From positions 1 to 45,069 of the forward strand of contig JACCSP010000317.1 in NCBI GenBank assembly GCA_013812905.1: a stretch of DNA of 45,069 bases, in the 5' to 3' direction. The position numbers were made by a program, and so were the translations under genes. Below the pieces are notes generated by a model. The model was not told the DNA's origin. It made no database searches and saw nothing but the letters and a program-made list of their open reading frames with translations. How positions within the stretch are numbered: the first letter of the stretch is position 1; each line of letters starts with the position of its first letter. Below are positions 1 through 45,069 of this stretch, piece after piece. Source of the DNA: Pyrinomonadaceae bacterium. GTDB taxonomy: Bacteria; Acidobacteriota; Blastocatellia; Pyrinomonadales; Pyrinomonadaceae.

Positions 1-106
1 ACTCGAGCTTCGACTACCTCCCGCGATAGCTTTCAAATCCCAGACCAGCGCGCCACAAAAAGGTCGCGCTCCTCCATTTACTTCCTAATCCATCTGCCTT
101 TTAGCG

Positions 107-153
107 AGACAGCTTATGACGACAACCCACCGGCAATAGGCTGGTGGCTGTCT
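107..153 (+). other. Nested inverted repeat / possible structured RNA upstream of the TonB receptor gene
   Basis: AGACAG (107-112) pairs with CTGTCT (148-153), enclosing CCACCGGC (127-134)-AATAG-GCTGGTGG (140-147), an 8-bp stem with one G.U. No match to a riboswitch class I recognise. Confidence 0.35.
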
Positions 154-213
154 ATCCATCGCGACGGCAGTCCAGTTTTTCATTCGTTGGATTATTTTGG
201 AGAGGTAAACGCC

Positions 214-2442
214 ATGATTAATGATTTTGCGGTAAAGGCTTCAAACCAGGGGTTACGCCTCGCGGTTATAGTCGCCTTCGTTTCGTTGTTGAGTTTGACG
301 GGATTTGGCCAGACAAACGCCACTCTAAGAGGAACGGTAACTCTAGGTGAAAGTGGCCAGCCGATACACAACGTCCTCATTACTATAATGCAGTTGAAGC
401 GGACTGTTGGTAGCGATGAACAAGGGAAATACGAATTCAAAAACCTCTTGCCGGGCAGGTACGAGGTTCTAGCCCATTTGGATCGCGTTCCGGACATCGT
501 ACAGACCGTCGCTGTTGCCGCAGGTGCAACTGCGACCCTTGATTTTCGCGTGGAGCTTGGTGGGGTGTCGGAGCAAGTCACGGTTTCGGCGAGCGGCACG
601 GAGCAAGCCGTCTCCAGTTCTATTCAGTCCGTGGAAGTAATTGGCTCCATTGATTTGGCAAAGAAAAGCTCGATATCCCTTGGCGAAGCACTGGACGGCG
701 AATTGGGAGTTTCGAAACGAAGTTTTGGCCCTGGCACGGCGCGGCCTGTTATTCGCGGCTTTGATGGTGACCGCGTACTTGTTCTGCAGGATGGCAACAG
801 GATTGGGGGGCTGGGTTTCCAATCGGGCGATCACGCCGAGCCAATCAATGTCCTGACAGTGGAAAGGATTGAAATCGTTAAGGGTCCGGCCTCGCTGCTG
901 TACGGGAGCAACGCTATCGGCGGGGTCGTGAACGCTATCACCGGCCACGACAGCGCGCACAAAGGACTCAATGGCTACTTTACTGCGGTCGGGGGCACGA
1001 ATAGCCGCCAGGCAGGCAGCACTGCCGGTGTTGAGTTTGGAACGGAACGGTGGCTCTTCTGGGCTAATGGTGGTGGTCAACGGGCGGGCGACTACACTTC
1101 GCCGATCGGGGAGGTGAGAAACTCCTTCACTCGTGAGGGCAATGTGTCCGCCGGCGTCGGCTACTACCCAGAGAAGGGTTTCTTCAGCTTCAATTACCAG
1201 TTCGACAAACGGCGTTATGGCATCCCCTTTGACCCTGCCGAGGAAGATCCGGAGATCGTCAACCTGAATCCGCGCCGGCACAGTTTTCAATTCAATGGCG
1301 GCTTCCGAGAGGCGCAGTCGTTTGTGGAGGCCGGAAACTTCTCGGTGCAGTATAACGATTATAAGCACTCCGAAACCAATTCAGTCACCAGCGAGGTTGG
1401 CACCCTCTTCATTAATAAGACTTCCCTTTACCGCGGGATGTTCGAGCAGCGAAAGAGTGGTCGCTTATCAGGCCGCTTCGGTTTCTGGGGTCAGCACCGA
1501 GATTTTAATGCACTGGGCGAGGAAGCTCTTGCTCCACCCACAAAGCACAATGCCTTCGCTCTGTTCACTCTTCAGACACTAAATTTCGAGCGAGCTTCTT
1601 TGCAATTCGGCGGACGCGTCGAGACCAATCGCTACAATCCCACAGCAACTGATGCTAGGGGAGTTCTCCCCAGTCGAAGTTTTACTGGAGTTTCGGGCGC
1701 GCTTGGCGTTCGAGTTCCAACCTGGAGCGGTGGGGCACTAGTCGCCAACTACTCGCATTCCTACCGCGCTCCCTCGCTCGAGGAGCTCTACAACCTGGGA
1801 CCGCATCCTGGCAATCTGGCTTTCGAGATTGGTGATCCCAATCTGACACGTGAGCTTGGTAACGGTGTGGACCTCGGAGTTCGTCATTCATCAAAGCGAC
1901 TCCGCTTCGAAGCGAACGGATTCTATTATCGCATTAAAGATTTTGTTTTCCTGGCACCCACCGGAGAAGTGGACGAAGAATCGAACCTGATAATCGCGGA
2001 GTACCTGCAGGGAAATGCCCGCTATGCGGGGACCGAAGCCAAGGTTGATATTGGATTACATCCTAGCATCTGGCTCAATCTAGGGGCGGACTATGTGAAT
2101 GCTGAACTAGTTTCGACCGGCAGACCTCTGCCGCGCATTCCACCTCTGCGAGGCAAAGTCGGGCTGGAATTGCGATACAAAAGCCTGCTACTGAACCCCG
2201 AAGTGACGATGGCTCAGGACCAGACGAGACTTTTCCCCAATGAGACCAGGACGGCTGGCTACACCGCTTTTGGAATCTCCGGTTCTTACTTGATTGCGCG
2301 GCAACACGCTGCTCATATCATCTCGTTTAATGCTTTCAACCTCGGTGACCGGCTTTATCGCAACCACCTGTCCTTTATCAAGGAGTTCGCGCCCGAAATG
2401 GGTAGAGGGTTGCGGGTTACTTACACCCTACGATTCTTCTAG
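214..2442 (+). CDS. TonB-dependent receptor with N-terminal carboxypeptidase-regulatory-like domain (ZnuD-like C-terminus)
   Basis: Signal peptide, CarboxypepD_reg-like repeat (ATLRGTVTLGESGQPIHNVLITI), plug domain (RPVIRGFDGDRVLVLQDGNRIGGLG...VERIEIVKGPASLLYGSNAIGGVVN), C-terminal beta-barrel ending in F. ATG at 214 has a good SD (GGAGAGG), preferred over the TTG at 187. Confidence 0.93.
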   Translation: MINDFAVKASNQGLRLAVIVAFVSLLSLTGFGQTNATLRGTVTLGESGQPIHNVLITIMQLKRTVGSDEQGKYEFKNLLPGRYEVLAHLDRVPDIVQTVAVAAGATATLDFRVELGGVSEQVTVSASGTEQAVSSSIQSVEVIGSIDLAKKSSISLGEALDGELGVSKRSFGPGTARPVIRGFDGDRVLVLQDGNRIGGLGFQSGDHAEPINVLTVERIEIVKGPASLLYGSNAIGGVVNAITGHDSAHKGLNGYFTAVGGTNSRQAGSTAGVEFGTERWLFWANGGGQRAGDYTSPIGEVRNSFTREGNVSAGVGYYPEKGFFSFNYQFDKRRYGIPFDPAEEDPEIVNLNPRRHSFQFNGGFREAQSFVEAGNFSVQYNDYKHSETNSVTSEVGTLFINKTSLYRGMFEQRKSGRLSGRFGFWGQHRDFNALGEEALAPPTKHNAFALFTLQTLNFERASLQFGGRVETNRYNPTATDARGVLPSRSFTGVSGALGVRVPTWSGGALVANYSHSYRAPSLEELYNLGPHPGNLAFEIGDPNLTRELGNGVDLGVRHSSKRLRFEANGFYYRIKDFVFLAPTGEVDEESNLIIAEYLQGNARYAGTEAKVDIGLHPSIWLNLGADYVNAELVSTGRPLPRIPPLRGKVGLELRYKSLLLNPEVTMAQDQTRLFPNETRTAGYTAFGISGSYLIARQHAAHIISFNAFNLGDRLYRNHLSFIKEFAPEMGRGLRVTYTLRFF

Positions 2443-2673
2443 GCGGCTCTTCCAAGTCATTCGCCCCCTTTGGCTCAGCCTTGGGATTACATTCAAATAA
2501 GAGGAGCCCCCCGCTTTCCCCCGCCTACTCAATCGCAGCGGGCGGAAGCAGAAAACTAGAATCAAAATCGCTCAGTCGAATCGCCAGCGCGTTTCGTTGA
2601 CAGTGGCTAATTACGCACGTAAAATACGAATTCCCGTAGCCCCTCTTCGAGGTTTAATTCGCCGAGCACTGCT

Positions 2674-2751
2674 TTGAGTCTAGTTAAGATCATCGTCATC
2701 ACGGTTTTGATCATCCTGAGCATTCTGTTTTTGGGGCGCTTCTTCATATAG
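2674..2751 (+). CDS. Possible 25-aa hydrophobic membrane peptide (TTG start)
   Basis: Translation (M)SLVKIIVITVLIILSILFLGRFFI*. Strongly TM-like, but non-ATG start and no clear SD. Confidence 0.2.
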   Translation: MSLVKIIVITVLIILSILFLGRFFI

Positions 2752-2765
2752 CTCGGGTTGGCTGC

Positions 2766-3851
2766 ATGCTCGTGCCCTCCGAACCACGCAATAAAAATCT
2801 CCCAATTCAAGATTTGGTTTGTTTACGATCGCTATCGCTGTCGTTGCGCAGATCTCTTGTTCTTCTTTCCTGTACTCTCCTTTCTATCATCGCATCACTG
2901 CCGGTGACGTCACTAGCTCAGGACATCACTGAGGAGGATGAGGTTATAAGTGTCAGAACTGATCTACTACTCTTCCCCATCCGCATCAGAGATAAGCGGG
3001 GACAGAATGTAAAGAGTTTAGAACAAAGCGACCTGGCGCTGAAGGACAAGGACCAGATCACTGCTGGTCTGTATTTCGCTCCCGGCGCCGACCGGATAGC
3101 TATCGTTTTCGCGCTCGACCAATCCGGCAGCTTGCGCGAAATCATTTCCCAGCAGCGCGACGCTGCGGTAGCCCTGTTTGGTCGCTTCAGTGAACGTTCA
3201 AGTGTCGCGGTTCTTCGTTTTGCGGAATTCTCGTCCCTAGTTGTCCCTTTTGGTCGCGACCCCGCAGCGGCACGCGCGGCATTCAGTTTCGCCGCCAGTG
3301 CGAACCAACGCACCGCCATTTTCGATGCGGCCGCAAGAGCACTTAAGCTGTTTGATGAGCTTCCCCGCGTGCGAGCTGAGCGTCACATAGTTGTGCTGTT
3401 TAGCGACGGGCTCGACAATGCGAGTCAAACCAAAGCCAGTGCTGTGATTGAGACGGCCTTAGAGAAACGTGTGTCATTCTACCTGATTCATTTGCCGCTG
3501 TTTGAGCCGCGCGAAGGACGACTTGCTGTGCGTCCTCCGTCCAGAGGCTTTCGCGAACTTGCCGAGAGAACTGGCGGAAAATATTTTTTGGCGGGAGACT
3601 CCCATGATGCGCTCAAACTGAATAAGACTAACGATCTAACCCCGGTTTTCCAGTCGATTGAAGAAGATTTAAGGAGCCAGTATCTGCTAGGATTCTACAT
3701 TAGTGAAACAGCGCGCGACGGACGCAGGCATCGCTTCTCTCTTAGCCTTGTACCTCGCGGCCTCGAGTATTCAGTAGGACGTTTGGGTTATTCTCGTTCG
3801 CACGACTTTTTTGTGCATCTGCCGTCCAAGATTACAAAGAATCCAAACTAG
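2766..3851 (+). CDS. VWA domain protein (VWFA-related acidobacterial family)
   Basis: Signal peptide (SLRRSLVLLSCTLLSIIASLPVTSLAQ), VISVRTDLLLFPIRIRDKRGQNV, VWA core IAIVFALDQSGSL...VVLFSDGLDN. Exact start codon uncertain. Confidence 0.88.
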   Translation: MLVPSEPRNKNLPIQDLVCLRSLSLSLRRSLVLLSCTLLSIIASLPVTSLAQDITEEDEVISVRTDLLLFPIRIRDKRGQNVKSLEQSDLALKDKDQITAGLYFAPGADRIAIVFALDQSGSLREIISQQRDAAVALFGRFSERSSVAVLRFAEFSSLVVPFGRDPAAARAAFSFAASANQRTAIFDAAARALKLFDELPRVRAERHIVVLFSDGLDNASQTKASAVIETALEKRVSFYLIHLPLFEPREGRLAVRPPSRGFRELAERTGGKYFLAGDSHDALKLNKTNDLTPVFQSIEEDLRSQYLLGFYISETARDGRRHRFSLSLVPRGLEYSVGRLGYSRSHDFFVHLPSKITKNPN

Positions 3852-3881
3852 GATATCTCATCCCGTCGCATTCGAACCAAA

Positions 3882-5588
3882 ATGACTGAAAACGACGATC
3901 CGGGACTGAGGCTCATACGTAGAGCATTGATCAGCGTCTCAGATAAGACGGGCATCCCTGAGTTCGCGCGGGACTTGAGGCGATTAGGGGTTGAGATCAT
4001 CAGTACTGGAGGCACGGCGAAAGTTCTGAGAAAAGCGGGCATCGAAGTTCGCGAAGTCGCTGACCTAACCGGATTCCCGGAAATACTGGACGGACGGGTT
4101 AAAACTCTGCACCCACGAATTCATGGCGGTTTGCTTGCTCTTAGAGACAACCCGGCGCACCAGGCAGCGATGCGGGAACAGGGCATCGAGCCCATAGACA
4201 TGGTCGTAGTGAATCTCTATCCATTTGAACAGACAGTTGCTCGCGAGGGAGTCACGCTTGGCGACGCAATCGAGCAAATCGATATCGGCGGGCCGGCCCT
4301 GGTTCGCTCATCCGCTAAGAATTTCAACGATGTAGCCGTCCTCGTCTCTCCCGCGCTCTACGGGAGGGTCACAAAAGAATTGCAGTCGAACAGTGGTTCG
4401 CTTTTGCTCTCGACGCGCGCCCGCCTCGCACGGCTGGCGTTCATCCAGACCGCGAAGTACGACCGTGCTATCGTCGACTATCTGAGCTCGACGGTGCATA
4501 CGCTTGAAAAGAACCCGCTCTCGGACGCAGCCTTGGATGAGGTAGATCAGCATTTTTATTTAACACGAGAGAAGATGCGCTCGACTCAATCGTTTGGGAC
4601 GGAGAGTGTCAGAAATTCGGCGGATCAAGTCCGCTCAGATGCGCAGGACTCCTTCCCGGATGGCATCGTGCTGTCAGGCAGAAAGCAATTTGATTTGCGC
4701 TACGGCGAGAATCCGCATCAGCGGGCCGCCCTCTACTCGGCGGAGGAGACCGGTGGGATCGCGCGCGCCCAAGTGCTCGGTGGCAAGGAGATGTCCTACA
4801 ACAACTATGTCGATGCCGATGCTGCCTGGCGACTCGTCTGCGATTTTAAAAGCATAACTTGTGCGATTATCAAGCACACAAATCCGGCTGGAGTCGGGCA
4901 AGGCGGAACCGCGGCGGAAGCTTACCGAAGTGCCTTAGCTACTGATCCGGTTTCAGCTTTCGGGGCCATCGTTGCTTTTAATCGAACTGTGGACGACGAA
5001 GCAGCCAGGGCGGTGACTGAGATTTTCACGGAAGTGATAATCGCGCCTGAATACTCTACAAGTGCTCTTGAAATTTTGCGCGCGAAGAAGAATCTGCGAG
5101 TCCTACGTCCGGGGACTTCGGAAGCGGCTGGCGAACTGGAGTACAAGCAGATTAGTGGTGGCATGCTCGTGCAAACGCGCGACATTCGCAAGCTAACGGA
5201 GAAAGATCTCCAGATTGTCAGTAAGCGGCAGCCAAAGGAAGATGAGATCCGTGCCCTGCTTTTCGCCTGGATTGTCTGTAAACACACGAAATCGAATGCA
5301 ATCGTGTATGCGCGCGATGGGCAGAGTGTCGGGATCGGTGCAGGGCAGATGTCGCGCATTGATTCGGTAAAGATTGGGGCGATGCGCGCTCAACTTCCTT
5401 TACAAGGTTCAGTGCTCGCGTCGGATGCGTTCTTTCCCTTTCGTGATGGTATTGACGAAGCCGCTCGACATGGGATCTCGGCCGCTATACAACCCGGCGG
5501 CTCAATGCGCGATGCGGAAGTGATTGCCGCCGCAAATGAGCATGACCTCGCAATGGTCTTCACTGGCATTCGTCACTTCAAACATTAG
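3882..5588 (+). CDS. purH: Bifunctional AICAR transformylase / IMP cyclohydrolase PurH
   Basis: RRALISVSDKTGIPEFARDL, ISTGGTAKVLRKAGI, DGRVKTLHPRIHGGLLA, DLRYGENPHQRAALY, KHTNPAGVGQG, ending AMVFTGIRHFKH. Confidence 0.98.
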   Translation: MTENDDPGLRLIRRALISVSDKTGIPEFARDLRRLGVEIISTGGTAKVLRKAGIEVREVADLTGFPEILDGRVKTLHPRIHGGLLALRDNPAHQAAMREQGIEPIDMVVVNLYPFEQTVAREGVTLGDAIEQIDIGGPALVRSSAKNFNDVAVLVSPALYGRVTKELQSNSGSLLLSTRARLARLAFIQTAKYDRAIVDYLSSTVHTLEKNPLSDAALDEVDQHFYLTREKMRSTQSFGTESVRNSADQVRSDAQDSFPDGIVLSGRKQFDLRYGENPHQRAALYSAEETGGIARAQVLGGKEMSYNNYVDADAAWRLVCDFKSITCAIIKHTNPAGVGQGGTAAEAYRSALATDPVSAFGAIVAFNRTVDDEAARAVTEIFTEVIIAPEYSTSALEILRAKKNLRVLRPGTSEAAGELEYKQISGGMLVQTRDIRKLTEKDLQIVSKRQPKEDEIRALLFAWIVCKHTKSNAIVYARDGQSVGIGAGQMSRIDSVKIGAMRAQLPLQGSVLASDAFFPFRDGIDEAARHGISAAIQPGGSMRDAEVIAAANEHDLAMVFTGIRHFKH

Positions 5589-5678
5589 TCGAAAGCTTAA
5601 GCAAGAGTCAGAAAGGTTGGGCATGCAATTGGGATCGTTAGAAGGCAATTGTTCCTACACGCGGGAACGGATTATTCG

Positions 5679-5712
5679 TTAACGTTGAATTTACATCTTG
5701 CTACAGTAGCAA
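5679..5712 (+). promoter_or_regulatory. Candidate promoter overlapped by the perfect palindrome TTGCTAC-A-GTAGCAA
   Basis: TTAACG (5679-5684)-17 bp-TACAGT (5702-5707); palindrome at 5698-5712 covers the -10. Lies 48 bp upstream of the M48 peptidase gene. Confidence 0.4.
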
Positions 5713-5759
5713 CCGTTGAACCATACTGCGGGCACTAACCGGCACTTCTTGTTAAGAAA

Positions 5760-6737
5760 ATGGCGGACTCAGATTCAGAGCTCGAGACGACAGAGTTTGT
5801 GCGCTGCCGTTACTGCGGCCAGCGCAACCAAACGAAACCAGGAAGCAGTGAGCCTCGCTGCGGGCGTTGCCGGCTGCTGCTTTCCAATGAGCCGCACAAG
5901 AAATTTGCCAACCTGAATAAGGAGCAATATATTCACCCGGCAGATAGCCGCGCGCTCGCCGCCCTGAAAGCCATTCCGGGCATTGATTCCGCACTCAAGA
6001 AACTACTGGTCGTAACTGGAGAATCGGCTATTCGAGTCATCTTCACAGCCAGTGCCGTCAAGGTGACACGGGAACAATGCCCTGATCTTCATGCCAAGCT
6101 GACAATTGCCTGCAACACTCTGGGCGTCGAAACTCCAGACCTCTTTGTACAACAGAGCCCTGTGGCCAACGCGTTTACAGGCGGTGTAGAGCGTCCTGTG
6201 ATTGTCCTCTATTCGCAGCTCATCGAGCGCTTGAGCGATGAGGAGGTACTGGCGGTAGTCGCGCATGAAGTCGGTCACATCCACGCCGAACATGTTCTTT
6301 ACCTCACGGCCGCGCGCTTAATTGAATATCTGGCCAAGACCGCGGTCCTGGCATCTCCACTGACCGGAATCGTCAAAGAGCTGCTGACCTTAACCATGCG
6401 GACGGCCTTACTTGCCTGGGCTCGACGCGCAGAGCTTTCCTGTGATCGCGCGGCGCTACTCGTAACTCAAGACGCAAACGTGATCGGTCGAACAATGATG
6501 AAACTGGCAGGCGGAACATACGCTTCCAAGGTGGACTACGAGCGGTTTCTCGGTCAAGCCCGTGACTTCGAAAGGAACTACGACGCCAAAGCTCTCGACC
6601 GTTTTTGGGCTGACGTTATCACCGCCGGTCTTAGCCACCCCTTTCCAGTCTGGCGCGTGTCGGAGATTTTGAAGTGGGTAGAAAGCGGTGATTACAAACG
6701 ACTCCTGACTGGTAAGCCGGAAAGTGAAGCGGCGTAA
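5760..6737 (+). CDS. M48 family metalloprotease with N-terminal zinc ribbon
   Basis: N-terminal CRYCGQRN...CGRC; VVAHEVGHIHAEH (HExxH) and downstream RRAELSCDRAALL. Confidence 0.93.
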   Translation: MADSDSELETTEFVRCRYCGQRNQTKPGSSEPRCGRCRLLLSNEPHKKFANLNKEQYIHPADSRALAALKAIPGIDSALKKLLVVTGESAIRVIFTASAVKVTREQCPDLHAKLTIACNTLGVETPDLFVQQSPVANAFTGGVERPVIVLYSQLIERLSDEEVLAVVAHEVGHIHAEHVLYLTAARLIEYLAKTAVLASPLTGIVKELLTLTMRTALLAWARRAELSCDRAALLVTQDANVIGRTMMKLAGGTYASKVDYERFLGQARDFERNYDAKALDRFWADVITAGLSHPFPVWRVSEILKWVESGDYKRLLTGKPESEAA

Positions 6738-6739
6738 TC

Positions 6740-6833
6740 AGTCCAAGGTCCAACATCCAACACCCAAAGACGATTTGGATTCGCGGACTTTGGACCTTGG
6801 ACCTTGGACCTTGGACTTTTGATTTTGGACCTA
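6740..6833. repeat. Heptad repeat element (GGACCTT type) forming an imperfect long inverted repeat, abutting the fabI start codon
   Basis: Right arm GGACTTT-GGACCTT-GGACCTT-GGACCTT-GGACTTT-TGATTTT-GGACCTA (6785-6833). Left arm AGTCCAAGGTCCAACATCCAACACCCAAAG (6740-6769) is complementary to 6788-6817 at 25/30 positions. Confidence 0.85.
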
Positions 6834-7597
6834 TGTTGCAAAACAAATACGGAATCATTTTCGGTGTCGCAAACAAACGCTCGATCGCCTGGGCGACTGC
6901 TCTTTCATTACACGGAGCCGGCGCGCGTCTCGCGTTTTCTTACCAGGGCGAACGTCTCAAACAGAATGTCGACAATCTAACTCGTGACGTCATGCCTAAT
7001 TCACTAATTTTGCCGTGCGACGTCACCAAGCAAGATGAAGTGGACGAGACGTTTCGGCGCGTCGGTGAAGAATTTGGCCGGCTGGATTTTCTCATTCACA
7101 GCATCGCCTATGCCCCGAGAGAAGCACTAGAAGGCGAATATCTTGATACAAGCCGGGATGCCTTCGTAGCAGCGCTCGAAATCAGCGCGTATTCGCTGGC
7201 TCAACTTGCTCGTGCTGCAGTTCCTTTAATGACCGAAGGTGGCAGCCTCGTCTCGATGACTTACTACGGTGCAGAAAAAGTGGTCGCTGGATACAACGTT
7301 ATGGGAATTGCGAAGGCAGCCCTGGAGGCCAGCACTCGGTACCTGGCACTCGATCTCGGGCCGCGTAACATCCGCATTAACACGATCAGTGCTGGTCCTA
7401 TTCAGACCCTTTCTGCTCGCGGCGTCTCGGATTTCACATCCATGATGAAGCATCACGCCGAGCGGGCGCCGCTGCGCCGTAATGTGGAGGCACGTGAGGT
7501 TGGTGATACAGCACTTTTCTTGTGCAGCCCGCTCTCATCCGGAATCACCGGGGAGGTGATCCATGTGGACTGCGGTTACAACATCATGGGAATGTAA
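6834..7597 (+). CDS. fabI: Enoyl-[acyl-carrier-protein] reductase FabI
   Basis: NKYGIIFGVANKRSIAWATALSLHGAGARLAFSYQGERL, LDFLIHSIAYAPREALEGEY, MTYYGAEKVVAGYNVMGIAKAALEAS. Start at ATG 6834; upstream codons in the ORF track come from the repeat. Confidence 0.97.
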
Positions 7598-7701
7598 GTG
7601 ACATAGACTTAGTCTGGGCGTCGCAAAAGACCGTCTGCTAGCAATGGAAGCGAATCCGGGCTCATTGGTCACAAACCGAAGTCTGTGCCACCTAAGGAGG
7701 C

Positions 7702-8481
7702 GTGATGAAAAAGCCAACGGAAGCTGAACGGCGGCAGGCAGAACGGCGTCATCCGCACCCGACCCAGGACGAACAGCTTCTCGAGAGTCCGCGCAGTGAT
7801 GAATTTACCCACACCGACACCTGGCGGGTGTTTCGCATTATGGGTGAATTCGTTGAGGGGTTTGATGAACTCGCCAGCCTCACCCGGGGTATTTCTCTTT
7901 TTGGTTCCGCCCGCATCAAGCCCGAGGATCCGTACTACAAAGCTGCGGAAGAAACCGCGGCGCTGCTGGCGCGTGAGGGATTCGTCGTAATCACTGGAGG
8001 CGGACCAGGCATGATGGAGGCCGCGAACAAAGGGGCTTTTGAAGCCGGGGGACTTTCGGTCGGCTGCAACATCGAACTTCCTTTCGAACAAGGGCCCAAC
8101 CGGTATCTGACGCGTTCCCTGACCTTCCGCTACTTCTTCGTCCGCAAGATGATGTTCGTCAAATATAGCCTCGGCTTCATCATCTTCCCCGGGGGCTTCG
8201 GGACTCTTGATGAGCTCTTTGAAGCGCTCACTCTGATTCAAACTCGCAAGATCCGTAACTTTCCAGTGGTGCTATTCGGTTCAGCGTACTGGACCGGCCT
8301 ATTGAACTGGATCCGAGACTTCGCCTTGAAAGAAGGAAAGATCTCCGAGCAGGATTTAAAGCTTCTGCATGTGACCGACTCGCCCGCAGAAGTTGTTCAG
8401 ATTGTAATCAATAGCCAAAGCTCACTGCGCGTTCTCGATAAAACGCTAGCGGATGACTACCGAGAACTGGAGGCGAGGTGA
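7702..8481 (+). CDS. LOG family (TIGR00730-type) Rossmann-fold protein
   Basis: ISLFGSARI, VITGGGPGMMEAANKGAFEAGG, FPGGFGTLDELFEALTLIQT. Start could be 7702 (GTG) or 7705 (ATG). Confidence 0.93.
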   Translation: MMKKPTEAERRQAERRHPHPTQDEQLLESPRSDEFTHTDTWRVFRIMGEFVEGFDELASLTRGISLFGSARIKPEDPYYKAAEETAALLAREGFVVITGGGPGMMEAANKGAFEAGGLSVGCNIELPFEQGPNRYLTRSLTFRYFFVRKMMFVKYSLGFIIFPGGFGTLDELFEALTLIQTRKIRNFPVVLFGSAYWTGLLNWIRDFALKEGKISEQDLKLLHVTDSPAEVVQIVINSQSSLRVLDKTLADDYRELEAR

Positions 8482-8649
8482 CAGTTTCAATTCTGTGAGA
8501 ACCTGCCCGTCAGAACGGCGAGCGGTAGCCGCCCGGTCAGATCTGCCGTGGCTCTAAGCAGAAAGACCGACACAAGATACTTACAGATAGATCTAAGATT
8601 CCGCCAGCTCCCTTGCAATATAAAAAAGGATCGGAATGTGATTAGGTAC

Positions 8650-9042
8650 TTAGCTAACTTGGGAATCGAGGCTGGCTGAGAGCCACTTAAGGTAAGAGGC
8701 AGATCCGGCGGTTATTGGTAAGGCAATAATCTCGGGGGTCTCATAACTGTGAAGCGCCCGCACCTCACGCTCAACCTTTTCAAATTTCGAACGGGCCGTC
8801 TTGGCGATGAGTAAAACCTCGGTCTCACGCTCGATCATTCCCTTCCAGCGATATACGGAATTCACGTGCGGCAAGATTTGAACGCATGCAGCCAGCTGCG
8901 CGCCAACCAGCATTTCGGCGAGCCTATTCGCCTCTGCGACGTCCGCAGCGGTCATCAGTATCATGATTGGGTCCGATGATTCAGTTGTCACCCCGCTGAG
9001 TAGGCCTTTCCGCGGTGGTCCTTCACCGCGTCTCAATGTCAT
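8650..9042 (-). CDS. cutA: Divalent-cation tolerance protein CutA
   Basis: ANRLAEMLVGAQLAACVQILPHVNSVYRWKGMIERETEVLLIAKT...LHSYETPEIIALPI. N-terminal start uncertain; ORF overlaps the upstream gene by 20 nt. Confidence 0.93.
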   Translation of the reverse strand: MTLRRGEGPPRKGLLSGVTTESSDPIMILMTAADVAEANRLAEMLVGAQLAACVQILPHVNSVYRWKGMIERETEVLLIAKTARSKFEKVEREVRALHSYETPEIIALPITAGSASYLKWLSASLDSQVS

Positions 9043-9421
9043 CGCTCTCCTCGTCCTCGTCGCCCACCGTACCAGTTAGCGGTGTCGTGTCACCGCCGAA
9101 GAACGCGCTATATAGTTCCTGCGCGCGATCCAAGTCGCGCTCATCAACAAGCACCATGCTGCCTTCCGCAGTAGCGGACAGCAGGGGTGAGAGCGCGTCC
9201 GCGCCTCCCGATTTCACCATAGAGCGAATTCCATTCTGCGTTAGAATGTCGTTCACCATTTCGGCTTCGACAGGCGATCCGAGTTTGTGCAGCGGCAAGA
9301 AGCGCGCTTCGCTATCGTCGGAAGCCGTGGCGGGATTTAGACGTCCCACAAGTTCAGTGTTGTCGTCGGGACAACGCGTTATACCCGGCTGATACTCGGC
9401 TTCGCAAATAGGACAAAACAT
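9023..9421 (-). CDS. DUF2007-like putative signal-transducing protein with N-terminal zinc ribbon
   Basis: MFCPICEAEYQPGITRCPDD zinc ribbon; GSPVEAEMVNDILTQNGIRSMVKSGG...VLVDERDLDRAQELY. Confidence 0.75.
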   Translation of the reverse strand: MFCPICEAEYQPGITRCPDDNTELVGRLNPATASDDSEARFLPLHKLGSPVEAEMVNDILTQNGIRSMVKSGGADALSPLLSATAEGSMVLVDERDLDRAQELYSAFFGGDTTPLTGTVGDEDEESDDIETR

Positions 9422-9433
9422 GAACCCTCCCAG

Positions 9434-9520
9434 TGACAGGTGACAGGTGACAGGTGACAGGTGACAGGTGACAGGTGACAGGATAAAGATTTACCTGTCA
9501 CTTGTCACTTATCATCTGTC
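9434..9520. repeat. Heptad repeat element: 7 perfect TGACAGG copies plus an inverted degenerate arm
   Basis: (TGACAGG)7 at 9434-9482, spacer ATAAAGATTTA, then CCTGTCA-CTTGTCA-CTTATCA-TCTGTCG. The inverted arm encodes the end and TGA stop of pfkB; the array ends 12 bp from the next gene's start. Confidence 0.95.
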
Positions 9521-10446
9521 GCGGCCTTGCTAAATGGAATCTCTTCAAAGTGGGTCATCTTTTTGAAGGCGCGAAAGCGGTCGTTGATTTCATCGTGGGT
9601 CAGTCGTCGCACGCGTTCGGTGCCAAACTCTTCCACGTTGAATGAAGCCATCACGGAACCGAAGATCATCGCGCGCCGCATGGCTGCTTCGTCTAGTTTC
9701 TCTTGGCTGGAGAGGTAGCCCATGAAACCGCCTGCGAAAGTATCCCCCGCTCCAGTGGGATCAAAAACCGATTCGAGCGGATAGGCTGGGATTGCGAAGT
9801 AGCTCTGGGCCGTGAACAATGCCGCTCCATATTCGCCTCGCTTCACGATTAGCGCCCTCGGTCCCCATGATAGAACCGTCCTGGCCGCCTTGATGAGATT
9901 AGGAATCCCTGTTAACTGCCGCGCTTCAGCATCATTAATGATGACGACATCAACTCCCTTGATGGTGCGCAGCAGCGAATCTCTGGCCGTCTCGATCCAA
10001 AGGTTCATCGTATCGAGAGCGACCAGCTCGGCATTCGGGATTTGCTCTCGCACCTCGCGTTGCAGATCTGGCTGAATGTTTCCGAGGAAAACAAGCCGAG
10101 CTTTCTTCGAGTCCGCGGATAGTTTTGGTTTAAATTCGGCGAAGACGTTTAGTTGGGTGTCGAGGGTGTGGGCGACATTTAAATCGTAGTCGTAGCGACC
10201 TCGCCAACGAAAGGTCTTCCCGTCAGAGACACGTTCGAGATCACTGGTGTCGATACCGTGTTCATCAAATACTTCCTGTTCCGCTTCGCTAAAATCGCCG
10301 CCGACCACGCCGACAATACGAACGTTAGTGTAATAGCTGGCCGAGATCGAGAAATGAGATGCCGAACCGCCGAGCATCTGCTGGCATTTGCCAAACGGAG
10401 TTTCTACGGCGTCAAAGGCTACGGAGCCAACAACAAGGAGAGACAT
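9505..10446 (-). CDS. PfkB family carbohydrate/nucleoside kinase
   Basis: MSLLVVGSVAFDAVETP...GGSASHFSISA; C-terminal DPTGAGDTFAGGFMGYL signature. Confidence 0.93.
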   Translation of the reverse strand: MSLLVVGSVAFDAVETPFGKCQQMLGGSASHFSISASYYTNVRIVGVVGGDFSEAEQEVFDEHGIDTSDLERVSDGKTFRWRGRYDYDLNVAHTLDTQLNVFAEFKPKLSADSKKARLVFLGNIQPDLQREVREQIPNAELVALDTMNLWIETARDSLLRTIKGVDVVIINDAEARQLTGIPNLIKAARTVLSWGPRALIVKRGEYGAALFTAQSYFAIPAYPLESVFDPTGAGDTFAGGFMGYLSSQEKLDEAAMRRAMIFGSVMASFNVEEFGTERVRRLTHDEINDRFRAFKKMTHFEEIPFSKAATDDK

Positions 10447-10471
10447 GGGGGTCTTTGTTTTAACTTTTTCG

Positions 10472-10540
10472 AATCTCAAGCCTGAGATCTTAGATCTCGG
10501 ATCCGGCTTTTTGCCAACTGCCTACTGCTCTCTGCTTTCC
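10472..10540. repeat. Degenerate heptad block (ten in-register 7-mers, two sub-families)
   Basis: Plus strand: AATCTCA AGCCTGA GATCTTA GATCTCG GATCCGG CTTTTTG CCAACTG CCTACTG CTCTCTG CTTTCC. The TPR gene stop codon (10522-10524) lies inside CCTACTG. Confidence 0.6.
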
Positions 10541-11028
10541 CTATTTACTTTGGCGCTGCCCAGCGCAGCGAGATCTGCTTCAGCTTGTTTGCGAAAATCA
10601 CTTTTAGGGTAATCGGTAATTAACCGCGTCAGGTATTCGCGTCCCAACTCCCTGAATTCCTCAGCCGATAGCGTTCGTTTCCTAGTGCCATCATAATTCA
10701 CGTAAAGAGAAGAATTTTGCTTGCCCTTATTCTGAGCCAAAAAAAGACTGCTCTCGCCCGCCATGAACAGGGCTTCTTCGATTCGGGCAAAATTTGGATT
10801 GCCGGCAATAATCTCTTCGCAGCGTTTTAGCGCCGCGACGTAGGCCTTCTTAAGTTTGAAATAGTTGCGGGCTACTTCCAGATTGTGTAGGGAATCCTTC
10901 TCGAGATCCGGATCGCGAATCGTAGAAGGATCCGGCCCGGTTTTCGCTTTACCTTGCGCGGAGACCGAAGGCGCACAAGGCAACAGTGCTAACATTAGAA
11001 ATGCGACTTGCAAAAGATTCTTTCTCAT
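10522..11028 (-). CDS. Secreted TPR/BamD-like protein
   Basis: Signal peptide MRKNLLQVAFLMLALLPCAPSVSAQ; HNLEVARNYFKLKKAYVAALKRCEEII...YLTRLITDYPKSDFRKQAEADLAAL. Confidence 0.8.
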   Translation of the reverse strand: MRKNLLQVAFLMLALLPCAPSVSAQGKAKTGPDPSTIRDPDLEKDSLHNLEVARNYFKLKKAYVAALKRCEEIIAGNPNFARIEEALFMAGESSLFLAQNKGKQNSSLYVNYDGTRKRTLSAEEFRELGREYLTRLITDYPKSDFRKQAEADLAALGSAKVNRESREQ

Positions 11029-11084
11029 AACTTCCTCAGACCTAAGTTCCGAATTGCTTCGGCGAGCAGCGCCCGCCGCTCAAC

Positions 11085-11960
11085 TCACGATGCAGCGTAC
11101 TTTCTGATTATTGCTTCCAGCTTCTTCGTTGTCGTCTGCGGCCAAAGTTCGGCAGCGGTAAAAATTGCGTTCTTGAGGGCCGACCCACACTTGCAACTCC
11201 GGGGAAGCTCGGCGATTCGCTTTACCGCCTCTTTCATTACGACTTGGGCGTTGCGGACATTCTTATTCAAATACTCCACCACGGTCTCGACGCTTACCGC
11301 ATCGTGCCCGGAATGCCAGCAATCGTAGTCTGTTACGAGGGCCAGGGTGGCGTAGCAAATCTCTGCCTCACGAGCTAGCTTCGCTTCCTGCAGGTTCGTC
11401 ATCCCAATAATGTCCATGCCCCACGCGCGATAAACGTTTGATTCCGCTAAGGTCGAGAATGCTGGCCCTTCCATGCAAAGATAGGTGCCACCGCGATGCA
11501 CCTTGACGTCAGCTGCTTTACAAGACTCATGGAGCACGTCGCCCAAATCATGGCAGACAGGATGCGCCAAGGTCACGTGCGCGACGATACCTTCTCCGAA
11601 GAAGGTCGACTCGCGAGCCCGGGCTCGCGTGCGGTCAAAAAACTGATCCGGGATCACCATATCCAGCGGCGCGTATTCTGCTTGCAGCGATCCAACGGCA
11701 GAAGCTGAAAGCACGCGTTCAACGCCCAGCAATTTCATGCCGTAGATATTTGCTCGGAAAGGTACCTCGGTGGGCGTGAAGCGGTGCCCTCGCCCATGTC
11801 GCGGCAGGAAAGCAACTCGCTGCCCTTCCAGCGTCCCAATAATAAACGCATCTGAAGGGCTGCCGAAAGGAGTGTCAATTCTGATCTCCTCAACGTCCTT
11901 CAGTTCCGGCATCTGGTACAGTCCGCTACCGCCGATGATTCCGATTTTGGCTGTGCCCAT
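11085..11960 (-). CDS. mtnP: S-methyl-5'-thioadenosine phosphorylase
   Basis: IGIIGGSGLYQMPEL, FLPRHGRGHRFTPTEVPFRANIYGMK, YLCMEGPAFSTLAESNVYRAWGMDIIGMTNLQEAKLAREAEICYATLALVTDYDCW. Confidence 0.97.
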   Translation of the reverse strand: MGTAKIGIIGGSGLYQMPELKDVEEIRIDTPFGSPSDAFIIGTLEGQRVAFLPRHGRGHRFTPTEVPFRANIYGMKLLGVERVLSASAVGSLQAEYAPLDMVIPDQFFDRTRARARESTFFGEGIVAHVTLAHPVCHDLGDVLHESCKAADVKVHRGGTYLCMEGPAFSTLAESNVYRAWGMDIIGMTNLQEAKLAREAEICYATLALVTDYDCWHSGHDAVSVETVVEYLNKNVRNAQVVMKEAVKRIAELPRSCKCGSALKNAIFTAAELWPQTTTKKLEAIIRKYAAS

Positions 11961-12047
11961 GATTCTCTGGTAGGGGAATAAACTACCTGTCTGCCCTTGC
12001 TTATCGGGTCCTTTGCCTAACTCTGAGGCGGACCCCCGGGCCGGTCA

Positions 12048-12890
12048 CTAAGGACTATAGTCTAGGGCACGCAGTTTGCCGTTCTCTTCTGACAACTTGC
12101 AAAGTGGCAAGTCCGGGTCGTGATAGAACAGGCAACCCCAGCCATCGCGCGCCGCCTGCGGCAGTAGTCTTTTCTTAGCCTCGAGCGTTTCTACCGGATA
12201 GAGATCGTAGCCCATGATCCACGGAAGCGATATGTGGGCTCTCATCGGCACTAAATCAGCAAAACCGAAGATGGTGCGACCGTCCTGCTGCAGACGCCAA
12301 CACTGCATTGTTCGATTGTGTCCGGCGTGCGTTTCCATATGCAGGCCAGGAACCACCTCGTAGTCTGCTTTCCTCAACTCCAGCTGTCCGTTTTCTTTAA
12401 TTGGCACCCAATTCTCGGGCAGGTAGCTTGCTCGGTCGCGTTCGGTGGGGTGTAGGCCATGCTCAAACTCAGCGCGAGAGACAAGATACCTGGCATTCGG
12501 AAAAGCCGGAATAGGTTTGCCATCCTTATCCCACGCCGTGTTTCCGCCTGAGTGATCGAAATGCAGGTGGGTATTGATAACGATCGTTATTGCTTCCGGA
12601 CCCACTCCCGCTATACCACGCAACGAATCTGCCAAGGGTCGCTCACGTGTGATGCCATAGATACGCGTTTGCTTCTCTGAGAATTTCTCGCCAATGCCTG
12701 TCTCGATAAGTATTCGCTCAGAACCAGTCTCAATAAACACGCAGTTCATGTTCATCCGGATCCGGTTCTGATCGTCGGGCGCGCACACTTTCGACCAGAG
12801 ATTGCGCGGGACCACGCCGAACATCGCTCCTCCGTCGAGGCGAAACTCGGTGTCAGGCACTATTTCGAATCGGTAATCGCCAAACTGCAT
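12048..12890 (-). CDS. MBL-fold metallo-hydrolase
   Basis: INTHLHFDHSGGNT (HxHxDH), HAGHNRTMQ, FADLVP. Confidence 0.93.
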   Translation of the reverse strand: MQFGDYRFEIVPDTEFRLDGGAMFGVVPRNLWSKVCAPDDQNRIRMNMNCVFIETGSERILIETGIGEKFSEKQTRIYGITRERPLADSLRGIAGVGPEAITIVINTHLHFDHSGGNTAWDKDGKPIPAFPNARYLVSRAEFEHGLHPTERDRASYLPENWVPIKENGQLELRKADYEVVPGLHMETHAGHNRTMQCWRLQQDGRTIFGFADLVPMRAHISLPWIMGYDLYPVETLEAKKRLLPQAARDGWGCLFYHDPDLPLCKLSEENGKLRALDYSP

Positions 12891-12896
12891 GCGGAA

Positions 12897-14219
12897 TTAT
12901 TGCCGGGTGGTTCCCTTCCGGCGCGGCTTCGGGCTAGTCTTTGAGCCCCCAGACTTTGGCTTCTCCTGGTTTTGCGCAGGCTCCGCAGGATGAGCTTCTA
13001 CCGCCTCTTCCTGGCCCGGAGCAAATTGCGGCGGCATAGCCGGCATCTCCTGCGCCGCCGGCATCTTCACTTGAAAGCTCTCGGCAACGGTTACGTGCGA
13101 ACGCTTTACGATGTCGTCGACAACCTTCTTCTGCTTTTCCTGCTCCACAGCGGCGCGCGCCTGATCGCGTCCGCCCTTTGGCGGCGCGAAGGGGTTGTCG
13201 GTCTTACCACCTTCGCCAATCAAAATGTGGCGAGCGTGAACCTGTTCTTCCTTTTTGCCTTCTTTCATCTCCGTGCGACGATCTTCGAGTTTGATGATGT
13301 GGTAGCCAAACTGGCTCTCAACCACGTCGCTGATCTCGCCGGGCTTCAAAGCATACGCAGCTTTCTCAAACTCCGGCACCATCTGACCGGGCCCAAACCA
13401 GCCGAGGTCGCCCCCTTTTGCTTTGCTTCCATCGGTTGAGAATTCGGTCGCCAACTTCGCAAAATCTTCCCCAGCACGAGCTCTCTTCAAAATCTCGTCG
13501 GCCTTCCCGCGCTTTTGCTTAGGGTCAAGTTCAGGGTGCTTAGTCACATAGGCATCAATTTCCTCATCAGTGGCTTTCATTTTCTCTGCCAACTGCTCCT
13601 GAGCGTAGGTTTGCGCTAGCATGCGAGCGTGCTCGAGCATGATCTGCAATTGCACACTGCGCTTCTTCTCTACCCCGGCAGCAATTCCTTTACGTTCGCC
13701 TATCAGCACCTGACCCAACTGACTTCGCACCTGTTTGATTTGTTCTTCAGGAATCTGACCGCTCGCCAGTTGGGGATTTTTCGACTTGGCATCATTTATA
13801 AACTGATCAAACTTAGCCACATTGACGGGGTCCTTAAAAAATTCTTCAACTTCAGGCTCTGTGGCGTTCGAAGATGCCTGCGCCCCTTGCGACTTCATGT
13901 AGTTTTCCGCGATGACCACCGCTCGCACGAGATCAAGCTGGCGTTTCATGTCGGGCCTGCCACCTACTCCCTTGGCCCTCGCCTCCTCGGCAACTGCCAA
14001 CAAACTGCGGAGGTTCTCAGCAAAATCCTTACGGGTTGCTTCATCCGAAGCCAGCCGACTGCGAAACTGAGGCGGCTGGTCTTCGGCAATCAGTGCCATG
14101 TCTTCAGAATTCAGATTGACGGCCTCGGTGCGCCTGGCTTTAACCTGCCACGCAATCAATCCCACCGAAAAAACTACCGCGACGGCGGCAGCTATCCATG
14201 CTTTTGTTGTTGATGTCAA
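12897..14219 (-). CDS. Parvulin-type (PpiC/SurA-like) peptidyl-prolyl isomerase, membrane-anchored
   Basis: N-terminal [75 protein letters not shown] start overlaps the mce stop (TTGA). Confidence 0.94.
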
Positions 14220-14641
14220 AATACTTTCCTTTCCAAAGTTGAAACCTGTTGCAGCTGCACTAACTCAATCAGCACGCCATTCGTTGATGAGGGGTGAATA
14301 AAAGCTATAAGACAACCACCGGCGCCGATACGAGGCGTTTCGTCAATCAACAGTGCGCCCTTTTCTTTCAGTTGCCCCAACGCCGCGCAAATATCGTCAA
14401 CCTGAATCGCAATATGATGAATACCGGGGCCCTGCCTATCCAGAAACTTTCCCACTGGCGATTCCGGGGTCAGCGGCTCTAAAAGCTCGATATGAGTTTC
14501 GCCAATAGGCAGCATCGCGATGCGCACTCCCTGTTCGCCAACGACCTCCGTGGATTCGACTCTAAGGCCCAGAGCGTCTTGCCAGAATGCGGTTGCCTCT
14601 TTCAATTGTCGCGTGGCAATACCTATGTGGTCGATCTTCAT
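14216..14641 (-). CDS. mce: Methylmalonyl-CoA epimerase
   Basis: [26 protein letters not shown]...[31 protein letters not shown]. Confidence 0.95.
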
Positions 14642-14644
14642 AAA

Positions 14645-15658
14645 CTAATCAAGGGTCGTTGAATGGTCCGTTGTCTGTGCGCCGCCTTCGCCTGCTGCTT
14701 TATGCCTACTGCCTTCTATAATCTCTTCCACAGCAGAATAAGGGTCGCTCCGGCGCGTGGCAACCTCCTCGGCAAGACGGTCGAGTGTGTCAGATGCGGA
14801 ATCTGAGGCCAGGGTTCGCGCGAGCAACCGATCCCGCAGGAGTTCCAGTATTCGCCATCGAGCTATCGCACGTCTCCGCTGGGTTCCCAAATTCGTCCTA
14901 AAATGGAAGTCTCGATAACTTTCAATCGCCACTGCCAAATCGTCAATACCCTTACTCTCTGTCGCTATCGTCTTGACGATTGGCGGTTGCCATCCATCCT
15001 CCCGGCCGGAAAGCGATAACAAGGCCTCCAGCTCTTTTTCGGTGCTATAAACTCCCTCTCGATCGGCCTTATTAATCACGAAAATATCTCCAATCTCCAT
15101 AATCCCGGCTTTGATCGCCTGAATATCGTCCCCCATTCCCGGGACCAGCACCACCACTGACACGTCCGCAGCTTTAACGATCTCGACCTCATCCTGTCCC
15201 ACGCCGACCGTTTCCACCACGAGCTTCGAGTATCCGGCAGCATCCAGTATGGAAACTGCATCCACTGTTGCTCGGGCAAGTCCGCCAAGATTTCCGCGAG
15301 TGGCCATCGAGCGAATAAACACTCCGGGATCGAGACCCAGCGCTTGCATCCTGATCCGATCGCCAAGAATGGCCCCTCCGGAAAACGGGCTGGAAGGATC
15401 AATAGCGACAATGCCTACGCGCTCCTTCCGGTCCCGGTAAAGCGAGGCAAGTTTGTCGACGAGCGACGACTTTCCCGCCCCTGGCGCACCTGTTATTCCC
15501 ACAACTAGTCCGCGTCCCGTGTGCGGGAAGATGTCCTTCATTAACTGAGCTGCGTCTTCACTGCCATCTTCCACCTTGGAGATAGCGCGCGCCACCGCTC
15601 GAGTCTCACCGGCAACAACCCGCTCGATTAGGGAAGACTTTTCTGGAGTAGCGCTCAT
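14645..15658 (-). CDS. meaB: Methylmalonyl-CoA mutase-associated GTPase MeaB
   Basis: VVGITGAPGAGKSSLVDKLA, VGIVAIDPSSPFSGGAILGDRIRM, VETVGVGQDEVEIVKAADVSVVVLVPGMGDDIQAIKAGIMEIGDIFVINKAD. Confidence 0.97.
   Translation of the reverse strand: MSATPEKSSLIERVVAGETRAVARAISKVEDGSEDAAQLMKDIFPHTGRGLVVGITGAPGAGKSSLVDKLASLYRDRKERVGIVAIDPSSPFSGGAILGDRIRMQALGLDPGVFIRSMATRGNLGGLARATVDAVSILDAAGYSKLVVETVGVGQDEVEIVKAADVSVVVLVPGMGDDIQAIKAGIMEIGDIFVINKADREGVYSTEKELEALLSLSGREDGWQPPIVKTIATESKGIDDLAVAIESYRDFHFRTNLGTQRRRAIARWRILELLRDRLLARTLASDSASDTLDRLAEEVATRRSDPYSAVEEIIEGSRHKAAGEGGAQTTDHSTTLD
14668..14720. repeat. Decayed heptad (GCAGTAG-like) sequence forming the 3' end of meaB
   Basis: Minus strand: ATAGAAGGCAGTAGGCATAAAGCAGCAGGCGAAGGCGG, matching the AGNAGGC heptads seen at 10514-10534; encodes the tail SRHKAAGEGG. 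Confidence 0.45.
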
Positions 15659-15676
15659 CGGAAAATCTCGAATGCT

Positions 15677-16822
15677 TTAGGCCTGCCTCAAGATCTCTCG
15701 CGCAATTATCATCCTTTGAATCTCAGACGTGCCTTCACCAATTGTGCAGAGCTTTGAGTCGCGCCAGTATTTTTCCGGAGGATAGTCCTTGGTGTAGCCA
15801 TAGCCACCATGCACTTGGATAGCTTCTTCGCAAACGTTCACGCTTATCTCGGAAGCAAACAGCTTGGCCATCGAGGATTCCTTTGTCGTTTTCTTCCCCT
15901 GATCTTTTAACCAGGCAGCGCGATACATGAGTAAACGGGCGGCATCGATTTGCGTGGCCATGTTTGCCAGCTTGAATTGGATCGCCTGAAATTCGGAGAT
16001 GGGTTTGCCAAACTGCTGTCTTTCCTGCGCATATCGCACGGCTGATTCATATGCCCCTTGGGCGATCCCTATCGCAAGAGCTGCTATCGAGATACGACCA
16101 CCGTCCAGAATTTGCATGGCGTTTATGAACCCCTGACCTTCTGCGCCCAGTCGGTTCTCATCGGGGACATAACAATCTTCGAAAACAACACTGGCTGTCT
16201 CCGAAGCGCGCAGCCCCAGCTTGTTCTCTTTCTTGAAAGGCGAGAATCCCCTCATTCCCCTCTCAAAGATGAAAGCCGAAATTCCTTTGTTCTTCTGCGA
16301 ACGATCGGTGACAGCAAACGCGACGCAGGTATTGGCATGGATCGCGTGGGTAATAAAATTCTTCGAGCCGTTCACTACCCATCCGCCATCCTGTCGCACT
16401 GCCGTGGACCTGGTGCCGGAGGCGTCTGAGCCGGCGCTTGGTTCGGTTAGTCCCCAGGCCCCTAAATGTTCTCCCCGAGCCAGGGGTTCAAGATACTTTC
16501 TCTTTTGAGCGTCCGTTCCATACTGGTAAATATGGTTCGAACAAAGCGAATTGTGAGCGGCTACTGAAATTCCCACAGAGCCATCGACCCGGGACAACTC
16601 CTCAATGATGGACGCATATTCGACATAACCCATCCCCGCACCGCCATACTCTTCTGGGAAAATCACGCCCATCAATCCGAGTTCCGCAAGCTTGGGCTTT
16701 AGTTCAATCGGAAAGTGCTGTGCTTCGTCCCACTCCATGACGTGAGGTGCGATCTCCGCCTCGGCAAACTCGCGTACGCTCATCTTTATCTGTTTCTGCT
16801 CTTCGCTTAATTCAAATTCCAT
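15677..16822 (-). CDS. Acyl-CoA dehydrogenase
   Basis: [32 protein letters not shown]...[34 protein letters not shown]...[46 protein letters not shown] at 16822 chosen; the ORF extension to 16906 runs through a repeat. Confidence 0.97.
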
Positions 16823-16857
16823 CTTGCTCCCAGTAATACCGGATTCCACGCGACAAA

Positions 16858-16896
16858 GGCATCCTCGCCTGTCTATTAAGAACAGGCAAGAATGCC
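16858..16896. repeat. REP-like palindromic element, 15-bp stem and 9-nt loop
   Basis: GGCATCCTCGCCTGT (16858-16872) / CTATTAAGA / ACAGGCAAGAATGCC (16882-16896). On the minus strand the two non-Watson-Crick pairs are G.U. Confidence 0.8.
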
Positions 16897-16938
16897 TGCC
16901 TGACAAAAACCCCGCGCCTCAGCTGAGATTATTCTACC

Positions 16939-17730
16939 TCAACGTCTGGCTGAACCGTGACCGGCCGGGCGCTCCCGACTTCCTCTAGCTGGTTTGCTCT
17001 TGCCTTCGACTTTCATCAATCGGCTGACTTCGACTGGCCTAAGTAGTCGCCAGTAGCCCGGTTTCAGATCGTCATCCCTTATAGAACCGATGCGCGCTCG
17101 CCGCAACTTCACGACGGAATGTCCGATCACATCGAACATGCGTCTAATCTGCTGATTCCGACCTTGATGGAGAACCACCTCAAACCAGGCATTAGATCCG
17201 GTTTGGTCAGTCTTAGTAATTTTGGCAGGGGCTGTCTTAGTTCCGTCATCGAGTAACACACCGCGCCTGATGCGCTCGATTGCGCCTTCAGGAGGTAAAC
17301 CCTTCACTTTTGCTTCGTAAACCTTTTCTACACGATTGCGGGCCGCGGTGATGAAATTGGTGAAATCGCCGTCATTCGTCAGCAGCAAGAGACCTTCCGT
17401 ATTGAAGTCTAGACGACCGACAGGGTGAAGGCGGCCCAAAGTGGGAGGCAACAGTTCGGTTACCAACGGACGACCCTCGGGGTCGGAGACGCTCGTTAAA
17501 TAACCTTTCGGCTTATTCAGCAGTACATAAACCTTTTCACGCTTCGCCAGAACCGGGTTGATCAGCTTGCCCCGAACTTTGATGTGGTCACGTTTGGCGT
17601 CCGCCCTGCTTCCCAGTTCGGTTACGACTAGGCCATTCACTGTAACCAGGCCCGAGGTAATCAACTCCTCGGCATGGCGACGCGAGGCGATTCCCGCCGC
17701 GGCAATGAGTTTTTGTAGACGCTCTTCCAT
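16939..17730 (-). CDS. rluB: Pseudouridine synthase, RluB/RsuA family
   Basis: ERLQKLIAAAGIASRRHAEELITSGLVTVNG S4 domain; LHPVGRLDFNTEGLLLLTNDG; VVLHQGRNQQIRRMFDVIGHSVVKLRRARIG. Confidence 0.95.
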   Translation of the reverse strand: MEERLQKLIAAAGIASRRHAEELITSGLVTVNGLVVTELGSRADAKRDHIKVRGKLINPVLAKREKVYVLLNKPKGYLTSVSDPEGRPLVTELLPPTLGRLHPVGRLDFNTEGLLLLTNDGDFTNFITAARNRVEKVYEAKVKGLPPEGAIERIRRGVLLDDGTKTAPAKITKTDQTGSNAWFEVVLHQGRNQQIRRMFDVIGHSVVKLRRARIGSIRDDDLKPGYWRLLRPVEVSRLMKVEGKSKPARGSRERPAGHGSARR

Positions 17731-17743
17731 ATAACGAGTCGGC

Positions 17744-17797
17744 AGGAGTCAGGAGCAGGAGGTATGGTGACTTTCCTTCCGCCTGCTCCTGCCTCCT
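17744..17797. repeat. Heptad-type (CAGGAG) long inverted repeat between rluB and scpB
   Basis: AGGAGTCAGGAGCAGGAGG (17744-17762) and CCGCCTGCTCCTGCCTCCT (17779-17797): 17/19 complementary, 16-nt loop. Confidence 0.85.
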
Positions 17798-17798
17798 T

Positions 17799-18476
17799 CT
17801 AAACTATGCCGCTCGCAAGATCGTCAAAATCCTCGATGCTCGGCAATTCAGAAAGGTCTTTCAGTCCAAACTGGATCAGGAACTCTTTCGACGTGCCATA
17901 CATCATCGGGCGGCCAATCGCTTCTTTCCGGCCCTTGGCGACGATGAGTTTTTTGTCGAGCAGGGTTTTTATTGAAGATGGGGATTGCACTCCCCGAATA
18001 TCCAGAATTTCGGGGACAGTTATGGGCTGCTTGTAAGCGATTACTGCCAGGGTTTCCAGGGAAGCGAGCGATAGTTTTGCGCTGGGCCTCGATTTCAAAA
18101 AGGCGCGGACGTGTTCGTGATACTCGGGACGAGTGGCAAATTGCCACCCGCCGGCGACCTCTCTCAACTGCAAACCGCTGGCACGTCCGTTGAACTCCTC
18201 GACCAGGCTTGCGATTCCTGAATCAATTCCCGACTGATCTTCGTTCAGTACTTCGGCGATTGACTTCGCATTCAAAGGCTCGTCTGATACATAGATCAAT
18301 GCTTCGATTATCGCCTTTCTCTCTCCCGTGCTCTGGACGGTAAGAGGGGTCAAGTCGGCTCCATCGCGATCAGCCTCATGAGACTCAGCGGGGTCTAGTT
18401 CGCCATCGGCCTCGGCCATAAGAGTGTTAACGTCAAACCCATGTTCTGTGCCCTGTTGTTTTGCCACTTCGTTCAC
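17799..18476 (-). CDS. scpB: SMC-Scp complex subunit ScpB
   Basis: RKAIIEALIYVSDEPLNAKSIAEVL...SLASLETLAVIAYKQPITVPEILDIRGVQSPSSIKTLLDKKLI...YGTSKEFLIQFGLKDLSELP. Confidence 0.96.
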   Translation of the reverse strand: MNEVAKQQGTEHGFDVNTLMAEADGELDPAESHEADRDGADLTPLTVQSTGERKAIIEALIYVSDEPLNAKSIAEVLNEDQSGIDSGIASLVEEFNGRASGLQLREVAGGWQFATRPEYHEHVRAFLKSRPSAKLSLASLETLAVIAYKQPITVPEILDIRGVQSPSSIKTLLDKKLIVAKGRKEAIGRPMMYGTSKEFLIQFGLKDLSELPSIEDFDDLASGIV

Positions 18477-18508
18477 CTTACCTGTCAGTCTGCTGCACTC
18501 CTCTGGGG

Positions 18509-19318
18509 CTAACTGGCAACGCGGGCGAGGATTTCCCCAAACGTCTCCCGTTGGAATAACTTGATCTCAGTCGTCCGCACGAGTTCCAGCACTGAAAGAA
18601 AAGCCAGCACCAACTCGCGACGCGAACGCGCCCGCTCGAAAAACACTCGCAGGTTCAGTTCACCCGCCGACATTACCATGTTCCTCAGCCTCTCAATCAT
18701 TTCGGCCATCGACATCTCTTCGCGTTCGATCTCCAGCAGTACCTCGTCCTTATGTCGCGCCAAAATTTCCTGAAACACTTTGAGTAGATCGAAGGCACCC
18801 ACAACAACTTCTGGGTTGTTTTTATCGGTCTCCAATTCCGCCCGCTTGAATACAGCCCGCTCGACTGTTGCCCGCGACCAGAGCATCTGCGCCGCCGCCT
18901 TGTATTTTTGATACTCCAACAACTGATCAACCAACTCATGGCGCGGATCCGCTTCCTCTTTCTGCTCGGTGAACGGATCCCGGGGCAGGAGCATCTTGGT
19001 TTTAAGCTCGATCAACGTAGCAGCCATGACCAAGAAATCCCCTGCCACAGCCATGTCCAGATTCTGCATAACCTGCAAATAATGCAGGTATTCGTCCGTG
19101 ATGTGAGCAACAGGAATGTCGTAAATGCTCACCTGCTCCTGTCGTATCAAGTGCAGTAGCAAGTCCAGCGGGCCCTCAAATTCCCCCATGACGATATTAA
19201 GATCGTCACTGTGGCTATCGGCAACAAGCTCCGGCTTGGAACCCGCGACGTTTAAGGTTGCGGACAGGTTGACGTCTTCCCTAGTTCCCGGCTCAATTAA
19301 TTCCGGCGTTTCGTCCAT
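18509..19318 (-). CDS. scpA: Segregation and condensation protein ScpA
   Basis: FEGPLDLLLHLIRQEQVSIYDIPVAHITDEYLHYLQVMQNLDMAVAGDFLVMAATLIELKTKMLLP. Start MDETPEL at 19318. Confidence 0.95.
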   Translation of the reverse strand: MDETPELIEPGTREDVNLSATLNVAGSKPELVADSHSDDLNIVMGEFEGPLDLLLHLIRQEQVSIYDIPVAHITDEYLHYLQVMQNLDMAVAGDFLVMAATLIELKTKMLLPRDPFTEQKEEADPRHELVDQLLEYQKYKAAAQMLWSRATVERAVFKRAELETDKNNPEVVVGAFDLLKVFQEILARHKDEVLLEIEREEMSMAEMIERLRNMVMSAGELNLRVFFERARSRRELVLAFLSVLELVRTTEIKLFQRETFGEILARVAS

Positions 19319-19325
19319 GCTTTTG

Positions 19326-20327
19326 CTACTCGTCAGTGGTAGACGCTCCCACAATTCCCATTGCCGCGTAGGCGTTGGCGAGCGTAGTCCCGGCAATCTG
19401 CCTTGCTTTCTCGCGACCCTGGCGCAAAATGCGATTCAAATGTTCAGCCCCGATTCCTTTCACTTGGTCCTGAAAGGGTCGCAAAAACTCAACCGTAACA
19501 TCGGCTAGATTCTGCTTCAACTGGGCGTAACCCCTGCCGGCAAAACGGGATTCAATCTCAACAATCGGTTGACCGGTTAGCAGTTGGTAGATTGTCAACA
19601 GGTTCGTGATCGCCGGACGCGAGTTGTCGAATTTAATCTCCGTTCCAGAGTCAGTCACGGCGCGTTTGAACTTTCGGTTCACGGCGTCAGGATCGTCGAG
19701 CAGCATTACACACCCAGTCGCATCGTCGTCAGACTTGGACATCTTCTTCGTCGGATCCGAGAGTGACATTATGCGCGCGCCAACCTTCGGAATGTATGGC
19801 TCAGGCACGCGAAACGTGTCGCCAAAATCCCGGTTGAATCGCGTCGCGATATCACGTGTGAATTCAAGATGCTGCTTCTGATCATCTCCCACGGGTACAA
19901 GCTCTGTCTGGTAAAGCAGGATATCGGAGGCCATCAGAACCGGATAGTCAAACAAGCCGGCACTGACATTCTCACTTTGCTTACGCGACTTGTCCTTGAA
20001 TTGCGTCATCCGCTCGAGTTCAGACATGCGGGCCAAGCAGTTGAGAATCCAAGTCAACTCGGCGTGTTGCGGAACATCAGACTGCACGAAGATCGTTGAG
20101 ATTTCCGGATCGATCCCCACGGCCAGATAGATGCGCGCCAGTTCCCGCGTCTTCTCGGCAAGCACTTTGGGGTCTTGTGGGATAGTGATGGCGTGGAGAT
20201 TGACGATGCAGAAGAAGCTTTCGTACTCGTGTTGGAGTGTTACCCAATTGCGCAGCGCGCCTAGATAGTTCCCGAGATGTATGTTGCCGGTGGGCTGGGC
20301 GCCGCTAAAAATTCTCTTCATGGGCAA
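19326..20327 (-). CDS. trpS: Tryptophanyl-tRNA synthetase
   Basis: KRIFSGAQPTGNIHLGNYLGALRNWV, DYPVLMASDILLYQTELVPVGDDQKQHLEFTRDIA, KKMSKS. Confidence 0.97.
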   Translation of the reverse strand: MPMKRIFSGAQPTGNIHLGNYLGALRNWVTLQHEYESFFCIVNLHAITIPQDPKVLAEKTRELARIYLAVGIDPEISTIFVQSDVPQHAELTWILNCLARMSELERMTQFKDKSRKQSENVSAGLFDYPVLMASDILLYQTELVPVGDDQKQHLEFTRDIATRFNRDFGDTFRVPEPYIPKVGARIMSLSDPTKKMSKSDDDATGCVMLLDDPDAVNRKFKRAVTDSGTEIKFDNSRPAITNLLTIYQLLTGQPIVEIESRFAGRGYAQLKQNLADVTVEFLRPFQDQVKGIGAEHLNRILRQGREKARQIAGTTLANAYAAMGIVGASTTDE

Positions 20328-21029
20328 TCAAGAGAGACCAATCGTAAATGGGTAAGACACTACGGGCATAACAATTCGAAAGATAACTCCTAGAACACCT
20401 GTGAACACGGCAATAAAGAGGAGCAGGAAACCAAAGCGCTCAAGGGCCTCGAGGCTGGACTCGAAACTCGGTGGCAGTAGGCTTCCAAGAATCTTGCCGC
20501 CATCGAGGGGTGGAATCGGCAGCAGATTGAAGACAGCTAGGGCCACGTTAAGTCGGAACAGGCCCGTGAGCAAATTGGCGGCTCCCTCGGCAATTAGTGA
20601 TTGACTGTTCGTCACTGCCCCCAACCCGAGAAATGGATGCATTCTCAAACCCACCAAGTTCACTTCAAACAACCCACGCATCAAGATCCCGGCGCTAACG
20701 GCAATAATTGCATTGCAGATTACTCCCGCCGCCGAGACCCAGAAATTGGCTACCCGCTTGTTGCGCCACTTTAGCGGATTCACAGGAGTCGGGCGGGCCC
20801 AGCCGATTAAGGGGGCGCCGGTGAAAAACGAGATGGCCGGAAAAAGGAGAGTGCCGATTGGATCAACATGCGACGCCGGATTTAGACTTATACGACCCTG
20901 CAGGCGGGCAAGGTCATCACCGAACCTGTTTGACATCCAGGCGTGAGCAGACTCGTGAACAGATAAGGAAAAAACCAGCGCGACCATGTACAGTATGAAT
21001 TCGCCAATGGCGTTGCTGTCGATACCCAT
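20328..21029 (-). CDS. Site-2 protease family (M50) membrane peptidase
   Basis: SVHESAHAWMSNRFGDDLARLQGRISLNPASHVDPIGTLLFP...NLLPIPPLDGGKIL. Confidence 0.93.
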   Translation of the reverse strand: MGIDSNAIGEFILYMVALVFSLSVHESAHAWMSNRFGDDLARLQGRISLNPASHVDPIGTLLFPAISFFTGAPLIGWARPTPVNPLKWRNKRVANFWVSAAGVICNAIIAVSAGILMRGLFEVNLVGLRMHPFLGLGAVTNSQSLIAEGAANLLTGLFRLNVALAVFNLLPIPPLDGGKILGSLLPPSFESSLEALERFGFLLLFIAVFTGVLGVIFRIVMPVVSYPFTIGLS

Positions 21030-21208
21030 TAGCTCAGCGGTGACAAAGTTAGTGATAAGTACATTTCGCTCACACTAACATGGCCCTTATGACGTGTCAA
21101 AAACTGAAAATCTTGCCGTCGCGGCCCGTAAGAATCAACCAAGACTACATGAGGTACCGATTCATTTAATATCTTAGATTGGGCCGGCAATCCAAAATTG
21201 AATTAGCA

Positions 21209-22255
21209 CTAACCAAGAAGCGTGCCGTTAATCCCCAAAGATAAACTGTAAACTGAGTCATTAGAAGCTACAACCAAATCACCCCTTGAACTAAATACTA
21301 GTCCGACCAGGTTCATTCCGGCGGCAAACAATTCCGCATCTCCTTCTGAAGATATACGCACGATGCCGCGGCGTCCTTTAAGTGCGGCGGCGAGATAGAG
21401 ATTGCCCCGGTCGTCGAAAGCGAGTCCCTGAGGCCGTCCCAGACCTTTATAGAAAACCCCAACCTCGCCCTGCTGATCGATGCGATATATAGAATCGAAG
21501 CTGGTTACCGATGGTCCGGTCACGTAGAGCGCATGCTCGGGGCCGAAAGCGAGGTGGTAAGCGGACACTGATGGCTCAAGATGGACCCATGCCTTCTCTT
21601 CGCCGATAGCGTTGACCTTGTAAATTGTCCCGGTGCGGTCGCCTACGTACATCGTTCCGGCGCTATCGAAGGCCATTCCTGTCGCAATTCCAAGATTTCT
21701 GACAAAGGCTACCGCTTCCCTAGACGGGTTGACGCGGTACACGGTGCCCTCCACGCGACTGGTAACGAACATCTGTCCGGCCTCATCAAATGCGATTGCT
21801 GTGGGGTTGGTGATGTCACCGGAGAATTCACTAACTTCGCCATTCAATTCTATACGAAACAGCGACACCGGCAGCTGCTCGCCGCGTGAGCCTGAGCGGG
21901 TTACGAAGAGAGCTCCGTCCTCGGGATCAAAAGCAGGATTCGTCACCGGATGAAGGTCTTCAGCGATTCTCTTACCTATTACAAAGGTCGCTGGCGGGCT
22001 CCGCTGGCCCGGACTCTCCAGAATTACTTCCGCGGATCCACCCTGTTTGAGCTCAGGCACGAGGGCGACCACGCGGCGGGGACCCAGGGCCACAATGTGA
22101 GCCCGTTCGGTCCCAAACCAAACCACACATCTAGCGGGATTGCCAGTGTCGAAGCCGTCACACTCAATAGTGACTTCGCCGCCAGCAATTCCAGACTTGG
22201 GGGTTATCCTGATAGTTGGTCCTGGGCTACTCATACCGAAGTAAACCTGCCGCAT
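21209..22255 (-). CDS. IPT/TIG-domain plus NHL/SMP-30-like beta-propeller protein
   Basis: PTIRITPKSGIAGGEVTIECDGFD then propeller repeats (NPTAIAFDEAGQMFVTSRVEGTVYRVN, IATGMAFDSAGTMYVGDRTGTIYKVN, RPQGLAFDDRGNLYLAAAL). ATG 22255 has a GGAG SD; no signal peptide evident. Confidence 0.85.
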   Translation of the reverse strand: MRQVYFGMSSPGPTIRITPKSGIAGGEVTIECDGFDTGNPARCVVWFGTERAHIVALGPRRVVALVPELKQGGSAEVILESPGQRSPPATFVIGKRIAEDLHPVTNPAFDPEDGALFVTRSGSRGEQLPVSLFRIELNGEVSEFSGDITNPTAIAFDEAGQMFVTSRVEGTVYRVNPSREAVAFVRNLGIATGMAFDSAGTMYVGDRTGTIYKVNAIGEEKAWVHLEPSVSAYHLAFGPEHALYVTGPSVTSFDSIYRIDQQGEVGVFYKGLGRPQGLAFDDRGNLYLAAALKGRRGIVRISSEGDAELFAAGMNLVGLVFSSRGDLVVASNDSVYSLSLGINGTLLG

Positions 22256-22424
22256 ACTGGGCTCCGCGGCATAATCCAACCCAACCACCACTTGGTAAGG
22301 GCTTGAAGGTAAAACGAAAGGCTTTTCAATGATACGACGCCGTGACAGGCATGTCTAACGTTGACCACTTGGCCGATTCTCGCTACTGAAGCGCAATAGA
22401 CCCATGTTTGCATCTCTACGGCTA

Positions 22425-22433
22425 TGTTATAAT
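22425..22433 (+). promoter_or_regulatory. Extended -10 promoter (TGTTATAAT), probably for hflX
   Basis: Perfect TATAAT at 22428-22433 with TG at 22425-22426; weak -35. Leaves a leader of about 220 nt before hflX. Confidence 0.5.
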
Positions 22434-22661
22434 CGCCCCGCTAAAGCGGCTCCCGTGGGTCTCGATAACTTTTGTTAACGAGTGTTTTTCGAGAAACGTG
22501 AAGTTCGCAATCCCGAATGGTAATGCTCAAGCGAATAAGCGAAGCGACCTCGCAGAGCAACATCAAAGAAGATTTACGGGCGTTCGAAATCCACCGCTCG
22601 CGCCAATCCCACTGTATCTTCAACGCACCGCGATTTCCGGTTACATTTAAGAGGATCGCTC

Positions 22662-24437
22662 GTGTTGCGTTCAATATTTGTGGTCCAAGGCAGGAGAGGA
22701 GCAATTTCGATTAGTCGCGTATTGGGAAACACTTTGGGTCTAAAGCCCAATCAGCTGCGCCGCATAGAAAAACTCTACACGCGGCGTATCCCGCCGAACC
22801 AGATTCTGACCGCCGAATTTGCCCGGCAGATAGCAGAACTTTCGCACGAGATACGCAGGCAGATTGGTGTCCTTATAGATCGCAAGGGCCATATCGAACA
22901 CGTTATGGTAGGCGATAACCGGGGCATCGAATTGCCTGACTTCAAGCGTATCCGCGTGGCCACCGGCCGCTTCCGCGGGCTCCGCTGTGTTCATACGCAT
23001 CTGCGCGGCGAAGACCTAACCCAGGATGACTTGACCGATCTGGCATTGTTGCGCCTGGATCTAATGGCGGCGATCGACGTAGATCGGGAGACAGCTCTTC
23101 CGGGCCTCATACGAGTTGCACACTTGCTACCCATGCACGCAGGTGAACTCCAACAAATGAACTGGTCTGAGGCCTATGCTTTTCTTGAGCCGAGGATACC
23201 TTCCCAACTGGATCTGGATTTCCTTGCCTTAATCAATTCACTCGAGGATGAAATGGCGCGGAATCGTCGCGTCTCCCACCGGGCCGAGATTAGAGAGCGC
23301 ACGATTCTGGTCGGAGTTACCACTGGTGCATTATCAGATGCTGAAGAATCGATGGCCGAGCTTTCCGAACTGGCAACCTCCGCCGGAGTTGTTGTGCAAG
23401 ACAAGATTATCCAACGACGGCAGGCAATCGATCCTCGTACCGTCCTGGGCCGAGGCAAGCTTGATGAACTTCTGATTCGTGCCCTTCAGCTGGGAGCTGA
23501 CATGCTCGTCTTCGATCGTGAACTGGCGCCTGCGCAAGTCAAGTCGCTTTCGGAGGCCACTGACTTGAAAATCATCGACCGTCCGCAATTGATCCTCGAC
23601 ATCTTTGCGCAAAGGGCGCAATCACGAGAAGGGAAGATTCAGGTGGAGCTGGCGCAGTTGAAATATCTATTGCCCCGACTCATCACTGGTCAGGACTCGG
23701 CCTTTTCCCGTCTCGCGGGCGGCATAGGCGGAAGGGGCCCGGGCGAGACAAAGTTGGAGACCGATCGCCGCCGAGTGCGCGATCGCATTCATCGCCTGGA
23801 GAGGGAGATCGAGGCGCAGCGACAAAGGCGTCAGGAGCGCCGCAAAGGAAGAACCCGGAATGGACTGCCAATCGTTTCGATAGTCGGCTACACAAATGCG
23901 GGTAAGTCGACATTACTTAATACGCTCACGGCCAGCAACGTTCGCGCCGAACAGCGAATGTTTGCGACGCTGGATCCAACTTCGAGGCGACTTCGTTTGC
24001 CCCGCGAGCAGGAACTGATCATTAATGACACGGTAGGTTTCATACGTGACCTGCCGCCCGATCTCCTCTCTGCCTTTCGCGCTACCTTGGAAGAAATTAG
24101 TGAGAGCAGACTGCTGATTCACCTGGTAGATGCCTCGAATCCACGCTTCGTTCAACAGATGGAATCCGTCGAAAGAATTCTGAGACAGCTCCAACTAGCG
24201 GAGATACCCACTGTCCTGGCTTTGAATAAGGCGGACTTGGTAGATGCGCATACCATGCAGGCGGTTTTCAGGCAGGTTACTCAGGATGGTATGAGAGATG
24301 CCGTCGTGATCTCCGCCACAGACGCTCGATTGATTGCGCCATTATTCGAAAAGGTAGGCGCGGTCCTGGCCCGCAATTTGACGCGGCTTCCCCACGAACA
24401 AGATCGCGAAGCCAAGCAGCGCTTTCGAATCGCCTAA
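22662..24437 (+). CDS. hflX: GTPase HflX with an additional N-terminal domain
   Basis: GGIGGRGPGETKLETDRRRVRDRI...IVSIVGYTNAGKSTLLNTLT, LDPTSRRLRLPREQELIINDTVGFIRDLPPDLLSAFRATLEE, ALNKADL. N-terminal ~180-aa region precedes the canonical HflX domain. Confidence 0.95.
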   Translation: MLRSIFVVQGRRGAISISRVLGNTLGLKPNQLRRIEKLYTRRIPPNQILTAEFARQIAELSHEIRRQIGVLIDRKGHIEHVMVGDNRGIELPDFKRIRVATGRFRGLRCVHTHLRGEDLTQDDLTDLALLRLDLMAAIDVDRETALPGLIRVAHLLPMHAGELQQMNWSEAYAFLEPRIPSQLDLDFLALINSLEDEMARNRRVSHRAEIRERTILVGVTTGALSDAEESMAELSELATSAGVVVQDKIIQRRQAIDPRTVLGRGKLDELLIRALQLGADMLVFDRELAPAQVKSLSEATDLKIIDRPQLILDIFAQRAQSREGKIQVELAQLKYLLPRLITGQDSAFSRLAGGIGGRGPGETKLETDRRRVRDRIHRLEREIEAQRQRRQERRKGRTRNGLPIVSIVGYTNAGKSTLLNTLTASNVRAEQRMFATLDPTSRRLRLPREQELIINDTVGFIRDLPPDLLSAFRATLEEISESRLLIHLVDASNPRFVQQMESVERILRQLQLAEIPTVLALNKADLVDAHTMQAVFRQVTQDGMRDAVVISATDARLIAPLFEKVGAVLARNLTRLPHEQDREAKQRFRIA

Positions 24438-24444
24438 GACAACA

Positions 24445-26835
24445 ATGGGCCTCCGTCCCCGATTTACAACTCCACTGACTCGAGCGCGAGACGCCGTCGC
24501 GCGTTACGTGGTACGCCCCTTTGACGTATTTGAACCTCGGACTCGTCTGCTCGTTGGCTTCGGCTTCCTAGTAATAGTCACCACGCTGTTGCTCTTCAGC
24601 GGCTACTCATCTGGCTTTTCAGAGGTTTATAAAGAAGGGGAGATCGTCCGGAGGACGGTCCTGGCCCCGGCTGACATCACCATTACTGACATTCTTGAGA
24701 CAGAGAAGCGCCGTGAAATTGCCAGAGAGAGCACTCGTCCTGTTTTTAACTTTGATTCTACTCGGGGCACCAGTTCCGCTCAGAGCTTTCGAGCTGCGTG
24801 GGATGATCTAAAACACCAGGTGGAGTCAAAGACCGATGGCAACCAGCACCCAACTTGGAGCGGGGCAGGAGGCGCAGCCGTCGCCCGCGCAATTATTGCT
24901 CACCGTTTTGATCACGCCGAGCTCGAACTCCTGACAACACTGATTCGTGAGATCGGCGGCGGTTACATTTATGACGATGGCGACTCAGACCGACTTAAGC
25001 AGGAGATTGTGCTGGTTGATGTGCGCAACCCGGCCGCGCAGATGATCCTCCCGGCTCCCCGCACCCGCATGACACCGCTTACAGCAATCCGCCGCAATTT
25101 GGAACTGCGTGTTTTGAATCTTCACGGGTGGTCCCAGGAGGAGAAAACTGCTCTAGTCGAGGCGATGGTGCCTCTCATCCGCCCAAACGTGGTGCTAGAC
25201 CAAACAGCCACGGCAACCGCAAGAGAAACGCAAGCCAATGAAATTCGCGAGAGTATGATTTCGCTTAAGAGGAATCAAATAATAGCCCGCGAGGGAGAAC
25301 CCGTATCGCCAGGAATGCTCGCACAGTTTGCCGCGATTAAAAGCGCCGGTCACTCCGGCAGACCCTGGCACCACTTGGCGGGACTGCTGCTTATCGTCTT
25401 TGCCATCTATTGGTCGGTCTGGAAGTTTACGGAGCACAGAAGCTACGGGGCAGTGTTGGCGTTATCAAAGCGCAGGGCGTTTGCGCTTGTTGGTTCGGCT
25501 ATCGTCGTCGAGACTGCTCTGATGCGGGTAGGAGTTATCTTTGGCGACAGTGTTTCGGCGCGAATGGTCAGCCTACCGTTCAACGAACCCACGATCTGGA
25601 ATTTTGCAATTCCCTTCGCAGCGGCTGCGCTCCTCGTAGCGATGCTCGTTGATACCCAACTAGCATTTCTCACGGGTATTGTTACTGCGCTTTTTGCGGG
25701 AATGTTGGCCCCGAGTGGAATTCAAATTGCAGTTTACGCGATGATTTCGTGTTCGGCAGCTATTTACGGAATCGGTCGGTATCGAGAACGTCAGTCAGTC
25801 ACATTGGCGGGACTCTTCACTGGGGGTGCAAACGTGGTGATGGCCCTTGGCTTGATCGCTTATACCGAGCAGCCTTTTCATCCCAACACTTTTCTACTCG
25901 CAGTCGGCTGCGGCTTCGCGGGCGGCCTTCTGACGGCCATCTTTGCCGCAGGAGGATTGCCGATAAATGAATCCCTCTTCGGCATTCTTACAGACGTCAA
26001 GCTTCTGGAGCTTTCCAACGCTGATCTACCGGTACTGGGCCAACTGGCATTGCGTGCTCCCGGTACGAACCAACACTCTCATGCCGTAGGTCAACTCGCA
26101 GAGGATGCTTGTCGAGCAGTGGGAGCTAACCCTCTCCTGGCCCGTATTGGAGCGCTTTATCACGATATCGGGAAGCTAGCAGCACCTGAGTATTTTGTGG
26201 AAAACCAGCAGGGTGAGAACCCACACGACCATCTTCGGCCTACTCAGAGCGCCAAAATCATCACTAGCCACGTGACTTATGGGTCAAGGCTTGCCAAAGA
26301 GATTAGCCTGCCAAAACAGATAGCCGACTTTATTCCACAGCACCACGGCACACGGACGCTTCATTTTTTCCTGCGCAAAGCTCAGGCCCAGGCAAAACCT
26401 GGGGAAACGGTTGATGAGAAGGACTTTCGTTACCCTGGTCCGAAACCTGAATTCAAGGAAACCGCGATCATGATGCTGGCGGATTCCTGCGAGGCGGCGG
26501 CGCGGTCGCTGGCGCGTCCTGACCCCGAAAATATTCGCACTATTGTGGGTAAGATTGTCGATGCCATCGTGAGCGATGGGCAACTTGACAACTGCGACCT
26601 GACCCTTCGTGAACTCACAACCATCAGGGAAGCAATGATCAGCGCCTTGACCGCGATCTATCACGCGCGCGTCGACTATCCCGGCTTTAATCCACCGCGG
26701 ATACCTGCTCCAATATCGTCACTCCCGCAGGCCAACATCGACAGCGACGAGCGCAATAACCTATCCGAAGTACCGATAAACGAGAGTGGCGAAGCTGAAG
26801 ACGAAGCGATCACCCGCCAAGTGGCAAAACGCTAG
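24445..26835 (+). CDS. 7TM-HD (PgpH/YqfF-like) membrane phosphohydrolase
   Basis: TM segments plus HD motifs HAVGQLAEDACRAVGANPLLARIGALYHDIGKLAAPEYFVENQ, IADFIPQHHGTRTLHFFL, IMMLADSCEAAARSL. Confidence 0.94.
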   Translation: MGLRPRFTTPLTRARDAVARYVVRPFDVFEPRTRLLVGFGFLVIVTTLLLFSGYSSGFSEVYKEGEIVRRTVLAPADITITDILETEKRREIARESTRPVFNFDSTRGTSSAQSFRAAWDDLKHQVESKTDGNQHPTWSGAGGAAVARAIIAHRFDHAELELLTTLIREIGGGYIYDDGDSDRLKQEIVLVDVRNPAAQMILPAPRTRMTPLTAIRRNLELRVLNLHGWSQEEKTALVEAMVPLIRPNVVLDQTATATARETQANEIRESMISLKRNQIIAREGEPVSPGMLAQFAAIKSAGHSGRPWHHLAGLLLIVFAIYWSVWKFTEHRSYGAVLALSKRRAFALVGSAIVVETALMRVGVIFGDSVSARMVSLPFNEPTIWNFAIPFAAAALLVAMLVDTQLAFLTGIVTALFAGMLAPSGIQIAVYAMISCSAAIYGIGRYRERQSVTLAGLFTGGANVVMALGLIAYTEQPFHPNTFLLAVGCGFAGGLLTAIFAAGGLPINESLFGILTDVKLLELSNADLPVLGQLALRAPGTNQHSHAVGQLAEDACRAVGANPLLARIGALYHDIGKLAAPEYFVENQQGENPHDHLRPTQSAKIITSHVTYGSRLAKEISLPKQIADFIPQHHGTRTLHFFLRKAQAQAKPGETVDEKDFRYPGPKPEFKETAIMMLADSCEAAARSLARPDPENIRTIVGKIVDAIVSDGQLDNCDLTLRELTTIREAMISALTAIYHARVDYPGFNPPRIPAPISSLPQANIDSDERNNLSEVPINESGEAEDEAITRQVAKR

Positions 26836-26871
26836 AACCAATTCTTGTTAAAGTGCGGCTTAAGTTCCCGA

Positions 26872-27369
26872 TCAGAATTGTCCGTGTAGTTTGTGGTAAG
26901 TAGTAACGAGATCTTCCGGCAAGACTCGCGTGTCGCCCACCGAAGACATGAAGTTGGAATCGCCAATCCAGCGCGGCAAAATGTGAACATGAATGTGGTC
27001 CACAATCCCGGCGCCGGCGGCGGCACCCAGATTCATTCCAATATTATATCCCGCGGGTTGGTAGACTTCGCGAAGCGCGGTCTGTGCACGTTTGGTCAGA
27101 TCCATCATCTCGTTAGTCGTGCTGCTGGGCGTGGCGTCGAGAACACTGACGTGCTCGTAGGGGACGATTAGCAAGTGGCCCGGGATGTAGGGATAGATGT
27201 TGAGCACAACGAAATTGTGCTCGGCTCGATACAAGACGAAGTTCTTCTCATCTTGGCTGGAATCACGTTGGATCCTGCAGAAAACACACCCGCCCCGCTC
27301 TGACTCAGCGCTGCTGCCAGCGGCGATGTACTCACTGCGCCAGGGACTCCACAGCCTATCCAAGATCAA
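26872..27369 (-). CDS. HIT domain protein
   Basis: LWSPWRSEYI...CVFCRI...IYPYIPGHLLIVPYEHVSVL...AGAGIVDHIHVHILPRW (HxHxH). Confidence 0.95.
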   Translation of the reverse strand: MILDRLWSPWRSEYIAAGSSAESERGGCVFCRIQRDSSQDEKNFVLYRAEHNFVVLNIYPYIPGHLLIVPYEHVSVLDATPSSTTNEMMDLTKRAQTALREVYQPAGYNIGMNLGAAAGAGIVDHIHVHILPRWIGDSNFMSSVGDTRVLPEDLVTTYHKLHGQF

Positions 27370-27389
27370 TTACCTCGAGTTTGTGAATC

Positions 27390-27743
27390 TTAGAAGATCG
27401 GTGGCAGGCGGGTATCATCCGGGTTGTTGACCGAGGACGCGTCCGGGGACGTGGTAGCCGGGGGACCATCGTCATTGATCAACTCTTTGAGTTCCTTACC
27501 CGGTTTGAAATAGGGAACCCGCTTGGCGGGGATATTAACAGGATCTCCGGTCTTGGGATTGCGACCGCGGCGTGCGCCCCGTTCACGCACTCGAAAACTA
27601 CCGAATCCACGAAGTTCGATCTTCTCGCCTTGATTCAATGTTTCAATGATGCTCTCGAAGACAATTTCTACTAAGCGCTCGGCATCTTTTTTCGTAAGTT
27701 CCGCCGCCCTCGCAACGTCTTCAACGAGTTCCGCTTTTGTCAT
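27390..27743 (-). CDS. HU/IHF family DNA-binding protein
   Basis: MTKAELVEDVARAAELTKKDAERLVEIVFESIIETLNQGEKIELRGFGSFRVRERGARRGRNPKTGDPVNIPAKRVPYFKPGKELKELI. Confidence 0.97.
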   Translation of the reverse strand: MTKAELVEDVARAAELTKKDAERLVEIVFESIIETLNQGEKIELRGFGSFRVRERGARRGRNPKTGDPVNIPAKRVPYFKPGKELKELINDDGPPATTSPDASSVNNPDDTRLPPIF

Positions 27744-27918
27744 GCATCACCTCAGAATTAGGTAAGATCCCTTGGCCCCGGCGAATAGATACGAAAGCGA
27801 ATTTCAAGGTAAAGTGTGGTGAGTTAGTGATGGTCAGTACACTATCAGAAAATGGTTAACCCCAGCAAGAGGATTAATTCGGTGAGTTAAGCGGCTGAAC
27901 AATCACCGACCGCTTGAA

Positions 27919-27961
27919 GCCCCGCCAGATCAATTTGTGTATTTTGGATCGTGTGCGGGGC
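27919..27961 (-). terminator. Candidate hairpin terminator downstream of rpsA
   Basis: GCCCCGC (27919-27925) / GCGGGGC (27955-27961), inner GATC/GATC pairing; located just after the rpsA stop. Confidence 0.5.
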
Positions 27962-27999
27962 AGCGATTACGCGCTGAGTCCTATTCTCTCTCTCTCTGA

Positions 28000-29868
28000 C
28001 TATTCCTGATCGGGCTCAGTTCTACCTAAGCCGAACTCCGCTAGCTCCCCGAGCGATGCCATTCCACTTCCCGCCTCTGAAGAGTATATCTTGGTATCAA
28101 TGATCGGCTCATCGGCCTTTCCTACAGCGCGCGCTGATAAACCTATCTTCTTGCTCTCCGCGTCGATTCTGAGAATCTTAAATTCTATTTCCTGGCCTAG
28201 CTGGACCACGTCTTCGGGTTTGGCCACCCGTTCATCGGAAAGCTCTGATATATGACAAAGGCCTTCCAGGTTGTCGTCCAACTCTACGAACGCGCCGAAG
28301 TTTGCAAAGCGAGCGATCTTCCCACGCACTACATCGCCAGGATTGTGTTCATTCACGAATCGCTCCCACGCGTTAGGCTCAAGATCCTTGATAGAAAGCG
28401 ATAAACGACGATTTTCAGTGTCGATGCTGGTAATGATCGCATCAATCTCCTGCCCTTTTTTCAGAACCTCGCTCGGGTGTTTGATGCGCCTGGACCAGGA
28501 GATATCAGAAACGTGAACCAGTCCATCAACGCCGTCTTCGATCTCAATGAAGGCGCCGAAGTCCGTAAGGTTGCGCACCCGCCCGTGAACTCGTGTACCT
28601 ATCTGGTAACGATCATGCAGCGTCTGCCACGGGTTTTCCTGAATTTGCTTCATTCCGAGACTGATACGACGAGCCTTCGGGTCAACGCTAAGCACCTCGA
28701 CTTCAACTGGGTCGCCTGGATTAACGATCTTGCTGGGATGCTTGACGCGTTTCGACCAGCTCATTTCCGACACGTGAACGAGCCCTTCGACACCGTTTTC
28801 CAATTCGACAAAGGCACCGTAGTCAGCAACGCTGGCAATGCGGCCGCCTACTCTGGTGCCGATAGGAAAGCGTTCCTCAACACTTGACCAGGGGTCTGGC
28901 AATAGTTGTTTATAACCGAGAGAGACTCGTTCGCGGTCGCGATCGAATTTGAGAACTTTGACCTGGATGTTATCGCCAACCTTGAAGAGTTCACTCGGAT
29001 TCTGTAGGCGTCCCCACGACATATCGGTGACATGGAGCAAGCCGTCCACACCGCCGAGATCAACGAAGGCGCCATAGTCAGTCAAGTTCTTAATCTGGCC
29101 TTCCACAATAATATCTTCTTCAATCTGACCCAGTGTCTGATCTTTTCGTCCGGCGTTCTCACCTTCAATCACAGCTTTGCGGGATAACACTACGTTGGAG
29201 CGCTTCCGATTGAGCTTAATGACCTTCGCTTCAATCTCCTGGTTTCTAAGGCTGTCCAGATTGCGCACTGGTCGCACGTCGACTTGGGAGCCGGGCAAGA
29301 ATGCCGCGATGCCATCAATATCGATGCGAAGTCCGCCTTTGATGCGCTCCATTACCCTGCCTTTAACAGTCGAGCCTTCCTGATAGGCTTTCTCCAAATC
29401 GTCCCAGGCTTTCATGCGCACCGCATCCGCGCGCGATAAGACAGGCAGGCCATCGGCAGTTTCCATGCTCTTTACCAACACTTCAACTTCGTCGCCAGCT
29501 TTTACGGTGATCACGCCGTCCTCAGTAAACTCAGCGGGGTTCACGATGCCTTCTGATTTATATCCAAAATCGATGACCACACCGCGTTCACTTATTCCGA
29601 CCACTGTGCCTCGAACGACTTCGCCCTCTTGCAGCGTCGCTTGCTCTTGCTCGAATTGGTCGAGTAGTTGTCCAAAGTCGACATCGCCGGCCGGACGGGT
29701 ATCATCATCGTCCTCGGTCCGATTAGACATGGACACTAATTCCCTAGCGGGTGCGGGTGCGGGTGCGGGTGCGGGTGCGGTTTGCTGCTGAGAGACATCC
29801 GACTCACCCGAAGGTGTTTGGTCATCTGTGGCGTCGCTGTTATTCAGCTTGGGTTCTTCACTAAGCAT
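28000..29868 (-). CDS. rpsA: 30S ribosomal protein S1 (multiple S1 domains)
   Basis: Repeated S1 motifs (VVRGTVVGISERGVVIDFGYKSEGIV, GQIKNLTDYGAFVDLGGVDGLLHVTDMSW, GRIASVADYGAFVELENGVEGLVHVSEMSW, GRVRNLTDFGAFIEIEDGVDGLVHVSDISW). Confidence 0.97.
   Translation of the reverse strand: MLSEEPKLNNSDATDDQTPSGESDVSQQQTAPAPAPAPAPARELVSMSNRTEDDDDTRPAGDVDFGQLLDQFEQEQATLQEGEVVRGTVVGISERGVVIDFGYKSEGIVNPAEFTEDGVITVKAGDEVEVLVKSMETADGLPVLSRADAVRMKAWDDLEKAYQEGSTVKGRVMERIKGGLRIDIDGIAAFLPGSQVDVRPVRNLDSLRNQEIEAKVIKLNRKRSNVVLSRKAVIEGENAGRKDQTLGQIEEDIIVEGQIKNLTDYGAFVDLGGVDGLLHVTDMSWGRLQNPSELFKVGDNIQVKVLKFDRDRERVSLGYKQLLPDPWSSVEERFPIGTRVGGRIASVADYGAFVELENGVEGLVHVSEMSWSKRVKHPSKIVNPGDPVEVEVLSVDPKARRISLGMKQIQENPWQTLHDRYQIGTRVHGRVRNLTDFGAFIEIEDGVDGLVHVSDISWSRRIKHPSEVLKKGQEIDAIITSIDTENRRLSLSIKDLEPNAWERFVNEHNPGDVVRGKIARFANFGAFVELDDNLEGLCHISELSDERVAKPEDVVQLGQEIEFKILRIDAESKKIGLSARAVGKADEPIIDTKIYSSEAGSGMASLGELAEFGLGRTEPDQE
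29747..29780. repeat. In-frame hexanucleotide microsatellite (GCGGGT)5 in rpsA
   Basis: Five perfect GCGGGT copies plus GCGG; encodes the Ala-Pro run APAPAPAPAPA on the minus strand. Confidence 0.95.
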
Positions 29869-30060
29869 GCAGACTCCTGTGGACTTCCCGGGAAATTGAA
29901 CGTGTCATAAATCCTATCGCGCGCAATTGCAACTATCCGCAACACTCGCGTTGTGCGGACAGTTGTTCAAGCGGCCGTTGGCTTGACGTTGTGGCGAATT
30001 GTCGGATTTTGAAGCTGAGCGAGGAATGCGAGCCGTTTAGATTTGGAAAAGGAGTGTTTT

Positions 30061-30111
30061 ATGTGTTTCGATTTCCGCCGTGCCCGTAGTCACCCGCTTG
30101 CTCCGACATAA
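30061..30111 (+). CDS. Possible 16-aa leader/small peptide MCFDFRRARSHPLAPT
   Basis: ATG preceded by GGAAAAGGAGTGTTTT (strong SD, good spacing); stop TAA lies in a hairpin. Confidence 0.3.
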   Translation: MCFDFRRARSHPLAPT

Positions 30112-30167
30112 CCGGCCGCTTTTAACCGGGTAGGTCGGGAAATGTACACGCCAGAATGAGCGTGTGT
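30103..30167 (+). ncRNA. Two consecutive hairpins overlapping the small ORF stop (structured RNA candidate)
   Basis: Hairpin 1 CCGAC-ATAA-CCGG-CCGCTTTTAA-CCGG-GTAG-GTCGG (30103-30138). Hairpin 2 ACACGC-CAGAATGA-GCGTGT (30146-30165). Confidence 0.3.
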
Positions 30168-30253
30168 CAAGGCAACTAAGAACCACACAGACAAACCAAA
30201 ATCAACGAAGCGAAGTGCGGGTTGCACGTGACAATGCTTGATCCGCAACAAGT

Positions 30254-32683
30254 TCACCGGATGTCCGCTGAAACAGTTTCACTCCGGCGAGGCACTACAT
30301 AAACTCCTGCGGAATGCGATCCCACGAAGAGGGTATTCTGATCCTGCGAATCAAATGCCAGCGACCAAATTCTCTGGCTTGCGAGTCGATGTTCCTTAAG
30401 GTCAATACGCGCCCACGTCTTACCGGCGTTGACACTACGGTACACGCCGCCGCCTATCTCGCCGCTTTGATAGGCGTTACCTACGAAGATTTCGTCGACG
30501 TTGCTGGGATTGATCAGGATGCTGGTGAAGTCGCCGAAAGGCAGGTTACCGCCGCGGCGAGTCCAAGTTGAGCCATCGTCATGGGAGGAGTAAAACGCTT
30601 GCTTCGTGCCCACATAGATGTAGCCAGGCCGCTGCGGATCCTGCACAACCGTATTTACCGGAGCCTCAGTGGGGACTCCGCTCACCTGCCTCCAGGTCTG
30701 CCCACTGTCACGCGAAACAATCACGCCGGAAGCGGCGGTACCCGCCCAAATAACCTCCGGCTGCTTTAGACTGACGGAGATTGAGGTGGTGCGAGGATCA
30801 ATCGATGAACCATAAGGAAGCCTCTGCCAGCCTTGGGTAGGGTCGAGACTCCGATACAGACCTACGTTCGTGGCCGCAAGAAAGCTCGGCTTGCCGCTGG
30901 ATACCTCTATCGTGTGCACCAGGGCATTGATAGCATCGGTGATGATCAAAGATGCTGCGGCATGCTCTTCCGCCGTGCTGGACCCATCCTTCGACACTCC
31001 GAGTACTGCAAGCGTGATCTGATCAAACTTTCCGGTCGTAGGAAGGCTGCGATCCGCCTGGAATCTCTTCAGTGCAGCGAGGGTTTGTGGCCCAAATTTT
31101 CCGTCGGGCGTCCCGACGTTGTAACCGACGCGGTTCAAAGCCACCTGGACACGACGGATTGTGTCGTCGGGGTTCTGGGCAACCATGAGTCGTTGGGTCC
31201 GAGGGGCACTTGTCCTGGACCGCGATGGTTTCCTCGCTCGTGGGACTTTCTTACTGGGAACAGTTTCTGCTATGTCGGGAGCCCATACCGGAGTCCAAGA
31301 AGCTCCTCTGTCGACAGAGCGATAAACTCCCAGATTGGTTCCCAAGTAAATCACGTCCGGCTTTTGAGTGTCCTGCAAGATTGAATAGGTGATCAAGCGG
31401 GACGGCATATTCCTCATCGAAGGGCGCCAGCTCTGGCCATTGTCATTGCTGGCAAAGAGAAAACCGCCACCCGTAGCCGTATTTATAGTTGCGGCGTAAA
31501 TCCTATTGGGCATCTCTCGATCCGCTACGATAGTGTTGGCGAACCTGCCGCTATATCCTCCGTTGGTGGGTGAGAAACTTTTCCCGCTGTCGTATGAGAC
31601 CATCACACCGTAGTTGTTAGTACCAATGTAGATTGTCTCGGGACGGGAAGGGTGAAGAGTGATTGAGTTGATCTCCAACTTTCGTGAGGTGGTCACCATC
31701 CAGGAGTCCGCATCACCACCTCTTTCTGAGCGCCAAAAACCTTCGGTGGTCCCGGCGAAGACAAGTCCAGGAATTGATGGGTGTTGCAGGATTGCCCGGG
31801 TCCTTCGTGACTGCGAAGGAATGCCCTGGACCTTGCGCCAACTTCCACCGGCATTCTTAGTCTCGTAGATTCCGCTGCAGGCGGAGGCAATCACGTGATC
31901 CGGATCAAGCGGATCGATGTCAATGGCAAAAATGTCGGAGTCGTCAATGATCCCATTCTTAATAGACTTCCAAGACTTGCCGCCGTCAGTTGTTTTATAA
32001 GGAAGATACCAGGTGCCGGCATAAATTATATCAGGAGTGCGGGGATCCATCGCTAGCGACTCCACATGTACTAACCCGGCGGTGTTATGGGTGGGCAATT
32101 GCTCCCACGTCTCTCCTGAGTCGTCCGAGCGAAAGATTCCATTAAAAGTGCCGGTCACCAGGACGCTTGGATTGGACTTGGATTGAGTGAGCGAATGTAG
32201 AGCTTCATTCTTAAGTTCCTTACTCTCGCGCCACTTATGCCCGCCATCGGTTGACTTAAAGAAACCGCCGGGCTCCTTGTGCTTATGAGCGGCCACGTAG
32301 AGCGTCTTTGAGTCGCGCGGATCAACCAGAATGTGATCCACAAACAGCCTCGGCTTGTTAAAATTGTACAGAAGTTCCCAGCGTTTACCTGCATCCGCAG
32401 AAGTGTAAATCTGGCCATCAAGCGTCCCGAAATAGAAGCGATCGGGGTTGTTTGGATCGACAACTAGGTCGCGTACGTCCCCACCAGGAGGGCCTGTTGG
32501 TCGCCAGTCATTGGAATATTGAGCGGGGTCGGCGCTGTCGATATCAGCAGCCAGAACTCTCGACCAAAATCCGAGAGGCTGAACGGTAAACCCAAGAAGA
32601 ACGAGCACAAGGGGGATTAGCTTCATAACTTTAGTGACCAACTTTAGGAGAGGATTTCCACAATACCGGGAGTAGGGACTCAA
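30254..32683 (-). CDS. VPS10/BNR-repeat beta-propeller protein with inserted peptidoglycan-binding domain
   Basis: Many BNR-like repeats (FKSTDGGHKWRES, FRSDDSGETWEQL, YKTTDGGKSWKSI, YSSHDDGSTWTRR); internal VQVALNRVGYNVGTPDGKFGPQTLAALKRFQADRSLPTTGKFDQITLAVLG (PG_binding_1-like). Confidence 0.9.
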   Translation of the reverse strand: MSPYSRYCGNPLLKLVTKVMKLIPLVLVLLGFTVQPLGFWSRVLAADIDSADPAQYSNDWRPTGPPGGDVRDLVVDPNNPDRFYFGTLDGQIYTSADAGKRWELLYNFNKPRLFVDHILVDPRDSKTLYVAAHKHKEPGGFFKSTDGGHKWRESKELKNEALHSLTQSKSNPSVLVTGTFNGIFRSDDSGETWEQLPTHNTAGLVHVESLAMDPRTPDIIYAGTWYLPYKTTDGGKSWKSIKNGIIDDSDIFAIDIDPLDPDHVIASACSGIYETKNAGGSWRKVQGIPSQSRRTRAILQHPSIPGLVFAGTTEGFWRSERGGDADSWMVTTSRKLEINSITLHPSRPETIYIGTNNYGVMVSYDSGKSFSPTNGGYSGRFANTIVADREMPNRIYAATINTATGGGFLFASNDNGQSWRPSMRNMPSRLITYSILQDTQKPDVIYLGTNLGVYRSVDRGASWTPVWAPDIAETVPSKKVPRARKPSRSRTSAPRTQRLMVAQNPDDTIRRVQVALNRVGYNVGTPDGKFGPQTLAALKRFQADRSLPTTGKFDQITLAVLGVSKDGSSTAEEHAAASLIITDAINALVHTIEVSSGKPSFLAATNVGLYRSLDPTQGWQRLPYGSSIDPRTTSISVSLKQPEVIWAGTAASGVIVSRDSGQTWRQVSGVPTEAPVNTVVQDPQRPGYIYVGTKQAFYSSHDDGSTWTRRGGNLPFGDFTSILINPSNVDEIFVGNAYQSGEIGGGVYRSVNAGKTWARIDLKEHRLASQRIWSLAFDSQDQNTLFVGSHSAGVYVVPRRSETVSADIR

Positions 32684-32800
32684 AATCCCGACTTGAGTTT
32701 AATATAATTTTCGACGTTTGTATCTAACTAACTTCTGCTGGTCCCTAAGATGCGGCCCCGCAACAACCCAGTTGCACTAAACCCAGACACAAAAGCGATA

Positions 32801-32858
32801 CGGGCGACCTCTTGAAGAGATCGCCCGCATTCGGAAGGTTCGCGTCGTCAGGGACGCG
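32801..32858 (-). terminator. Tandem-hairpin terminator downstream of the OmpA-family gene
   Basis: CGCGTC-GTCAGG-GACGCG (32841-32858), then CGGGCGA...TCGCCCG (32801-32827) with nested CTCT/AGAG, followed on the minus strand by TATCGCTTTTGTG. Confidence 0.65.
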
Positions 32859-32876
32859 AGGTTTACTATTTTATCA

Positions 32877-35384
32877 CTAGTCTCGTCTGCCCCGACGACG
32901 TCGCGGAGCCCGCTTACATTCAGGACAGGGCGAGACTGCGTTTTCAGTGCTGGCCGCCGGTGGATTTGCGCCTGTCGGCACGATCCAGAGTTCGACTGCC
33001 AGATCGGCTCGGCAGCCGCCGTCGACTGTAGTGATACGTCCAGCCTCGATTCCGCGCGTGTTAACCAGGTAGTTCTTCGCACGATCGGCTCGAGCCTGAC
33101 CCTCACCTTCACAGGTTCCGTAGGCTATAACATATCCCTGTGACCCTGTCTGGTTCTGCAACTGAATAGCGTAGTTGTCAAGACGAGCTTTCTCATCATT
33201 GAACCGAATGTTGCCATATTCGTCAAACCTGGTCGCTGGCACCACTGGAATGACTACTGATGTGGAGCACGACGCAGTTCGCGAACATTCAGGTGCCACA
33301 CCGCCCAGCTCGACGGTTGCGGTTACAGTCTGACCACCGGTTCCAGCTGTATCAACCGTAATCGAGGACGTGCCCTGACCACTCGTGATCGTCCCGGAGG
33401 AGACCGACCAATTGTAGGTTGGCATCAGGCCGGACGGACCACCAGTAACTGAAGCATTGAACGTGATGGGCGAACCCTGCTGAACGTCAGCTGGGCAGCT
33501 AACCGAGACCGTCGGACACGGAGGAGGCGCACAAGCGCATACCGCCACGGTCACTGTGGTCGAAGCGTTAGCTGTGTGCTGATTTCCATCATTGACCTCA
33601 GCCGTGGCTGTATAAGTTCCGGGATTGACGCCCGAGAGATCCCAGTTAACAGCACGACCTTCGCCTGAGATCCGGCCGCCGGTAACGGTCCACGTATAAA
33701 GCAGCGTGTCGTTGTCCGGGTCGGTGGCTGAAGCCGTCAATTGTACTTCTTTACTTGCGCTCGGAACGCATGATTCTGCACTAGCGCCTTCGGGGCACGG
33801 CAGGTTAATGGTCGATGCGGAAGATGAAACGGAAACCGACGGCCCTGCATTAGGCGGCTTCGGCACTTCCCTCGCGTTTCGATGTCCAATCCAAAACTGG
33901 CCCAGGAAACCATGCGGGTCTTCCGATTGCCTGAAGCCCGCCGGATAGTCCGCTTCGAAGCCAAACAGTCGGTTGCCCTGAGGGTTCACATGCAGTCGAT
34001 AGGCCGCACTAAATCCAAACCAACGACGCGGGTAAACTCGAATACCACCGAGCACGTCAAGCGGGTTGTTCTCGAACGCATTCGGTGTGCGACCGCCAAC
34101 GTAAAAAATCGACTTCAGCTCAGCGATTGGCTGAAAGTGTTTGTTTACCGGGAAGTCAAAGCCAAGCCCGGAGATGAATTCGTCAGGCCGATCCAGCAAG
34201 GTGGCGTCGCCGCCGCCGAAGGCGTCCGAACGTGGGTTGCTGTTCAGGATGTAGCCGAAGTTAGCCGCAAGGTGGACCGAGCGGCTCAAACGACCACCAA
34301 CTACGCCGAACAGGCCGAAATCACCAAGGCTGCCCCCCGGACTTGCGCCGCGCTGCAATTGGTTGAAGCCGGAGAAATCGTCAGCTTTATCCCAGTAAAA
34401 CCTATAAAATGGGACCAAGTTAATACTCAGAGGATTATTTGGCCCAGTAAAGCGAATGTTTCCACCAATGGTCGCGGTGCTAAAAGCCGACTCACCATAT
34501 AGCCGATTTATGAACGGCGCATCCGCAATGTATGCCGGAGCAATGGTGAACAGGTCAGGCGCGATGATTGCCAGAGTGGTAGAGGTCGGCGGAATCACTC
34601 TAGTGGTGAGCACAACTCCGGGCAGGATGCTGCCTACTGGCGAACCAACGCCCGGGAAGTTTGAGGCCGCACTAAAACTACCGTCACCCCCGCTCGGAGC
34701 GCCCAAGCGGCTGGTAAACGGCGGGGCAATCACATTACCGGTCAGGCCAAAGTTTGGTCCCGTGCCGCCTACGAACGGGAATTGAACAAATGGCTGGCCT
34801 CCAACGAAGAATGAAGTTCGCGAACCGACCGTAGGGCCAATAGAGGTAATAACCGGTATACACCCCGGGCAGAACGCGGGGCGGAATACTGCACCGTTGA
34901 TACCAGTGGTGCCGCTCACCCGATTCGGAGCCAAGATGATCGCAGGACCGCTGCCGAGCAGCGCTTGACCAAAAGCGAGTTGCGAGTTTGGCAAGTAGAA
35001 GCCTGACAGGTGCTTTGGGTTATTAACCTTAACGCCGCGGTAACCGTCAATGTTAAAGAACAGCTCCAGGTGATCGTTGAGGCCTATGTTAAAGCTAAGT
35101 GGGATCTCCGCGATATCCACATCCCCCGGATCACGATCGTAGTTGCTGTAGGCAAGGCTGAAAGTGAACTCACCTCTACGCAGCGTGTCGCCGTCGTAAA
35201 TGGTGAAGAGTCCGGTTGGGCCACCGGGTGAGCCGCCGGTCCCCACTGTTGGGGCCTGGTTCCGCGGATCATTTTCCCTTCTTAAAGTCTGTGCCGATAC
35301 TGCCGTACACAGTACCAACGTAGCGAGCGCTGCAATTAGCGCCCTAGTTGCGAGTCTCATCGCATTCCTCCTGCGAAAGTACAA
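32877..35384 (-). CDS. Outer-membrane porin-like protein with Ig/PKD-like region and C-terminal OmpA-like domain
   Basis: Signal peptide (MRLATRALIAALATLVLCTAVSAQ), N-terminal beta-barrel-like region, PKD-like DPDNDTLLYTWTVTGGRISGEGRAVNWDLSG, OmpA-like YVIAYGTCEGEGQARADRAKNYLVNTRGIEAGRITTVDGG. Confidence 0.88.
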   Translation of the reverse strand: MYFRRRNAMRLATRALIAALATLVLCTAVSAQTLRRENDPRNQAPTVGTGGSPGGPTGLFTIYDGDTLRRGEFTFSLAYSNYDRDPGDVDIAEIPLSFNIGLNDHLELFFNIDGYRGVKVNNPKHLSGFYLPNSQLAFGQALLGSGPAIILAPNRVSGTTGINGAVFRPAFCPGCIPVITSIGPTVGSRTSFFVGGQPFVQFPFVGGTGPNFGLTGNVIAPPFTSRLGAPSGGDGSFSAASNFPGVGSPVGSILPGVVLTTRVIPPTSTTLAIIAPDLFTIAPAYIADAPFINRLYGESAFSTATIGGNIRFTGPNNPLSINLVPFYRFYWDKADDFSGFNQLQRGASPGGSLGDFGLFGVVGGRLSRSVHLAANFGYILNSNPRSDAFGGGDATLLDRPDEFISGLGFDFPVNKHFQPIAELKSIFYVGGRTPNAFENNPLDVLGGIRVYPRRWFGFSAAYRLHVNPQGNRLFGFEADYPAGFRQSEDPHGFLGQFWIGHRNAREVPKPPNAGPSVSVSSSASTINLPCPEGASAESCVPSASKEVQLTASATDPDNDTLLYTWTVTGGRISGEGRAVNWDLSGVNPGTYTATAEVNDGNQHTANASTTVTVAVCACAPPPCPTVSVSCPADVQQGSPITFNASVTGGPSGLMPTYNWSVSSGTITSGQGTSSITVDTAGTGGQTVTATVELGGVAPECSRTASCSTSVVIPVVPATRFDEYGNIRFNDEKARLDNYAIQLQNQTGSQGYVIAYGTCEGEGQARADRAKNYLVNTRGIEAGRITTVDGGCRADLAVELWIVPTGANPPAASTENAVSPCPECKRAPRRRRGRRD

Positions 35385-35439
35385 AGTTTTGCTTAAGAAC
35401 GTAGACCAACGCGATCAATTCCTTGATGCGGAGGCTCGA

Positions 35440-35478
35440 ACTATATGTCAGAAATTTCACTGTGTGTCAGAGAATTTC
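35440..35478. promoter_or_regulatory. Tandem 19/20-bp direct repeat upstream of the OmpA-family gene
   Basis: ACTATATGTCAGA-AATTTC (35440-35458) followed directly by ACTGTGTGTCAGAGAATTTC (35459-35478). Confidence 0.4.
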
Positions 35479-35623
35479 AATCCTTCGGTGTTCAAACCAA
35501 CTGCGCAAACCTGGATTTCTTAGCTGGAACGACTGCTAAAACCATGCCCGACCATACTCTACCTTTTACGGGAAATCAAGACATTTTCACTGTCTTAGGG
35601 CCAATTTGTTTATGTTTTTTCCG

Positions 35624-36913
35624 TCACGCATAGATGCCACGCATGCGAGTGTCATAGGCCACTCTGTCGATGGCCAGCATGTAAGCCGCGGTCCTCGTAT
35701 CCACGGAATGTGCGTCGGCATAACGACACAAATCGTTGAAACTAGCCACCATCGTATCGCCAAGGCGCTGATTGACGACGTCTTCGCGCCAAAAATAACC
35801 CATTCTGTCCTGAACCCACTCAAAATATGAGACCGTAACACCTCCGGCATTCGCCAGAATGTCAGGGACAACAAACACCCCCTTCTCGTGGAGCACCTCA
35901 TCCGCAGCGGCGGTGGTTGGGCCATTGGCCCCCTCAGCAAGCACTTTGCACTTAATCCGGTCTGCATTCTGCGAAGTTATCTGGTTTTCGGTGGCGGCCG
36001 GCACTAGCACATCACACTCTAACTCGAGTAACTCGCTGTTCGAGACCGTGTCAACCCCTTCGTAATCCTCGAACGACCGGGTCGTTTGCAGGTAAGCAAG
36101 AGCGGCGGGAATATCAATACCGTTTGGATTGTAAATGCCTCCATGAACGTCCGAAATAGCTACTACCCGGTACCCGGCTTCATGTAGCAAACGTGCGCCG
36201 ATGCCTCCCACGTTCCCTGATCCTTGCACCACTACTCTCGTCTCCTCGGGCTTCATCTGAAATCTCTTTATCGCCTCGTTGATAACGATGAGCAGACCAC
36301 GGCCGGTAGCTTCACGGCGGCCGGAGGACCCGCCGAGATCAATTGGTTTCCCCGTAACCACTGCTGTAACCGTATGCCTGGCATGCATCGAATAGGTATC
36401 CATGATCCAAGCCATCGTTTGCTCGTTTGTATTCATGTCCGGCGCCGGTACGTCTTTCTCCGGTCCAATAAAATCGAGCAGCTCGGAGGCGTACCGACGC
36501 GTCATCCGTTCGAGCTCACCCATTGACATCTGTTGCGGATCGCAAATGACGCCGCCCTTCGCCCCTCCGAAAGGAACATTGACTACAGCACACTTCCAGG
36601 TCATCCAAGCCGCCAACGCTCGCACTTCATCTAAGTTCACATCCGGTGCATAACGAATCCCGCCCTTGGCAGGACCACGGGCGAAATTATGCTGAACGCG
36701 ATATCCCTCGAACACCTGAATCCGGCCTGAATCCATTCGCGTGGGAATATACACCTTGAGTTCCCGGTTAGGGACACGCATCACTGCATAAAGATCCGGA
36801 TCGAGATTGAGCAACTGCGCCGCGCGATCAAACCGGGACATCATCGATTCAAACGGGTTCGCTTCCTTTATCTCGCGTATGTCGTCCACATATACTGTGC
36901 TTTGCAAAGACAT
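35624..36913 (-). CDS. gdhA: Glu/Leu/Phe/Val dehydrogenase (glutamate dehydrogenase)
   Basis: [79 protein letters not shown]. Start MSLQST at 36913 best fits the GGAG SD. Confidence 0.96.
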
Positions 36914-36951
36914 AGCCATCTCCAATTCTCTTTTCGAAGCACGGGTATCCA

Positions 36952-37824
36952 CTAGCGCAGAGCTTCGTTCAGCGCACCGGTCCGGTAGCCGTGAAGATCT
37001 AGAGTAACGTACTTAAAGCCGAGTTCGCGAAAACGATGGGCCAACTCATCAACAATTTCAGGCCGTAGTGCGTGGTCCATCTCCGCGCGGGCAATTTCCA
37101 GCCGCACTAAACTGTCGTGATGGCGGACGCGAAATTCTCGAAAGCCCAACTGGCGGAGAATCTCTTCGCCCCGATCAACTGTGGAGAGGCGTTCGATGGT
37201 CACGGGAATGCCATAAGCGATTCGTGACGAGAGACAAGGACTGGCAGGTCTGTCCCACGTTGGCAATCCAGCCCGCCAGCTTAAACCACGAACCTCCTGC
37301 TTGCTGATTCCAACTTCAATTAACGGACTTCTCACGCCGTGCTGGTTAGCGGCGATTCGTCCCGGGCGATAGTCGCCGAGATCATCGGTGTTTGAACCAT
37401 CCACGATGAACGCGAAATTCCGCGCCCGCGCCAGCGGCTCCAGCTTCCCGTACAATTCGTCCTTGCAAAAATAGCAACGGTGGGGCCCATTGGCTCGATA
37501 TGCCACGAGTTCCAACTCGTCCGTTTTGATTGTCTCCAGGCGAAACCCAAACTGTTCGGCGATCCGAGCTGTCTGGGCACGCTGATACTGCGGTAAGCTG
37601 GCCGAATCGCCGGTCACGCAAAGCGCCCGATCTCCGAGCTCGGCATTGGCAACATACGCTACATACGTGCTGTCAACGCCGCCCGAGAAGGCAACCAAAA
37701 CAGAATCCATCTCGCGAAAGAGTTGCCGTAGTCTTTCTTCTTTCAAACTAGCTGCAAAATGATCTTGATGCTTGACCAGAAAGTCAGTGTCGCCCTCTGT
37801 CTCGGGGATGATAGAATCCTTCAC
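36952..37824 (-). CDS. larE: ATP-dependent sacrificial sulfur transferase LarE
   Basis: [80 protein letters not shown]. Confidence 0.94.
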
Positions 37825-37908
37825 AATCAGTCGCTCGGGATGGAGACACGTCTACCGCGTCTGTTCTCTCTCTACTTAGTTTAGTGTTAGTAGCCTGGTT
37901 ACGTCAGC

Positions 37909-37966
37909 GCATGGTATCCCATGCTTCAACATAAGCGCAACCGAGATCAGAATGTCCCGATCTCGG
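37909..37966. promoter_or_regulatory. Two perfect inverted repeats in the divergent larE / TPR-gene intergenic region
   Basis: GCATGG-TATC-CCATGC (37909-37924) and CCGAGATC-AGAATGTCCC-GATCTCGG (37941-37966). Confidence 0.45.
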
Positions 37967-38067
37967 TGTTCAGCTACAACTTAGCTTTGGACGCCCTGAC
38001 TTCTGGCGTGTTAAGATCGTAGCCTCCCCGGGCAATTCTTTCCACGGCTTCGCGACTTTGTTCTCTA

Positions 38068-39540
38068 ATGCGCGTCTGGTCAACAATGCCTTCTCGTGTG
38101 TGGTTACGTGCAATCGTTCTAATCTCTGCAACTGCCCTACTGGCCTCCTGCGCTGCTTTAGCTAGCGCGCAGACTGAAGATGCCCTGGGTGACGGCGCCG
38201 CCGACCCAGTTAAATTATTTGAACAAGCTCAGACGGCTCACGCGCGAGGCGATCTGGCGCGTGCCTTGGCGTACTACGAAGAGGCGATCAGGGTCAAACC
38301 CGAATTTCCCGAAGCCGAGTTTCAAATGGGGAAGGTACTCGCGTCGTTGGGCCGGTTGGGTGAGTCAGAATCAGCATTTCGACGGGCAATCAAGCAAAGG
38401 AAGGAATGGTCTCTTCCTTATTCTGAACTGGGAATTCTCTTGGCCCGCACCAACCGGGACATTGAAGCAGAGACAAAACTGCGTCAGGCGCTCAAGCTCG
38501 ACAGTAACGACAATGTCGCTCTTCGGATATTGGCGAGTATTCGACTGCGCCAGGGGGATGCGAAGGAAGCGCTCAAACTCGCGCAGACCGCCACCAACGA
38601 CTCCAATGCGCCCGCTTCAACCTGGCTCCTGCGGGTCATGGCCGAACGAGCGTTGGGAAACAAGTCCGCGGCTAAAACGAGTCTCCAACACGTTCTTGAA
38701 ATTGAACCGGGAAATCTGGCCGCGCTAATCGAACGCGCAGAACTGTATGTTGAAGAAGGCGACTACGAGAACGCTCTCAAAGATCTCAAAGCGGCGGAGC
38801 AAGTTAAGGGTGCTGACAAACAGATACTTTATCGTGTGGTGGTGGCGTACGAACGAGCGGGCAAGCCCGACGACGCGCAACGGATCGCTGCAGCAGCAGG
38901 GTTGCTCAGGGCCGAGGAAGCTTCCGGTGACGGCAAGATCAAGGTGATTGGTGCGAAAGAGGAAATTGACGCAGCCAATAGCGAAGATCCCGCAATTGCT
39001 CGCCGCGCTATCGCCAAACTGCTCCAGAAGAATCCTGGCAGCGCTTTTTTGCTGGCTCGGCTGGGAGCCTCATATCGCACCGACGATCCTGTACGCTCGC
39101 TGGAATTCTATCGCCGAGCCACTCAGATCGAACCCGACAATCCTGTGTATGCAACCGGCTATGCCGCGACCCTGGTCCGCGCTCGGCGATTTGCAGAGGC
39201 TGCTCATATCCTGCATCGAGTTATTTCGGTCTTTCCCGACAACTATGTCGCTCACGCCAATCTAGCCACTGCGCTGTATGAGCAGAAGCGCTACCCGGAA
39301 GCCATCCCGCAATACGAGTGGCTCTTGAAAAAGAAACCTGACTTGGCGGTGGCCTACTATTTCATTGCCAGCGCACATGATTATCTCGGAGAATACAAAG
39401 AGGCTCAAGCATCCTACGAAGCTTTTCTAAGGCGTGCTGATGCAAAGATTAATCAACTTGAGATCGATAAGGTGAATTTACGCTTGCCCTTTCTGCGTCG
39501 CCAGATTCAGCTGGGACAGGGAGTAAAGCGTAAGCCTTAG
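38068..39540 (+). CDS. Secreted TPR-repeat protein
   Basis: Signal peptide ending LASCAALASAQ; TPRs such as ALAYYEEAIRVKPEFPEAEFQMGKVLASLGRLGESESAFRRAI. Confidence 0.9.
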   Translation: MRVWSTMPSRVWLRAIVLISATALLASCAALASAQTEDALGDGAADPVKLFEQAQTAHARGDLARALAYYEEAIRVKPEFPEAEFQMGKVLASLGRLGESESAFRRAIKQRKEWSLPYSELGILLARTNRDIEAETKLRQALKLDSNDNVALRILASIRLRQGDAKEALKLAQTATNDSNAPASTWLLRVMAERALGNKSAAKTSLQHVLEIEPGNLAALIERAELYVEEGDYENALKDLKAAEQVKGADKQILYRVVVAYERAGKPDDAQRIAAAAGLLRAEEASGDGKIKVIGAKEEIDAANSEDPAIARRAIAKLLQKNPGSAFLLARLGASYRTDDPVRSLEFYRRATQIEPDNPVYATGYAATLVRARRFAEAAHILHRVISVFPDNYVAHANLATALYEQKRYPEAIPQYEWLLKKKPDLAVAYYFIASAHDYLGEYKEAQASYEAFLRRADAKINQLEIDKVNLRLPFLRRQIQLGQGVKRKP

Positions 39541-39578
39541 AACAGAGGGTTAGATTCTTCTACTTAAATTGGCAAGAA

Positions 39579-40193
39579 ATGATATCCCGTGGCACTTATT
39601 TGCGGATCTCCTACCGAGTTGTCAGGCTAGTGCTGCTTTGTCTGGCCATCTATGTTCCAGCTTTGAGCGCTCAGGAGCCTGCTGCCCACCAACTCCGCGC
39701 TCCACCTCCGCTCAAGACTGTATCACGTGAAGAGCGTACGCGAATTGATGGGGCAGAGGACTCTAAAGCACGCCTCCGCGCCACCATCGAGTTCGCGGAG
39801 CTTCGTCTCGCCAAAGCTGCGGTTCTTACCGGTGATCACGACTTCCAAGGGGCGACTGGAGAACTGGGTAAATATGAGGCCCTGATCGATGATGCGCTAG
39901 ATTATCTCAGTCCAATGCTGCGCGATAAGACTAAGACCCGGGATCTGTATAAGCGGCTCGAGTTAGCTTTGCGCGCCCATGGGCCACGACTTACCGCAAT
40001 TCGACGCGGCACTCCTTTGGAATACGCAGTTTGGATCAAGGAGTTGGAAGAATTCGCGCGTAAAGGACGAACTGAGGCGCTCAATTCCTTTTACGGACAC
40101 ACAGTGTTCCGTGAGCCTCAGATTAATGCCGATGAAAGACCTCGGGACAAAGCACCCAAGAACAGTGCCGCGGCCCCGGAGAAGACACCATGA
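39579..40193 (+). CDS. Secreted hypothetical protein
   Basis: Hydrophobic N-terminus ending ALSAQ; helical, charged mature part; ATGA overlap with the next gene. Confidence 0.7.
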   Translation: MISRGTYLRISYRVVRLVLLCLAIYVPALSAQEPAAHQLRAPPPLKTVSREERTRIDGAEDSKARLRATIEFAELRLAKAAVLTGDHDFQGATGELGKYEALIDDALDYLSPMLRDKTKTRDLYKRLELALRAHGPRLTAIRRGTPLEYAVWIKELEEFARKGRTEALNSFYGHTVFREPQINADERPRDKAPKNSAAAPEKTP

Positions 40194-40771
40194 TAAGAAT
40201 TCGAACTGGTTTAGTGACGCTGACCGTTCTTTGCCTGCCGGCTTTGGCTCTCTCCAGTCCGGCTAGAGTTGCCGGGCAGTCTCGGGCTCACTTAACCGCG
40301 CAGGAGGTGGAACTCGTCAAAGACGCCCAGGTTTTGGATCAGCGCATTGACATTTTTGTGAAAGCAGCAGATCGCCGTTTGCTGGTTTTGACCGGGATTG
40401 CCCCGAGTTCAAAGCAACTAAAGAAAGACTCTGAAAAGTGGGGAGAGCTACCAAACGGTTCACGCGCGGAATTGCTGGGCGACATTGCGAAAATCCTGGA
40501 CGAAGCCATTACCAATATCGACGATGTCAGCGCGCGCGACGAAAAGAACCCGCTAATTCCTAAAGCTCTCCGGAAACTAGCTGCGGAAGCAACTCGAATC
40601 TTCGATCAGTTGCGACCTTTGCGTGAGCAAGCTAAGAGCGACATAGAGATAGCGCGTTTTGAAGAGCTCACAGAAAATGCCGAGTCCATAGTTGAGGCTG
40701 TGAAGAAGTTACCGCCACCGGTTGAAAAGAAGGGAAAGGGGAAGGAGGGAAAAGCGAAGGGGAAGAACTGA
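40190..40771 (+). CDS. Secreted hypothetical protein, helical with Lys/Gly-rich tail
   Basis: Signal peptide (MIRIRTGLVTLTVLCLPALALSS); ATG overlaps the upstream stop (ATGA); C-terminus KKGKGKEGKAKGKN. Confidence 0.75.
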   Translation: MIRIRTGLVTLTVLCLPALALSSPARVAGQSRAHLTAQEVELVKDAQVLDQRIDIFVKAADRRLLVLTGIAPSSKQLKKDSEKWGELPNGSRAELLGDIAKILDEAITNIDDVSARDEKNPLIPKALRKLAAEATRIFDQLRPLREQAKSDIEIARFEELTENAESIVEAVKKLPPPVEKKGKGKEGKAKGKN

Positions 40772-41177
40772 GCATTTTCCATTGATTTTTCCATTCCCGC
40801 GCTTGCTTCATCATCTCCCTCTTTTCCGGTAGCTGATGACTGTAACCGCGGGCGGGCTCACCCACGGCAAATAGTTTAAAATCGACACGCGCATCGCTCT
40901 TCGCGACTCCGCTTACTCCCGTGGCGCGACCCAGGATGCCGCCAAGCTTCTTCGCCGCGGAGATCTTAAAACTACTGATGTCGGTATAAAGTATGAAATC
41001 GCATTGCCGGGCTCTTGCCTCGTCGTCGGCTGCGGCTTCGGAGGTCGCATTCAGCGGAACGGGATCGACTCCCGCTCCCTTAATTCCATTCACCAGACGC
41101 TGACGTAAGGCGTCGATTGAAACCGGACGCGCGCTTCTGTTTGTTGTTCTCTTCCCTCCAGGATTTCTCGGCCCCAT
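40668..41177 (-). pseudogene. Probable truncated remnant of a secreted acidobacterial hypothetical protein
   Basis: Core DALRQRLVNGIKGAGVDPVPLN...CDFILYTDISSFKISAAKKLGGILGR...ARVDFKLFAVGEP looks protein-like. It lacks a signal peptide, and its C-terminus runs into sequence antisense to the neighbouring gene. Confidence 0.45.
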
Positions 41178-41198
41178 CCAGTCCCTCGAGTGCGAAAC

Positions 41199-43421
41199 TT
41201 AGTCGCGCGCCTTGCTCAATACTTCGGTGGCCCGTTTCATTGCCGCGACGATTCTGTCCAAGGCCTCTTTTGCGTTGCCCGCGCTTCGATCTTCAAGCGC
41301 CTGACGAAAATCAGGAAGCGGCTGGGCTGCGTAGCCCGTATAGAATCCCGGCGCGTAGATCTGATGCCGGTACCAGGGCCGTCCGCGCAATCCTCGAACG
41401 TCGGTCAGCGCGCGCTCGGTTCCCAGCAGCGCGTCGTTGATGAGTTTTAATCTCGCCTCTGCCCTCCGATACGAGTCGTTCGCTTCGACGCGCGTTCGCT
41501 CAACCTCGAGCACTGTTTCTTGCCGGCTCTTTTCCACCCGTCCAGCCTCCCTGGCGAAGTTTTCAATCGCCTCGCTCATTCCCTTTCCATCAAAGACGGC
41601 TGATAAATTCCGCCGCCTCGCCGTCTTTACGCTCTCTGTGAAGAATTCCTTGATCTGGGCGCCGTAATCCACATAGTCGAAGGGAAGTCCGTGCGCATCA
41701 GCCAGACGCATTGCCACCGTGCCCCATAATTGCGCGGCCGCCACGTGGTAAGCAAAGGTCGGATCACCGAAGCGCGTCATCCAATGAAATGAATCATAGG
41801 CGGAGTGGTAGACTCCGTAATCCCCACCGAACCCCATGTCGAGAGAGGGGATACCCAGATGCTGCAAAAACGGCGTGTAATCCGAGCCTGATCCCAGCGC
41901 CCCAATGCGAGCCTCGGCGATATCCACATCGGAACCAGTTTGGGCATCGGTCAACTCCGCTTCCGGGCGTGACTCGCGACTTCGGTCCTGCCATTGTTGA
42001 TAGACGCTCTTCCCCGTTTTCGGATCGCGGATGTCCCGCGTGGCGCCGCGAATCAATTTCCACATCGAGGGCACGGATGACGCGCCAAAGTTTGCACCCG
42101 AAACTGCAGCATCCATATTTAGATAGGCGACTCCTTTCTCTCTTAACTCGTCGGCATATTCTTCAGCCCATTCCGTTGAGCCGATCAGCCCATATTCTTC
42201 ACCATCCCAGCTACAAAGCAGGATCGTGCGACGTGGTTTCCAGCCGTTCTTCAGCAACTGCCCAAAGCCTCGCGCGGCTTCCAGCATTGCGGTTGTGCCG
42301 CTATTTGGATCTACCGCACCGAAGGTCCAGGCATCGCGGTGATTGCCCATGATCACCCACCGATCCCTCCCTTCGTTTCCCTCTATGCGAGCTACCACGT
42401 TCCAGATCTTGCGAATCTGGTAGTCCATCTCAACTTTGAGATGGACCCGCAAATCGTCAGTACCGCCGACGTGATATGCGAACGGCAATCCACCCTGAAA
42501 GCCTCTGGGCCTCACAGGCCCACGCATTGGTTCCAACAGCCGGCGCGCGTCCCCGTATGAGATGGGCTGGACTGGGATGCGCGTGAGATCGGTAGCTTCC
42601 TCGATCTTCAGCCTTGCGACACCTGGAATCGAGGGCTTTCCGGGTGTCAACGGATCGCCTGGATACTGAAACAGATATTGGACCGAACCGCGCTGCGCAG
42701 AACTTTCAGGACGCCAGGGACCTATTGGATAGACGTCACCCTGCATGTACCCGTCATCTGACGGATCGGAATAAATGATTAATCCTATCGCGCCATTTTC
42801 TTCGGCCACCTTCGCCTTTACTCCCCGGAATGAGTTGCCGTAGCGCGCAATGGCTATTTTGCCTTTTACATCAACGCCGAGTTTCTTGAGCGCTTCATAA
42901 TCGGGAGGCAAACCATAGTTGACGTAAACCACGGGGGCAGTGACATCACCACTCGGGCTATAACCATTAAAGAGCGGAATTATTTTGGAACTTGAGGAGG
43001 TAGAATCTTCGGGAACGACTGCTTCCTTGACGCTCAACCTTTCCCGACGTCTCCCAACTATTTCCACAACGCTCGGTTGCTTTGGATAAGGCAGCAGGAC
43101 GTCATACTCTTTAAGTTCAGCCGGGATGCCATAAGTACGAATCTGATCTCGTACATAAACCGCGGTTGCGTAGTCTTCTTTCGTCCCCGCCACGTGGGGC
43201 TCGGCAGTCAGGCGTCGCAAATGCTCGCGCGCTGAGTCTGCACCGGGCACCGCTCGAAACTGCTCCTCCCTCGAGCGCTGCGAGATCGAGCCTCGGAGCG
43301 TAAAACCATCGAGCGCGAGGCCGCTTGCCGTTTGCGAGCGAACCGAATGGATACTGAGAGGCGACAATAGCCCCACGGTACCTAAGACCAGAAGCAGGGT
43401 AATAAAACGGCGCGGTTTCAC
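41199..43421 (-). CDS. M28 family peptidase (glutamate carboxypeptidase II / transferrin-receptor-like, PA domain)
   Basis: Signal peptide; PA domain (GKIAIARYGNSFRGVKAKVAEENGAIGLIIYSDPSDDGY); WVIMGNHRDAWTFGAVDPNSGTTAMLEAARGFGQL; SWDGEEYGLIGSTEWAEE; C-terminal dimerisation-like domain. Confidence 0.95.
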   Translation of the reverse strand: MKPRRFITLLLVLGTVGLLSPLSIHSVRSQTASGLALDGFTLRGSISQRSREEQFRAVPGADSAREHLRRLTAEPHVAGTKEDYATAVYVRDQIRTYGIPAELKEYDVLLPYPKQPSVVEIVGRRRERLSVKEAVVPEDSTSSSSKIIPLFNGYSPSGDVTAPVVYVNYGLPPDYEALKKLGVDVKGKIAIARYGNSFRGVKAKVAEENGAIGLIIYSDPSDDGYMQGDVYPIGPWRPESSAQRGSVQYLFQYPGDPLTPGKPSIPGVARLKIEEATDLTRIPVQPISYGDARRLLEPMRGPVRPRGFQGGLPFAYHVGGTDDLRVHLKVEMDYQIRKIWNVVARIEGNEGRDRWVIMGNHRDAWTFGAVDPNSGTTAMLEAARGFGQLLKNGWKPRRTILLCSWDGEEYGLIGSTEWAEEYADELREKGVAYLNMDAAVSGANFGASSVPSMWKLIRGATRDIRDPKTGKSVYQQWQDRSRESRPEAELTDAQTGSDVDIAEARIGALGSGSDYTPFLQHLGIPSLDMGFGGDYGVYHSAYDSFHWMTRFGDPTFAYHVAAAQLWGTVAMRLADAHGLPFDYVDYGAQIKEFFTESVKTARRRNLSAVFDGKGMSEAIENFAREAGRVEKSRQETVLEVERTRVEANDSYRRAEARLKLINDALLGTERALTDVRGLRGRPWYRHQIYAPGFYTGYAAQPLPDFRQALEDRSAGNAKEALDRIVAAMKRATEVLSKARD

Positions 43422-43567
43422 TTATTAGGCTCCTCGTTTATTGGTCGGCTCTCTCTCAAACCATTTCCAATTTATCTGGAACACACCGCCGGGTTATTGC
43501 TAGCCTGCAACTTGAAGATCAGGCTTCCCTGTTCTACACAACGCGGCCTCGGTCGCAACCAAGATAG

Positions 43568-43617
43568 TTTCACGCGTGAAATTCTTGCTGCGAAAACAAG
43601 ATTCTGCATTCTTGTTT
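43568..43617. promoter_or_regulatory. Palindrome cluster in the divergent M28 / zinc-ribbon gene promoter region
   Basis: Perfect 14-bp palindrome TTTCACGCGTGAAA (43568-43581) and AAACAAGA-TTCTGCAT-TCTTGTTT (43594-43617). Confidence 0.5.
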
Positions 43618-43691
43618 CACAGAACGGTTCTACCCGAACATTGCTTTCGCATTCAGCGTAGAGTAGAAAAAGCATGAAAGGAACCGAAACG

Positions 43692-44264
43692 ATGGATAGC
43701 AGATATTACCCCGGCGTTGAAACGAATGTTCCCAAACTCATTGCTGAGCTGCGCAATCTTCTTGAAGAAGATTACGACGTGCAAACGATGCAAGTATCTT
43801 CCACGAGCTTGCTGCAGGCTCGCAAGTCTAGCACGTTGCGCGACCTCACCGGACTATCAGCCGCGCTGACAATCAAGATTACGCCGGAGGCGGGCGGAAC
43901 GCGGGTTGAGATTGGCATGCAGAAGTGGTTTGACAAGGCCGCCGTCGCTGCCGTTGCCCTGATACTCTCTGCCGGGTTACTGCTGGCGCTGCCGGCGTTG
44001 GGGGCTTACTGGCAATACCGAATTACTGAAGATGCCTGGAAAATAATCGAAGAGCACATAGCGCGTAAAGCCGGAGGCTACATCCCTCCGCTGCCCGGGC
44101 GTTGTGGAACTTGCGGCGCCGCGAACAGCGCCGGCTCGGGATTCTGTTCATCTTGCGGTGCGAATCTACAAGTGGGCTGCGCCTGTACTGCATGTGGGGC
44201 TATCCAGAGGGAAGCTTCTGCCCGGTTTTGTAATCGCTGCGGACACTCTCTCAACGCAAGCTAG
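43692..44264 (+). CDS. Membrane-associated double zinc-ribbon protein
   Basis: TM segment AAVAAVALILSAGLLLALPALGAYW; C-terminal CGTCGAANSAGSGFCSSCGANL and CTACGAIQREASARFCNRCGHSL. ATG 43692 with AAAGGA SD preferred over 43674. Confidence 0.82.
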   Translation: MDSRYYPGVETNVPKLIAELRNLLEEDYDVQTMQVSSTSLLQARKSSTLRDLTGLSAALTIKITPEAGGTRVEIGMQKWFDKAAVAAVALILSAGLLLALPALGAYWQYRITEDAWKIIEEHIARKAGGYIPPLPGRCGTCGAANSAGSGFCSSCGANLQVGCACTACGAIQREASARFCNRCGHSLNAS

Positions 44265-44284
44265 TCTCCACTGCCTGGACCCAT

Positions 44285-44335
44285 TGTCCGGACTATGTCC
44301 GGACTATTGACTTGACACCGAATCGGTCATATAAG
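44285..44335 (+). promoter_or_regulatory. Sigma70-like promoter with two 11-bp tandem activator-like boxes and an operator-like palindrome in the spacer
   Basis: (TGTCCGGACTA)x2 at 44285-44306, -35 TTGACT (44307-44312), 17-bp spacer containing ACCGA-A-TCGGT, -10 TATAAG (44330-44335). Confidence 0.6.
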
Positions 44336-44411
44336 TCTCGGCATCTCGCTGTATTCTTTCCAAACCGTTGTAGATTGCAGACGCCCTTCAACCCCCTGGA
44401 GGTGGGTACCC

Positions 44412-45069
44412 ATGAAGAAATCTCTCCTTTTAGTAGTAGCTTCTCTGTTCGTTTCCTGTTTATCTCAGGCTATCGCACAAACGCCGGACGAAATGGGTCC
44501 TCCGCGAGTGCTGTTAATCGTCCGCGAAGAAATCAAGCCAGGAATGATGCCGGCCCACAACAGGCATTCCGCCGGTTACTCCGGAATTTTTGGTAAACTC
44601 AAAACACCGAACCACCGCATCGCGATGATCCCCGTGGCGGGCAACGAGAACGAGGTGTTGTACGTCACCGCCGGCGAGTCCTTTGCCGATCTCGAGATGA
44701 TCACGAAGGAAACCGACAGGAAAATGGCGGGTAGGAACGGCACGATGGGAGCGGAACTTGCTCGCTTGGATAAGGAGGCCCCGGATCTTCACTCAGGCAT
44801 GCGGGATATGTTCGCGGTTTATCGTCCCGAGCTAAGTTTCAAGCCTGGTGTTGACATAGCCCAAATGCGATATTTCGCAATTACGACCGTGCGGGTGCGT
44901 CCCGGGCAGGATGATAACTACTCCGAGTATGTGAAAACCCTCCTTAACGCAGCGCGCGAGAAAGCGAAAGCAGAAACGCACGTGGCGGCGTATCAGGTTA
45001 TCGCGGGCATGCCCGGAACAACCTACATGTTTTTCAGGTCTATGAAGTCGCTGGCCGAATACGATCTCA
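44412..45069 (+). CDS. Secreted hypothetical protein, partial (runs off the window)
   Basis: SD CTGGAGGTGG before ATG 44412; my translation MKKSLLLVVASLFVSCLSQAIAQTPDEMGPPRVLLIVREEIKPGMMPAHNRHSAGYSGIFGKLKTPNHRIAMIPVAGNENEVLYVTAGESFADLEMITKE... open to the end. Absent from the ORF track. Confidence 0.85.
   Translation, partial: MKKSLLLVVASLFVSCLSQAIAQTPDEMGPPRVLLIVREEIKPGMMPAHNRHSAGYSGIFGKLKTPNHRIAMIPVAGNENEVLYVTAGESFADLEMITKETDRKMAGRNGTMGAELARLDKEAPDLHSGMRDMFAVYRPELSFKPGVDIAQMRYFAITTVRVRPGQDDNYSEYVKTLLNAAREKAKAETHVAAYQVIAGMPGTTYMFFRSMKSLAEYDL

Follow-up and report, generated by a model that had tools for sequence, protein, structure and literature searches.

An inverted heptameric array between pfkB and a DUF2007 gene belongs to a family of heptad hairpins in Pyrinomonadaceae

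Since 2007 an over-abundance of 7-nt repeats has been recognized in bacteria, and no cause has been accepted (PMC4692102). The heptads GGGAATC of Xanthomonas and GGGGA(C/T)T of Nostoc are intergenic, occur in arrays of 2 to 26 units and have G-quadruplex potential; they lie mostly between aligned genes and near the upstream gene, are few in divergent gaps, vary in length among close species and, in Xanthomonas, form 70-75 inverted pairs per genome in convergent orientation (PMC4692102). In Beggiatoaceae a single unit, TAACTGA, is arranged in direct arrays, inverted in one case, that for the most part immediately precede start codons (PMC4679880). Palindromes of the REP/REPIN type, associated with RAYT, follow coding regions in gaps whose flanking genes are unidirectional or convergent (PMC3733652), and PMC4692102 cites cyanobacterial heptanucleotide STRR sequences (Calothrix). 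A literature search largely outside subscription journals returned no description of heptad repeats in Acidobacteriota.

The window analyzed here, a stretch of 45,069 nucleotides from a Pyrinomonadaceae bacterium (contig JACCSP010000317.1), contains an element that is one of hundreds of heptad hairpins across this family. With the Xanthomonas and Nostoc repeats these hairpins share the period of 7, the preference for gaps between aligned genes, the vicinity of the upstream gene, the scarcity in divergent gaps and the variable length, and with those of Xanthomonas also the occurrence of inverted pairs. By contrast, Xanthomonas and Nostoc use one G-rich unit per genome, whereas Pyrinomonadaceae have many units per genome that are not G-rich, and different units are found at one and the same orthologous gap. 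Neither the TGACAGG unit of the window nor the units at the pfkB locus of its relatives contain a run of three G, which distinguishes them from G-tract units (GGGNATC or GGGGA(C/T)T). They differ from the Beggiatoaceae heptads by inverted pairs located past stop codons and, again, by the multitude of units. Their position relative to genes resembles that of REP/REPIN elements, but they have neither a conserved loop nor a conserved whole-element sequence and appear not to depend on the presence of a Y1 transposase. As 7-nt tandem units which are over-represented intergenically relative to other periods, and whose copy number differs among close relatives at the between-species level, they qualify as heptameric simple sequence repeats. 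We class them as a variant of the bacterial heptameric repeats, set apart by the pairing of inverted arrays, the multitude of units in each genome and the turnover of the unit at an orthologous site. Several different heptanucleotide units within one genome are also a feature of the Calothrix STRR sequences, a likeness at the level of description.

The element and its surroundings comprise the following features.

9023..9421, minus strand: DUF2007 gene (PF09413, E 3.5e-9); its start codon lies 12 bases past the array, and the spacer contains a Shine-Dalgarno-like GGGAGGG.
9434..9482, minus strand: seven perfect heptads, TGACAGG on the plus strand and CCTGTCA in the mRNA, forming the 3' arm of the mRNA hairpin (TRF, sequence).
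9483..9492, minus strand: short loop, ATAAAGATTT on the plus strand; identical in the relative L008 and similar in L011.
9493..9520, minus strand: four degenerate heptads, in mRNA sense GACAGAT GATAAGT GACAAGT GACAGGT, forming the 5' arm (23/27 complementary to 9456-9482).
9505..10479, minus strand: pfkB-family carbohydrate kinase gene (PF00294, E 5.9e-27), whose last four codons and TGA lie inside the degenerate arm.
6740..6832, plus strand: second heptad hairpin, unit GGTCCAA / TTGGACC, in a gap flanked by genes for an M48 peptidase and a short-chain dehydrogenase.

Tandem Repeats Finder (TRF) reported the array at 9434-9482 with period 7, 7.1 copies and 100% match, and the arms (9456-9482 and 9494-9520) are complementary at 23 of 27 positions. 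An initial annotation made from the letters alone had described seven perfect copies facing four inverted degenerate heptads, 27 pairing bases with four differences, a degenerate arm that encodes the last residues (TDDK) and the stop codon of pfkB, and a distance of 12 bp to the DUF2007 start at 9421. All of this was confirmed, and the view that the element fills the intercistronic gap and even supplies the pfkB stop codon is supported. The same annotation counted three of the four mismatches as G.U pairs on the plus strand. This is correct for that strand; however, since both genes are encoded on the minus strand, the mRNA has A.C mismatches there, and its hairpin contains three A.C and one G.U. 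The minus strand is predicted to fold with -42.7 kcal/mol (z = -4.2; none of 200 shuffles was equally stable). Over positions 9391-9560 the mRNA strand is nonetheless the worse folder (-52.9 versus -66.0 for the plus strand). A scan of the pfkB-DUF2007 gap against Rfam 15 gave nothing at or above the gathering score; below threshold it produced microRNA-precursor noise of the kind that any long stem gives. A search of the source genome for TGACAGG with up to two mismatches revealed one further place besides the array itself.

The relatives retrieved on the basis of pfkB are metagenome-assembled genomes (MAGs) of Pyrinomonadaceae (Acidobacteriota), like the source genome, and nearly all of them have the pfkB-DUF2007 pair. 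Using a strict test (arms of at least 14, lag-7 identity of at least 0.6), a heptad hairpin was detected in 15 of 29 distinct orthologous gaps. These hairpins are built from about ten different units, including GACAGGT, GGTCTTT, GTGGTCA, AGTTTCA, AAGTGAT, GTCTGGA and CGTAAAC, and both arms share the unit; their 5' arm is of the GT type in 11 cases and of the AC type in none. The other 14 gaps contain weaker heptads, different palindromes or none. Gaps of 11 nt (L018) and 10 nt (L052) have no hairpin, which indicates that the filled gap of the window reflects insertion or growth in a gap whose length can be as little as 10 nt. The nearest relative (L008/L037; pfkB identity 93%) has the window's unit and loop with four copies, and L011 has the unit at about two degenerate copies. 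At the 6740-6832 hairpin, the unit is common to all three orthologs (L235-L237) and copy numbers differ. Altogether, each of the three orthologous loci that were compared shows differences in copy number, and in L244 one arm is largely lost. The predicted variation in copy number was therefore found, between species (seven in the window, four in L008, about two in L011, none in L018 and L052), and the invariance among relatives that the initial annotation had named as a refutation did not occur. Individual copy numbers taken from MAGs carry an assembly risk; several independent assemblies concur on the variation, and a typical read is long enough to span the 49-bp array. Loci outside the Acidobacteriota retrieved with the same pfkB query are almost free of heptad hairpins. 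In L009 and L038 the DUF2007 gene was not found downstream of pfkB, and unrelated sequence stands in place of the heptads, possibly as a result of an insertion or a contig-end effect.

Genome surveys covering 0.08-1.1 Mb per genome, based on a simple longest-ORF gene caller, detected 23 intergenic lag-7 arrays in the source genome (263 kb) and 43 in the congener G015 (369 kb). Each of the other lags between 4 and 13 gave 0-1 arrays and shuffled sequences gave none; arrays at lag 14 were the lag-7 arrays again. Inverted repeats with a score of at least 14 are present in 183 of 763 gaps of G015 and in none of the shuffled gaps, and 46 are heptad-armed. When four genomes of the genus were pooled, heptad hairpins were located in 62 of 853 gaps between co-directional genes, in 8 of 211 between convergent genes and in 4 of 217 between divergent genes (co-directional versus divergent, p = 0.0015). 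Where the genes are co-directional, the 5' arm begins at a median of 6 nt past the stop codon, and 5' arms near stop codons consist of GT-only units in 38 cases as compared with AC-only units in 4. G015 (L118-L136, L157-L194) also contains many non-heptad REP-like palindromes in near-identical copies, for example GTAAAGCAAACTGTTAGTTTGCGG, AGTGGCACAGACTTTAGTCTGTG and GTAGGACAGACATTCCTGTCTGTCC.

Period 7 and the mirror arrangement persist between species, and the repeated word changes. Pattern searches with reversed-sequence controls showed that the dominant unit differs by species (GTCCAA, GTCAGT, AGTTTCA or AGTGACA), some control matches resembling another heptad unit (G020 in the AGTTTCA search, G324 in the GTCCAA search). 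AGTGACA, which is the window's unit, has 461 + 480 matches in G336, a member of another genus (L253-L272), and none in the control. Within G015, 51 of 53 units have a sibling that is identical at 6 or more of the 7 positions (after shuffling, 37.9 on average and 47 at most). Of the 17 units in the source genome, 14 are found again in G015 (after shuffling, 7.3 on average and 12 at most); this excess is less pronounced for G336 units in G015 and for the pfkB set. One small vocabulary of units recurs at unrelated loci and in several genera.

Does the hairpin act in the transcript? A selected RNA element that controls translation coupling or mRNA decay, with pairing maintained while the sequence drifts, would be compatible with the strong predicted fold, with arms that share their unit in orthologous hairpins despite some ten units, and with the preference for co-directional gaps. 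Moreover, in a fold model with 0-10 copies, the accessibility of the Shine-Dalgarno sequence falls from 0.61 to 0.29 by about four copies. Selection at the RNA level, however, predicts G.U pairs among the mismatches tolerated in the transcript. The mismatches of 88 sense-oriented hairpins comprise 50 G.U and 62 A.C (p = 0.30; 95% interval of the G.U share, 0.35-0.54), and the lack of a G.U excess argues against such selection; selection for mRNA pairing was rejected because the sense strand shows no preference for G.U. In addition, A.C mismatches are more numerous in the arm of the window than in L008, there are orthologs in which the hairpin is absent or one-armed, and copies 5-7 have almost no predicted effect. 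Modeled mRNA stability and Shine-Dalgarno accessibility are nearly flat from 4 to 10 copies because the partner arm has four heptads only. Folding of the intercistronic RNA, a check proposed in the initial annotation, predicts a strong hairpin; for the tuning of gene coupling that the annotation suggested, and for a putative phase-variable contingency repeat, the model shows an influence of copy number between zero and about four copies and hardly any beyond. By prediction the mRNA does contain a strong hairpin, whose pairing appears not to be preferentially kept for RNA; as a side effect it may lower downstream translation or stabilize the upstream message. We regard a selected RNA element as unlikely, and the case cautions that a strong, conserved-looking intercistronic hairpin is not necessarily a regulatory RNA.

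The arrays might also be binding sites for a protein, nucleoid or RNA-binding, that recognizes a 7-nt spacing: the period is fixed, the set of units is restricted and the polarity is biased, and a post-transcriptional regulator has been proposed for the Beggiatoaceae heptads (PMC4679880). Yet units are many and varied, in a single genome as well as at a single orthologous locus, and many genes have no arrays, so that we consider this role quite improbable. The stable stem past the stop codon is reminiscent of an intrinsic terminator or attenuator, but no U-tract follows it, the terminator scan of the pfkB-DUF2007 gap was empty and the gap sits within a conserved gene pair; such a function is hardly credible. 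Recurrence of units throughout the genome is what dispersed mobile palindromes of the REP/REPIN/MITE kind would produce if a transposase, for instance a RAYT (Y1 transposase), spread them. True REP-like palindromes exist alongside in these genomes, 14 of the 16 genomes examined in the genus have Y1_Tnp, and G013 of the same genus, which has no Y1_Tnp, also lacks the GTCCAA unit. In such families, however, the whole element including its loop is found at many sites. Loops of heptad hairpins with the same unit are no more alike (6.77) than those of hairpins with different units (6.73; shuffled 6.47), while near-identical siblings exist for 111 of the 133 hairpins in the same genomes that are not built from heptads. 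Hairpins that share a unit and have unrelated loops are not mobile copies, and the mobile-palindrome reading, largely refuted by this result, is very unlikely. G336 has no Y1_Tnp match and yet the most AGTGACA arrays, so that RAYT-mediated spread appears not to be required; as a requirement it was rejected on the strength of this genome and the unrelated loops. G336, in which the window's unit has about 940 matches and Y1 transposase none, is a good genome for studying the heptad hairpin class.

Taken together, four tests (G.U share, loops, order of heptad variants and the copy-number fold model) favor an origin at the DNA level. The account that we prefer, and hold with about even confidence, is that the element belongs to a family-wide set of intercistronic heptad hairpins, each made of two facing arrays of one degenerate 7-mer around a short, unrelated loop, which arise and change by slippage plus inverted copying and are tolerated between co-transcribed genes. 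A short run past the upstream stop codon would lengthen or shorten in 7-nt steps by replication slippage, as the copy changes between species suggest. Strand or template switching across the gap could then provide the reverse-complement copy, and inverted copying might at times re-homogenize the arms; template switching is described to create and maintain hairpins (PMC8794818). The arrays would be tolerated in within-operon gaps and past gene ends, and their observed rarity in divergent gaps may reflect the promoters located there. The order of heptad variants is mirrored between arms with a weak excess (0.900 versus 0.877 when permuted), which may stem from the choice of the best register and is as expected if the arms slip largely independently. 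Strictly mirrored palindromes, the product of exact inverted duplication, were rejected on this ground. Mirrored variants occur in some hairpins (L264:4385 is a single case), the overall signal is weak, and no template-switching event was seen.

Recurrence of units and GT polarity are not expected from independent slippage out of random seeds and count against slippage; the shared vocabulary and the fixed polarity stay unexplained by the account that we favor. It is conceivable, although rather unlikely, that the ends of genes receive their heptad units through an unrecognized process, possibly templated, which spreads or imposes them and is neither simple slippage nor hairpin transposition. 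Unit, period 7 and polarity would then travel between loci, loop and variant order would not, and orthologous gaps would retain the inverted pair and exchange the word. The pfkB locus offers one orthologous gap for comparison among dozens of species: period and mirror are kept, the word changes and loops stay put. Together with the unfavored mRNA strand, these properties make slippage, template switching, transposition and RNA selection separable by sequence data.

Two further repeats were noted in the window. A perfect hexamer array, (GCGGGT)5.7, at 29747-29780 lies within the minus-strand ORF 28000-29868 and probably encodes a dipeptide repeat. At 44285-44307, upstream of ORF 44312-44596, the 11-mer TGTCCGGACTA is present in two perfect copies and contains the palindrome GTCCGGAC.
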